54,365 nucleotides of DNA from assembly GCA_029565595.1 (NCBI GenBank), contig JAKQNV010000161.1, positions 1 to 54,365 of the forward strand, given 5' to 3'. The stretch's first letter is position 1. Every line of letters begins with the position of its first letter. The notes beneath the pieces are model-generated. The model searched no databases. It saw nothing but the letters and a program-made list of their open reading frames with translations, and had not been told where the DNA came from. The position numbers and the translations under genes were made by a program. This document shows, in pieces, positions 1 to 54,365 of this stretch. Source of the stretch: Candidatus Cloacimonadota bacterium (GTDB lineage: Bacteria; Cloacimonadota; Cloacimonadia; Cloacimonadales; Cloacimonadaceae).

Positions 1-186
1 CAAAACCGCTTCGACGGCAACTGGACCCTCGTTCTGGCGGCCTACAACTGGGGCGAAAACAATGTGGCGCGTCGGATGCGCGGCGAGAAGATCGATCCCC
101 GGGCCGATTACCGCGGGCGCTTTTGGGATGTCCCGGAAACCTATAACTATATCAATAAAATCCTGCCGCCCGTAAAAAAGGCTTGA
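1..186 (+). CDS. Lytic transglycosylase, C-terminal end (partial)
   Basis: Only the last 61 codons are in the window (frame 1, TGA at 184-186), so it is missing from the ORF track. The segment LAAYNWGENNV matches the AYNAGxxxV signature near the end of SLT-type (family 1) lytic transglycosylases, and ETYNYINKIL matches the ETxxYVxKIL motif that closes this domain. These enzymes cleave the glycan strands of peptidoglycan in the periplasm, releasing 1,6-anhydromuropeptides. The catalytic glutamate and any N-terminal or LysM domains lie upstream of the window. In typical members the third residue of AYN is followed by A or C; here it is W, a mild variation. Family assignment is from the two motifs only. 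Confidence 0.75.
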   Translation, partial: QNRFDGNWTLVLAAYNWGENNVARRMRGEKIDPRADYRGRFWDVPETYNYINKILPPVKKA

Positions 187-241
187 CGGGATTCCAATGT
201 CTAAAAATAATAATAAAACTCTAATCTTTCAGGAGCTACTC

Positions 242-907
242 ATGTTGAAAAATCAACGTGGAAACGCACTTTTCTGGGTGATAAGCGCCATCCTGGCCAT
301 CGCGCTGATCTTTATCCTGGCGCTGTCCGGCAGCTTTAACCTGGATCCGGAAAAGAACGTTGACGACTGCACTACAAACATGAAAAATATCTGGGTCGCC
401 GCCAACGACTACATGCTGGACACCCAGAAAGACTTTACGGGAGATCTGAACGTCCTGCGCAAAACCATGCGTCCCAACGGCAAGGGCGCCTATCTTTCCG
501 ACGAAAAATACTGCCCCGAATCCCAGGGCCGCAAAGACGCATATCTGGTCTTCGGCAAACACGCCACCGAAATGTTCGAAGGCGAATTGCGCCACTACAA
601 CGGCATCATCGTCCTCTGCCCCAATCTGGACAAATTCCCCAAACACATTCTGGAAAAGAGTTTCTACGACAACATGAGCATCACCAAACTGCAGACTGTG
701 ATGATGAACGACATGGCTAAGATAGATGCCTTTACCAAATCCAATTCCAAACTCAAAGCCGAATATCTGCAAAAATACCTGGATTTCTGGAAGAAAACCC
801 CCAACGTCGATTTCCAGGCCTGCATCAGCGACCCCGCCTACCAAGCCATGCGCACAGAAGTGACCGGGGAAAAGGCGACGACCGAAACCGAAGAAGAAAC
901 CCAATAA
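242..907 (+). CDS. Pilin-like membrane-anchored protein of unknown function
   Basis: 221 residues from ATG 242. I prefer this over the ORF-track start at 197 because AGGAG sits 7-8 nt upstream of 242 and the protein then begins with a short basic segment, MLKNQRGNALFW, followed by one hydrophobic helix of about 20 residues. That layout (basic leader, small residue, hydrophobic helix) recalls type IV pilins and type II secretion pseudopilins, and the downstream CTTNMKNIWVAANDYM and YLSDEKYCPES segments resemble the paired-Cys layout of pseudopilin-like proteins. The canonical Glu at +5 after Gly is not present (G-NALFW). The rest is soluble, and the last 10 residues are Thr/Glu rich. A single-pass membrane protein of another kind is equally possible. 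Confidence 0.55.
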   Translation: MLKNQRGNALFWVISAILAIALIFILALSGSFNLDPEKNVDDCTTNMKNIWVAANDYMLDTQKDFTGDLNVLRKTMRPNGKGAYLSDEKYCPESQGRKDAYLVFGKHATEMFEGELRHYNGIIVLCPNLDKFPKHILEKSFYDNMSITKLQTVMMNDMAKIDAFTKSNSKLKAEYLQKYLDFWKKTPNVDFQACISDPAYQAMRTEVTGEKATTETEEETQ

Positions 908-935
908 TATTGACCGGCCACGTGTCCGGATCTTG

Positions 936-1010
936 AGCCCGCAAGCAGCATCTGACGCCGTGTCCTTTTCCTTCGGCATGAAAGCTGTTGCCTGCGGGCT
1001 TCGCTTTTTC
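936..1010 (+). terminator. Terminator-like long hairpin
   Basis: GCCCGCA (937-943) pairs with TGCGGGC (993-999), with further imperfect pairing inside (AGCAGC with GCTGTT, GCC with GGC), followed by a TTCGCTTTTT tract. It lies 30 nt after the stop of the pilin-like gene, so an intrinsic terminator is the simplest reading. Confidence 0.45.
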
Positions 1011-1371
1011 CCAAAAGAGGCCACGGAAAAGCTCAGATCTACGCAGAAAAAGATTCACCTCAGAGCAAAGCAGAATATGGCAGAGAAGCACAAAGATCTA
1101 TTAACCATAGAGGAGCAGAAAATCTGCGGCAATCCCCGCTTTTTTATCGGCGAAAATCTGCGGGAAACATCTTTTCCCCTTTTTTCCCCTCTTCAATTCG
1201 TGTCCATTTGTGGAATTAGTGGTTAGTTATCTTTGCTCTGTGTCTTTGTGCGTCAGTGTTTACGGCGCTTCAGCGAGCGCCGCTACAAGACATCCCTTTT
1301 TCCCTTTTCGCCTTTTTCCCTCCATGTCTCAGTGGTTTAATCTGTTTTAACATATAACAAGTAAGGTTCAT
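1011..1371. other. Non-coding stretch before folC
   Basis: No convincing gene here. ORF 933-1226 has no ribosome binding site and no recognisable protein pattern. The segment around 1190-1260 (cattTGTGGAATTAGTGGTTAG, then a CTCTGTGTCTTTGTG string) resembles low-complexity 'ctctgtgtctttgtg' intergenic sequence common in many bacterial genomes. A GCGCTTCAGCGAGCGC near-palindrome lies at about 1264-1280. No clear -35/-10 pair was found for folC. Confidence 0.4.
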
Positions 1372-2658
1372 ATGCAGTATCAGGAATTTCTCGACCACAT
1401 CTACCGCAAATACTCCGGCAACGTCAAACTGGAGTTGGACCGCATGCGCAACCTGCTGCGGGAAATGGACGATCCCCAGTCCTCGCTGCGCGGTTTCCAC
1501 GTCGCCGGCACCAACGGCAAAGGCAGCGTCTGCGCCGCCCTCGAAGCCCTTTGCCTCGCCCACCGTTTCAGCACCGGCCTGAACACCTCGCCCCATCTGA
1601 TAGACTACACCGAACGTTTCCGGCTGCAGGGCCGGGACATCGGATTTCAGAGGATCCTGGACACTTTCCTGCGTAACGAAACTCTTTTTGCCAAATGGGA
1701 CGCCTCCTTCTTTGAGATCACCACAGCCATCGCCTTCCAGATCTTTAAAGAGGAAAAACTGCATACCGCGGTGATCGAAGTCGGCCTGGGCGGCCGCCTG
1801 GATGCCACGAACCTTTTTACCCCAGATGTTTGCGCCATCACCACCATCGGCCTCGACCACGTGAAAACCCTGGGCGGAACGCTGGAACTGATCGCCGCTG
1901 AAAAAGCCGGCATCATCAAGCCTGGCGTGCCCGTGGTCTTGGGCCGCATCGAGCCCTCGCCCCTGAAGGTCATCACTGCCCAGGCGCAAGAATTGAAAGC
2001 CCCGGTTTTCATCTACGGCAGGGATTTTTCCGCCACTGTCACCGCGCGTCGCGTCAGCGGTTTGGAGTTCGATTTCCGCTTCGGACGGCATGTTTACAGA
2101 GGGCTGCGCACCAACCTGCTCGGCGAACACCAGGCCGCCAATCTCGCCGTGGCCCTGACCGCCTTTATCCTCTACCTGCAAAAAAGGAACATCCTGCTGC
2201 GTCCGCGCGCCCTGCGCCAGGCCCTGCAAAACATCAATTGGAAGGGCCGGATGCAGGTCCTCAGCCAAAAACCGGTCGTCATCGCCGACGGCGCCCACAA
2301 CGTCCAGGGCGTCCAGGCTCTGCTGGCCACGCTGCGTAAGATCTTTCCCCGCCGGCGTTTCCGCTTTTTGGTCTCTATCCTGGCGGACAAGGATTTTTCC
2401 CAAATGCTAAACCTCATCTGCGCCAATGCTGAAAAGATCTACCTCGCCCAAAACGAATCCGACCGCGCCGCCACCGTGGCGGAACAAGCCCGGGAAGTTG
2501 AAAAATACGGTGTGCCCTACCAGACCGCCAACTCGGTCGCCGCGGCCTACCGCCTTGCCCGAAATGAACAGGGCCCCCAAGACATCCTGATCTGCGGCGG
2601 TTCGCTCTACACTGTCGGAGAGCTGCTGCGCTGCGCGGAAGAGGAAAAAGGGGGCTAA
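1372..2658 (+). CDS. folC: Bifunctional folylpolyglutamate synthase / dihydrofolate synthase
   Basis: 428 residues, normal length for FolC. The enzyme adds L-glutamate to dihydropteroate and to reduced folates using ATP, in the cytoplasm. The P-loop GTNGKGSVCAAL is at about residues 45-57 and is followed by TSPHL, the folate loop. IEVGLGGRLDATN (about residues 136-148) is the Mur-ligase-type motif and GLDHVKTLGGTLELIAAEKAGI the next signature. ILADKDFSQM and GGSLYTVGEL are typical of the C-terminal Rossmann-like domain. The start at 1372 fits the usual MxYxEFLDHIY N-terminus, with AAGTAAGG upstream. It appears monocistronic. Whether it has both synthase activities or only the polyglutamylase activity cannot be read from the sequence. 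Confidence 0.93.
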   Translation: MQYQEFLDHIYRKYSGNVKLELDRMRNLLREMDDPQSSLRGFHVAGTNGKGSVCAALEALCLAHRFSTGLNTSPHLIDYTERFRLQGRDIGFQRILDTFLRNETLFAKWDASFFEITTAIAFQIFKEEKLHTAVIEVGLGGRLDATNLFTPDVCAITTIGLDHVKTLGGTLELIAAEKAGIIKPGVPVVLGRIEPSPLKVITAQAQELKAPVFIYGRDFSATVTARRVSGLEFDFRFGRHVYRGLRTNLLGEHQAANLAVALTAFILYLQKRNILLRPRALRQALQNINWKGRMQVLSQKPVVIADGAHNVQGVQALLATLRKIFPRRRFRFLVSILADKDFSQMLNLICANAEKIYLAQNESDRAATVAEQAREVEKYGVPYQTANSVAAAYRLARNEQGPQDILICGGSLYTVGELLRCAEEEKGG

Positions 2659-2703
2659 ACAACAGTCAACCTATTCCCTGCCTTGACAGCAGCGATATTT
2701 AGC

Positions 2704-2733
2704 TTGACACGTGGGAGATATAACTTCTAAATA
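2704..2733 (+). promoter_or_regulatory. Sigma-70-like promoter candidate for the double-Cache gene
   Basis: TTGACA (2704-2709), an 18-nt spacer, then TAAATA (2728-2733), about 50 nt before the ATG at 2782. The -35 is perfect and the -10 is fair. Confidence 0.45.
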
Positions 2734-2781
2734 GCATCAGGTTTTATCCTTCAAAGAAAGGATTGGCCGTGGGAGGAAGCC

Positions 2782-4263
2782 ATGAAAAAGCTGATTGTGC
2801 TTATCCTGCTGCTTGGGTTGTGGGGGGCATCATGGGGTAAAGCGGATGTTTCGGCCTTGCTGGGAACGGCCTGCGCCGAGTTGGAAAGGCAATGTGGGGA
2901 AACCCTGGCGGGGCTGCGGTCGATCGCGGCGGGGAGCGTGGCGCAAAGAGGTAACTGGGAAGAGCTCAAACCACAGTTGGAAGAGCTGAATGCCAGGATC
3001 CCCGGGGCCTATTTCTATGCTCTGCCCGACGGCAATTATTACAGTATCGCCCTGGACTACACCAACCTGAACATCAGCGACCGGGAGTATTTTCCAGGCC
3101 TGATCGCTGGAGATGAGGTCCATGGCTGGCCGCTCTACAGCCGTTCCTCAGGCAAAAAATCCGCCCTTTTCGCAGTTCCCATAACCAGCGATGGCAAAAC
3201 AACCGGGGCTTTGGGCGCGTCACTGTTCCTGGACGATCTGAGCGCCAGCCTGACGCGCTCGGCAGCGATCCCGGCGGATTTCACCTGGTTTGTGGTGGAC
3301 CGCGAAGGCAAGACAATCCTGGACAGGGAACCGGAATACATCTTCATGAACGCTTTGGCCGATGGGGGTGAATCCCTCGCCGCGGCTATCCGGACGGTCA
3401 TTGGGAACGACCGGGGCGAGGTAAGCTACGAAATTGGAGGCATAAACCGGGAGGCGTCCTACCAAAAGCTGATCCTTCCCGATTGGTGGATGGTAATGGC
3501 GCACAGGGAGATCCCGGAACTGAGGATGCCGGACAAGATGGACCTTTCCCTGAACCACTTCGTCCCCCTCCTGCAGCGGACCTTGCAAGGCATCGACAGC
3601 TACCTGGCCTCAAGTTTGAAACTATGCCAGATCGACTGGGGGAAGAAATCCGAAATCCGGGCCGAGCTGAGGCGCTATCTGGCGGACCAGCCGCTGGTTT
3701 TCGAGGCGGCTTTCGTGGACGCGCGGGGCATCCTGCAAACGATCGAACCGCGTGATTACAAGAATTTCGAGGGGACGGACATCAGCGGCCAGAGCCACGT
3801 CCGCGAAATGCTGGCCAGGCGGACGCCGGTCTTCAGCGGGGGATTCATGACCGTGGAGGGTTACCTCGCGGTAAACATAAGTCACCCGGTGTTCGATCCG
3901 AAAGGGGAGTTTGTGGGCTCGATGAACCTGTTGGTGAGACCGGAGCTTTTGGTCTCCAACCTGACCAAGGACATCCACGTGCTGGAAAACTACGAACTCT
4001 GGATCATGCAGGACGACGGTTACGTCGTGTATGACCAGGACAAGGTGGAACTGGGCAAAAACGTCCTGACCGACCCCATGTACAAGGAATACGGAACCCT
4101 GCTGGAATTGGCCAAAAGGATCAGTTCAGACAAGCGGGGCCAGGGCCAATATGTCTATATGTTGGCCGGGCACAAGCAAAAGGGAGTGAAAACCGCCGCC
4201 TGGGACACCGTCCAACTTCAGGGCAGGGATTGGCGGGTCGTCATCACCCATCCCGAGCAATAG
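2782..4263 (+). CDS. Secreted protein with two Cache sensor-like domains
   Basis: 493 residues. MKKLIVLILLLGLWGASWG is a signal peptide; GGGAGGAAGCC precedes the ATG. Two regions look like Cache (PAS-like extracellular ligand-binding) domains. The first, about residues 55-190, has IALDYTNLNISDREYFPGL, a KKSALFAVPI strand and a GALGASLFLDDL strand. The second, about residues 300-400, has FVDARGILQTIEP, DISGQSHVREM, AVNISHPVFD and FVGSMNLLVRPELL. ISDREYF and ISGQSHV are the classic ligand-pocket boundary motifs. In receptors these domains sit between two membrane helices and feed a kinase, cyclase or chemotaxis module. Here there is no second membrane helix and no output domain, so it is probably a periplasmic or surface ligand-binding protein, or the detached sensor of a partner not in view. 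Confidence 0.75.
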   Translation: MKKLIVLILLLGLWGASWGKADVSALLGTACAELERQCGETLAGLRSIAAGSVAQRGNWEELKPQLEELNARIPGAYFYALPDGNYYSIALDYTNLNISDREYFPGLIAGDEVHGWPLYSRSSGKKSALFAVPITSDGKTTGALGASLFLDDLSASLTRSAAIPADFTWFVVDREGKTILDREPEYIFMNALADGGESLAAAIRTVIGNDRGEVSYEIGGINREASYQKLILPDWWMVMAHREIPELRMPDKMDLSLNHFVPLLQRTLQGIDSYLASSLKLCQIDWGKKSEIRAELRRYLADQPLVFEAAFVDARGILQTIEPRDYKNFEGTDISGQSHVREMLARRTPVFSGGFMTVEGYLAVNISHPVFDPKGEFVGSMNLLVRPELLVSNLTKDIHVLENYELWIMQDDGYVVYDQDKVELGKNVLTDPMYKEYGTLLELAKRISSDKRGQGQYVYMLAGHKQKGVKTAAWDTVQLQGRDWRVVITHPEQ

Positions 4264-4590
4264 GGCTTTCGCTCCATCTTTCGCCACTCCAGGCCAAAAG
4301 CCACGGATCCCGGCCTTGATATAAATTAGCCGGACCGGCGTGCTCGATGTTTTGTCCGCTTGGACATTTGAAACTGGCGTTTATTGGAGAGGATTTTGTG
4401 CGTGCTTATCCGTAGTGTAAAAAATCCTTGACACAGCTGTGCCGCCGGAAAAACACTTATTTTATAAATAATGCCGGCGGTTCAGGCGGAAGAAGCCAAT
4501 CCCTTTTGCAGTTACGGGCTGCAGCCGGCCAGGCAGAAAATGCCGGAACCGGACACCGCCGGCCGCGAAAATAAGACTCTGGGAGGAGTG
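4264..4590. promoter_or_regulatory. Intergenic region with TTGACA element and structured leader candidate
   Basis: A perfect TTGACA at 4428-4433 is followed 23 nt later by an A/T-rich TTATTTTATAAATA block. The spacing is longer than the usual 17, so the true -10 is uncertain. Just downstream, GCCGGCGG (4473-4480) is the exact complement of CCGCCGGC (4556-4563), enclosing smaller hairpins such as GGCA-gaaaa-TGCC. The ORF track extends the next gene into this region, but the reading frame there looks like chance. Confidence 0.4.
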
Positions 4591-5286
4591 ATGGACAACG
4601 AAGCGATCCGCCGCGAGGCGAGGGACTTGCTCAAGGACAAATGGGGCTCGCTGGCTCTGGTTTGGCTGATCATCTACGCGATCTACGGGATCATGAACAT
4701 CGTCATTCCGGGCTTGGGCAGCGTGGTTCCGCTGATCGTGGGCGGGCCCCTGACTCTGGGCATCACCGCCATTTTTCTCAAACTCTGGCGCCGCGAGGAT
4801 TTCCGCATCGAAGAGATGTTCGAAGGCTTCCACGATTTTACCCGCTCGCTGGTCGCTTATTTGCTGATCGGCCTCTACTGTTTTCTTTGGGCGTTGCTGC
4901 TGATCGTGCCGGGAGTCATCGCCGGCATCAGCTATTCCATGACCTTTTTCATCCTGGCGGAAGATCCCAAGATCGAGGCGGAGGCGGCCATGCGCCAAAG
5001 CAAACAGATGATGGAAGGTCACAAGACCGAATTCTTTATGCTGATGCTGTCTTTCATCGGCTGGTTTTTGCTCAGCTGCCTGACCTTCGGGATCGGCTTT
5101 TTGTTTTTGTCTTCCTACACCATGATGGCGAGCATGCTCTTTTATCAAAAGCTGAAAGGCCAGACTGCCCAAAACGCACATCAGAATTGGACGGCCCCGC
5201 CGAACCCGGTCATGCCCGAGCATCCGGAAACACCCACGGAAACTGAAACCCAGGAAGAGCCACCCAAACCCCCTGAAGAAATGTGA
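4591..5286 (+). CDS. DUF975 family integral membrane protein
   Basis: 231 residues from ATG 4591, chosen over 4471 because GGGAGGAGTG immediately precedes it and the family begins with xIRxEARxxLKxxW, seen here as NEAIRREARDLLKDKWG. About five or six membrane segments follow, including LIIYAIYGIMNIVIPGLG, YLLIGLYCFLWALLLIVPGV and a FFMLMLSFIGWFLLSCLTFG-like helix. The cytoplasmic AEDPKIEAEAAMRQSKQMM stretch is the typical DUF975 motif between helices. The C-terminal 40 residues are Pro/Glu/Thr rich. The function of the family is not established; members are often described as uncharacterised inner membrane proteins. Its stop overlaps the GTG start of the next gene by 4 nt, so the two are translationally coupled. 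Confidence 0.8.
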   Translation: MDNEAIRREARDLLKDKWGSLALVWLIIYAIYGIMNIVIPGLGSVVPLIVGGPLTLGITAIFLKLWRREDFRIEEMFEGFHDFTRSLVAYLLIGLYCFLWALLLIVPGVIAGISYSMTFFILAEDPKIEAEAAMRQSKQMMEGHKTEFFMLMLSFIGWFLLSCLTFGIGFLFLSSYTMMASMLFYQKLKGQTAQNAHQNWTAPPNPVMPEHPETPTETETQEEPPKPPEEM

Positions 5287-5582
5287 CCGACACGGAAGCG
5301 ATAGTCGCGGCGATCAGATCAATCCCACCGGGCAAGGTCGCCAGTTATGCCGGGATCGCAGAACTGGCCGGGATTCCCCACGGAGCCCGGCAGGTCGCGC
5401 GAATTTTGCATACCTGCTCGGAAAAATACGGTTTGCCCTGGTGGCGTGTGGTGCGGGCTTCAGGAGAGATAGCCCTGCCGGGAGCCGGAGGGCTCGAACA
5501 AAAAAAACTCCTCCTGAATGAGGGAGTGGTTTTCAAATCCTCCCGGGTGGTGGATCTGCGGCAAAGCGGATATTTCGGCTAG
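5283..5582 (+). CDS. Alkyltransferase-like protein (ATL), MGMT DNA-binding fold without the acceptor cysteine
   Basis: 99 residues, GTG start overlapping the preceding stop (GTGA). It matches the DNA-binding domain of O6-alkylguanine-DNA alkyltransferases: IRSIPPGKVASYAGIAELAG, then the arginine-finger helix GARQVARIL. In MGMT the next motif is PCHRVV with the alkyl-accepting Cys; here it is PWWRVV. Replacement of Cys by Trp is the hallmark of ATL proteins, which bind O6-alkylguanine, flip it out and hand the lesion to nucleotide excision repair instead of reversing it. The small size (about 100 residues) is right for ATLs. The second W in place of His is less usual. The role in repair is inferred from the family. 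It ends 10 nt before the convergent Sel1 gene. Confidence 0.85.
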   Translation: MTDTEAIVAAIRSIPPGKVASYAGIAELAGIPHGARQVARILHTCSEKYGLPWWRVVRASGEIALPGAGGLEQKKLLLNEGVVFKSSRVVDLRQSGYFG

Positions 5583-5592
5583 CGCTCAAATT

Positions 5593-6576
5593 TCAATCCA
5601 CGATTTTTACACTGCCGTGCTCGGCGATCCATTTTTCCGCGCGGGCTTGCAGCTGTTGTAACTCCTCCTCAGTGAGTTCCCTGCTCACTTTTTCATAGAT
5701 GTAACGCGCCGATTCGTGGTTGTTGGCGGCGGCCAGCTTCCACCAGAAAATCGCCTCCAGGTCATCTTTTGGGACTCCGTTGCCGGTGTGGTAGCAATTC
5801 CCCAAAACGTATTGCCCGTCGGCAAAACCCTGTTCGGCGGCCATTTTGAACCATTTTACGGCTTCGGTATAATCGCGGGGAACGCCATCGCCGTTGTAGT
5901 AAACGGTTCCCAGGTTGAATTGCGCTCCGGCATGTCCCTGTAGGGCTGCGGAATGATACCAACTGATGGCTTCGATGGCATCCTGGGACGTTCCCTCGCC
6001 GAAGTTGTAACAGCAGCCCAAGCTGTATTGCGCCTTGGCGTACCCGCTTTGCGCGGCGCGACGGAACCATTTGACCGCTTCAACTTTGTCCACTTCAGTC
6101 CCTTCTCCGAAATTGTAACAGCAGCCAAGACAGTATTGGGCTTTCGAATAGCCCTGATCGGACGCCAGACGGAACCAGCGCAACGCGATCGCGCAATCGA
6201 CCGGCACGCCTAAACCCATGCCGTGGCAAAGTCCCATGCTGTATTGGGCTTCCGGAAGGCCCTGGTTGGCGGCTACGGAAAACCAGTTGTAAGCAGCGCT
6301 GTAATCCTTTTCCACCCCGTCGCCGTTGAAATAGCAGAGGCCCAGATTGTACTGCGCCCGGGCATAATTCCTTTCGGCGGCCAACTTTAGCCACTTGATC
6401 GCCTCGCGTTTGTTTTTGGCGACGCCCAGGCCGGTGTCGTAGCACATGGCGAGGTTGTACTGCGCTTCGGCGTTGTTGTCCTTTGCCTTTTGCACAAGGT
6501 CACGGTTGTAAATCTGTTCCGCCAGGAGCATTTCACAGCTTACTGTCATCAGTAATAATAGAATGACATAACGCAT
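5593..6576 (-). CDS. Secreted Sel1-repeat (TPR-like) protein
   Basis: 327 residues. MRYVILLLLMTVSCEMLLAEQ looks like a signal peptide; a lipoprotein is unlikely because no residues match a lipobox with Cys followed by the mature chain. The body is seven consecutive 36-residue Sel1-like repeats of the form AQYNLGxCYxxGxGVxxDxxEAxxWxxxAAxQG, followed by a degenerate eighth and a C-terminal helix. Sel1 repeats form a solenoid of antiparallel helices used for protein-protein interaction; secreted bacterial members act as scaffolds, for example in envelope or virulence regulation. Repeats 4 and 5 are nearly identical (CCYNFGEG in both), which suggests recent duplication. The ATG at 6576 has GGAGG 9-10 nt upstream on this strand. 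The partner is unknown. Confidence 0.85.
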   Translation of the reverse strand: MRYVILLLLMTVSCEMLLAEQIYNRDLVQKAKDNNAEAQYNLAMCYDTGLGVAKNKREAIKWLKLAAERNYARAQYNLGLCYFNGDGVEKDYSAAYNWFSVAANQGLPEAQYSMGLCHGMGLGVPVDCAIALRWFRLASDQGYSKAQYCLGCCYNFGEGTEVDKVEAVKWFRRAAQSGYAKAQYSLGCCYNFGEGTSQDAIEAISWYHSAALQGHAGAQFNLGTVYYNGDGVPRDYTEAVKWFKMAAEQGFADGQYVLGNCYHTGNGVPKDDLEAIFWWKLAAANNHESARYIYEKVSRELTEEELQQLQARAEKWIAEHGSVKIVD

Positions 6577-6898
6577 TTTACGCCTCCATCTATGATTACT
6601 TATACATACATAATAATCAACAAACTTCTGGAAAAAAGGATATTCTTCTCCCTATCGAGCGCCATGTCCATCTTTCTCCGCAGCCTTTATCACTTCTTAG
6701 TCAAGCCTTAATCAAGCGTTAATAATTAAGACTTGATTAAGGCTTGATTATGACTTGATTAACGCTTTGGAGCGAGGATGAGCCGTCCTGAAATAGCTTG
6801 ACTCGTCGTTAGGAGGATGGCTGTAAAACTTGGATATCCTGGCTGTTGTTCAAAAAGATGGGGCCGCTGTTGAAACTATCTATCCGATTGCCAAAAAA
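6577..6898. other. Intergenic region between Sel1 gene and Nudix gene
   Basis: Contains the 11-bp-lattice dyad described separately (6700-6759) and otherwise no gene I can support. ORF 6830-7636 on the plus strand is a shadow of the Nudix gene. Confidence 0.5.
6700..6759. repeat. 11-bp-lattice inverted repeat (diverged type)
   Basis: GTCAA at 6700, ATCAA at 6711 and ATAAT at 6722 are followed by TTGAT at 6733, 6744 and 6755: six cores exactly 11 bp apart with the strand switching at the centre. A perfect 16-bp inverted repeat, TCAAGCCTTAATCAAG (6701-6716) against CTTGATTAAGGCTTGA (6732-6747), lies inside it. It resembles the four 71-bp elements elsewhere in the window only in the ATCAA-N6 / N6-TTGAT layout. 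Confidence 0.8.
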
Positions 6899-7426
6899 TC
6901 ACTTAATCCGCAGTCCCGTTTCCTGATGGATAAACTGCCGGTGCGACTCGAAAGCGATCGGTGGCAAGGCGTCCAGAGGAAAAAACCTGGCTTCGGCGGC
7001 ATCGTCCCCGGCCTGAAGGGTTCCACCGGTAATCTCCATGCGGAAACAAAGGCTGAGCACTTTTTCCACGACCGGGCTATAGCCGAAATGCCAGCCGATG
7101 AAATGGCCAATTTTGCCCTCCAGTCCGGTTTCCTCGCGCAGTTCCGCGCTGGCGTTTTCCTCCGGGCTCAGATAGATCTCCATGTAGCCGCTGGGCAGCG
7201 CCCACTCGCCCGGATTGGGCTCGAAGATCCGTTTGACCAGGAGCAGCTCGCGCCTGTCGTTCAAAACCAGCATCGCCACGGCCGGTACGGGATTTTTGTA
7301 ATAGGTCCAGCCGCAGGCCGGGCAAACGGGCCGGAGTTTGCCCTCGCGGTCGCTGACCAGATCGAGTCTGGCTCCGCAGCTGAGGCAGAAATTCGCGTTG
7401 GCATAGCTATTCGCGTTTGTTTCCAT
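6899..7426 (-). CDS. Zinc-ribbon Nudix hydrolase with a degenerate Nudix box
   Basis: 175 residues from ATG at 7426; the ORF track's longer form (to 7486) has no better start signal. Two CxxC knuckles near the N-terminus (FCLSCGARL and CPACGWTYYKNP) form the zinc ribbon seen in NADH-pyrophosphatase (NudC)-like and ADP-ribose-type Nudix proteins, and PVPAVAMLVL starts the Nudix fold. The Nudix box GYMEIYLSPEEN...AELREETGL keeps the metal-binding ELREE core, but position 7 is Leu instead of Glu and position 15 is Ala instead of Arg. Family members hydrolyse nucleoside diphosphates linked to another moiety (NADH, ADP-ribose, NDP-sugars). The substrate cannot be assigned, and reduced activity is possible. 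Confidence 0.8.
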   Translation of the reverse strand: METNANSYANANFCLSCGARLDLVSDREGKLRPVCPACGWTYYKNPVPAVAMLVLNDRRELLLVKRIFEPNPGEWALPSGYMEIYLSPEENASAELREETGLEGKIGHFIGWHFGYSPVVEKVLSLCFRMEITGGTLQAGDDAAEARFFPLDALPPIAFESHRQFIHQETGLRIK

Positions 7427-7830
7427 AAGTTGGCAGTGTGGCGCGGGACGGATTTTTGTCAATTGGTTTGGCTGTTGCTTTTCCAAACGTTCCCTGAAAA
7501 AAACTGTCAGAAGCGTCAGCCAGCACTTTTATGCCTCTCATTGTCAGACTATAGATTTCTTTCTCCATGCCTATTCATGTTATCCTGCCAAGGCAGCGTG
7601 CATGGACTTCGTGATTATTATTCTGGTTTGCGCTGAGTAAAGAAAAGTGCCTAAGTCGCTGCTCCTATATAGATCTACTCCAGCCTGGCAGGAATTGTGA
7701 TTTGACCGTCACGGCGATCCGGCTTTTTTGACTTGTTGTGAAAATCAGCCGTATTTTACTAAATATTGTCGCGCAGGGAATGGAAATTGCTTCTCTTTCC
7801 AAGAACATCCAAACGGAAAAGGAGGATACA
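7427..7830. promoter_or_regulatory. Divergent intergenic region with two promoter candidates
   Basis: TTGACT at 7728-7733 with TATTTT 18 nt downstream (7752-7757) is a sigma-70-like candidate for the gene at 7831. GGAATG-gaaa-TTGCT at 7777-7791 fits the sigma-54 GG-N10-GC spacing with two differences from the GGCACG-N4-TTGCW consensus, 41 nt before the ATG. No gene seen. Confidence 0.35.
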
Positions 7831-9051
7831 ATGAGATATCTACTGATGTTTGCGTTGTTGGGCATTGCGCTGGCGGGATACGCTTTTGACTGTACCCAGT
7901 TCGGTCCGACCGTGGATGAGCTATGGTGTGCCGATCTGCAACAGGAACCCCTCAGTTTTGGTGGCATGTCCGGTGGCTGGTCCGGCATCTTCATCGAAGA
8001 AAACGACCAGTGGGCCTTTTATTCCAATTTTCCGCAGTATATTCCGCTCTGGGACATCTACAAACGGGACGCCTCCACTTTTATGGGGTTGTTTGGGATG
8101 GGAACCTACAGCGACGGGCTTTACAACTTCGACCTGAACGCGCATTCCTGGACCATAGACGAGTGGTTCGTCTGGCCGCATTTCATACAAAAATATCCCA
8201 ACACCGGACGCTACTACGTGGGCGAGTCGATGGGCCTGTTTGATTCCTTCGACGGCAGCGAGTGGAACATCGTCATCGGGATGGGCGGTGCCGACTGCTA
8301 CAGCCTGGCCTGGCAGGACAACCACCTGGTCACAAACATCGGTTCCAGCGTCCGCTATTCCAGCGATTCCGGCCAGACCTGGCAGCAGTCATCTATGATC
8401 CTGCTCAAAGGTTTCCGTTTTGCCGCGGACGGAACGCTCTACGGGCTGATGAACGCCGGCTCCGATTCCGACGGCCTCTGGCGCTCCGAGGATTTCGGCG
8501 CCACCTGGAACGTGGTTTTCTACACCACCGGGCTTTGCTGCATCGGACCGGACTTCAACGGCGTCCTGCCCCTGGGCTGGGACCAGGTCAACGAAGTTGG
8601 CTGTCACGCCGCCCTGGTCGATTCGCTGGGCAACCTGACCCCCCTCAACCATCCCAGCCTGGCCAGCGCGGTGCGGGAAATGGAGATCTTTCCGCTGATC
8701 AACACCCCCTCCTTTTATGTGATCAATGGCGACGGCTGCTTCTATATTACCGGTTTCATCAACACGGCGGCTGAGGATGAAACCATCCCGCCCGTTCCGG
8801 AACCAGCGCTCCGGGTCTGGCCTAATCCGGCGCGTTCGCAGCTGAGGATCGCAATCGACCGGGGCAGCCAGGAGCCGGTGAGCCTCGCATTCTACGATGT
8901 GAAAGGGCGCAAGGTCCTTTCCGCCGCACCCGTCGCTCTCCGTGACGGTTGTCTAGAACAAACGCTTCCTCCGCTGCCAGCCGGGCTGTATCTACTCAAA
9001 GTAAAGCAGGGACCGCGCGTTTTCCTTGACAGGATTGTTGTCTGCAAATAG
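7831..9051 (+). CDS. Exported BNR/Asp-box-like protein with type IX sorting domain
   Basis: 406 residues from ATG 7831, which has an excellent AAAAGGAGG 8 nt upstream; the longer ORF from 7738 has none. MRYLLMFALLGIALAGYAFD is a signal peptide. The central region carries Asp-box-type motifs (YSSDSGQTW, RSEDFGATW), typical of six- or seven-bladed propellers such as sialidase-like and photosystem-assembly-like proteins. The C-terminal 80 residues (from LRVWPNPARSQLRI through FYDVKGRKVL, LPAGLYLLKV and IVVCK) match the Por secretion tail used by type IX secretion. It is therefore probably delivered through the outer membrane to the surface. The ligand or substrate is unknown; the sialidase catalytic residues are not evident. 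Confidence 0.78.
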   Translation: MRYLLMFALLGIALAGYAFDCTQFGPTVDELWCADLQQEPLSFGGMSGGWSGIFIEENDQWAFYSNFPQYIPLWDIYKRDASTFMGLFGMGTYSDGLYNFDLNAHSWTIDEWFVWPHFIQKYPNTGRYYVGESMGLFDSFDGSEWNIVIGMGGADCYSLAWQDNHLVTNIGSSVRYSSDSGQTWQQSSMILLKGFRFAADGTLYGLMNAGSDSDGLWRSEDFGATWNVVFYTTGLCCIGPDFNGVLPLGWDQVNEVGCHAALVDSLGNLTPLNHPSLASAVREMEIFPLINTPSFYVINGDGCFYITGFINTAAEDETIPPVPEPALRVWPNPARSQLRIAIDRGSQEPVSLAFYDVKGRKVLSAAPVALRDGCLEQTLPPLPAGLYLLKVKQGPRVFLDRIVVCK

Positions 9052-9092
9052 GCTTGCTGAGGGAAGTAAGAAGCAAACAGAATTTTATGTAT

Positions 9093-9110
9093 CGGGCCCG
9101 TTAGCGCCCG
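9093..9110 (+). promoter_or_regulatory. Small hairpin abutting the ribosome binding site
   Basis: CGGGC (9093-9097) pairs with GCCCG (9106-9110) directly before the AAGGAG of the next gene at 9127. It could modulate translation or be part of a terminator without a T-run. No more can be said. Confidence 0.25.
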
Positions 9111-9126
9111 GAAGGAGAATAATCCT

Positions 9127-9876
9127 ATGTTCAAGCATTGTCTCTTACTGGTAACATTGTCACTTTGCCTGGCCTCCCTATCCGCCCAAACGGATTTTGC
9201 CACCGGGACCGGCTCTGGCGAAAACGCAGAGGATTCATTGCAGAAAGTAGCCGCGGACTCAAGCAATGCCGATCCCCAGTTCGTGGCAGCGGACCAGGCT
9301 TTGTTTGTCATCCCCACAGCCTACACCATGCCCAAAGGAAAATCGGCCATCACCGATTTCGAGCTGCTGATTTTACAGTACACCTATGCCCCCGTAGAAC
9401 ATTTACACATCAGCGCCGGCATGGCCTTTCCTATCGTTTCCGAACTGATCCGATCCCTGACCATTGGGGCCAAGTTCAACTACTTTCATCAGGGCAATGT
9501 ACAAGCCGCCGTCTTCGGTTCTTATTCACCGCATCCAGACATCCGGGCAGCCAATATCGGCCATGTGCTGAGCATCGGCAAACCCGGCGGAAGCGTGCAT
9601 TTTGCGGTCACCAAACCTTTCGGCGAGATCGAGGACATCGGAAAAGGAGGCGTGGTGGCGGCCCTGGGCGGAATTGCGGATCTCGGCCCGCGTGTGGCCG
9701 GCATCGGCGAATTGTATCTTTATCTCAGCAAAGATGAACCCCTCAAGGCCTTTAACCTGGGCCTGCGTTTCAAGGGCAAAAACATCAGTTGGGATCTGGG
9801 CGGCATGCGTCCCATTGGCATTGATACAGGAGGTTTTATCGCCTTTCCCTTTGTCAAGGCCACGTTCATTTTCTAA
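9127..9876 (+). CDS. Exported beta-rich, probably outer-membrane protein
   Basis: 249 residues with AAGGAG before the ATG. MFKHCLLLVTLSLCLASLSAQT is a signal peptide with an A-x-A-like cleavage region. After a Ser/Asp-rich linker (residues 23-55) the chain alternates short amphipathic strands and turns (HLHISAGMAFPIV, LTIGAKFNYF, VQAAVFGSYS, LYLYLSKD) and ends in aromatic FPFVKATFIF. A C-terminal Phe after an amphipathic strand is characteristic of outer-membrane barrels. No type IX tail is present. I do not recognise a named family. Neighbours on both sides are exported proteins on the same strand, but spacing gives no proof of an operon. Confidence 0.6.
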   Translation: MFKHCLLLVTLSLCLASLSAQTDFATGTGSGENAEDSLQKVAADSSNADPQFVAADQALFVIPTAYTMPKGKSAITDFELLILQYTYAPVEHLHISAGMAFPIVSELIRSLTIGAKFNYFHQGNVQAAVFGSYSPHPDIRAANIGHVLSIGKPGGSVHFAVTKPFGEIEDIGKGGVVAALGGIADLGPRVAGIGELYLYLSKDEPLKAFNLGLRFKGKNISWDLGGMRPIGIDTGGFIAFPFVKATFIF

Positions 9877-10032
9877 GTATGGCACATCACTACCATACAG
9901 GCATTGGAACCCGGCATCCCGAGAGAAATACTCAAACAGCGCGCCTTGGCTCTATAAGTGATTTGATACTGCAGTGCGCGAGTATCTTCGAGAAGAAAGA
10001 CAAGCAAGAGAACTTATAAAAGGAAATAGCAA

Positions 10033-11706
10033 ATGCGGACTCAGTCTGTTTCGGCCAATCATATAGTAATCCTCTGTGTTATGCTGGCAGCTGGTTCTTT
10101 GCTGAACGCCCAGATCCCAGGCTGGCTGTGGGCTTCCAGCGCGGGCGGCCGGCTTGACGATTACAGTTGGGACCTGGCGACCGATGCCGGCGGAAATCGA
10201 TATGTCACCGGTTATTTCACCGGCATAGCAGATTTCGGAGCAGTATCCCTGGCCGGAAATGACGGCTACAACTTCTTCGCCGCCAAATACGACGCCGCTG
10301 GCAATATTTGTTGGGCCAGGCCAGGAATATCTTCCTACAGCGAGGGCAAAGGTATTGCGGCCGATTCCACAGGTTGCTGTTATGTGGCCGGGTCCTTCCT
10401 CTACTCGCTTGATTTGGGCGATTTCACTCTCACGTCCCAGGGCGGAGCGGATATCTTCGTCGGCAAACTGGATACCGACGGCAACTGGCTTTGGGCAGTG
10501 AACGCCGGAAGCGGCGGCTACGATTACAGCGGCAAGGGCATCGCGCTGGACGGCGCGGGAAACGTCTGTGTCACCGGGCTATTTGAAGGAACGGCCACTT
10601 TTGGCGCGAACATTCTCGTCAGTTCGGGCGAAGCGGATATCTTCACCGCCAAACTGGATCCCGACGGCAACTGGCTCTGGGCCAGGCGCGCGGGCGGTCC
10701 CACCTATTGGGACATGGGACAGGACCTCGCTACCGACGATAGTGGCAATATCTACCTCACCGGTCACTTCATCGGCTCAGCTGATTTTGGCCCCACAACC
10801 CTCACGGCCACGGGACTCAGAGACATCTTCGTGGCCAAACTCGATCCCGACGGCAACTGGCTCTGGGCGACCAAGGCCGGCGGCATCGATGACGATTGGG
10901 CCGGCGGAATCGCCGTGGCTGCCGACGGTTCACAGTACATAACCGGAAGTTTTCGCCGCACGGCCCAGTTTGGTGCGGAGTCGCTGTTTAGCGGAAACAA
11001 CAACTATGACGATATCTACGCCGCCAAATTGGACAGCGCCGGAAACTGGCTGTGGGCCAGGCGGGCGGGAGGTTCAAGCTATCACGATTACGGCCACGGC
11101 ATAGCTGTCAGCGCCAACGGCGGCTGCCAGGTAACTGGATTGTTCAGCAATACAGCGGATTTCGGGGATTTTTTCCTCTACAGCCGGGGCAGCGGAGATA
11201 TTTTCGCTTCTGAATTGGACAGCGTCGGCAACTGGCTCTGGGCAAAACGCGCCGGCGGGGAAGGCTGGGATTCCGGTTTTGCCATAGCCGCAGTTCCCTC
11301 GGGAGAAATATGCGTGACAGGGATCATTGCCGAGGAGGCCGCCTTCAAACCATTTGTGCTGACCAGCCTCGGCGATCAGGACATTTTCATCGCGGAAATG
11401 GCGCCTGGAGTGGACAACGACGACGAACTTGCCCCGGAAGCGGTATCTTACTCGTGTCTATTCCCGGCCCGGCCCAATCCCTGCTTCCGGTCTGAAACGC
11501 TGCGGATCAAAGCGCAGATCTCAGCTGGCGAAGAGGGCGATTTGGGACTATTCAACCTCCGCGGACAGCGTCTCGCCCAGCACAATTTGGGACCGGGCCT
11601 GCACGACATAGATTTTGATACCGGTGATCTGGCCTCCGGGATCTATCTTTTCCGGCTCTCCACCAGGAGTTCCAATGAGATAAGGAAAGTTTTTATAATC
11701 AAGTAG
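10033..11706 (+). CDS. Exported SBBP-like repeat protein with type IX sorting domain
   Basis: 557 residues. Signal peptide roughly residues 1-29 (ending SLLNAQIPG). The body consists of about seven repeats of roughly 60 residues with the recurring pattern GNWLWARRAGG...GxxIAxDxxGNxYVTGxFxGTADFG...DIFxAKLDxxG. This is the SBBP-like beta-propeller repeat found in large surface proteins. The last 80 residues (FPARPNPCFRSETLRI, LGLFNLRGQRLAQ, SGIYLFRLS, VFIIK) are a type IX-like sorting tail. It is likely a cell-surface or released propeller protein; function is unknown. The repeats are close enough at DNA level (GATCCCGACGGCAACTGG recurs) to suggest expansion by recombination. Confidence 0.8.
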   Translation: MRTQSVSANHIVILCVMLAAGSLLNAQIPGWLWASSAGGRLDDYSWDLATDAGGNRYVTGYFTGIADFGAVSLAGNDGYNFFAAKYDAAGNICWARPGISSYSEGKGIAADSTGCCYVAGSFLYSLDLGDFTLTSQGGADIFVGKLDTDGNWLWAVNAGSGGYDYSGKGIALDGAGNVCVTGLFEGTATFGANILVSSGEADIFTAKLDPDGNWLWARRAGGPTYWDMGQDLATDDSGNIYLTGHFIGSADFGPTTLTATGLRDIFVAKLDPDGNWLWATKAGGIDDDWAGGIAVAADGSQYITGSFRRTAQFGAESLFSGNNNYDDIYAAKLDSAGNWLWARRAGGSSYHDYGHGIAVSANGGCQVTGLFSNTADFGDFFLYSRGSGDIFASELDSVGNWLWAKRAGGEGWDSGFAIAAVPSGEICVTGIIAEEAAFKPFVLTSLGDQDIFIAEMAPGVDNDDELAPEAVSYSCLFPARPNPCFRSETLRIKAQISAGEEGDLGLFNLRGQRLAQHNLGPGLHDIDFDTGDLASGIYLFRLSTRSSNEIRKVFIIK

Positions 11707-11920
11707 TTGCATCGTTACATTGGAGTCTGATTCGGGTGCGAAGGGTGGCTTGCCCGCTCGGTTACTTTGCGCGGCAAAGTACCTTAACTGGATCGAATGG
11801 ATTTAAGGAATAAAAACTCTCTCTCATCGAGTCGTTGATTTTGTTGCCTTGAATAGGGTCAGCTCTGAGGGCGATTATTAGCCAATCACCTGAGTTTTTT
11901 CGGGACCCCATACAAATATC
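11707..11920. other. Non-coding stretch before the sdpR-like gene
   Basis: No gene or terminator clearly visible. TTTGCGCGGCAAAG (about 11766-11779) forms a short dyad without a T-run. Confidence 0.35.
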
Positions 11921-11961
11921 TTGACATATTTCGGTATCCACTTAATTAGGCATTTAATTAA
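11921..11961 (+). promoter_or_regulatory. Promoter and operator candidate for the sdpR-like gene
   Basis: TTGACA (11921-11926) lies about 60 nt before the chosen start. Within the expected -10 to +1 region is the A/T dyad TTAATTA-ggcatt-TAATTAA (11942-11961). ArsR-family repressors commonly bind such imperfect A/T-rich palindromes at their own promoter, so autoregulation is plausible. Confidence 0.45.
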
Positions 11962-11982
11962 ATGCAAAACAATGGAGACGTG

Positions 11983-12273
11983 ATGTCAGATTCCTTTTAC
12001 AAGGCCATCGCGGACAAGCATCGCCGCAGGATACTTTCGCTGCTGCGCAAAAACGGCACCATGGCGGCCGGCGAGATCGCGAAGAATTTCGAGATCAGCC
12101 TGCCCGCCCTGAGCGAGCACCTGAAGGTCCTGCGCAACGCGGATCTGGTCTCGGCCCGCAAGCACAAGCAGTTTGTGCTCTATACTTTGAATACGACGGT
12201 GTTTGAGGATGTGGCTAGCTGGATAAAAGAACTGACCGACAAAAAAGAGGTGGAACATGATGAGACTGAGTAA
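11983..12273 (+). CDS. ArsR-family winged-helix repressor, SdpR-like
   Basis: 96 residues from ATG 11983 (GGAG six nt upstream); the ATG at 11962 would lie inside the palindromic operator candidate. FYKAIADKHRRRILSLLRKN, then GEIAKNFEISLPALSEHLKVLRNADLVSARKHKQFVLY: a classic ArsR/SmtB winged helix with no metal-binding CxC in the recognition helix. Adjacent DUF1648/SdpI membrane protein makes this an SdpR-type autorepressor. In Bacillus, SdpI binding the killing factor SdpC sequesters SdpR at the membrane and lifts repression. Its 3' end overlaps the sdpI-like start by 17 nt, so the two are co-translated. Confidence 0.85.
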   Translation: MSDSFYKAIADKHRRRILSLLRKNGTMAAGEIAKNFEISLPALSEHLKVLRNADLVSARKHKQFVLYTLNTTVFEDVASWIKELTDKKEVEHDETE

Positions 12274-12919
12274 GTTCAAATGGGTATTGCTGGTCCTGGC
12301 GCTGCATCTGGCCGCGGTGGTTTATTTCATGGTGGCGCTGCCTGCCGGCGCCCGGGTGCCGATGCATTGGAACATCGAGAACCAGATCGATGGCTGGGCG
12401 GGCAAAACAACCGGCCTACTGGTCGGGATCGGAACGAATGTCCTGCTTTTTTTGCTGATCTATCTGATGCCCTGGTATTCCCCTTGGTACCGCAAATACC
12501 AGGAGCGGAACGAGGCTGTCCTGCCTGCCCTGCTCACCGTTTTGGTCGCCTTTTTCGCACTCATCAGCGTTTATTCGCTGGTCATCGCCAAATGGGGAGA
12601 GATCCCGGGCGTGAACATGATTCTGGTGCTGATCGGCTTCCTTTTCATCTTTATGGGCAACCTGCTGCCCAAGGTACCGAAGAACTTTTTCGTCGGTATC
12701 CGCACTCCCTGGACGCTGACCAGCGATAAAATCTGGCAAAAGACCCATCGTCTGGGCGGCATCTGCTTCGTGATCAGCGGACTGATCATGATCGCCAAGG
12801 GTTTCCTGCTCAAGGGAAACCAGCCTTTCCAGGTCGTGACCGCTGTGTTGGCTTTCGCTATACTGCTCTACCCGATTTTGTATTCCTTCATCCTCTACCG
12901 GAAGTTTGGCAGAGACTGA
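12257..12919 (+). CDS. SdpI-like DUF1648 membrane protein (immunity / signalling protein)
   Basis: 220 residues with about six membrane helices. The DUF1648 signature VPMHWNIENQIDGWAGK is in the first loop, and the SdpI-specific segment GNLLPKVPKNFFVGIRTPWT followed by SDKIWQKTHRLGG is in the fourth loop. In Bacillus subtilis SdpI gives immunity to the SDP toxin and signals to SdpR. Many bacteria carry sdpRI without sdpC, where its role is unclear; no toxin gene is visible here. Overlaps sdpR-like by 17 nt, GAGGTGGAAC before the ATG. It is followed by 155 nt of non-coding DNA and a convergent recombinase gene. Confidence 0.88.
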   Translation: MMRLSKFKWVLLVLALHLAAVVYFMVALPAGARVPMHWNIENQIDGWAGKTTGLLVGIGTNVLLFLLIYLMPWYSPWYRKYQERNEAVLPALLTVLVAFFALISVYSLVIAKWGEIPGVNMILVLIGFLFIFMGNLLPKVPKNFFVGIRTPWTLTSDKIWQKTHRLGGICFVISGLIMIAKGFLLKGNQPFQVVTAVLAFAILLYPILYSFILYRKFGRD

Positions 12920-13074
12920 GATCTGGTATATCTCGTTGGCATATATGCGGATATGGCTCTTCCCGAAGTAGGGCTGCTAACACTCGACCGCAACCACGGC
13001 CTCAAACTGCTATGATGAAATAAGCGTTGGCAAGGGAGTTGGAGTCTATTTCAGATAGAGCCCGCGCAAATCGG

Positions 13075-13983
13075 TCAGTCTTTTCCGCGCGGATGCCCTT
13101 TTTTATAGGCCTTTTTTACGTCTTCCAAGGTGACGTGGGTGTAGATTTCGGTGGTTTGAAGATTGGCATGGCCCAGCATTTCCTGCACAGCGCGCAAATC
13201 TGCACCCCTGGCCAACAAATGGGTGGCGAAGCTGTGGCGCAGCGTGTGGGGTGAAAACCCTTTCTGCAGCGCGATCCGGCGGAAATACTTGTCCAGGATG
13301 TTGGTCAGCTGGCGCTGGTCGAAATCCTTGCCGGACTTGGTCAGGAATAGTCGCTCCGAACTTTCTTCAGTGCGCAGTTTGGCCCGCGCCGGCAAATAAT
13401 CCCGGATGGCTGAAACGGCCTGGCTGCCCACCGGTACGACGCGTTCCTTGGAACCTTTGCCGACCACGCGCATCAGACCCCTGTTCAAGTCGATGTCGTT
13501 GAGGCGCAGCTCGGCTAGTTCGGAAATGCGCAAGCCGGAGGAATAAAGCAGCTCGAGGATGGCGCAGTCCCGCACTCCGGTTAGGCTTTCCCGGCCGGGC
13601 GCAGCGAGCAGGGCGCGAATTTCCTCCTCTGTGAAGTAATGCGGCAGTTTTTTCTCGAACTTGGGGCGTTTGACGCGGTCCATGGGGTTTTTGGCGATGC
13701 GGCCGGTCAGTTTCAAATAGCGGAAAAAACTGTTCAGCGCGGCGGTCTTGCGCGCCAGGCTGCGGTTGCCGACCTTGCCGTCGTGCAGCCAGCGCAGCCA
13801 GTCGCGGATCATTTGCACATCGATCCCGTCGCTGCGTACTTCTCCGCCCTCGAAAAACCTCTGCAAGTAGGACTCGAATTGCCTCAGGTCGCGCTCGTAG
13901 GCAATTAACGTGCAGGGGGATTTGGCTTCCGCCCGTATATATTGCAGGTAGTTTTCGAGGTCGTTTCGCATAACGTATTCCAT
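13075..13983 (-). CDS. xerD: Tyrosine recombinase XerC/XerD family
   Basis: 302 residues; a second in-frame ATG at 13971 gives MRNDLENYL and could be the true start. N-terminal SAM-like domain (residues 8-95) and catalytic domain with the full set of residues: Arg in SSGLRISELAEL, Lys in GKGSKERVVPVG, HxxR in SPHTLRHSFATHLL, His in MLGHANLQTT and the nucleophile Tyr in TEIYTHVT. Size and motifs fit the housekeeping XerC/D proteins that resolve chromosome dimers at dif, and no att-like repeats or phage genes flank it. If it is the only Xer in the genome it would be a single-recombinase XerH/XerA-like system; I cannot tell from this window. Confidence 0.88.
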   Translation of the reverse strand: MEYVMRNDLENYLQYIRAEAKSPCTLIAYERDLRQFESYLQRFFEGGEVRSDGIDVQMIRDWLRWLHDGKVGNRSLARKTAALNSFFRYLKLTGRIAKNPMDRVKRPKFEKKLPHYFTEEEIRALLAAPGRESLTGVRDCAILELLYSSGLRISELAELRLNDIDLNRGLMRVVGKGSKERVVPVGSQAVSAIRDYLPARAKLRTEESSERLFLTKSGKDFDQRQLTNILDKYFRRIALQKGFSPHTLRHSFATHLLARGADLRAVQEMLGHANLQTTEIYTHVTLEDVKKAYKKGHPRGKD

Positions 13984-14051
13984 GGCGGCTTATTTTTTGC
14001 TTGCCTGAATGCTTGTCGAGGAAAAAATTGCTCTAGACCCAAGGAGGTTCG

Positions 14052-14807
14052 ATGAATCAGTATATATCCGGCACCGCCAAACTGGGCCAGAACGTGAGCG
14101 TGGGGATCAACGCCGTGATCCTGGATGACGTGCGCATCGGGGATAACTGCCTGATCGGCAACAACGTGGTGATCCATCCGGGCAGCGTTATCGGCGACAA
14201 CGTGCGCATCGACGACAACACCATCATCGGCAAGAAACCGCTATCCTCGCCGCGCAGCATTTTTAAGGTGCCCACGGACCTCAAGCCTGCTTCGGTCGGC
14301 TCCTTTTGCCAGATCGGCGCCAACGTGGTCATCTACGCGCAGTGCGAGATCGGCCAGCGTAACCTGATCGCGGATCTGGCCACGCTGCGCGAAAACGTGA
14401 GTGTCGGCGAACTGAACATCATCGGCCGCAACGTCTCCATTGAAAACTACGTGACCATCGGCTCGCGTAACAAATTTGAGACCAATTGCTATATCACGGC
14501 CTATTCCACCATCGGCGACTACTGTTTTGTGGCTCCCTGCGTGGCCACCAGCAACGACAACTACATGGCCCGCGATCCCGAGCGCTTCCAGCATTTCAAG
14601 GGCGTCACGATGGAGCGCGGAGCCCGCATCGGCGTCAACGCCACCGTTTTGCCTGGCCGGACCATCGGCGAGGATGGCTGTGTGGCCGGCGGGGCGGTCG
14701 TTTCACGCGACGTCCCGGCGCAAAAGGTGGTCCTGGGCAGCCCGGCCAAGCCGCTGCGCGACGTTCCCGAAGGGCAATTATTGAAGAACAATCTGGATAA
14801 ATCATGA
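14052..14807 (+). CDS. Left-handed beta-helix (hexapeptide) acyl/acetyltransferase
   Basis: 251 residues, AAGGAGG before the ATG. The chain is a run of hexapeptide repeats ([LIV]-G-x4), for example VSVGINAVILDDVRIGDNCL and NIIGRNVSIENYVTIG, followed by the NDNYMARDPERFQHF loop and a GVTMERGARIGVNATVLPG segment, ending GSPAKPLRDVP. This fits trimeric transferases that acetylate or acylate nucleotide sugars (WbpD/WlbB-like or LpxA-like). NDNYM...GVTI/M is typical of the UDP-amino-sugar N-acetyltransferases. It overlaps the mannosyltransferase gene (ATGA), so a role in surface glycan or glycolipid assembly is likely. The exact acceptor is unknown. Confidence 0.8.
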   Translation: MNQYISGTAKLGQNVSVGINAVILDDVRIGDNCLIGNNVVIHPGSVIGDNVRIDDNTIIGKKPLSSPRSIFKVPTDLKPASVGSFCQIGANVVIYAQCEIGQRNLIADLATLRENVSVGELNIIGRNVSIENYVTIGSRNKFETNCYITAYSTIGDYCFVAPCVATSNDNYMARDPERFQHFKGVTMERGARIGVNATVLPGRTIGEDGCVAGGAVVSRDVPAQKVVLGSPAKPLRDVPEGQLLKNNLDKS

Positions 14808-15520
14808 AAGCCCTGCTCATAATTCCCACCTACAATGAGATCGAAAACATCGGCCGCATCATCCCCGCTGCGCTCTCCCAGTCGCCGGATTTGCAGATAC
14901 TTGTGATGGACGACAACTCCCCCGATGGAACCGGAGCGGCGGTCAAAAAGATGATGGAGAGCGAGCCGCGTATCCAGCTGATCGAGCGTCCGGGCAAAAT
15001 GGGCCTCGGCTCGGCCTACGTGACCGGCTTCAAATACGCGCTGGAAAACGGTTTCGACTACGTCCTGGAAATGGACGCCGATTTTTCCCACAACCCCGCC
15101 GACCTGCCGCGCTTGCTGGAATCCGCGCACAACAAAGATCTCGTCATCGGTTCGCGTTACTGCCAGGGCGTCAACATCGTCAACTGGCCGATCAAACGCC
15201 TGCTGATAAGCTATTTTGCCTCAAAATACGTGCGTATGATCACCGGCATGCCGGTCAAGGATCCAACTGGCGGCTTCAAATGCTTCAACAGAAAGGTTTT
15301 GGAGGCCATCGACCTGGACCGGATCCTTTCCGACGGCTACGCCTTCCAGATCGAAATGAATTTCCGCGCCTGGGTCAAAGGCTTCCGCGTCCACGAGATC
15401 CCTATCGTGTTTACCGAACGCCTCAACGGCGTGTCTAAAATGAGCCGCCACATAGTCTGGGAAGCGGCCTGGATGGTCTGGAGGCTGCAGGCGATGAAAA
15501 TTTTAGGGATGCTGAAATAA
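14804..15520 (+). CDS. Polyprenol-phosphate mannosyltransferase-like GT2 glycosyltransferase
   Basis: 238 residues. The GT-A fold is clear: [13 protein letters not shown] at the start, DDNSPDGTG for nucleotide binding, [17 protein letters not shown], the metal-binding [10 protein letters not shown] (DxD) and [14 protein letters not shown], then [10 protein letters not shown]. This pattern, with no membrane helices, is diagnostic of dolichol/polyprenol-phosphate mannose synthases, which transfer mannose from GDP-mannose to a lipid phosphate at the cytoplasmic face. The product would be donor for extracytoplasmic mannosylation. It overlaps both its neighbours (ATGA with the hexapeptide transferase, one nt with ruvB), so it is in an operon with them. 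Confidence 0.88.
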
Positions 15521-16536
15521 TGCTCGAACGCATCAACACGCCGCTGGAACACACCGAGGACGCGGAATTCGACCGCGCGCTGCGGCCGCGCACCCTGGAC
15601 GAATTCATCGGCCAGCAGCACATCAAACAGCTTTTGGACATTTCCATCCGCGCCGCCAAACTGCGCAAGGAGCCGCTCGACCATGTGCTCTTCTTTGGCC
15701 CGCCCGGCCTCGGCAAAACAACCCTGGCTTCCATCATCGCGCGCGAACTGGATGTGGACATCACCGTCAGCAGCGGCCCCGTGATGGAAAAACCCGCCGA
15801 TCTGGCCGGCATCCTGACCAACCTGCAGCGCCACGAAGTGCTTTTCATCGACGAGATCCATCGCCTCAGCCACATCATCGAGGAATACATTTATCCGGCC
15901 ATGGAAGATTTCCAGATGGAGATCATCCTGGACAGCGGACCCAGCGCGCGCACTTTGAAGATCGGGATCGAGCCCTTCACATTGATCGGCGCCACCACCC
16001 GCGCCGGCTTGCTGACCCCGCCCTTGCGCGACCGTTTTGGCATCGTTTTGCGTCTGGATTATTACGATTTTGATTCCATCCGCCAGATCATCCGCCGCTC
16101 CGCGGGCATCCTGGATATCCCGGCCGACGAGGAGGGTATCTCCGAATTGGCGCGTCGCAGCCGGGGAACGCCGCGCATCGCCAACCGCCTCTTGCGTAGG
16201 GTGCGCGACTTCGCCCAGATCATGGGCGACGGCGTGATCACGCTGGATATCGCGCTCCAGGCTTTGGAAATGCTGCAGGTAGACCATGCCGGCCTGGACG
16301 AAATGGACAAACGCCTGCTGACCACTATAATCGAAAACTACCGCGGTGGCCCGGTTGGCCTCAAAACCCTGGCCACGGCGATCGGCGAGGATGCAGGCAC
16401 CATCGAGGAAATCTACGAGCCGTACCTGGTGCAGCAGGGATTTTTGGAACGCACCCCCTCCGGCCGCAAAGTGACCCTCAAAGCCTATCGCCACCTGGGT
16501 TTGCCCTTCAACGACCCCCAGCAGGAAATTTTCTGA
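15520..16536 (+). CDS. ruvB: Holliday junction branch-migration helicase RuvB
   Basis: 338 residues, standard length. The N-terminus [17 protein letters not shown] is the RuvB signature. Walker [12 protein letters not shown] is at about residues 61-71, Walker B FIDEIHRL at about 109-116, sensor 1 [10 protein letters not shown] and the arginine finger region PPLRDRFG follow. The C-terminal winged helix ([27 protein letters not shown]) completes the protein. RuvB hexamers drive branch migration of Holliday junctions with RuvA. ruvA and ruvC are not adjacent; instead the gene is translationally coupled (TAATG) to a glycosyltransferase, an unusual neighbourhood. Confidence 0.97.
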
Positions 16537-16580
16537 GATCTATCTCTGTTCTCTGCTCTCTGATCGCTGCTCTGAACTGA

Positions 16581-17849
16581 ATGGGATATAAAACCAACAT
16601 CGCCAGCAACCTGGCCAATCAAGTCATCCGGCTCGTCATTGGCGCCCTGACCGGCATCATTGTGGCCAGGGTGCTCGGACCCCGTGGCCAGGGCTACGCG
16701 GCCTACATCATCCTGGTTTTCACGCTCATCGGCGATTACGGGCATTTTGGGCTCAACAACGCTGTCATCTATTTCCAGAAACGCAGCTCCTACCCTCCTG
16801 GCCGGGTTTTCAGCGTCAACCTGACCGCGCTGGGACTGGGTTTTTTAGTGATCGCTGCCGTAGCGATCGGACTCCGATTTGCGAAACTGGCGCTGGCCAG
16901 CTATTCCTGGCCCTACATCGCCGGCGGATTGCTCTTCGTGGCCTCGGATCTTGTCCTGACCAACCACCAGGCGTGGTTTGTGGGTGACGAACGCATCACC
17001 GCAAGCAACCGTTTGCAAATCCAGGCCTTTTTGGTGAAAAGCGCCGCGATCCTGGCGCTGTGGCTGGCCAAAGCCCTCACTCCCGCCACCTTTTTCGCCG
17101 CAGTCGTTTTCGGAGTGGCGGTCAGCGCCCTGCTCTTGCACTCACGCGTTGGGCGGAAATACAGGCCGCTACTGGATTTTGGGCTTCTCAAAAGGGAATA
17201 TTCCTACGGCCTGATCATCTGGCTCAGCGCGGCTTTTTGTTTTTTACTCTACCGCGTGGACCAGTTCATGATCCGCCGGATCCTGGGCGTGAGCGAGCTG
17301 GGGGTCTATTCCGTCTCCGTGAGTTTGGCCGAACTGATGTTTTTGATCCCGCTGAGCATCAATTCGGCTTTGCTGGGCCGCCTCTACAATACTCCGGAGC
17401 GGACCGCCTCGCGTAAGGTGCTGGCCCAAACTTTCAAACTCAGCCTCTACATCTGCGTTGCGCTGGCATTGGCCGGAATTCCGCTTTGTTTGCTGATCCC
17501 GCTGCTTTACGGCGCGTCCTATTCCGGGGCAGTGGCCTGCACGGTGGTCTTGCTGGCGGGAACGGCCTTCGCTTCATTGGCCATCGTTTCCGCGCAATAC
17601 TATTTTACGATCAACCGGCCGGTGCTGCATCTGATCGGCAGTTTGGCGGCGTTGCTGCTCAATGTCGCGCTCAATCTGCTGCTTATCCCTGCTTTGGGAA
17701 TTCTCGGCGCGGCGCTGGCTTCAGCCGCGTCCTACCTCGTTTTCGGGCTTTATTACCTCGGCTTGCTGCTCTGGCGGGAAAAATTCAGTGCGAGCGAGCT
17801 GCTGGCGCTCAGGCCCGCCGACATTCGCGAATTATGGAGAAAAAAATGA
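16581..17849 (+). CDS. Polysaccharide-type flippase (Wzx/MATE superfamily)
   Basis: 422 residues with about 12 hydrophobic helices. NIASNLANQVIRLVIGALTG followed by IVARVLGPRGQGYAAY is the typical first helix and loop of lipid-linked oligosaccharide flippases (Polysacc_synt / MVF superfamily), and VDQFMIRRILGVSELGVYSV is the matching half-way motif. It would move undecaprenyl- or polyprenyl-linked glycans across the inner membrane. No Shine-Dalgarno is visible before the ATG; the preceding 44 nt are a pyrimidine-rich CTCTG string. Its stop overlaps the next start (ATGA). It fits with the upstream glycosyltransferases as a glycan export step. Confidence 0.85.
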   Translation: MGYKTNIASNLANQVIRLVIGALTGIIVARVLGPRGQGYAAYIILVFTLIGDYGHFGLNNAVIYFQKRSSYPPGRVFSVNLTALGLGFLVIAAVAIGLRFAKLALASYSWPYIAGGLLFVASDLVLTNHQAWFVGDERITASNRLQIQAFLVKSAAILALWLAKALTPATFFAAVVFGVAVSALLLHSRVGRKYRPLLDFGLLKREYSYGLIIWLSAAFCFLLYRVDQFMIRRILGVSELGVYSVSVSLAELMFLIPLSINSALLGRLYNTPERTASRKVLAQTFKLSLYICVALALAGIPLCLLIPLLYGASYSGAVACTVVLLAGTAFASLAIVSAQYYFTINRPVLHLIGSLAALLLNVALNLLLIPALGILGAALASAASYLVFGLYYLGLLLWREKFSASELLALRPADIRELWRKK

Positions 17850-19393
17850 CCGACGTCCTGCGCGGCTACGTATGGCAAGACTCAAAACTGCTCGATCCCA
17901 TCCCCGCCGGCTTGTTTCCGGAAAATTGCACTCCCGGGGGTTTCGCGGAGATCCTGACCGGCCTTGACGGCTGTTTCTGCGTCATTATCGAACGCGGCAA
18001 CTTTATCTTGGCAGCGGTGGACCGCATCCGCTCCTATCCTCTGTTTTACGCGGTTCAGAACAACGAACTTCTCATCAGCGACGATGCCTTCGAACTCCGG
18101 TCCCGCCTGCAGGATCCCGCTTTCGACGAAGCCAGCCTGCCGGAGTTTCTCAGCACCGGAATCGTCAGCGGCAATAGCACTCTGTACCGCGACATCAAGC
18201 AACTCGAAGCGGGCCAGTACCTGGTTTGGGACAAGATCGCGGCCACGCTGCAGATCGGCGATCATTACGTTTACCGCCATGTTTTTGGGGAGGAAAATTG
18301 CGATCCGGCGGAGCTTGACAAAGTGCACGAACGCGTCATCGGCCGTCTGATCGCCAGCGCCCAAGGCCGCACTTTGGTGATCCCGCTCAGCGGCGGCCAC
18401 GATTCGCGCCTGATCGCGGTTATGCTCAAGCGTTTGGGCTATCCGAAAGTGATCTGTTTCACCTACGGCAGTTCCCATCTCCCGGAGTGCCAGACCTCCC
18501 GCAAAGTCGCGAAATTCCTCAATTTTCCCTGGTTGATCGTCGAACAGAACCGCCGCATGTGGTTCGAGGCCTTCCATTCCGAGGCCATGCGCCGGCATTT
18601 TCGCTACTCAACCCACCTTTCCGTGAGCCCGCACATCCAGGATTGGCTTGCCGTGCGGACCTTGAAAGAGCGCGCTCTCATTCCGGAGGATTCGCTTATC
18701 GTACCGGGCCATTCCGGCGATTTTCCCGAAGGCGCCAACCTGCCTCAGATTTTTGAGGACATGGAGGAAATCTCGGAACGGCAGTTGTTGAACACGATCT
18801 TCGAGCGCCAGTTCAACCTATGGTATTGCCCCAACGACAAGCGCCGCGAACTTTTCGCCGGGCGTGTGCGCGACTATCTGGGCATTCCCGAAAACCAATC
18901 CGCCGAAAGCGCTGCCTCGCTTTTCGACTTTTGGGACTGGCGCAACCGCGAGGCAAAATTCATCGTCAATTCCGTCCGCGTTTATGAATTTTTCGGCTAC
19001 GGCTGGCGCCTGCCGCTTTGGGATCTGGAATTTTTGGAGTTCTGGCGCCGCGTGCCGCTCTCCGGCCGGATGCACCAAAACCTGTATCAAAGCTACACGC
19101 GCAAATACCAGTATTTCCTGCCGGAATCCTCTAACAACCTGACTTTGGAGCAACGCATCAGAAAAAAGTACTTGTCCATGCAGTTCGGACACCTCACCGA
19201 TCCGGCTTACGGCCGTTTTTTGGATTACCGCAACCGCAGCGCCTACCTGAACGCCCGCGTGGCCTCGTTTTGCCTGCCCAACCTGCCCTACCCCGATTTC
19301 GTCAATCAGGAGCTGCCCGTCCTCAACGCCGACATCAACGGCTTGCAGGCCCTTATCTACATCCGCGAGCTGCTGTCGGGGCGCTTGGACTGA
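17846..19393 (+). CDS. Asparagine-synthetase-like protein lacking the glutaminase cysteine
   Basis: 515 residues from ATG 17846 (GGAG 7 nt upstream); the long ORF from 17486 is an artefact of frame overlap. The N-terminal domain (residues 1-170) follows the Ntn-glutaminase pattern of AsnB (DGCFCVIIERGNFILAAVDRIRSYPLFY, then LPEFLSTGIVSGNSTLYRDI) but the protein starts MTDVLRG instead of the obligatory Met-Cys, so the amide-transfer nucleophile is absent. The C-terminal synthetase domain has the PP-loop LSGGHDSRLIAVML, though the SGGxDS motif is intact only as SGGHDS. It may adenylate a carboxylate and use free ammonia or another amine. Gene context suggests modification of a surface glycan; the substrate is unknown. 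Confidence 0.8.
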   Translation: MTDVLRGYVWQDSKLLDPIPAGLFPENCTPGGFAEILTGLDGCFCVIIERGNFILAAVDRIRSYPLFYAVQNNELLISDDAFELRSRLQDPAFDEASLPEFLSTGIVSGNSTLYRDIKQLEAGQYLVWDKIAATLQIGDHYVYRHVFGEENCDPAELDKVHERVIGRLIASAQGRTLVIPLSGGHDSRLIAVMLKRLGYPKVICFTYGSSHLPECQTSRKVAKFLNFPWLIVEQNRRMWFEAFHSEAMRRHFRYSTHLSVSPHIQDWLAVRTLKERALIPEDSLIVPGHSGDFPEGANLPQIFEDMEEISERQLLNTIFERQFNLWYCPNDKRRELFAGRVRDYLGIPENQSAESAASLFDFWDWRNREAKFIVNSVRVYEFFGYGWRLPLWDLEFLEFWRRVPLSGRMHQNLYQSYTRKYQYFLPESSNNLTLEQRIRKKYLSMQFGHLTDPAYGRFLDYRNRSAYLNARVASFCLPNLPYPDFVNQELPVLNADINGLQALIYIRELLSGRLD

Positions 19394-19492
19394 CGAACCT
19401 TTTTTCGCTGGATAACCACGGAAAAACCGCCAATCTCACTTTTTGACGCCGGAACGTCCTTCCCGTAAGCTTTTCCCCTCTTCCCCCTTGCG

Positions 19493-19563
19493 ATCAATAC
19501 GGGATCAATACGGGATCAATACGGATTTCATCCGTAATGATCCCGTATTGATCCCGTATTGAT
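19493..19563. repeat. 71-bp 11-bp-lattice inverted repeat, copy A
   Basis: Three left units (ATCAATACGGG, twice, then ATCAATACGG), a 7-nt centre ATTTCAT, and three right units (CCGTAATGAT then CCCGTATTGAT twice). The reverse complement of copy B (32136-32206) differs from it at a single position. Lies between the AsnB-like gene and the next exported-protein gene. Confidence 0.95.
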
Positions 19564-19600
19564 AATAAGAGCCCAGGCCGGAAAAAATAATCTGTCAAAG

Positions 19601-19615
19601 GGAACGATTTTTGCA
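19601..19615 (+). promoter_or_regulatory. Weak sigma-54-like promoter candidate
   Basis: GGAACG-ATTT-TTGCA fits GG-N10-GC and differs from the GGCACG-N4-TTGCW consensus at one position. The GC is 47 nt before the ATG at 19661. Confidence 0.3.
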
Positions 19616-19660
19616 TTTGTAAAATACGGAAATTGCTGAATACGCTCTGTGAGGTGATAA

Positions 19661-21793
19661 ATGGCACGCAAGATAGCTTTGAGTTGCGCGTTGCTGTTGC
19701 TGGCCGCGACCGCTTTTTGCCAGTACCAGTATTGGGCAAACTACTGCAATACTTCATACTTGCAAGACCTGGCCTTCACGGCCACGGACATTTGGTGTCT
19801 GGCAAATTCGCCGCTGCGCATCGATCGCGCAACCGGACAGATCACGCAACTCACCCACGCCGATTCCCCGCTGCCGCAAAACCGCTTTACAGCTGTGGCG
19901 ACCGATCCCGCCGGCAATGTCTGGATGTTGCCCGAACGCGGCGCCCTACTCAAATACGACGGCACGAACTGGACGCTCTATGAGCCGGATTTCACCTACT
20001 ATGAGTTTAACTGCCTTGCCGTAGCCGGGACAAATGACATCTGGCTGGGTTCCTACTATGGCTTGGTGCATTTCGACGGATCCACCTTCACCAACTTTGG
20101 CGAATTCGATCAACTAAGCCAAATCTGCGTGGACCAGCTCGGTCGGGTGTGGTTTTGGGCTGAGGTGGGAGACATCGAATTCCGTTGGGATGTGCTGGTC
20201 TGCTGGGACGGAGAGAACTTCGACTTCAACTTCGACGTGCCGGACTATACCTTGGGCGGCGTCCAGATCGCCTTCGACGCTAATAACAACCTCTGGGCCG
20301 GGACCACGCATTTTGGTTTGGTGCAGTGGAATGGCAATGGCTGGTCCTATCTCAACACAGAAAACTCAGGCTTGCTGAGCGACGAGATCCGTTGCCTGGC
20401 CTTCGACGCCGCGGGCACGCTCTGGGCCGCGACTTCGGACGGGATCAGCTCTTTCGATGGGGTTACCTGGACCAATTTCACAGAGCAGAATTCAGCTTGG
20501 GGCGATCGCTATCCTTATCAGCTTAAAATCGCGGACGACCAAAGCGTTTGGCTCGCCACCGACGACGGCCTCGTGAAGGTCTCTGGTGGAGTCCTGAGCA
20601 CGGTGGACACCTCTCTGGGCGGATATCCTACTCCCTACTACTCCATTATGAGCCAGGCCCTGGCTCCGGACGGGTATTGGCGCTTCCTGATCTACGGCGG
20701 CATCTACCAATTCAATGCCGGCATCTGGACGCGGATGGAACTGCCGGTGGCGGATTTTGGCGCCAAAAGCATCCTCTACGACGCCTCCGGAAAACTCTGG
20801 GTGAACGGCTCTGCGGGATTGCTCTGCTTCGATGGCTCAACCTGGACGCATTACACCACGCAGAACTCCGGCCTGCCCAACAATGTGTGCAAAACCCTGG
20901 CGCTGGACCACGCGCAGAGGCTGTGGATCGGCACCCTGAACGGCCTGGCTTGCTTCGACGGCGCCACCTGGCAGGTCTATACCAGCTCAAACGCCCCCTT
21001 CCCCACCAACGAATTTTCTCTGGTGCGCTGCGATTTGCAGGGCCGGATCTGGTGCACCAGCGTCTGGACCTTCGATTCCTGGGGCGGCGCGGCGATCTGG
21101 GACGGACAGAGCTGGACCTGGCTGCCCATCCCGGAATTTGGCGATAATACCTACTATGTCTCGGATATCGACTTCCTTGGCAACGCCGCCTATTTCAGCA
21201 CCGGCGGGGGTTTGGCCAAGCTGGAAGACGGCACCTGGACTTTCTATACTGCCGCCAACTCCAATATCCCCTCCGGTTGGCTCAGTTGGGCGGCCACCGA
21301 CAGCTACGGCAACCTCTGGCTGTCTGGCCCAGGCCTTACACGTTTCAACGGCACTGCTTTTCGCAACTACCGGGTGGCCAATTCCGGCCTGGCTTCTGAG
21401 CCTTGCACAATCCTGCAGATCGACTCCCAAGACCGGATCTGGATCTCCTGTGGGATCTGGTCCTATCTGAGCGTGTTCGACTACGGGCAGGCGGTTCCGG
21501 CAACCGATCCCGTCGCCCCTTCAACTCTGACCTTGAAAGCCTGGCCCAATCCCTTCCGCGATAATGTTTCTCTGGAAATCCAGTTGGACCGCTCGCTCGA
21601 GTTAGAAGTTGCGGTTTTCAACTTGCGCGGCCAGCGCGTGAAAACAGTTCGCGCAGATCTTGGCGCAGGCAAAAACATCCTGGACTGGGACGGCAAGGAC
21701 GAAAAAGACATTTGCTGCGCTGCCGGGATCTACCTGATCAAGGCCCGGGGCCACGGTTTTGAGCGCTCCGCCAAGGTCCTGCTGCTAAAATAA
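19661..21793 (+). CDS. Exported beta-propeller protein with type IX sorting domain
   Basis: 710 residues, GAGGTG before the ATG. Signal peptide MARKIALSCALLLLAATAFCQ. The main body repeats a motif of about 40-50 residues of the form LWIGTxxGLxxFDGxxWxxYTxxNS(G/A)LPxN, matching the two-component-regulator propeller (Reg_prop) repeat, enough for one or two seven-bladed propellers. Reg_prop usually sits in the periplasmic part of hybrid sensor kinases; here there is no kinase, only a C-terminal type IX-like tail (LKAWPNPFRDNVSLEI, VAVFNLRGQRVK, DWDGKDE, AGIYLIKA, VLLLK). It is therefore a secreted propeller rather than a receptor. The 71-bp repeat copy A lies 98 nt upstream. Confidence 0.82.
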   Translation: MARKIALSCALLLLAATAFCQYQYWANYCNTSYLQDLAFTATDIWCLANSPLRIDRATGQITQLTHADSPLPQNRFTAVATDPAGNVWMLPERGALLKYDGTNWTLYEPDFTYYEFNCLAVAGTNDIWLGSYYGLVHFDGSTFTNFGEFDQLSQICVDQLGRVWFWAEVGDIEFRWDVLVCWDGENFDFNFDVPDYTLGGVQIAFDANNNLWAGTTHFGLVQWNGNGWSYLNTENSGLLSDEIRCLAFDAAGTLWAATSDGISSFDGVTWTNFTEQNSAWGDRYPYQLKIADDQSVWLATDDGLVKVSGGVLSTVDTSLGGYPTPYYSIMSQALAPDGYWRFLIYGGIYQFNAGIWTRMELPVADFGAKSILYDASGKLWVNGSAGLLCFDGSTWTHYTTQNSGLPNNVCKTLALDHAQRLWIGTLNGLACFDGATWQVYTSSNAPFPTNEFSLVRCDLQGRIWCTSVWTFDSWGGAAIWDGQSWTWLPIPEFGDNTYYVSDIDFLGNAAYFSTGGGLAKLEDGTWTFYTAANSNIPSGWLSWAATDSYGNLWLSGPGLTRFNGTAFRNYRVANSGLASEPCTILQIDSQDRIWISCGIWSYLSVFDYGQAVPATDPVAPSTLTLKAWPNPFRDNVSLEIQLDRSLELEVAVFNLRGQRVKTVRADLGAGKNILDWDGKDEKDICCAAGIYLIKARGHGFERSAKVLLLK

Positions 21794-21881
21794 CACGTTT
21801 TATAAACTTTAGTAAATAGACGCCCCTTCCCAACCTTTGAAGCGGCTGTGCCCGCCCTCAAAAAACCTGATCTTATGGGGT

Positions 21882-21898
21882 TTGGCACAATAGTTGCT
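21882..21898 (+). promoter_or_regulatory. Sigma-54-type promoter candidate
   Basis: TTGGCAC-AATAG-TTGCT: matches the -24/-12 consensus YTGGCACG-N4-TTGCW except for the G after the first CAC, with exact GG-N10-GC spacing. It lies 38-54 nt before the ATG at 21936. A search for rpoN and an enhancer-binding activator in the genome is needed to back this. Confidence 0.5.
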
Positions 21899-21935
21899 TC
21901 GTTTATCGCAGACTTCGCTACCTTGGGAGGTCGCC

Positions 21936-24896
21936 ATGAAAACGACGTTTGCATCTCTTTTAGTCTTGTTGTCCAGTGTATGGCTGGCGGCACAGGAAAT
22001 TCCGCTGCGCCAGGCCTATGACCTCCGCTGGAACGGTTTTCACCAGCGTGCCGCGGATAACTGCGAACTGGTGTTTTGGACGGATACAAGCGCCGGGCAC
22101 CGCGATATCTTCGCGCAAAAGATCGGTCCCAACGGCCAGGCCTTGTGGAACGAAGCCCAGGCGGTCGTCAACCACGGCGGAGACCAGCAACTTCTGGATG
22201 TGGTTCCCAGCTCGGACAACAATTTTATCCTGGTTTGGGGAGAAGTAGAGATCGACGACATCCCACAAATCCGGACCCAGAAGATCAGCTCGAACGGTCA
22301 GCGCCTGTGGGCGGGTGCCGGAGTCGCGGTCGGCGGCGTTGACCATCTAAAAACGGCCAAACTCGTGCCGAACCTGGCCGGCGGGGCTTTCGTACTATTT
22401 CAAAACTGGTCTGAACAGACAATCCGGGGCCAAAACCTGGACGGCTGGGGCAACCAGCTCTGGCCAAACGGCGGGATCGCGCTCGTCAGCCACAGCTCGA
22501 TCCTGGACCTCGACAGCGCGGTCGCCGACGGGGAGGGCGGATTTATCGCCGACGTCAGTAAAAACACCAATTCTGTCTGGATCTCCGAACTGACCAGATA
22601 TTCCGCCCAAGGCACGGTGGTCGGCAGCGATCCCCTCATCCCGGTGGGTTCGATGCCCAATTTTACACGCTATTCCATCCTGCAGAGCACCCCGGGATCG
22701 TTTATCCTCTACCATTTCGGCTTTTCGCCCAATTGCGGGCTGTGGCAACGCAGGATCGACAACCTGGGAGTGCCTGCGTCGCCTTACACCACGGTGGCCA
22801 GCCTGCAACTGAATAACAATCTCCTCCTGCCGCCAATGCTGGTCCCTACAGAGGACGGCGGAACAATTGCCGGTTATGAATCCACCGCTGAATCCGGGGG
22901 AAAACTGCTCGTGGCGAGGTTTACCGCCGATTTCGACCTTGTCTGGCCTGGCGCCGGAGTGGAGATCGCCACCGGCGGCATCGGCTCCTGGCGCGATCTG
23001 CGGTTTGCTCCCACCGCTGCCGGCGGCGTCTGGCTGACTTGGACGCAAATCATTTCCGACCAGGACAGTACGCAGGTCCGGGGCCAATACGTCGACCCCA
23101 ACGGTTTGCCGGTCTGGGGCGTGGGCGGTATCGCGCTCAGCCAGCCGGGCAGATTCGACCGCAATCCGGTCCCTGCGGCCTATCCGGACCGGGGGATGTT
23201 TTTCTGGTTTGACAGGCTGGAAGGTATCTCCAGCCTCCCACGCCAGGTGGTCAGTACCGGCGGAGCGCTGTTTTTGACTGAAGGTGGCGTGCCGCTTACG
23301 GCGAGTTTGGCCGGCCGGGCCGATCTGGCCGGATGCGTCGATCTCGGCGACAGGTTTTGCAGCTTTTGGGTCGACGAACGTCGCAATATGCAGATCTATT
23401 ACCAGATCAGCGACGCCGCCCAACAACCTTTTCTGGAAGAGAACGGACGGCCTCTCAATCCTCCCGGGGCGGGCTTCGAGATCCTGACCCAGGTGGAAAA
23501 AACGCCCTGGAATACCGCGGCAATCCTTTACCGGTACGTTAGCGACGATTACAGCCAACAGCTGTGTTATCTGCAGGAAATCGAACCTTCGGGGAACTGC
23601 GTCTATCCCGGCGCGGGTGTTTTCCTGGGCAATAACTTCGATTTCAATTACGGGGACAGTATGGGCTTTTCTGGCGGAGACATCTATCTGGGCTGGACCA
23701 GCTGGGACAATGAAATCTACCAGATCTGCGGACAGCGGATCGCTAACGGCCTGAAACAGTGGGGCGAAACGGGAAAAGTGATCGCCGTTATGCCCGCCAA
23801 TTGCTTTGCTTCCCTGGAATCTGTAAAGGGTGCCTATTACCTCTGGCGCGTGGAGGATTACGACCAAAACACCACTCAGTGCCGGGTTTTGCGGGTTACG
23901 CCCGGCGGCATTCCTGCTCCGGGCTGGAGCGACAGCGGGATCAATATCCTCGAAGCTGCAGGATATTACAACCAGGAAGTGCAACTGGCCGGCTTGCAGG
24001 GCCAGGATCTGATCGTCTTCATCCGGCTCAGCGAATACGGAAACTACCCCACCCGGGCGCAGCGGATCTCCGCTTCCGGCCAGAGACTGTGGCAGGACAC
24101 AGGCGTCGATCTGGTTCCCGACGGAACGCCAGCCTGGGTGCAGGACGCGGATTTCGGCGTAGAGACTGGCTTCGTCTATTCGACTCAGGACACTCAAAAC
24201 GACAATCTGCTTTTCCAAAGGATAGACGCCAACGGCCAGCTGCTATTGGCTCCGGCCGTTGTAATCAGCGAAGGTCTGAACAACTGCTACGACGCGAATC
24301 TGGTCCGCTTTGCCGATGGCTCCTGGCTTTGCGCCTGGAGCGACAACGACGGCGCCTGGATCCAGAACCGCGATGTTTTAATCAGGCACATTTCGCCGCA
24401 GGGAATGCCGCTCGGCAACACTCCCGAAGTGTTTTGCGGCGCCCGCTATCAACAGGCCTCTGTCAAGGCCGCGACCATCGGAAACCTGGCTTTCCTGGCC
24501 TGGAGCGATGACCGCGCGGGCATTCTCGACAGCGAAACAGCCATCACCGGCATCTGGGGCAAATCCTATACCAGCCACTTTGCGCCTGTAGCCGATCCGG
24601 AACTTTCTGCATCGCCCCAACCCGCGCTGCACGCCAATTTTCCCAATCCTTTCAATCCCTGCACCACCGTCTCATTTTCCTTGCCTCATAGCGGAAATGT
24701 TATTCTGGCTATTTACAACCTCAAGGGTCAGCTCGTAAAAACGCTGATCCCGGATTCCGCTCTCGACACAGGCGATCACAGCCGCATTTGGGACGGTTCG
24801 GATGAGGCGGGAAGGCCCGTGGCCAGCGGCGTTTACCTCTGCCGTCTGGTCTTTGAAGATGCCGCGCTGACCCGGAAAATGCTGCTGGCAAAATAG
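21936..24896 (+). CDS. Very large exported protein with type IX sorting domain
   Basis: 986 residues from ATG 21936, chosen because GGGAGG lies 7 nt upstream and the chain then starts with the signal peptide MKTTFASLLVLLSSVWLAAQ. The body contains recurring strand-turn units with phrases such as GxxLWxxxGVxV/I, VSxxGQRLWxxxG and DxxFCSFWVDERR; these look like weakly conserved propeller blades reporting 'output' text patterns, but I do not recognise a catalytic family. The C-terminus is a textbook sorting tail: FPNPFNPCTTVSFSL, LAIYNLKGQLVK, WDGSDEAGRPVASG, VYLCRL, KMLLAK. A rho-independent terminator follows 24 nt later, so the transcript probably ends here. Confidence 0.78.
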   Translation: MKTTFASLLVLLSSVWLAAQEIPLRQAYDLRWNGFHQRAADNCELVFWTDTSAGHRDIFAQKIGPNGQALWNEAQAVVNHGGDQQLLDVVPSSDNNFILVWGEVEIDDIPQIRTQKISSNGQRLWAGAGVAVGGVDHLKTAKLVPNLAGGAFVLFQNWSEQTIRGQNLDGWGNQLWPNGGIALVSHSSILDLDSAVADGEGGFIADVSKNTNSVWISELTRYSAQGTVVGSDPLIPVGSMPNFTRYSILQSTPGSFILYHFGFSPNCGLWQRRIDNLGVPASPYTTVASLQLNNNLLLPPMLVPTEDGGTIAGYESTAESGGKLLVARFTADFDLVWPGAGVEIATGGIGSWRDLRFAPTAAGGVWLTWTQIISDQDSTQVRGQYVDPNGLPVWGVGGIALSQPGRFDRNPVPAAYPDRGMFFWFDRLEGISSLPRQVVSTGGALFLTEGGVPLTASLAGRADLAGCVDLGDRFCSFWVDERRNMQIYYQISDAAQQPFLEENGRPLNPPGAGFEILTQVEKTPWNTAAILYRYVSDDYSQQLCYLQEIEPSGNCVYPGAGVFLGNNFDFNYGDSMGFSGGDIYLGWTSWDNEIYQICGQRIANGLKQWGETGKVIAVMPANCFASLESVKGAYYLWRVEDYDQNTTQCRVLRVTPGGIPAPGWSDSGINILEAAGYYNQEVQLAGLQGQDLIVFIRLSEYGNYPTRAQRISASGQRLWQDTGVDLVPDGTPAWVQDADFGVETGFVYSTQDTQNDNLLFQRIDANGQLLLAPAVVISEGLNNCYDANLVRFADGSWLCAWSDNDGAWIQNRDVLIRHISPQGMPLGNTPEVFCGARYQQASVKAATIGNLAFLAWSDDRAGILDSETAITGIWGKSYTSHFAPVADPELSASPQPALHANFPNPFNPCTTVSFSLPHSGNVILAIYNLKGQLVKTLIPDSALDTGDHSRIWDGSDEAGRPVASGVYLCRLVFEDAALTRKMLLAK

Positions 24897-24920
24897 CGTC
24901 AGACGAGTCTTAAATAGCAT

Positions 24921-24950
24921 AAAAAGGCGCGGCCAGTCCCGCGCCTTTTT
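24921..24950 (+). terminator. Rho-independent terminator
   Basis: AAAAAGGCGCGG (24921-24932) pairs perfectly with CCGCGCCTTTTT (24939-24950) around a 6-nt loop. It ends the 21936 gene. Confidence 0.9.
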
Positions 24951-25021
24951 CATTTTCGCTTGACAGGGCGCTCATGGCCTCGACAATGTAAACCAATAGA
25001 AAAGAGAGCCGGGAGCCGTAA

Positions 25022-27133
25022 ATGGACGATATCAAGGGGATCCGCACCCTCATCCTGAAAAACAGGGATCCGCAACAATTGCGCGAGGAAGTCCGGCACT
25101 ACTTCCACCAGACATACAGCATCGATGAAAAACTCTACGAAACGCTGGCTGAAGACGACACTTTCTATCTGCGCGCCGATCCGCTACGCCATCCGCTGGT
25201 CTTCTATCTGGGCCACACCGCCTGCTTTTTCATCAATAAACTCATCTACGGCAAGGTCATCAACGAGCGCGTCAATCCGGCTTTCGAATCGATGTTCGCC
25301 ATCGGCGTGGACGAAATGAGCTGGGATGACCTCAACTCAGCGCATTACAACTGGCCTCCGATCCCGGAAGTGAGGAAATACCGCGATCTGGTGCGGGCCA
25401 GGATGGACGCCCTGATCTCCGAACTCCCGCTGGACGAAAATGGCATCGGCTGGTCGAGCCCGTGGTGGGCCATCATCATGGGCATCGAGCACGAACGCAT
25501 CCATCTGGAAACCTCGTCCGTGCTGATCCGGCAACTGCCCTTGGAGAGGGTGCGCCAACTGGATTTCTGGGCTTTGTGCACGGAAAGTGGAGCAGCCCCG
25601 AAAAACGAACTGCTCCCGGTCGCCGGCGGAAAGGTCGTCCTGGGCAAGGACGACAGCGATCCGCTCTACGGCTGGGACAATGAATATGGCCGCGCGGAGT
25701 TTGAGGTAAAGGGATTCAAGGCCTCCAAATATCTGGCTTCGAACACCGAATTTCTGGAGTTCGTCGAGGCCGGCGGCTACCGGGAACAGAAGTATTGGAC
25801 CGACGAAGGCTGGGCCTGGAAAGAATTCCAGCAAGCCACGGTGCCGCGTTTCTGGCGGCAAGATCCGGACGGAAGTTATCGCCTGCGTTTGATGGCCTGC
25901 GAGATCGCTATGCCCTGGAACTGGCCGGTCGAGGTCAACTATCTGGAGGCCAAGGCTTTCTGCAATTGGAAAGCCGCCCAAACCGGCAAACCGATCCGCC
26001 TGCCTTCGGAAGAGGAATGGATGCTGTTGCGCGACACTTTTGTCAAAGACGACCAGCCCTGGTGGGTCCAGGCTCCCGGGAACATCAACCTGGAGCATTT
26101 TTGCTCCTCCTGCCCGGTGGACCGCTTTGCCTTCGGCGATTTCTACGACGTCATCGGCAACGTCTGGCAGTGGACGGAAACGCCCATCTACGCCTTTCCC
26201 GGCTTCAAGATCCATCCCATCTACGACGATTTCAGCGTTCCGACTTTCGATGGCCGCCACAACCTGATCAAAGGCGGTTCCTGGATCTCCACGGGCAACG
26301 AGGCCCTGCGCAATTCGCGCTACGCTTTCCGCCGCCATTTTTACCAGCACGCCGGATTCCGCTACATTGAAAGCGACGCGCCGGTCGCCACGCACAACGA
26401 GCCTTACGAGACCGATCCCGCCATCGTCGTCTGGTGCGATGCCAATTGGGGCGACAATCCCCTGGGCGGAAAGCATGTCAGCCTCCAACTTCTGGAACTG
26501 CTGAAACCCTGGCTGGGCGAGACCAAAATGGCTCTGCACCTTGGCTGCAAGACCGGCCGCACTACTTTCGAACTGACCCGGCACCTGGATTTCGTGACCG
26601 GCCTGGATTTCACTGCCCGCTTGATCCGGGTGGCCGCGGCAATGAAAGCAAAAGGCCGCATTCGCTACGTGCGAAACGACGAGGGCGAGATCCAGTCCTT
26701 TGTGGAGAAAAGCCTGCGTGAATACGGCTTGGAAGGCTTGGCCGATAAGGTTGATTTCTGGCAGGCGGACGTTTCCAACCTGGTGGAAAAGTTCAGCGGC
26801 TACGACTTCATCCTGGCCGAAAACGCAGTCGAAGGCGCCGTCAATCCAAAGCGCTGGCTGTCGATGATCCATGAACGCCTCAATTCCAGAGGCATTCTGG
26901 CCATCGCCGACGGCTACGATTTCAATCCGGCCGTGACGCCTGTGGAAAACCGCGTCGGCGGCTTCCGCAAGGATGGCGAGCCCTATGGCAGTTTCGAGGG
27001 CCTCACAGATCTGCTCAGCGGGCATTTCGAACTGCTGGCTGAGCCTGCGGATCTCTGGCAGACTCTGCGCGAAAGCGAGCGCAAACACACCCTCAAACGC
27101 CTGCAAGTCAGCCTCTGGCGCAAAAAGGACTGA
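25022..27133 (+). CDS. ovoA: OvoA-like 5-histidylcysteine sulfoxide synthase / mercaptohistidine N-methyltransferase
   Basis: 703 residues, the length of full OvoA. OvoA joins Cys to His C5 with O2 at a non-haem iron, the first step of ovothiol synthesis, and its C-terminal domain methylates the imidazole. The N-terminal DinB-like domain (about 20-175) has the iron ligands: His65 in YLGHTACFF and HxxxHxE at H157, H161 and E163 (EHERIHLET). The FGE-sulfatase-like domain follows (about 215-450; LPSEEEWMLL, DVIGNVWQWTETP, GGSWISTGNE). The Rossmann methyltransferase (about 465-700) starts LHLGCKTGRTTFEL. A TTGACA lies at 24960-24965. Abutting genes downstream suggest an operon. EgtB is ruled out by the fused methyltransferase. 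Confidence 0.9.
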   Translation: MDDIKGIRTLILKNRDPQQLREEVRHYFHQTYSIDEKLYETLAEDDTFYLRADPLRHPLVFYLGHTACFFINKLIYGKVINERVNPAFESMFAIGVDEMSWDDLNSAHYNWPPIPEVRKYRDLVRARMDALISELPLDENGIGWSSPWWAIIMGIEHERIHLETSSVLIRQLPLERVRQLDFWALCTESGAAPKNELLPVAGGKVVLGKDDSDPLYGWDNEYGRAEFEVKGFKASKYLASNTEFLEFVEAGGYREQKYWTDEGWAWKEFQQATVPRFWRQDPDGSYRLRLMACEIAMPWNWPVEVNYLEAKAFCNWKAAQTGKPIRLPSEEEWMLLRDTFVKDDQPWWVQAPGNINLEHFCSSCPVDRFAFGDFYDVIGNVWQWTETPIYAFPGFKIHPIYDDFSVPTFDGRHNLIKGGSWISTGNEALRNSRYAFRRHFYQHAGFRYIESDAPVATHNEPYETDPAIVVWCDANWGDNPLGGKHVSLQLLELLKPWLGETKMALHLGCKTGRTTFELTRHLDFVTGLDFTARLIRVAAAMKAKGRIRYVRNDEGEIQSFVEKSLREYGLEGLADKVDFWQADVSNLVEKFSGYDFILAENAVEGAVNPKRWLSMIHERLNSRGILAIADGYDFNPAVTPVENRVGGFRKDGEPYGSFEGLTDLLSGHFELLAEPADLWQTLRESERKHTLKRLQVSLWRKKD

Positions 27134-29104
27134 ATGCGCGCCTCTGTTCTGTTGCTGCTTTTCACGCTTCCGCTGGCTGCGGAGGTCGTCCAGATCGGTG
27201 ACGGAAACCTCACCAACCAGGGCCTGCCCATCGAGGCGGCCCGCGTTTACAGCTACTCGCAACAGCTCTATCTGGCCTCCGAGATCGGTTTTTCCGGCGT
27301 CATTAACTCCTTATCATTCCAATACAACATCGCCAGCAATATCTGGCTCGGCAACAGCGCGGCCTGGAAGATCTGGCTGGGGCAGACGGGGCGCGATTCG
27401 CTCAATTTTTGGGTTCCGCTGGATAGCCTTAGCCTCGCGTTTGACGGCGTTTTGGACGCGGGCGATTTTTCCGGAGCGCTACCTGGACAGGGCTGGCTGA
27501 CCATCAATCTGGACACGCCTTTTTTCTACGACAGCCAAAGCAATTTGCTGCTCGCGGTGGATGAAAACATGCCCGGCTCCAGCTCCACCTCGGACGAATT
27601 TATGTGCTCGCAGTGGCCAAATACGCGGGGCTTGATCTTCAATAGCATGTCCGTAAATCCCGATCCTGCCTCGCCTCCGGCCACGGGATTCTATCTGCGG
27701 AACGCCTTTGCGAACCTCCGGCTGGACCTGCAGTATTTCAGTTACACGCCTTACCAGCCACAACCGGCGGACCAGACAACCGGAGTGGATGTCAACACCG
27801 GATTCTTCTGGCAAAGCGACGCTACCAACTACGATCTTTATTTGGGAACCTCAGCTCAGGCGCTAAACCTTAAGGCGGAAAACCTGACTCAGGAGCAGTG
27901 GTTTCCAGACGAACCGCTACAGCTATTGCAGACCTATTTTTGGCAAGTGATCGCGCATCACGAAGGCTCGGTTTATCCCGGCCCGGTCTGGAGTTTCAGT
28001 ACCCGCGGCGAGGGCATCGGACCTCCGCGAAACCTGTCTGGATACTACATCGGAGACCATGTCCAACTGACCTGGGATGAGCCAGCCAGCGGAAATCCCA
28101 CGCTTTACCGGATCTACCGCGACGGCCTTTTCCTCGCCACCGGCCAGGCCTGCACGTATCAGGACTTTGAGGTGGCGACCGGGGAAAACTATTACTACTA
28201 TGTCCGGGCGGAGAACTACCTGGGCGAACTATCGGTGCCCTCGAACACAGTCACAGTGCATATTCCGGGCAACATACCGGATTTGATCCTGCAGGAAGGC
28301 TTCGAAGCCTGCGCGCCTTTTTCCCAAACGGTTTCCGGCTGGCAAAACCTCGATCTGGACGGCGCTGCCACCTGGAGCTGGGACGAGCTCGATTTTCCCG
28401 GCGAAGGCGGAGCATTAGGCTGGTTGAGTTTCTTTCCGTCGCAAACCACGCCGCCCTTGAACAGCGTAGCCGCCCACGACGGGGCCGCAATGCTCGTTTC
28501 CATGAGCAGTTTGACACCGCCCAGCAACGATTGGCTGATCTCGCCGAACCTGAATTTGGGCAGCGATCCCGCGCTGAGTTTTTGGGCGCGCTCGCATACC
28601 GCGGATTTTGGACTGGAGCGGCTGCGCGTCCTGATCTCGGGCACAGATGCCGAACCAGCAAGTTTTTCGCAACTCAACAGCGGCTCCTGGCTTTCCCTAC
28701 CGGCCGAATGGACCCAATACGCGATCGACCTTGATGCCTGGCAAGGCCAAAACGTATATCTGGCCTTCCAAAGCGTTTCCTGGGACGCCTTCGCGCTTTA
28801 TCTGGACGACATTGTCGTCACCGGCGCCGGCGGAAGCGTTGCCGCGCATGATGATTTCGTTCCTGCGGTGCGTTTTTCCGTCTTTCCCAATCCCTGTGCG
28901 GGCTCCTTTAGAATCGCCAATCCCGGCAAAGACAGGTTCGACCTCGCCATCTATGACCTGCGGGGTGGAAAGATCTATTCTGCCGAAAACCTGGCCGCAT
29001 TCGACAGCGCGGAACGCTCTCTGGATCTGCCTTCCGGGATCTACCTGTTAAAAATCCACTCCGGAAAACACAGCCAAATCCAGCGCCTGGCCGTGATCAA
29101 ATGA
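27134..29104 (+). CDS. Exported FN3 / choice-of-anchor-J-like protein with type IX sorting domain
   Basis: 656 residues, starting on the base after the ovoA stop. Signal peptide MRASVLLLLFTLPLAAEV. The N-terminal part (about 20-200) is a beta-sandwich-like domain with YSYSQQLYLASEIGF; a fibronectin type III domain follows (about 292-375; PPRNLSGYYIGDHVQLTW ... YYYYVRAENYLGE). Next is a domain starting LILQEGFEACAPFSQTVSGW, the pattern of choice-of-anchor J (MAM-like) domains. The tail (FSVFPNPCAGSFRI, LAIYDLRGGKIYS, SGIYLLKI, LAVIK) is a type IX-like sorting signal. Its stop overlaps the helicase start (ATGA). A secreted adhesin-like protein between an ovothiol enzyme and a DNA repair helicase is odd, and the functional link is not evident. 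Confidence 0.8.
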   Translation: MRASVLLLLFTLPLAAEVVQIGDGNLTNQGLPIEAARVYSYSQQLYLASEIGFSGVINSLSFQYNIASNIWLGNSAAWKIWLGQTGRDSLNFWVPLDSLSLAFDGVLDAGDFSGALPGQGWLTINLDTPFFYDSQSNLLLAVDENMPGSSSTSDEFMCSQWPNTRGLIFNSMSVNPDPASPPATGFYLRNAFANLRLDLQYFSYTPYQPQPADQTTGVDVNTGFFWQSDATNYDLYLGTSAQALNLKAENLTQEQWFPDEPLQLLQTYFWQVIAHHEGSVYPGPVWSFSTRGEGIGPPRNLSGYYIGDHVQLTWDEPASGNPTLYRIYRDGLFLATGQACTYQDFEVATGENYYYYVRAENYLGELSVPSNTVTVHIPGNIPDLILQEGFEACAPFSQTVSGWQNLDLDGAATWSWDELDFPGEGGALGWLSFFPSQTTPPLNSVAAHDGAAMLVSMSSLTPPSNDWLISPNLNLGSDPALSFWARSHTADFGLERLRVLISGTDAEPASFSQLNSGSWLSLPAEWTQYAIDLDAWQGQNVYLAFQSVSWDAFALYLDDIVVTGAGGSVAAHDDFVPAVRFSVFPNPCAGSFRIANPGKDRFDLAIYDLRGGKIYSAENLAAFDSAERSLDLPSGIYLLKIHSGKHSQIQRLAVIK

Positions 29105-31635
29105 GCGGCGTGACGCCCGTTCCGGACATCGACGACTTCATCGCCAGCCTGCTCCGGGACCGGCATTTTTCCGACAACATCGTCGCCACGCAGGAACTGG
29201 AGCCGGTGGAAGCGCTCTGGACGGGGTTTCCGCCCCAGACCAGGCCTGAGTTGCTGGCCTTGTTGAAATCCCAGAATTTCAGCGCGCTTTACGAACACCA
29301 GCGCGCAGCCATCGACGCCGCCCTGAACGGCGAAAACGTCGTCCTCAGCACCGGCGTGGCCAGCGGCAAAAGTTTGTGCTACCAACTTCCCATTTTACAG
29401 ACCTTGCTCATCTCGCCGCAAAGCAGGTCCCTGCTGCTTTTTCCGACCAAAGCCCTGGCGCAGGACCAGCAGCAGAAAATGCAAAACCTGCTTATGGAAC
29501 TCAAGCGCCAGAATCCCAAAACGCCCAACTTGAAGAGCGGAATTTACGACGGTGACACGGCCTCCGAGGCGCGCCGCGGCATCCGCAACCAGGCCAGCCT
29601 GATCTTTTCCAATCCGGACATGCTGCATCTGGGTATTTTGCCCAACCACACGCTCTGGAGCGCTTTTTTCGCCAACCTGAAATGGGTCGTGATCGACGAA
29701 GTGCACATCTACCGCGGTGTTTTCGGATCCCATTTCGCCAACGTCCTGCGTCGTCTGAAGCGGGTTTGCGCCCTGTATGGCTCCAGGCCGCAATTCATTT
29801 GTACTTCCGCCACGGTCGCCAATGCCAGGGAACTTGCCCAGGAACTTCTGGAAAGCCCCGTAACCCTTGTGGAAAAAGACTCTTCGCCACACGGACGGAG
29901 GATTTTCATGATCCTCAATCCGCCGATCGTGGATTCTGCATTGGGAATCCGGCGCAGTGCTTTGATCGAATCCACCGCCCTGGCCAAACGCTGGCTGCAT
30001 ACGTCCGGACAGGCCATCCTGTTTTGCGGTCCGCGGCGCAGCGTGGAAATCCTTTACCTGTATTTGCTTTCCAATGATTTTTATAAAAACCGGGTGCGTA
30101 GCTATCGCAGCGGCTATTTGGCCGAAAATCGCCGCCAGATCGAAAAGGAACTGCGCGAAGGCAGCATCGGGATGGTGGTTTCCACCAATGCGCTGGAACT
30201 GGGCATCGACATCGGCGGACTGGACGCGGTTTTTTTAAACAGCTATCCGGGCACCATTTCCGCCACCCGCCAGCAAGCCGGGCGCGCGGGCCGCAAGGGC
30301 AATACAGCTTTGGCCATCCTCGTCGCGAGCGCCAATCCGCTTGACCAGTACATCTGCCAGCATCCCGGCTACCTTTTTGACAACAATCCCGAACACGCAC
30401 TGATCTCGCCCGACCACCACGAGATCCTGCAAAGCCAGTTGCTGTGCGCGATCCACGACCTCGCCCTGTTGGATAGCGAAGGATTTGGCAGCCTCGGCAG
30501 CGAACACATTTTCCCTTATCTAGAAGTTTTGGTCCGTGAAGGCAAAGCCCGCAAAATTGGCAACAGATATGTCGGCGTTTTGGATGCCTATCCGGCCGCG
30601 GAAGTATCGCTGCGCAACATTTCCGAGCAGGTACAGATCCTCTCCGCCGGCGAACAGATCGGCTGGGTGGACGCCGCCAGCGCGCTCTGGATGATGCATC
30701 CGAACGCGATCTATCTGGACAAGGGCGACACCTGGATCGTCCGGAACCTCGACCTTAAAGAGGGCAAGGCGGAAATCGAGCCGATCTCCGTGAATTACTT
30801 CACCCAACCTACGCGCGACACCGAGATCGAATGCACGGCCCTGATGAACCGCCAGCCCTGCCAGGGAGCGGAAAAATACCTCGGACGGGTGAAGGTCACC
30901 ACCACCATCACCGGCTTCAAAAAACTGAAATTTTACACCCAGGAAGTCATCGGGCGCGAAGCTCTGGAGCTGCCGCCAACCCAGCTGGATACGGTGGCCT
31001 GGTGGATCGGAATTTCGCCGGAAACCGTGGCCAAAGTCAAAGCGCAGGGACTTTGGAACACCGGAACCAACGACTACGGCAAGGACTGGGCCAAAATCAC
31101 GCGCCAGATCCGCGAACGCGACAGATTCCTTTGCCAGCACTGCGGAGTCGTCGAAACCGAAACCAATCACCACGTTCATCACATAATTCCCTTTAAGAAA
31201 TTCGCCACAGCTGATGAAGCCAATGCGCCGGAAAACCTGGTCACGCTTTGCGCGCGCTGCCATCGCCTGGCCGAACAGAACGTGCAGATGCAAAACGGAA
31301 TTTCCGCACTCGGCTACCTGCTGGTCAATCTTTCCCCGTTTTTTGTGATGTGTGACCGCAAGGACATCGACGTTTTCGCCGAGGACGATTCACCCCTGGC
31401 CGGCGGCGATCCCGTCGTTCTCATCTACGACAACATTTCCGGCGGCATTGGACTTTCCCGCAAACTTTTCGATTTGCATGACCGCGTTTTGGCGGCGGCT
31501 TTGGATTTGGCGGAAAAATGCCCCTGCAGCGATGGCTGTCCTTCCTGCGTGGGTCCCGTGGCGGAAAACGGAGTCGGCGCCAAAGCCCATGCCATCGCGA
31601 TTTTGGAACAACTTGTGGAAAGGGATGGTAAATGA
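29101..31635 (+). CDS. MrfA/YprA-like DEAD/DEAH helicase with an HNH insertion
   Basis: 844 residues. Helicase motifs: Q-like and Walker A LSTGVASGKSLCYQLP (about residues 80-95), LFPTKALAQDQQ, DEVH in VVIDEVHIYRG (about 198), SAT in CTSATVANA, ALELGIDIGGLD and motif VI QQAGRAGRKG (about 391). The C-terminal zinc knot CPCSDGCPSC (about 807) is the DUF1998 signature shared with MrfA and DrmA. Between the core and that zinc knot (about 668-730) sits an HNH-type module: CQHCGVVETETNHHVHHIIPF ... LVTLCARCHRL. MrfA acts in excision repair of mitomycin-type damage with MrfB; the added nuclease-like module could replace that partner, which is not next door. It is coupled to the preceding gene by ATGA. 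Confidence 0.85.
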   Translation: MSGVTPVPDIDDFIASLLRDRHFSDNIVATQELEPVEALWTGFPPQTRPELLALLKSQNFSALYEHQRAAIDAALNGENVVLSTGVASGKSLCYQLPILQTLLISPQSRSLLLFPTKALAQDQQQKMQNLLMELKRQNPKTPNLKSGIYDGDTASEARRGIRNQASLIFSNPDMLHLGILPNHTLWSAFFANLKWVVIDEVHIYRGVFGSHFANVLRRLKRVCALYGSRPQFICTSATVANARELAQELLESPVTLVEKDSSPHGRRIFMILNPPIVDSALGIRRSALIESTALAKRWLHTSGQAILFCGPRRSVEILYLYLLSNDFYKNRVRSYRSGYLAENRRQIEKELREGSIGMVVSTNALELGIDIGGLDAVFLNSYPGTISATRQQAGRAGRKGNTALAILVASANPLDQYICQHPGYLFDNNPEHALISPDHHEILQSQLLCAIHDLALLDSEGFGSLGSEHIFPYLEVLVREGKARKIGNRYVGVLDAYPAAEVSLRNISEQVQILSAGEQIGWVDAASALWMMHPNAIYLDKGDTWIVRNLDLKEGKAEIEPISVNYFTQPTRDTEIECTALMNRQPCQGAEKYLGRVKVTTTITGFKKLKFYTQEVIGREALELPPTQLDTVAWWIGISPETVAKVKAQGLWNTGTNDYGKDWAKITRQIRERDRFLCQHCGVVETETNHHVHHIIPFKKFATADEANAPENLVTLCARCHRLAEQNVQMQNGISALGYLLVNLSPFFVMCDRKDIDVFAEDDSPLAGGDPVVLIYDNISGGIGLSRKLFDLHDRVLAAALDLAEKCPCSDGCPSCVGPVAENGVGAKAHAIAILEQLVERDGK

Positions 31636-31675
31636 TCGAAACCATGGAACGAAACATTTGCGCAAGGAGGCGAAA

Positions 31676-31981
31676 ATGGCGGAATTGAGTTTTTGCGGTG
31701 TCAACTGCGCTGCGGAATGCCACGCTTATAACACGGATTGCGAGGGTTGCCTCGAATTGGACGGAAAAGTTTCCTGGGCTGCGTTCTACGGTAAGGAATA
31801 CTGTCCCATCGTGGAGTGTCTGCGCGCCAAAGGCTTGAATTCCTGCAGCGATTGCGGGCTGGCGCCTTGCGACGTTTGGATCCTCACCCGTAATCCCAAG
31901 GCTTCGGACGCGGAATTCCAGGCCGACATCTAGCGCCGGCTGCGCAACCTGGAAGAAAAAGCCGCAAAACAAAAACAATAG
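31676..31981 (+). pseudogene. DUF3795-like cysteine-rich protein with an in-frame amber codon
   Basis: From ATG 31676 (AAGGAGG upstream) the frame reads a Cys-rich chain, CGVNCAAECHAYNTDCEGC ... CPIVECLRAKGLNSCSDCG, matching DUF3795 zinc-binding-like proteins. TAG at 31931-31933 ends it after 85 residues (FQADI). The same frame then continues RRLRNLEEKAAKQKQ and stops at TAG 31979. In relatives a Trp often precedes the basic helix, so TGG to TAG is a likely origin. The protein may simply be shortened by 16 residues and still fold, as all eleven or so cysteines are upstream. Sequencing error is possible. Function of the family is unknown; this is a guess at redox or metal binding. Confidence 0.6.
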
Positions 31982-32027
31982 AAAAAGTCGAATCCTTTTA
32001 ATTCCTATCCACGCAGTGGAATTTTAA

Positions 32028-32049
32028 GCAGCTATCCGGCCTTAGCTGC
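32028..32049 (+). other. Short hairpin after the DUF3795 gene
   Basis: GCAGCTA (32028-32034) pairs with TAGCTGC (32043-32049). There is no T-run directly after it, so it is not a clear terminator. Confidence 0.3.
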
Positions 32050-32135
32050 GGTAGGAAAATCTCCTGATATTTTCGTGATTTTCTGGTGTTGCTGCTGTTT
32101 CCAAAATCACTTTTTCCGCTCTTTTCCTCCTTTCG

Positions 32136-32206
32136 ATCAATACGGGATCAATACGGGATCATTACGGATGAAATCCGTATTGATCCCGTATTGATCCCGT
32201 AATGAT
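32136..32206. repeat. 71-bp 11-bp-lattice inverted repeat, copy B
   Basis: ATCAATACGGG twice, ATCATTACGG, centre ATGAAAT, CCGTATTGAT, CCCGTATTGAT, CCCGTAATGAT. It is in the opposite orientation to copy A by its centre. The 155 nt before it and 216 nt after it hold no gene. Confidence 0.95.
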
Positions 32207-32338
32207 AGAGAGAGCCAAGGCCAGAAGGAAAGGCTGGAAAAGGATTTTGGATACATCCGGGCAATTAAGGATAGATCCTGTCCTGATATCGAACTTCGAA
32301 AAGCTTCTGAACAGGCAGCTCGGCGGATGGCGTGTGAT

Positions 32339-32359
32339 TTGGCGCAAATCCTGCTTGAC
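32339..32359 (+). promoter_or_regulatory. Promoter candidates for the PsbP-DUF1838 gene
   Basis: TTGGCGC-AAATC-CTGCT (32339-32355) has GG-N10-GC spacing and resembles a sigma-54 site with two mismatches. Overlapping its end, TTGACA begins at 32355, a possible sigma-70 -35; no good -10 was seen at 17 nt. ATG is at 32422. Confidence 0.3.
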
Positions 32360-32421
32360 ACAAATCAATCCGTGTAAATGGATGAAAAATCGAAGCTGAA
32401 AGAAAAAGGATAAAAGCATCC

Positions 32422-33777
32422 ATGTCCCCAAAAGCCATTTTGCTCGTTGCTGTCCTGTTTTCCGCGCTGGCTTTGGCGGCCGCGTCCGGAGAATGGAGCT
32501 CCTACACCGACCAGAAATTCGCCTACAGCCTGCAATATCCGTCGGATTGGCAGGTCGCGCAAAACGTGGAAACCGGCTATTTCGAGGTCCGCAACCAGCC
32601 CGACAAAGCCGCTCCCGCCAACACTTTTGCGGTGCAGGTGGCCGATCTCGCCGAAGCGGACCGGAACATGGACTTTTACGATTACATGGCCAAAAGCCTG
32701 GCGGATATGAAAAAAAGCCTGGAAAGCCGCGGTTACAGGAACATCCGCGTGCTCAGTTCCATCGCGGACACCTTGAACGGCGCGGTGGTACATCGGATCC
32801 AAATCACTTCGAACCTCTACGGCAACCTTACCGAGCAGACGCAGATCGTCCGCATCCGCCACGGCGACAAACACTTCACCCTCACCTGCAGCGGCGAGCA
32901 GGGCTATTATTATGATCTGGCAAAACCCGATTTTGAGCGCATGATCGCCAGTTTCAAGTTCAAAACGACACTGCCAGCTTACCTGAACGACTATATCCGC
33001 GTGCGGGCCGATCTGGACGGCTCGGACACCGTTTTTCACTGGACGGGCAGCGTTTTCGGCTGGGTGCCGGGTGAAAAACGCCGCGAACTCTTTTCCGTCG
33101 AGGGTTTTTACATTGTCCGCGCCCAAGCGATGGACAACGGCTATTATCTCTTGGGACGCGAAGCCGCTTTCTTTTTGGATCACCGTACTGGCCAGTTGCT
33201 CCAGACTTGGCGCAACCCCTATACGGGAAACGATGTGCCTGTCCTGCAAGTTTTTAACGACCCGGTCAACCAGGATCTCACCTTCCCCGAGGACAATTTC
33301 CAACTATTGCCGATGATCCTGCCCAGCGAAAATCTCGGGGACATGGTGTCCTACCACAGCGAACTTTTCCCCTTCTATCCCAATCCCCTGCAGCGCAAGG
33401 ATTTTCCGCTGAGTTCACAGAACAACAATTACCAGGCGGCCGAATTCACGCAATACCTCGCGTCCCGGGCCGACCTGGCAAATTCAGATCTGACCAGCGT
33501 TCCGGCCACTTTCACTTTCACCAGGATCTATCCCTGGCTGCCTTTCATGCTGATGGGCGAGCGATCCGGAAACGTGGTCATGGTCTGCCGCGGACGCAAG
33601 CTGGAAAACGGATTTGACGACCTGCCGCAATACATCAAAGACCAGGTCAAACAAAACAAACCGGAGTTTTCCTCTGCGCCGGAAAACTACACTCAGCCAA
33701 ACGAAACGATCTGGTCCTATTTCAAAAAACAGGCGGAAAACGCCGCCGGAACGACCGTGGACGTCCCGGAACCCTGA
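32422..33777 (+). CDS. Exported PsbP-like / DUF1838 fusion protein
   Basis: 451 residues. Signal peptide MSPKAILLVAVLFSALALAAAS. Residues about 24-185 resemble the PsbP/MOG1-like alpha-beta sandwich (FAYSLQYPSDWQV, FEVRNQPDKAAPANTFAVQV, GDKHFTLTCSGE). Residues about 190-440 match DUF1838 (DTVFHWTGSVFGWVPGEKR, GREAAFFLDHRTGQLLQTW, NPYTGNDVPVLQVFNDPVNQ). DUF1838 proteins are generally exported and uncharacterised, and the combination with a PsbP-like domain is one I do not know as standard. No type IX tail. The ribosome binding site is AAAGGA, spaced somewhat far from the ATG. Copy B of the repeat lies upstream. Confidence 0.7.
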   Translation: MSPKAILLVAVLFSALALAAASGEWSSYTDQKFAYSLQYPSDWQVAQNVETGYFEVRNQPDKAAPANTFAVQVADLAEADRNMDFYDYMAKSLADMKKSLESRGYRNIRVLSSIADTLNGAVVHRIQITSNLYGNLTEQTQIVRIRHGDKHFTLTCSGEQGYYYDLAKPDFERMIASFKFKTTLPAYLNDYIRVRADLDGSDTVFHWTGSVFGWVPGEKRRELFSVEGFYIVRAQAMDNGYYLLGREAAFFLDHRTGQLLQTWRNPYTGNDVPVLQVFNDPVNQDLTFPEDNFQLLPMILPSENLGDMVSYHSELFPFYPNPLQRKDFPLSSQNNNYQAAEFTQYLASRADLANSDLTSVPATFTFTRIYPWLPFMLMGERSGNVVMVCRGRKLENGFDDLPQYIKDQVKQNKPEFSSAPENYTQPNETIWSYFKKQAENAAGTTVDVPEP

Positions 33778-33818
33778 TCTGGCGATGTGAAAGAGCTACA
33801 TTTTTACAGGAGAATCTG

Positions 33819-37427
<3,609 letters not shown>

Positions 37428-37557
37428 TTCATTTTCCGACTTGGAGCGAGTCTTAGTCGTGACCCTAAAACTCCAAATCACATAACTTCACAAATTGCAA
37501 GCCATTACGCAATGCACACTTATTTACGCTTCAAAGCCCTTTTTTCAAACAAATCAC

Positions 37558-37587
37558 TTGACACATATCTGGCGACTCTCATATTTT
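37558..37587 (+). promoter_or_regulatory. Sigma-70-like promoter candidate for the KNH-like gene
   Basis: TTGACA (37558-37563), 18-nt spacer, TATTTT (37582-37587), 65 nt before the ATG. The rest of the 224-nt intergenic region shows nothing else. Confidence 0.45.
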
Positions 37588-37651
37588 GACATATATGTTT
37601 AGAGCGTCATCGCACAGCACTCGAACAAACTAATGCAAGAGGAGGTGGCTT

Positions 37652-38425
37652 ATGAAAGCCGTTATCCTTGTCGCCCTGCTTTGCCTGGCTTCGGCCTTGT
37701 GCGCGGAGAGCGGGTTTGGCCTCTCGAACGTCGCTGAATTCGACACGGCGGATCCGGTCCTCACGCTTTCTTCCCCACTCGGAGGCGAGGTTTGGTACAT
37801 CGGTGAGAATTATGACATCCAGTGGGCGATCTCGGAAAGCCATCTGTCGCTGAATTCGATCTTTCTCTTTTACAGCACGGATGCGGGCGAAACCTACAAC
37901 ATCATCGAAGATTTCCTGGGCAACAGCGGATCCTATTCCTGGGAAATCCCCTCCGACCCGACCACGCAGGCCAAGGTGCGGATCCTGGCCAACGACACCT
38001 TCGGAAACATGGGCCAGGCCGAGAACGAGTCCGTTTTCGAACTCCGGTACATGAAACTCAAAGCCCCGGAAGGCCTCACGATCAGCATCAATGACGGCAC
38101 GGACGCCTATCTGGAATGGGAGCCGGTTTACGAGACCGTCAACGACGTCCCTCTGGAACCGAACGGATATTGGATCTTCCAAAGCCAGACGCCAAACGAG
38201 GAGGACTTTTCCTACCTGGCCACAAGTTTCGTGAACCTCTACAACCATGCCGACGCAACCGGCCTGTATCCCCGGTCGTTCTATTACATCGTGGCCTACA
38301 AAGATGTGGGCGGAAAGCTCGCCGCCCAACTCGAGCAGCTCATTTCACTCAGCCGGATGGGACTGAAACGCGTTTCCCTGAAAGATATTCTGGCCCTGCT
38401 GGACCAAGAGGGAGGAGGTGAATGA
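37652..38425 (+). CDS. Exported protein with KNH-like and FN3-like domains
   Basis: 257 residues, AAGAGGAGGTGG before the ATG. Signal peptide MKAVILVALLCLASALCAES. Residues about 30-130 follow the Kre9/KNH (Ser-Thr-rich-anchored) pattern: LSSPLGGEVWYIGENYDIQW, then SYSWEIPSD and VRILANDTFGN. A FN3-like region follows (LKAPEGLTISINDGTDAYLEW, FYYIVAYKDVGG). No sorting tail, ends QEGGGE. It is in an operon with the tandem FGE-like gene: the downstream start is within 3 nt of the stop. In this group, KNH-like proteins often precede FGE-like ones, but the joint function is not known. Confidence 0.72.
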   Translation: MKAVILVALLCLASALCAESGFGLSNVAEFDTADPVLTLSSPLGGEVWYIGENYDIQWAISESHLSLNSIFLFYSTDAGETYNIIEDFLGNSGSYSWEIPSDPTTQAKVRILANDTFGNMGQAENESVFELRYMKLKAPEGLTISINDGTDAYLEWEPVYETVNDVPLEPNGYWIFQSQTPNEEDFSYLATSFVNLYNHADATGLYPRSFYYIVAYKDVGGKLAAQLEQLISLSRMGLKRVSLKDILALLDQEGGGE

Positions 38426-38427
38426 CC

Positions 38428-40356
38428 ATGAAACGGATCATCTTGATTCTCTTCCTTACTGCGTCAGCTGTTTTGCTGTGTGCGGTCCCGCCCTCGGTGG
38501 AAAACGTTTTCACAGCCCAACGCACCGACGGCTCCAAGATCGTCGACGTCTATTACGACCTTGTCGATCTGGACGGCGATCTCTGCGAAATTACCGTCAT
38601 TCTGTCCACGGACGGCGGATCGATCTTCGACATCTTTCCCAGCCCTGAATTTCTCAGCGGCGACGTGGGACTCGATATCGCGCCCGGACCCGGCAAACAT
38701 ATAGAATGGCAGGCCGGAAACGAAGGCTACCTCCTGGATGATGACCAATACGTCTTCCAGATCTGGGCCGAAGACCACACGATCACGCCTCCGGCGGAAT
38801 TCACATTCGTCGATGGCGGAATGTTTTTCAACGGAACTTCCAATGTTAGCGTTTCCGGATTCCAGATCGGCATCCATGAGGTCACCCAGGCCCAATTCGA
38901 AGCGGTGATGGGTTACAATCCCGTGCTGAACTATCCTCCGCCGCAATGGCCCGATTACGGAACCGGACCGGATTTTCCCGTCTATTACGTATCCTGGTTC
39001 GACGCGATCGCCTATTGCAACATCCGCAGCATGCAGGAAGGCCTGATACCCTGTTACAGCTACGGAATCTCCGGAACGGATCCCGGTGTGTGGCCAGACG
39101 GCTGGAATTCTTACTACGGCAACCACACCCAGGTCAGCTGCAATTGGAACGCCGAAGGCTACAGGTTGCCGACAGAAATGGAATGGCAATTCGCCGCCAG
39201 CGGTGGTAATTTCTCAATGGGCTTCACTTACAGCGGATCCAACGCCATCAACGACGTCGGCTGGTATGCTGGCAACTCAGGTTTGCTGGCACATCCGGTC
39301 ATGCAATTGATGCCCAACGAGATAGCCACGTTTGACATGAGCGGCAACGTGCGCGAGTGGTGTTGGGATATTTACGGACCTTACACTCCGGTTCCGCCCT
39401 TCTTCGATCCCGTTTCCGATCCGGACGGAGCGTTGACCGGAAACTTCCGCGTCAACCGCGGCGGTTATTTCCAGGATCCGGCTGGCATCTGCGCGGTAAA
39501 TTACAGGATGTGGGCCTATGCGGACCTGCACGAGCCGGATCAGGGTTTCCGCCTCGTCAAAGCGATGCCGCAGCCTGAATTCATCTGGGTGGAAGGCGGT
39601 ACTTTTAATAACAGCTTTGGCGACGTCACTTTGTCCAGTTTCCAGCTGGGCATGCACGAACTCACTCAAAAACAGTATGTTGCGACGATGCACGCCAATC
39701 CCTCCTATACATGGGCGCCACCCTACTGGTATGGGCTGGGCAGCTACCATCCGGAATACTACATCAGCTGGATGGATGCCGTAGCCTATTGCAATATGCG
39801 CAGTTACGACGAAAATATGATGCCCTGCTACAGCTATGTCGACTCTCAGGGATATGATTGGGGCACAAACCCGGATAATTGGCCGGACGGCTGGAACAAC
39901 AACTATCCCCAGCCTACGCACGATCTGAAAATTGTCTGCAACTGGCTTGCCAGCGGTTACAGGCTGCCCACGGAAATGCAGTGGCAATTCGCCGCGATGG
40001 GCGGAAATCTCTCCCAGGGATATGTTTACAGCGGATCCAACGACTTGGGTACCGTCGGCTGGTGGCAGGGAAATTCAGGCAATTCGACCCATCCCGTCAT
40101 GCAAAAAATACCCAATGAACTCGGATTTTTCGATATGAGCGGAAACTGCCGCGAATGGTGCTGGGACCTTTATGGCGCCTTACCCACAACGCCGCAGACC
40201 GATCCCACCGGACCAACCACCGGCACGCAACGCATTCACCGGGGTGGGTGGGCCAACGATGGCGCCGGATGGTGCACCGTTCTTTTCCGCAGCTACAACC
40301 TATCGAATTTCCACGAGCCGGATATGTCCGTGCGCATCATCAGACCAATGTTTTAA
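38428..40356 (+). CDS. Exported tandem FGE-sulfatase-like protein
   Basis: 642 residues from ATG 38428; AGGAGG is 9 nt upstream of it, whereas the ATG at 38422 would be only 3 nt away. Signal peptide MKRIILILFLTASAVLLC. A short beta domain (about 20-110) is followed by two copies of the formylglycine-generating-enzyme-like fold, about residues 125-385 and 388-642. Each has HEVTQ/HELTQ, YVSWFDAIAYCN or the like, GYRLPTEMEWQFAA, MSGNxREWCWDxYG and NRGG/HRGG. In true FGE two Cys bind copper after RxKGGS; each copy here has only one (GICAVNYR, GWCTVLFR). It is therefore probably a structural or carbohydrate-binding relative rather than a sulfatase activator; no sulfatase is nearby. Confidence 0.82.
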   Translation: MKRIILILFLTASAVLLCAVPPSVENVFTAQRTDGSKIVDVYYDLVDLDGDLCEITVILSTDGGSIFDIFPSPEFLSGDVGLDIAPGPGKHIEWQAGNEGYLLDDDQYVFQIWAEDHTITPPAEFTFVDGGMFFNGTSNVSVSGFQIGIHEVTQAQFEAVMGYNPVLNYPPPQWPDYGTGPDFPVYYVSWFDAIAYCNIRSMQEGLIPCYSYGISGTDPGVWPDGWNSYYGNHTQVSCNWNAEGYRLPTEMEWQFAASGGNFSMGFTYSGSNAINDVGWYAGNSGLLAHPVMQLMPNEIATFDMSGNVREWCWDIYGPYTPVPPFFDPVSDPDGALTGNFRVNRGGYFQDPAGICAVNYRMWAYADLHEPDQGFRLVKAMPQPEFIWVEGGTFNNSFGDVTLSSFQLGMHELTQKQYVATMHANPSYTWAPPYWYGLGSYHPEYYISWMDAVAYCNMRSYDENMMPCYSYVDSQGYDWGTNPDNWPDGWNNNYPQPTHDLKIVCNWLASGYRLPTEMQWQFAAMGGNLSQGYVYSGSNDLGTVGWWQGNSGNSTHPVMQKIPNELGFFDMSGNCREWCWDLYGALPTTPQTDPTGPTTGTQRIHRGGWANDGAGWCTVLFRSYNLSNFHEPDMSVRIIRPMF

Positions 40357-40390
40357 TAAAGAGGAAATATCGGCAAAGGTTTCCAGTCTT

Positions 40391-40459
40391 GAAGCTCAGC
40401 CGTCGACAGGCAGATCCTGCCAATTTGGAGGTTATTTGCCGCGGCTGAGCTTTTCTTTT
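40391..40459 (+). terminator. Long terminator-like hairpin
   Basis: AAGCTCAGCCG (40392-40402) pairs exactly with CGGCTGAGCTT (40442-40452), followed by TTCTTTTG. A small inner hairpin GGCAG-atc-CTGCC lies in the 39-nt loop. Most simply a terminator for the FGE-like gene; a processed small RNA is possible. Confidence 0.5.
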
Positions 40460-40558
40460 GCTTTGCCGTCCCAAATCGCCTTAACACACACGTATCATCT
40501 TTTCCTGCAATAGTATAGACAAATTATGCGCCGCCAGCCCTGACTCTTGGCTCCGCCT

Positions 40559-40629
40559 ATCATTACGGGATCAATACGGGATCAATACGGGTGAAATCCG
40601 TATTGATCCCGTATTGATTCCGTATTGAC
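40559..40629. repeat. 71-bp 11-bp-lattice inverted repeat, copy C
   Basis: ATCATTACGGG, ATCAATACGGG, ATCAATACGG, centre GTGAAAT, CCGTATTGAT, CCCGTATTGAT, TCCGTATTGAC. It is the most diverged of the four and lies 92 nt before the next ATG. Confidence 0.93.
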
Positions 40630-40720
40630 AAAGAGGGCGGTCTGATTAATTTGTCCTTAAAAGGCAGATATGGAGTCACTTCCGTGTCTGTGCAAAACCA
40701 CGAAAAGGAAGTAAAACGCA

Positions 40721-41170
40721 ATGAAAGCAACCCGAGCCAATCTTTTGGGAGAATTCACCGGGACTCTGAACGGCCTGATCTATTACCGCCGCCGTCCCGG
40801 AGGCAAGATCTACGTGCGCAAGCAGTTCAAATTCAAAAACCATCCCGGACAACCCGGATTTGCCGGCGCCCAGAAAGCCATCTACGCCCTCAACCCCTCC
40901 TCCGGCTACATTCAGAACCTCAAGGATTACCTGTTGCTCTACAATCAGTTACCTGGTTTCAAAGACAAACCGGCCCAGTCCTGGACGAACCTTTACAACA
41001 AACTGATGTTCGCCCTGCAGAAAGCCCTGCCCGGCCAGGTCGTTTTGAAAAACATCACCCGCGAGCAGATCGCCGCCCAAAACCTGCCCTGCGTATCTGT
41101 GAAAGCCGCTGTGGAAGCGGGATTGCTGCCCGCGGTGCGGGACTACGAAAAGTTCAACCGCCCCTTGTGA
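40721..41170 (+). CDS. Small basic protein of unknown function
   Basis: 149 residues, AAAAGGAAG before the ATG. No signal peptide or membrane segment. The N-terminus MKATRANLLGEFTGTLNGLI then YYRRRPGGKIYVRKQF is basic and recalls DUF6266-like proteins (GxFSGxxGxxVxxxxxGxxxxR) faintly. QSWTNLYNKLMFALQKAL is a likely amphipathic helix. Not in an operon; it is followed by 35 nt and a convergent gene. Copy C of the repeat lies directly upstream. I cannot assign a function; a nucleic-acid-binding role is only a guess from charge. Confidence 0.6.
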   Translation: MKATRANLLGEFTGTLNGLIYYRRRPGGKIYVRKQFKFKNHPGQPGFAGAQKAIYALNPSSGYIQNLKDYLLLYNQLPGFKDKPAQSWTNLYNKLMFALQKALPGQVVLKNITREQIAAQNLPCVSVKAAVEAGLLPAVRDYEKFNRPL

Positions 41171-41205
41171 CGGGTCTCTAGCGGCGGAATATCAGACACT
41201 ACCAG

Positions 41206-41766
41206 TCACAGTTTGAAATTGAAGGCGTAACGGTAACCGAGGTAATAGCTTATGCGGCTGACAGGGTCGATGGTATAACCCTGATGTTCCAATTCGTCGA
41301 TCCTGTCGAAGATCCCGGAGCTCACCACATAGATGATCCCGAGGTCAAAGCCGTGTTTTTTGCTTTTGCCGAACATGAATTGCGAGCCCAGCCCCGCCGA
41401 AAATCCTGAATATGACTCCCGTTTGTCCCCGGCGATGGGGTCTGTGATCACCAAAACCTTGTTGACACCGTAGATCAGTAAAATTTCGGGCCGCCAGGTC
41501 TTGCTGTAGGGCCGGAAAAGGTATTTCAGGCCGACCGCGTAGCCCGGCGCGTAGCCAAAGGAGCCGATCCCTGCGGTGAGCGCGAGATTGTCGATGAAAT
41601 AAACATCGGCATTGAGCCCCAATCCGCCGTAGGGCAGTCCATAACCCAAGCCCAGGCCGCCGCGTTTGGCCAGCATTCCGGAATAGCCGGGATCCGCCAC
41701 CTGGGCGAAACAAAGGGTCGCGGCCAACAGCAGCAAAACTTGGAACAGAGCGGTTTTTTTCAGCAT
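41206..41766 (-). CDS. Exported outer-membrane beta-barrel-like protein
   Basis: 186 residues from ATG 41766; the ORF-track N-terminal extension to 42012 has no signal peptide. MLKKTALFQVLLLLAATLCFAQV is a signal peptide. The remainder alternates short Gly/aromatic strands (GLGLGYGLPYGGLGLNADVYF, LTAGIGSFGYAPGYAVGLKYL, SAGLGSQFMFG, LGIIYVVSS, ISYYLGYRYAFNFKL) of the type found in small 8-stranded barrels. The final strand ends in Leu rather than Phe. No family assigned. GGGAG lies about 9 nt upstream of this start. Confidence 0.65.
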   Translation of the reverse strand: MLKKTALFQVLLLLAATLCFAQVADPGYSGMLAKRGGLGLGYGLPYGGLGLNADVYFIDNLALTAGIGSFGYAPGYAVGLKYLFRPYSKTWRPEILLIYGVNKVLVITDPIAGDKRESYSGFSAGLGSQFMFGKSKKHGFDLGIIYVVSSGIFDRIDELEHQGYTIDPVSRISYYLGYRYAFNFKL

Positions 41767-41946
41767 CGGAGCAGTCTCCCGCGGTGAAATATAGCTTTTT
41801 GGTAGCATTCCCGGAGCTGACCCGGTGTCAAGGTTTTTTCGCTGTTGCGGGCGCTTTGGCGGACATTTTGCAGGGGAAAACTTTTGCTTGACAAGCCCCT
41901 GCGCTTTTAATAAGGTGCCGGCAAGATCTACACAGAGGTTTGCAGC

Positions 41947-42429
41947 ATGGAACTCAGGCTTGAAGAGCTTCAATTCCCCTCCGACGCCAATGTCATCTTG
42001 GGGCAGAGTCATTTTATCAAAAGTGTGGAAGACCTTTACGAGGTTTTAGTGAACAGCGTTCCTGAGATCAAATTCGGGCTGGCTTTTTGCGAAGCCTCCG
42101 GGCCCTGCCTGATCCGCAAGGAAGGCACAGACAGCGAATTGATCGAATGCGCTGTGGAAAACATGTTGCGCATCGCGGCCGGACACGCTTTCCTGATCGT
42201 ACTCAAAGACGCTTTCCCCATCAATGTTTTAAACGCTGTCAAGGACTGCCGCGAAGTGGCCAACATTTTTTGCGCGACCGCCAATCCGGTGCAGGTCATT
42301 TTGGCCCAAACCGAACAGGGTAACGGCATTTTGGGCGTCGTGGACGGTGAGCCGCCGAAAGGGATCGAATTGGACACCGATATCGCGCATCGCAAGGATT
42401 TTTTGCGCAAGATCGGTTACAAGCGCTGA
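41947..42429 (+). CDS. Adenosine-specific kinase (DUF355 family)
   Basis: 160 residues. Nearly every block is characteristic: NVILGQSHFIKSVEDLYEVL, IKFGLAFCEASGPCL, AGHAFLIVLKDAFPINVLNA, EVANIFCATANPVQVIL, QGNGILGVVDG. The family, known from structural work on archaeal and bacterial members, forms a compact alpha-beta fold that binds adenosine; a phosphotransferase function has been proposed, and I would not go further. Starts a row of four closely packed genes (this gene, thpR abutting by zero nt, then recA and recX), consistent with one transcript. A TTGACA lies at 41888-41893 upstream, with a weak -10. Confidence 0.9.
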   Translation: MELRLEELQFPSDANVILGQSHFIKSVEDLYEVLVNSVPEIKFGLAFCEASGPCLIRKEGTDSELIECAVENMLRIAAGHAFLIVLKDAFPINVLNAVKDCREVANIFCATANPVQVILAQTEQGNGILGVVDGEPPKGIELDTDIAHRKDFLRKIGYKR

Positions 42430-42981
42430 ATGAAATATCGCTGTTTTATCGCACTGGAAACCCCGGACGCGGTGCATGCAAGCCTGAGTGCCAAACTGCG
42501 CCTGTTGAGACCGCAACCGGGCGTGAAATGGGTCGAGGAGCAAAACCTGCACCTGACGCTGCTTTTTCTGGGCGATGTGGAAGCCGGACTGATCCCTGAA
42601 TTGGAGGCCTTGATCCGGGAAAACGTATCCGGCTGCAGGACATTCCCACTGGCGCTGAAAGGCCTGGAACTCTTTCCGGCCCGCGCTCCGCGTCTGGTCT
42701 GGGCCAGCCTCGCCCATCGGGACGAAGAGCTGTTCCGCCTTCATAAAGAGCTGCTGGGCTCGCTGCGCCGCAACGGTTTCGAGCCGGATCCAAAGCCGCT
42801 CAAGCTGCATATCACGCTGGGCCGCATCCGCAACCAGCTTCCGCCCTTGCTGGAAAAGGAGATCATGGCCGGCGAAGTCGAACGTTCCTGGCAGAACTAC
42901 GGCACCCTCACGCTCTACCGCAGCGTCCTAAAGCCGGAAGGGCCGACCTATCACGTTTTGGAACAATATAAAATGCCATAA
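42430..42981 (+). CDS. thpR: RNA 2',3'-cyclic phosphodiesterase ThpR (LigT family)
   Basis: 183 residues, with ATG on the base after the preceding stop. The two HxT motifs of 2H phosphoesterases are present: NLHLTLLFLGDV (about 37-48) and KLHITLGRIRN (about 126-136), the two His being the catalytic pair. KWVEEQNLH before the first motif is the usual family wording. It opens 2',3'-cyclic phosphate ends of RNA and related 2'-5' linkages in vitro. Its frequent proximity to recA, seen here 12 nt later, is known in many genomes. Confidence 0.93.
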   Translation: MKYRCFIALETPDAVHASLSAKLRLLRPQPGVKWVEEQNLHLTLLFLGDVEAGLIPELEALIRENVSGCRTFPLALKGLELFPARAPRLVWASLAHRDEELFRLHKELLGSLRRNGFEPDPKPLKLHITLGRIRNQLPPLLEKEIMAGEVERSWQNYGTLTLYRSVLKPEGPTYHVLEQYKMP

Positions 42982-42993
42982 AAGGAAAGAACT

Positions 42994-44049
42994 ATGCAAG
43001 ACAAAAACAAAGACATGGCGCTCAAAACCGCGATCACGCAACTGGAGAAAAAATACGGCGTGGGCACCCTGATGCGCCTGGGCGACAAGCCGCAACAAAA
43101 GGTGGATGTGATCCCCACCGGGGCCTTCAACCTCGATCTGGCGCTGGGAATAGGCGGCATCCCGCGCGGCCGAGTCACCGAAATCTACGGCGCCGAGGCC
43201 AGCGGCAAGACCACCCTGGCTTTGCACATCGCGGCCGAAACGCAAAAACTGGACGGCATCGTGGCCTTCATCGACGCGGAACACGCTCTGGACACGGCTT
43301 ACGCTAAAAAACTGGGTGTGAAGACCGAAGAACTTTTGCTCTCCCAACCTGATGGCGGCGAACAGGCCCTCGAAGTTTGCGAAACCCTGGTGCGCAGTTC
43401 AGCTGTGGACCTGGTGATCGTGGATTCCGTGGCAGCTCTGGTGCCCAAAGCCGAAATCGAAGGCGACATGGGCGACAGCCACGTCGGCTTGCAAGCCCGG
43501 TTGATGAGCCAGGCTTTGCGCAAACTGACCGCGATCGTCTCCAAATCCAATACTGCAGTTATTTTCATCAACCAGACCCGTATGAAGATCGGCGTCACCG
43601 CTTATATGAATCCCGAAACGACCACCGGCGGCGTGGCGCTGAAATTCTACTCTTCCGTGCGCCTGGAAGTCCGTTTCGCCGGAGCGATCAGGGCTGGCGG
43701 CACCGAAAGCGACGTCATCGGCGCCAAAACGCGCGTCAAGATCGTGAAAAACAAACTCGCACCGCCCTTCAAAACCGTGGTTTTCCCCATCATTTTCGGC
43801 GAAGGTATCTCCAACCTGGACATAATCCTCGACATGGCAACCGAAATGAACATCATCAAGAAAAGCGGCTCCTGGTTCTCCTACGAAGATACCAAACTCG
43901 GCCAGGGCGCGGAAAAAACGAAGCAGTATCTGAAAGACAATCCCAAACTGCTGGAAGAAGTCGAAACCAAGGTGCGCGAGAAAGCCAATCCCGAACAGCT
44001 CTTCAGTTCCGACCGCTCAAATGAAGCTGAGGATCCAGCCGAAGACTAG
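42994..44049 (+). CDS. recA: Recombinase RecA
   Basis: 351 residues. Walker A is [14 protein letters not shown] (about residues 64-77; consensus GPESSGKTT), Walker [13 protein letters not shown]1 region [26 protein letters not shown]2 [11 protein letters not shown] followed by [12 protein letters not shown]. RecA forms filaments on single-stranded DNA and drives strand exchange and LexA cleavage. The C-terminus is acidic (EAEDPAED), as usual. AAAGGAAAG precedes the ATG. No SOS-box-like palindrome was seen in the 12 nt before it, so its promoter is probably upstream of the operon. Confidence 0.98.
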
Positions 44050-44635
44050 GTTTTCGGCGCACGTCGAGATCGACGGAATTTGCCGGGGCACCCTTCCTCT
44101 GAGGGTGCTCCTGCAGTATTATCCCGCGGAATTTGCCGGAGAGGTCGGATCCGCTGAGGTTGAAGATCTGCTCAAACTCTTGCGGGATCAGGCTTTCAAC
44201 CTGTTGGTGGATTATCTGGCCAAGGCCGAACACAGCGAGTGGCAATGCCGGAATTTCCTGAAAAGAAAGAACTTTGAAGACTCCATCATCGAAGGCTGCC
44301 TGGCGCGGTGCCGCAAACTCAACTACCTGAACGACAAGAGGTTTTCCGAATTACTGGTCTCTTCCTACCTCGAACGCCGGGCCAGCAAACGCGCCATCAT
44401 CGCGAAACTGCGTGAACAACGAATATCCGAAACTATCTGGAGCCCTTTATTGGAGAGGCTTTACGACCCCAAACAGGCTTCCGGCGGCCTATCCGAACTG
44501 TTGCAAAAATACTGCCTCTCCCACCGCGGCCTGCCGCGCAACAAACTGAAGGAAAAAGCGTTCTCACATCTCTTCCGCAAAGGTTTCGAACTCGAGGACA
44601 TCCGCGCGGCCTGGGAAAGCCTCGACGGGGAATAA
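44021..44635 (+). CDS. recX: Regulatory protein RecX
   Basis: 204 residues overlapping recA by 29 nt in another frame, a long overlap that suggests tight coupling. RecX motifs: [18 protein letters not shown] and RNFLKRKNF (first three-helix repeat), [19 protein letters not shown] (second), then [11 protein letters not shown] and [20 protein letters not shown] (third). RecX caps and disassembles RecA filaments, keeping them in check. The first 40 residues are beta-like and not part of the helical repeats. An alternative start within recA further 3' has no better signal. Confidence 0.88.
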
Positions 44636-44636
44636 A

Positions 44637-44666
44637 AAAACCGGTTTCAGCGAAGAAACCGGTCTT
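44637..44666. terminator. Bidirectional terminator between convergent genes
   Basis: ACCGGTTTC (44640-44648) pairs with GAAACCGGT (44655-44663). Preceded by seven A's, which become a T-run on the minus strand, so it is a strong terminator for the 44686 gene on the minus strand, and weaker for recX (CTTGG). Confidence 0.85.
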
Positions 44667-44685
44667 GGGCTGATGTAAACAGGTC

Positions 44686-44967
44686 TCAGGACACTGAGTT
44701 CAGAATGCCGCCCATCGTCGCCGCAATGGCGCCCCAGGCAAAAACCGCGATCAAGATCCCGATCGCGTACATGATCAATGTGGCGATCGCCCAATTCCTG
44801 CGGTTGGGATTTTCGCTTGAACTGGCGGCCCAAACGATGAGCAGGATGAGATTGACCAGCGGGATCATCATGAGCAGCAGGGTGCCGATCCAGGAACCGA
44901 TCGAAATGACCGGGGCATCCTGAACCGGATAGTTCGTAGTCCGATATTGCGGGGCTTGCTGTTCCAT
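44686..44967 (-). CDS. Small membrane protein, two helices
   Basis: 93 residues from ATG 44967, which has AGGAGG 7 nt upstream on this strand. After a soluble N-terminal segment, two hydrophobic helices follow: the first from about residue 23 (SIGSWIGTLLLMMIPLVNLI and the next few residues), the second containing IMYAIGILIAVFAWGAI. The SSENPNRRNWAIATL loop between them is typical of small DUF-type membrane proteins (Interferon-induced/CD225-like, DUF4190-like layouts). No function is known. It faces recX tail-to-tail with a shared terminator. Confidence 0.7.
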   Translation of the reverse strand: MEQQAPQYRTTNYPVQDAPVISIGSWIGTLLLMMIPLVNLILLIVWAASSSENPNRRNWAIATLIMYAIGILIAVFAWGAIAATMGGILNSVS

Positions 44968-45081
44968 AGGGGAACCTCCTGATGTTTTTTTCCAGACTAT
45001 CGCGGCTGAATCTTCAGTCAAGGGATATTTGCGGACTTTAAACTTGACGCGTGTCCGGAGGATTGATTTTCTATACTGGGT

Positions 45082-45726
45082 TTAAACGCCGATCCGCTGG
45101 CAGTATTGATAGATGGGACAAGCGGAGCAACGCGGCTTGCGCGGGTAACAGAGATTCTGGCCGAAAGCGACCACGTAGGAATTGTAAGTGAGCCAGTGTT
45201 TTTCCGGCAGGATTTTCCTTAGCGCCATCTCACTTTCCAGCGGGTTTTTGGTTTTGATGTAGCCCCAACGGTTGCTGATCCGGTGCACGTGCACGTCCAC
45301 GCAGATCGCCGGCAGGCCAAATGCCACCGCGCGCACGAGGTTCGCGGTTTTACGTCCCACGCCTGGAAGTTGCAGCAGATCGTCGATCTCCGCGGGTACC
45401 TGGCCGCCGAAACGGTCTCTTAAAACCTGCGGGAGTTGCTTCAGGTGTTTGGTTTTGTCGTTGTGGAACCCGACCTGGCGGATGATGGAGTCCAATTCCG
45501 CGGTGCTGAGTTTATCCAGGTCGTTGGCTTTGTGGACTACCTTGAAAAGTTCCGTGACGGCCTTCGTGGTCGTCTCGTCCTTGGTGCGCGCGCTGAGGAT
45601 CGTGGCTACCAGGACTTTGAAGGGATCTTTGGTCTTGGCCTGGATGAAGTCCACGACCGGAGTTTTGACTTGGTGGAAATGCTTTTCCAGTTCCTGCATC
45701 ACGGCGTCGATGTCGAATTTGGGCAT
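45082..45726 (-). CDS. nth: Endonuclease III (DNA glycosylase/AP lyase)
   Basis: 214 residues from ATG 45726, with AAGGAAGG upstream on this strand. The helix-hairpin-helix LPGVGRKTANLV carries the catalytic Lys, and the catalytic Asp lies in CVDVHVHRISNRW. The iron-sulfur ligands have canonical C-x6-C-x2-C-x5-C spacing in CYPRKPRCSACPIYQYC. Removes oxidised pyrimidines and cuts the abasic site. Divergently paired, 83 nt apart, with yedK, which also handles abasic sites. Confidence 0.96.
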   Translation of the reverse strand: MPKFDIDAVMQELEKHFHQVKTPVVDFIQAKTKDPFKVLVATILSARTKDETTTKAVTELFKVVHKANDLDKLSTAELDSIIRQVGFHNDKTKHLKQLPQVLRDRFGGQVPAEIDDLLQLPGVGRKTANLVRAVAFGLPAICVDVHVHRISNRWGYIKTKNPLESEMALRKILPEKHWLTYNSYVVAFGQNLCYPRKPRCSACPIYQYCQRIGV

Positions 45727-45809
45727 CAGTCCTTCCTTTGCAACTGATAAGAAAAATATGTTGCACAAATCCGCACGGCTTCATTCTTGTCAACCAGAAG
45801 GAGTTTGCC

Positions 45810-46478
45810 ATGTGCGGAAGATTCGCCCAAGTAATCAAGTACGACCGGCTGCAGAAACTGGAGAAGGAACTGCGCCTCACCCAAAAAGCCCAGCAGTTGG
45901 AACTGAATTTCAATGTGGCGCCGACGCAGACCGTATCCGCCGTACTCAGCCAGGACGCCGGACGCTACATCGGAGCGTTCCGATGGGGTCTCATTCCTTC
46001 CTGGAGCAAGGAAATCCCCTCCTATTCGATGATCAACGCCCGCGCTGAAACGATCACCGAAAAGCCGACCTTTCGCAGCGGCCTTCAGCGCCAGCGCTGC
46101 CTGCTCCCCGCCAACGGCTTCTACGAATGGCGCAAAAGTGACAAGCAGCCTTTTTTCGTCCACGCCGCCAACGACGACCTGATCTACATGGCCGGGATAT
46201 ACGACGCCTGGTACGGCCCCGACGGCAGTTATGTGCCTTCCCTGACCATCATCACGACAGCCGCCAACACCGCCATGAGCCAGATCCACGACCGCATGCC
46301 GGTCCTGCTCTTTGATGAAAACAGGCAGGCCTGGCTGGAACACAAAAACACCGACGCCTCCTCCTTTTTACCTTTGCTACAACCGGCTGCGGAGGATTCC
46401 ATCGCCATGTATAAAGTGGGTAAATTGGTAAACAAGGTGGGAAACAACACCGAGGAGTGCCTCCTGCCGGAAGAATAA
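45810..46478 (+). CDS. yedK: SRAP (HMCES/YedK) abasic-site crosslinking protein
   Basis: 222 residues from ATG 45810 with AAGGAG upstream. MCGRFAQ gives the essential Cys2 after Met removal, which forms a thiazolidine link with abasic sites in single-stranded DNA. Other active-site residues are in place: Asn in MINARAET, Glu in NGFYEWRK and His in QIHDRMPVLL. The family protects abasic sites at replication forks from mutagenic or strand-breaking processing. Nth divergently upstream makes a small abasic-site gene pair. Confidence 0.95.
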   Translation: MCGRFAQVIKYDRLQKLEKELRLTQKAQQLELNFNVAPTQTVSAVLSQDAGRYIGAFRWGLIPSWSKEIPSYSMINARAETITEKPTFRSGLQRQRCLLPANGFYEWRKSDKQPFFVHAANDDLIYMAGIYDAWYGPDGSYVPSLTIITTAANTAMSQIHDRMPVLLFDENRQAWLEHKNTDASSFLPLLQPAAEDSIAMYKVGKLVNKVGNNTEECLLPEE

Positions 46479-46529
46479 CAGTCTTCCGTTCAGTCCCCAT
46501 CAAGCTTTGTAAGGTCTTCAAAAAAACAC

Positions 46530-46558
46530 TTGACGTTTACACCTTATCTACCTATTAT
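46530..46558 (+). promoter_or_regulatory. Sigma-70-type promoter
   Basis: TTGACG (46530-46535), exactly 17 nt, then TATTAT (46553-46558), 51 nt before the ATG at 46609. It is the best -35/-10 pair in the window. Confidence 0.65.
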
Positions 46559-46608
46559 GTTTGAACTTATCAATAACGATGAATCTGAGTCCCAAGGGAT
46601 TGAATAAT

Positions 46609-49600
46609 ATGAAAAAACTGATTTTACTCAGCGGGCTGATCGCCCTTTGCGGAGCGGCTTTTGCCCTCACGCTCAACCTTAATGTGGATCCCGCCGCCTG
46701 GACCGGCCAGACGCGTGGAATGCAGACCGAGCCTCTGTTGGAGCCGGGAGTTCCGCAACTGAATTATGTGCCGGTGCGTGTCCTGCTGCCTTTCGGAGAA
46801 AAGGTGCAAGGCGTAACTATAACCTGTTCCAATCCCGTTCTGCAAAGGGAAAACCTGGTTTTGGACTACGTCCGCGCCCAACAGCCGACTTCGCAGCCCC
46901 AACCCGACGCGACGGTTCCGGATCCGGCGATCTGGAACAGTTCCGCGCTTTATCCTGTTAGGGATTTCGAGTATCTAGGCACGCAGTTCATGCGCGGTTA
47001 CCAGATCGCGGTGCTCAATCTTTTTCCCTGGAAGTACAATCCGGTCGCCCGTGAACTCTTTGCCAGCGCGGATTTCGAGATCGAGATCGACACCGCCTGG
47101 GACGCCGTAACGGCGGAAAAATCCGCCAATTTCTTTGCCCCCGCTTTGAGTGATGCCGACGTCCGCGCTTTGGTTCTGAATCCTGACATTGCCAGCAGCT
47201 ACAGCGCCGCCCCGGCCTGGCGTTCGCACACTCCGCAGAGCCGTCTGATCGACCTGACCGTCCCCAAAAAGATGATCATCGTTACCAACGACGCCAGTGC
47301 GTCCTACTTCCAGAATTACATCCAGTGGCGCGCCAACCAGAACGTCAGCACCGCGGTGTACCTGACCTCGGATATTTATTCTTCCTACACTGGGACGGAC
47401 AACGCCGAAAAAGTCCGTAATTTCATACTCGATGCCTATCAAACCTGGGCCGGGACCTCCGAGCCTTTGGAATACGTGATCCTCGGCGGCGACGACGAGA
47501 TCGTGCCGCTGCGCGGCTGCTACGGCCAGGTGGGCGATACTGTCGATCAACGCATGCCGACGGACATCTATTTCAGCAACCTAGACGGCACCTGGAACGC
47601 CGACGGAGACTTGCTTTGGGGCGAACAGCTCGACGAAGTGGACATGTTGCCCGAAGTCCATATCGGCAGATTTCCCGCGGAAACGGCGGCCGAATTCGCC
47701 AACATGTTCCGCAAGATCGAATACTACGTCAACAACAACACTTTCAGCAACAACATCGCTATCATGTTCGGCGAAAACCTGAACTGGAATCCCGTCACCT
47801 GGGGCGGCGACTACAAAGACGACGTTGCCACGCACATTCCGGAGTCCTACCATCTGCGCACCATGTACCAGCGCGATGGCACCTACAGCGAACAGGGCGT
47901 TTGGAACGCCATCAACAACGGCGCCCACGTGATGAACCACATGGGCCACGCGAACGAAACATTTCTGATGGGCCAGGGCAACAACACCATCGAACAGCTG
48001 GATAACAGCGAATACGGATTCCTCTACACGCAAGGCTGCTATCCCGCCGCTTTTGACCAGGCTACCAGCGGCGACGGCGAAAGCATCGCCGAACATATGG
48101 TCACGACCGACGGCGGCCTCTTTGCCTTTATCGGCAACACCCGTTACGGCTGGTACGCGCCCGGCAGCATCAACGGCGCTTCGGAATTCTATGACCGCCA
48201 GTATTTCGTCGGGCTTTATGAAACCCTGAACACCCAGTTCGGCAAGGCCCTCAGCTATTCGCGCCTGCAAAATCTTAACGCGGCCCTGAGCAACGATGTG
48301 ATGCGCTGGTGCTACTACGAGGTCGTCCTGTTTGGCGATCCCTCCATCGAGGTCAAATACCCGGATCCCTCGCTGCCTTTGCTCAGCCTGGAAAACTACA
48401 CCATTTCGGACGTCGAGGGCGATAACGACGGCAGCATCAACCCCGGCGAGATCTTGCGCATTTATCCGGTGATCCGTAACGAACAGGGTTGGGCCACGGC
48501 CTACAACGTCAGCGTCAGTTTGGAAGACCTTCCCGCCGGAGTGCAGATCCTGGACGGCGGTCTGACCATTCCGCAGATCCAACCCGGCCAGACCAACGAT
48601 CCCAACCTCTTCATCCGCTTGCAATTGCCAACCGACAGCGGCTACGGAAATTACACCCTCCGCCTGGTCCTGGACGCGGTGCACCCGGTCACCAACCTCA
48701 GCATCGGAGTGCGCAAATTCAAGATCGATTATACAATTACACTGATCGACAATCGCTTCCCCTGGGATTGCCAGGTCGGCACCAAATCCGCCCCCATCGT
48801 CTATGACATGGACGGCGATGGCAGCCTGGACATCCTGTATCAGGACGTCTTTGGCGAAGCGTATTACATCAACGGCCAGGGCGACGATTTCGACGGCTTC
48901 TATAACGGCCCGCAGCAGGACATCATGCGCAGCTCGGCCTTTGGCGACATCACCGGCGACGGCAGCCCCGAAATTGTTTACGCCAGCCGCACGGGACACA
49001 TTTTCGCCTCTTCCGGAGAAGGCGTCCAGATCCTGAATTATCAAGGCGGCAGCCCCTTCCTTTTCACTCCGGTGATCGCCAGACTCGATAATTCCGGCAC
49101 GGACAAGGTCGTGGCCGGGTCACTGAACGGAAACCTGCACGCCGTCAATGCCAACGGTACGCCCGTCAGCGGATTTCCGGTCAACCTGGGCTCCGCATTT
49201 TACTCCGAACTGGCAGCCGCAGACCTCGACGGGGACGGCGCTATGGAGATCATTGCCGGCACTCAGGACGGCAAACTGCATATCGTCCGCGGCAACGGCA
49301 CCGAGTCTTCCGGATTCCCCATCCAACTTGACGCCGCGATCACCGGCGCGCCTGTCGTGCTTGACGACAACAGCATCCTGGTGGGCACGAACACCCACGC
49401 TCTGCGTATTTCGCACCAGGGATACATCCTTTTCAACGAGCCGATCGAGTCGCCCATGGCCGGCGGCGCGGTCCTGGCGGATATGGACGGCAGCGGCGAC
49501 CTGGACATCGTTTTTGTCACGCTGGGCGGAATGCTCTATGAGATGTACCAGAACGGCGATGTCGCGGGCGGTTTCCCGGTTTCCCTGGGCGCCAATTTCA

Positions 49601-50223
49601 ACACCCCGCCGCTGATCGCCAATCTGGATGCTGATTACTACCCGGAAATACTGCTTTCCAGCTATATCAATTCGGTTTATGCCTACAACAACGACGGCAG
49701 CCCTGTGGCGGGATTTCCTTTCCTGACCTCGTTCAACGGCTGCACGCCCGGCACGCTCTGCGATTTTGACGACGACGGTATGCTCAAGCTTGTAAGCGGT
49801 TATTCGACCGGCGTTTTGGTGCTCAACCTGCGCCGCGCGGAAACGCCCGTCATGCCTTGGACGACGTATCGCGGCTCGCTCAAGCGCCAGGGCAGTTTTG
49901 CCGCCACTGGCTACGTGGAGGACGGAGACGTTACCGCGCCTGTGTTTTCCGACCGCTTGGGCCAAAATTTCCCGAATCCTTTCAACCCCAGCACCACCAT
50001 CTCTTTCCAGACCGCGAAGGACGGCGACGCCAGCCTTGCCATCTTTAACCTGAAAGGCCAGCTGGTGCGCCAGCTGCAGACCGGTTTCGTTGCCAAAGGC
50101 GACCACCGCCTCGTCTGGGACGGCCAAGACGCAAACGGCAAAACAGTCGCCAGCGGAGTGTATCTCTACCGCCTGCAGACGCGGGACGCCGTCCTCACCC
50201 GGCGCATGTTGCTGGTGAAATGA
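46609..50223 (+). CDS. Exported C25 (gingipain-like) peptidase with FG-GAP-like propeller and type IX tail
   Basis: 1204 residues from ATG 46609 (AAGGGA upstream; the ORF-track extension to 46561 lacks a start signal). Signal peptide MKKLILLSGLIALCGAAFA. Propeptide-like region about 20-215; peptidase core about 220-600 with KMIIVTNDASASYF, VILGGDDEIVPLRG, and the catalytic pair His in VMNHMGHANE (about 447) and Cys in TQGCYPAAFD (about 475). Ig-like strand about 600-710. FG-GAP/VCBS-like propeller about 715-1090 (YDMDGDGSLDILYQ, AADLDGDGAMEIIAG). The end is a complete sorting tail: FPNPFNPSTTISF, IFNLKGQLVRQ, WDGQDANGK, SGVYLYRL, RRMLLVK. C25 enzymes cut after Arg or Lys; specificity here is unknown. 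Confidence 0.88.
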   Translation: MKKLILLSGLIALCGAAFALTLNLNVDPAAWTGQTRGMQTEPLLEPGVPQLNYVPVRVLLPFGEKVQGVTITCSNPVLQRENLVLDYVRAQQPTSQPQPDATVPDPAIWNSSALYPVRDFEYLGTQFMRGYQIAVLNLFPWKYNPVARELFASADFEIEIDTAWDAVTAEKSANFFAPALSDADVRALVLNPDIASSYSAAPAWRSHTPQSRLIDLTVPKKMIIVTNDASASYFQNYIQWRANQNVSTAVYLTSDIYSSYTGTDNAEKVRNFILDAYQTWAGTSEPLEYVILGGDDEIVPLRGCYGQVGDTVDQRMPTDIYFSNLDGTWNADGDLLWGEQLDEVDMLPEVHIGRFPAETAAEFANMFRKIEYYVNNNTFSNNIAIMFGENLNWNPVTWGGDYKDDVATHIPESYHLRTMYQRDGTYSEQGVWNAINNGAHVMNHMGHANETFLMGQGNNTIEQLDNSEYGFLYTQGCYPAAFDQATSGDGESIAEHMVTTDGGLFAFIGNTRYGWYAPGSINGASEFYDRQYFVGLYETLNTQFGKALSYSRLQNLNAALSNDVMRWCYYEVVLFGDPSIEVKYPDPSLPLLSLENYTISDVEGDNDGSINPGEILRIYPVIRNEQGWATAYNVSVSLEDLPAGVQILDGGLTIPQIQPGQTNDPNLFIRLQLPTDSGYGNYTLRLVLDAVHPVTNLSIGVRKFKIDYTITLIDNRFPWDCQVGTKSAPIVYDMDGDGSLDILYQDVFGEAYYINGQGDDFDGFYNGPQQDIMRSSAFGDITGDGSPEIVYASRTGHIFASSGEGVQILNYQGGSPFLFTPVIARLDNSGTDKVVAGSLNGNLHAVNANGTPVSGFPVNLGSAFYSELAAADLDGDGAMEIIAGTQDGKLHIVRGNGTESSGFPIQLDAAITGAPVVLDDNSILVGTNTHALRISHQGYILFNEPIESPMAGGAVLADMDGSGDLDIVFVTLGGMLYEMYQNGDVAGGFPVSLGANFNTPPLIANLDADYYPEILLSSYINSVYAYNNDGSPVAGFPFLTSFNGCTPGTLCDFDDDGMLKLVSGYSTGVLVLNLRRAETPVMPWTTYRGSLKRQGSFAATGYVEDGDVTAPVFSDRLGQNFPNPFNPSTTISFQTAKDGDASLAIFNLKGQLVRQLQTGFVAKGDHRLVWDGQDANGKTVASGVYLYRLQTRDAVLTRRMLLVK

Positions 50224-50296
50224 AAGAAAGGCCTTGACACCGGATCGCCGTATCTAAAACATAGAAATATAAAAATATACTGATAAGGAGCACACC

Positions 50297-51217
50297 ATGC
50301 CCAAAGTACTGATCGCCACCGAAAAGCCCTTTGCCGCCGAAGCAGTGCAACTGATCAAGGCTGAACTTGACAAGGCCGGCTATCCCCACGCCTGGCTGGA
50401 GAATTACACCGATCCGAAAGATCTCCATGCCGCCGTAGCCGACGCGGAAGCCCTCATCATCCGCAGCGACATCGTGGATGAAGCCGTTTTCAATGCGGCA
50501 CCGGATTTGAAAATTGTCGTGCGCGCCGGCGCGGGATACGACAACATCGACCTCAAGGCCGCCACGGCACACAACGTCGTAGCCATGAACACCCCCGGCC
50601 AGAATTCCAACGCCGTGGCCGAACTGGCCCTGGCCATGATGATCTACATGGCCCGCGGAAAATTCAACGGCAAGAGCGGCACCGAACTTTCCGGCAAGAA
50701 ACTCGTTCTTTACGGATTCGGCTTCGTGGCCCGTTATCTGGCCAAAATGGCCAAAGGCGTCGGCATGGAAGTCTTTGCCTACGACCCCTACCTCAGCGCG
50801 GAGATCATGACCAAGGAAGGCGTGACAGCGCTGCATTCCGTCGAGGAAATCTTCAAGACCGGCGATTACATTTCCCTGCACATCCCGGCCACCGCCGAGA
50901 CCAAAAAGTCCATCAACTGGGATCTGCTTGGCCTGGTAAAACCCGCCTGCATCCTCATCAACACCGCCCGCAAGGAAGTCATCGATGAGGAAAGCCTGCT
51001 CAAGGCCTTCGCCGAAAAGAAGAAATTCCGTTATGTGAGCGACATCGAGCCCGAAAAACATGCCCAACTTATGGAACTCTACGCCGACCGTTATTATTGC
51101 ACTCCCAAGAAAATGGGCGCCCAGACCGAGGAAGCCAACATCAATGCCGGCGTCGCCGCTGCGCGCCAGATCGTGGCCTTCTTTGAAAAAGGCGACAAGA
51201 CCTACAAAGTGAACTGA
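50297..51217 (+). CDS. serA: D-3-phosphoglycerate dehydrogenase, type III-K like
   Basis: 306 residues with AAGGAG before the ATG. First step of serine synthesis from 3-phosphoglycerate, NAD-dependent. Substrate-binding motif VRAGAGYDNIDLKAA, NAD fold at about 135-165 with YGFGFVARYLAK in place of GxGxxG, catalytic Arg in INTARKEVID, Glu in SDIEPEK. The usual TPHxGA histidine is replaced: CTPKKMGAQTEEAN. A Lys at this place defines the 'type III-K' enzymes reported from Entamoeba and Bacteroides. No ACT or ASB domain follows. A TTGACA is at 50234-50239. Function as PGDH rather than another hydroxyacid dehydrogenase is strongly supported by the pocket motif. Confidence 0.9.
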   Translation: MPKVLIATEKPFAAEAVQLIKAELDKAGYPHAWLENYTDPKDLHAAVADAEALIIRSDIVDEAVFNAAPDLKIVVRAGAGYDNIDLKAATAHNVVAMNTPGQNSNAVAELALAMMIYMARGKFNGKSGTELSGKKLVLYGFGFVARYLAKMAKGVGMEVFAYDPYLSAEIMTKEGVTALHSVEEIFKTGDYISLHIPATAETKKSINWDLLGLVKPACILINTARKEVIDEESLLKAFAEKKKFRYVSDIEPEKHAQLMELYADRYYCTPKKMGAQTEEANINAGVAAARQIVAFFEKGDKTYKVN

Positions 51218-51242
51218 TCCCGGCTTTCGAAACCACCGATAC

Positions 51243-51275
51243 AAACCCCCGTCACCCAACGGGGGTTTTCTCTTT
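51243..51275. terminator. Rho-independent terminator, possibly bidirectional
   Basis: AAACCCCCGT (51243-51252) pairs exactly with ACGGGGGTTT (51259-51268) with a 6-nt loop, followed by TCTCTTT. Lies between convergent serA and the beta-helix gene. Confidence 0.85.
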
Positions 51276-51302
51276 CACCAATTTCCTCTACTTCAATGGC
51301 CT

Positions 51303-52940
51303 TTATTTGAGCAGGAGCATCCGCTTCGTGATACAATTTCCGGGAACTGTCAGCCGATAAAGATACACTCCGCTGGAGACTGGCTTGTTGCGCGTGTCGG
51401 TCCCGTCCCAGACGAAGGTGCTGATCCCTTCGGGCAGGTTGCCGGAACAGACGGCGCGGACCTTCTGGCCCCTGAGGTCGAAGATCTCCAGAGTGACCGC
51501 TTGCGCGGCGGAAAGGCTGATCCGGAGCGTGGTTGAGGGATTGAAGGGATTGGGAAAGTTATCCAGGGCTGGCTCGGGAATGGGCTGCGTTTCAGAAGCA
51601 ACATCGCTTTGCCCGTATTGCCATTCGATCGCCCCAAGGTCTATTCCGCCTCCGGAAATCCGCGGAGAGCCGAACAGATCATAATATTGCAGATACGGGT
51701 CGTCAGTCATCGCCCCGGCATCGATGCAGGGCGAATCATCCGTCAGTTTCCAGCCCGAGGCAGGGCAATGATCCCCGGCCCCGGCACCACTTGCGGGATT
51801 GGAGAATTGCGGGTCCGCGGTCGAAATGTTCACATTCTGGTTGAAATCGTAACCGCCCATGCCAGTTCCTCCGAAATACGCATATCCCCCTTCAATGCAG
51901 CAGTTTGTGAAGTTGGGAGTGCAAAGTTCGCCGATGCTTACCTCGTTATAGGTTTCCGCCTGGTTGCCCCAAAAGATACAGTTGACGGCCTGCACGTCGA
52001 TGTATTGAAAAAGGCAGATCCCGCCACCCTCGTCGGCATAGTTGTTGCAGACTGTGTCGTTGACTATGCTGATGCCGTTGCCGCTGAAGCTGTATAAGCC
52101 GCCGCCCTGGTTGCCGGTGTTGTTGCAGATCAGGTTTCCCGTCAGATAGGGTGGGCTTCCGCTCCAGACGCACACGCCGCCGCCGAGGTATCCGGTGTTG
52201 TTGAATATTATGTTGTTCACGATGGGTGCGGAAGAATTGAAAAGAAAGATGCCTCCGCCGACGTAACTGGCATGATTGCCTTCGATCCTGTTCCCGTAGA
52301 TGAGCGGGATGCAATTGGCGACGCCGATACCGCCGCCGCTGTCTTTGCACTCATTGTTGATAATGGTATTGCGGGCGATTAAGGGGGTGCTGTTTTCATA
52401 AACGTATATCCCGCCGCCGTTTCCGTAGGAGTAGTTATTCTTGATAAGATTGTCTGTGATCACGGGTGTGGAGTCGTAGATGAGTATCCCGCCGCCGTAG
52501 TCACTGATGTTTTCGCTTATCCGGCAATGCCGGACGCTCACCCGGAAGGCGGTTTCACACGATATGCCGCCGCTGCTGCTGCCCGTTACGACGCAGTGCT
52601 CGATCCGGGTGGAATCGACGTCCCAGTTGGCGCCGTAGATATGGATGCCCGTCCAGAATTGGTTGGCGGCTGCGAACCGGATGCTGTCCTGCGTGGTCCC
52701 GACAGCGCTCAGGCAACCGTCGAGGCTCAATCCGCAGGCGTCATCAAAGAAAACATCCACTCCCGGCTCGATGATCAAAGTATTTGTTTCGGCCACCTGG
52801 ATTTCCACATGCACCCGATAAGGGGACCCGGCAGCGGTCCACGTCCCCTCCACATAGGTTGTATAGATATCAGTTTCGGCGTGTGCCACACTGCAGGCGG
52901 CCAAGACCAGTAACAGTGCAAACAATCCATTTGATCGCAT
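51303..52940 (-). CDS. Exported right-handed beta-helix protein with type IX sorting domain
   Basis: 545 residues from ATG 52940 with AAAGGAGG upstream on this strand. Signal peptide MRSNGLFALLLVLAACSVAHAE; an alternative is a lipoprotein because AACS could be a lipobox. The body has at least eight beta-helix coils of the form NxIxNNxxxxGGGIYxxxSxPxIxxN, as in pectate-lyase-like NosD/Pfam Beta_helix proteins. Two further turns and a PQFSNPAS/DxGA region end in the DLGAIEW motif common in such proteins. The tail FPNPFNPSTTLRIS, IFDLRGQKVR, WDGTDTRNK, SGVYLYRL, RMLLLK is a classic type IX signal. No pectate lyase catalytic residues are recognised; it may bind or cut a polysaccharide. Confidence 0.84.
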   Translation of the reverse strand: MRSNGLFALLLVLAACSVAHAETDIYTTYVEGTWTAAGSPYRVHVEIQVAETNTLIIEPGVDVFFDDACGLSLDGCLSAVGTTQDSIRFAAANQFWTGIHIYGANWDVDSTRIEHCVVTGSSSGGISCETAFRVSVRHCRISENISDYGGGILIYDSTPVITDNLIKNNYSYGNGGGIYVYENSTPLIARNTIINNECKDSGGGIGVANCIPLIYGNRIEGNHASYVGGGIFLFNSSAPIVNNIIFNNTGYLGGGVCVWSGSPPYLTGNLICNNTGNQGGGLYSFSGNGISIVNDTVCNNYADEGGGICLFQYIDVQAVNCIFWGNQAETYNEVSIGELCTPNFTNCCIEGGYAYFGGTGMGGYDFNQNVNISTADPQFSNPASGAGAGDHCPASGWKLTDDSPCIDAGAMTDDPYLQYYDLFGSPRISGGGIDLGAIEWQYGQSDVASETQPIPEPALDNFPNPFNPSTTLRISLSAAQAVTLEIFDLRGQKVRAVCSGNLPEGISTFVWDGTDTRNKPVSSGVYLYRLTVPGNCITKRMLLLK

Positions 52941-53168
52941 TTATCCTCCTTTGCAGAGATGGATACAGCTTTGGCATTCCCCCCATTTTGTTTACTTCCG
53001 TATGTTTGTGTATAACCAACTATTTGTTTTTCAGGTTTTGGGAGGGCATGCGCCTTCCCCCGCCACACGCATCTATGCGATCCGCGGCATTATCCCCAGT
53101 CTCATTCTGGCTGTCAAGTTCTAATTCACCAGATCTGCCCCGAGTTCATTTACGGCAACCCTCCCCTT

Positions 53169-53239
53169 ATCATTACGGGATCAATACGGGATCAATACGG
53201 ATTTCATCCGTATTGATCCCGTATTGATCCCGTATTGAT
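53169..53239. repeat. 71-bp 11-bp-lattice inverted repeat, copy D
   Basis: ATCATTACGGG, ATCAATACGGG, ATCAATACGG, centre ATTTCAT, CCGTATTGAT, CCCGTATTGAT twice. Cores lie at 53169, 53180, 53191, 53213, 53224 and 53235; with the centre at 53202 the whole element is on one 11-bp register. It sits between divergent genes, so it cannot be just a terminator. Confidence 0.95.
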
Positions 53240-53325
53240 CGCGAGAGCCGAGTCGCCAAGCTTATACTAGAGACAATTATCCCGTATAAGCAAATTCCGT
53301 CGGAGAACATCCAGTAAGAAAACTC

Positions 53326-53354
53326 TTGACATAAATTCCAGAAGTAATTTTCAT
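53326..53354 (+). promoter_or_regulatory. Sigma-70-like promoter candidate with a long leader
   Basis: TTGACA (53326-53331), 17-nt spacer, TTTCAT (53349-53354, 4 of 6). If used, the 5' leader to ATG 53578 is about 215 nt and contains GC-rich self-complementary segments (GCCTGCGTCAGGC and GCGGGCTGGCC) with no recognised riboswitch. Confidence 0.35.
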
Positions 53355-53577
53355 GAAAATGTAGACAAGGGTTATGGTGTGCCATGAGTGAGTTTATTTT
53401 CTTGAAGAAGGATCTGACAGCGTCAGGGACCGGAAAGCCTGCGTCAGGCCGCGGGCTGGCCGGGAATTCCTTTCTCAGGGGAACGAAGGATTCGAAAGCA
53501 CGATGATCGGATGGTATCGGGCCATGAATAATGACGCAATGCGGTTGAATGCATCTTAACAACCAAAGGAGTCCCTT

Positions 53578-54365
53578 ATGAAAAAAACCCTCATCCTGGT
53601 TACCCTGTTGCTTGGTGTAAGTATGTTTTTCGCGTTTGCCAACGAGTACACATTTGTCCAGGAAAGCGCGACTTATACTGAGATCACCGGCGGAACCGTT
53701 CTCGTCACCGGAAACATTGACGATGCTCAGTATCTCATCACCATGCCTTTCAATTTTGTCTATGATTCCGCCCTCATCCCCACTGTGGCAATGTCTACCA
53801 ACGGTTATGTGAGTTTCAATGCCGGCACGGTCGGCTTCGGTTATGGCGCGATCAGTTCCACCGCGGTCGGCAACGGCGTTGCCGCCGTTATGAGCCGCGA
53901 CCTGCGCGGCAGCCCCATCGGCGAATTGCGCTATGAAGTTTTAGGAACGGCCCCCAACCGTCACGTGGTGTTTCAATGGAAAAACTGGACGGCTTATGGC
54001 GCCAGCTATGTCAACGATCACTGGAATTTCCAGGTCATTATCTATGAAGGGAGCAATAAGATCGAGTACCACTACGGCCCCCTCAACTTTGAGAGCTCCT
54101 TCACAGACTTCGCCCAGGTGGGTCTGCGCGGCGCCACCAACGCCGATTACACGAACCGCACCACGCTCACCGATTGGACTGCCACCACTGCTGGAGCCGC
54201 CAACAACGCCACCTGCAGGATCGGCTACCTGATCTACCCTCCCTCCGGCCTCAAATTTGTTTTCAGGCCTCCTGTCGCTACAGATCCGCCTAATCCGGCG
54301 GTCTTGACCAGCCCTGCCAATGGAGCTGTTGATGTGCCCCTGACCCAAACGCTTAATTGGGCAAC
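53578..54365 (+). CDS. Exported protein, N-terminal part (open at window end)
   Basis: Not in the ORF track because it runs off the end. ATG 53578 has AAAGGAG upstream and opens 262 codons without a stop. Signal peptide MKKTLILVTLLLGVSMFFAFA. The domain that follows (YLITMPFNFVYDSALIPTVA, STNGYVSFNAG, HVVFQWKNWTAYGA, FQVIIYEGSNKIEYHYG, AQVGLRGATNADYTN) resembles the beta-rich domain found at the start of many FCB-group secreted proteins. Then LTSPANGAVDVPLTQTLNW begins an Ig/FN3-like repeat domain. The C-terminus is outside the window; a type IX tail there is likely but cannot be seen. Confidence 0.75.
   Translation, partial: MKKTLILVTLLLGVSMFFAFANEYTFVQESATYTEITGGTVLVTGNIDDAQYLITMPFNFVYDSALIPTVAMSTNGYVSFNAGTVGFGYGAISSTAVGNGVAAVMSRDLRGSPIGELRYEVLGTAPNRHVVFQWKNWTAYGASYVNDHWNFQVIIYEGSNKIEYHYGPLNFESSFTDFAQVGLRGATNADYTNRTTLTDWTATTAGAANNATCRIGYLIYPPSGLKFVFRPPVATDPPNPAVLTSPANGAVDVPLTQTLNWA

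Follow-up and report, generated by a model that had tools for sequence, protein, structure and literature searches.

The window, by which we mean the whole stretch of 54,365 nucleotides of Candidatus Cloacimonadota DNA analyzed here, carries a gene for an exported protein that consists of two tandem dCache domains (Table 1). The preliminary description of this DNA had placed an open reading frame with a signal peptide and a stop at this locus, and both the frame and the sequence bear this out, the stop codon being TAG (signal peptides and lipoboxes were judged by eye throughout). It had also spoken of two Cache-like domains. The Cache assignment is confirmed, but their number is not: the protein contains two complete double-Cache domains. 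Pfam matches dCache_1 (PF02743) in the N-terminal half at 50.3 bits and in the C-terminal half at 56.0 bits, each alone above the gathering cut-off of 45, and the C-terminal half also matches PF22309 at 95.9 bits against a cut-off of 27. PF22309 is a sensor module that takes its name from histidine kinases, guanylate cyclases and chemotaxis proteins. The structure prediction that had been proposed as a check agrees with this result. In an AlphaFold2 model built on a six-member alignment (mean pLDDT 87, pTM 0.79), a unit made up of a long helix and then two alpha/beta modules occurs twice in the chain, from helix 23-49 to strand 235-241 and from helix 257-281 to strand 482-491; as both units are complete, there are four Cache modules, not two. 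The kinship of the two halves is only distant (18% identity, profile E 5e-8).

Table 1. Features of the tandem dCache gene and its product, in window positions.
Feature	Position	Strand	Basis
Shine-Dalgarno-like GGGAGG ahead of ATG	2771..2776	+	Sequence reading
CDS, exported tandem dCache protein, 493 aa	2782..4263	+	ORF; same-length orthologs
Signal peptide, about residues 1-21, MKKLIVLILLLGLWGASWGKA, without lipobox	2782..2844	+	Sequence; ortholog N-termini
N-terminal dCache_1, residues 23-243	2848..3510	+	Pfam 50.3 bits; model; PDB profile search
N-terminal dCache, first (distal) module, residues 73-160	2998..3261	+	Conservation
Flexible linker, residues 244-256	3511..3549	+	pLDDT <50 at 245-251
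C-terminal dCache_1 / PF22309, residues 257-491	3550..4254	+	Pfam; PDB E 1.7e-48; model
C-terminal dCache, first (distal) module, residues 304-396	3691..3969	+	Alignment of relatives

Past the signal peptide the protein has no hydrophobic stretch, and in the sequence, the orthologs and the model alike its last strand is the end of the chain. Also, a Pfam scan of the 493 residues found no output domain. The earlier view of a protein without a second membrane helix or output domain thus holds, and it is for lack of these two parts that we place the protein in the dCache_1 family, yet outside the dCache receptors. The sole families matched in Pfam are Cache/PDC sensor families, with no match to solute-binding protein profiles, to Peripla_BP_6 or to a VWA domain preceding the Cache part, and a search of NCBIfam returned no family for the tandem protein. 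It resembles the solute-binding proteins that stimulate membrane receptors in that it is exported, sometimes lipidated, and presumably carries a ligand to a membrane partner, and it shares with them export without an output domain. However, they have the solute-binding protein fold while the tandem protein has Cache domains, and judged from its domain matches it is not one of them by fold.

Orthologs and origin of the tandem

More than 20 orthologs, mostly 40-50% identical to the window protein over nearly the full length, share its end point. They come from Cloacimonadota, Campylobacterota, Pseudomonadota, Syntrophales and Neomarinimicrobiota, with hosts such as Sulfurovum, Thiobacillus, Gallionellaceae, Methylophilaceae and Smithella; among them, one distant tandem member from Cloacimonadota is 29% identical to the window protein. 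In the intact tandem members the chain closes at most a few residues from the final strand of the second dCache domain, and beyond the signal sequence none of them shows a strong membrane helix. In three orthologs (L029, L030 and L041) a lipobox replaces the plain signal peptide. One more tandem dCache gene, on contig C6 of genome G014 (29486-30689; loci L007, L019 and L053), lies in two overlapping frames, which points to a broken copy or else to a fault of the assembly.

In a tree of the C-terminal half, the 19 tandem rows group together, which requires one change, i.e. a single origin of the tandem (support of the fork 84/67; the group appears in 86% of bootstrap trees). The sister of this clade consists of single-dCache proteins of Cloacimonadota, with support of 100/100. 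Rows of different phyla are intermixed within the tandem clade, which suggests that the free protein spread horizontally in its finished form. Within the genus of the window genome, the distribution of the tandem is patchy (2 of 13 genomes).

Because dCache domains are usually the sensor domains of receptors, the gene might be regarded as what remains of a membrane receptor after loss of the second helix and the output domain, or as truncated or misassembled, and a frameshift or misassembly after position 4263 had indeed been named as the point on which the initial reading could fail. Such a break is contradicted by 21 other full-length relatives that end at the same point. Furthermore, the orthologs have diverged by about 50% and yet are intact, the tandem has a single origin, and the DNA downstream bears no coding trace of HAMP or of an output domain. 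We therefore give this explanation practically no weight.

Relatives without a transducer in Cloacimonadota

A search for PF22309 in 123 Cloacimonadota genomes found 31 places, all with open frames of 222-611 aa. In the 29 of them that were checked singly, every segment resembling a membrane helix is N-terminal and of the signal or anchor kind, and these 29 proteins leave no room for an output domain. It thus appears, as far as the sequences tell, that none of the 31 PF22309 proteins of Cloacimonadota has a transducer. They are of four kinds, namely single dCache proteins, mostly with a lipobox (e.g. L017, L021 and L057), N-terminally anchored forms mostly of about 420 residues, dCache domains fused behind Peripla_BP_6 (L012 and L018), and the tandem. 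Single dCache lipoproteins that resemble the N-terminal half exist as well (L067 and L069). As both halves occur alone as free proteins, the tandem appears to have arisen by fusion of two such proteins. An alignment of 19 tandem, 6 single, 9 anchored and 2 fused sequences and 5ERE indicates that P323, D333-I334, S352 and E359-G360, in the distal module of the C-terminal half, are kept in tandem, single, anchored and most of the PBP-fused relatives.

Gene neighborhood and candidate partners

No neighbor of the tandem gene is conserved across 21 loci. In the window, no gene was recognized in 4264-4590, and the next gene in the 3' direction, at 4591, encodes an unrelated DUF975 membrane protein. 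Other kinds of membrane protein are present among the window genes scanned, none of which matched a receptor or transporter family, and the gene neighborhood thus offers no candidate partner.

The window's own genome assembly is 84% complete. It contains no MCP or MCPsignal domain and no second PF22309 protein, and among the histidine kinases examined with Pfam none has a Cache sensor. Its only dCache_1 transducer is a dCache-HAMP-SpoIIE phosphatase (L022), which lies on another contig and has no link to the tandem gene. A search for co-occurring receptors with matching Cache domains, the second check that had been proposed, hence brought out no evident one in this genome, which has neither an MCP nor another PF22309 protein; the incompleteness of the assembly means that a partner could be missing from it. 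Likewise, a role as a chemotaxis accessory is unlikely in this organism, as the MCPsignal domain is absent from the 84% complete assembly. A transporter would be as plausible a partner as a receptor.

Permease and sensor operons of relatives

Relatives of the protein occur in operons that bear on this question (domain names were read with Pfam in G112 and G080, and the remaining genomes were matched by similarity and gene order). In three genomes (G112, G113 and G108), the genes encode in order a Cache lipoprotein, an anchored PF22309 dCache protein, a REC-PAS-GGDEF-type protein and Xan_ur_permease. A dCache_2-type membrane protein comes next in G112 and G108, and in G112 it is a histidine kinase. 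The G112 operon lies at L094:7259-16357 and has matching loci in L131 and L133, with the dCache_2-type sensor gene in L094 and L131. In G080 and G081, the genes after the dCache gene encode a small Cache protein that is free, another Xan_ur_permease and a dCache_2 sensor, which in G080 is a full dCache_2-HAMP-SpoIIE phosphatase. Three other genomes (G114, G115 and G111) have retained genes for the Cache lipoprotein, the dCache protein and the response regulator, with no permease seen in the stretch covered, the contig of G111 being short. At another locus (L088), a PBP-dCache fusion has a dCache_2 sensor and also a response regulator as its neighbors.

In the window's own genome there is a single Xan_ur_permease and a single dCache_2 protein, encoded side by side. 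A 310-residue Cache lipoprotein without a transducer (L137:8065-8994; dCache_2/sCache_2 by domain) ends 9 bases before the start of the permease (the pair spans L137:6721-8994, contig C181), and the same pair of a free Cache protein and then a permease recurs in eight other loci (G005, G051, G080, G090, G092, G108, G112 and G124). In G080 (second copy), G081, G082, G087 and G119, the permease is instead flanked on its other side by a membrane Cache sensor. Such alternation of free and membrane Cache proteins beside a permease is what the pattern of a ligand-capturing partner would look like, and by its gene order the lipoprotein of the window's genome appears to be a binding protein of the Cache type that serves an NCS2-type transporter. 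Within the genus, the permease is present only in the two tandem-bearing genomes. We nevertheless dropped a permease link for the tandem, as wider in its family tandem and single forms occur without the permease (about ten genomes of family f1 have these forms without any Xan_ur_permease).

It would be tempting to conclude that the tandem protein serves substrate capture for a transporter only, feeding organic acids or nucleobases to a secondary permease or an ABC system whose genes lie at another locus, with no part in signaling. The fusion of the C-terminal type of dCache to Peripla_BP_6 and the free Cache lipoproteins directly before Xan_ur_permease, in the same genome and in eight other loci, are in line with this idea. 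However, no transporter gene lies beside the tandem gene in the window and its orthologs have no conserved neighbor, the operons of the relatives include sensors and a GGDEF protein, and the permease of the same genome already has a Cache lipoprotein of its own. We thus consider a purely transport-related role unlikely, though worth keeping in mind.

Distal modules and candidate ligands

The distal module of the N-terminal half is the most conserved region of the protein, with a mean column entropy of 0.97 bits vs 1.3-1.9 in the remaining folded part, and G84, N85, Y86, Y87, N97, R101, Y103, F104, S120, R121, G124 and K126 are near-invariant in it. In a profile search of the PDB, the solved proteins closest to this half include, as named sensors, KinD (4JGO, E 3.6e-6) and DctB of V. 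cholerae (3BY9, E 0.04), both similarities being weak. An N-x-x-x-R-x-[YF]-F stretch is common to all three and S-R-x-[ST]-G to the N-terminal half and KinD. Unlike the tandem protein, which has two dCache domains and no kinase, KinD and DctB are histidine kinases of the membrane that have a single dCache domain each. The ligand is pyruvate for KinD and C4-dicarboxylates for DctB, and a published table puts both under carboxylic acids (PMC8694187). Given the arginines and the resemblance to these two proteins, our best guess from the sequence is that the N-terminal half would bind a small carboxylate.

For the C-terminal half, the nearest solved relative is the dCache domain of 5ERE (Dret_0059 of Desulfohalobium retbaense; profile E 1.7e-48), which shares E359-G360, D333-I334 and S352 with it. 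Ahead of its dCache domain 5ERE has a further domain of about 320 residues, where the tandem protein has a second dCache; the Peripla_BP_6 found in the related L012 and L018 identifies the 5ERE-type leading domain in these relatives. Cytosine is given for the dCache domain of 5ERE in the published survey (PMC8694187). This kinship, together with the permease operons of relatives, suggests that the C-terminal half may possibly bind a nucleobase-like or other compact ligand. We hold the nucleobase idea loosely, because most carriers of tandem or single forms in the window's family are without that permease. The ligand motifs compared were those for amino acids (dCache_1AA) and purines (dCache_1PU); a hand alignment tentatively places the non-acidic residues S147 and L384 at the key Asp of the amino-acid motif.

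The conservation of the distal module also bears on two further roles. In a Foldseek search, the model matches, along some 500 columns that take in both dCache units, alpha2-delta and Cachd1, which like the tandem protein are extracellular and have two dCache units per chain, and one could imagine a structural or assembly factor whose Cache modules make protein-protein contacts, as in the alpha2-delta of animal calcium channels. These proteins, however, are animal and membrane-anchored, have VWA and other parts, and are about 12% identical to the tandem protein. TM-scores are low, since the units are positioned differently toward each other, the tandem protein has no VWA domain, and its most conserved part is the distal module, the ligand site of dCache domains. 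We regard a structural role as very improbable. Somewhat less improbable, but still doubtful, is a ligand buffer, decoy or extracellular scavenger that lowers the free concentration of a metabolite or is released as a shared, public binding protein, with no membrane partner. The lack of a co-conserved partner gene in the 21 loci and of a membrane anchor in the window's copy would fit such a protein, whereas the versions with a lipobox and the occurrence of anchored relatives in operons with sensors and permeases point to a role at the membrane surface, and the strong conservation of the distal module suggests specific recognition.

Discussion

We propose as the probable explanation that the gene encodes a free periplasmic ligand-binding protein of two tandem dCache domains, which acts via a separate partner in the inner membrane. 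Sec export would bring the protein into the periplasm, where each dCache domain would bind a small molecule in the first of its two modules, the distal one, as conservation and solved relatives suggest, the N-terminal domain most likely taking a small carboxylate and the C-terminal one perhaps a ligand that is nucleobase-like or otherwise compact. Because the protein has neither a second membrane helix nor an output domain, it cannot signal by itself. Instead, the loaded protein may dock on a separate sensor or transporter of the inner membrane, in the way that solute-binding proteins do. Stimulation of membrane receptors by loaded solute-binding proteins is an established and widespread mechanism (PMC9602780). 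Against the proposal speak the absence of a conserved neighbor at the 21 loci, of an evident matching receptor in the window's genome and of a general permease link, as well as the patchy distribution within the genus.

The preliminary description had suggested that a free sensor could act like a binding protein that presents its ligand to a membrane receptor, and that receptors with matching Cache domains be sought. The first part of this idea is well supported, if indirectly, since the family has been kept transducer-less, relatives are lipoproteins or are fused to Peripla_BP_6, and anchored relatives stand in operons with a permease and Cache sensors; the second part, a receptor with matching Cache domains, did not emerge. 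More broadly, we speculate that free Cache proteins, whether single, tandem or PBP-fused, might form a class in several phyla that serves both sensors and permeases and couples uptake to signaling, although we put this forward only tentatively.

In the 2016 survey of Cache domains, architectures have known output domains with the exception of one family, SMP_2 (PMC4822843). The literature that we searched, which included few subscription papers, does not describe the tandem family, and the only free Cache protein in it is 5ERE, which was noted as unusual. That a family with two dCache domains but without an output part is conserved across phyla suggests that Cache domains act as free binding proteins too, a role so far credited to other folds, and the operon links of the relatives name candidate partners.

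Other proteins of the window

Three proteins of the window (7738-9051, 10033-11706 and 27134-29104) have Por_Secre_tail sorting domains, which the tandem dCache protein lacks. A 1220-aa protein at 46561-50223 has a Peptidase_C25 domain (gingipain-type), FG-GAP repeats and, at the C-terminus, FlgD_ig, and a 451-aa protein at 32422-33777 has a PsbP-like N-terminal part and DUF1838. Also, a 703-aa protein at 25022-27133 has DinB_2, FGE-sulfatase and methyltransferase domains, a layout that we take to be that of OvoA-type ovothiol synthases and that would be unexpected if the lineage is anaerobic.
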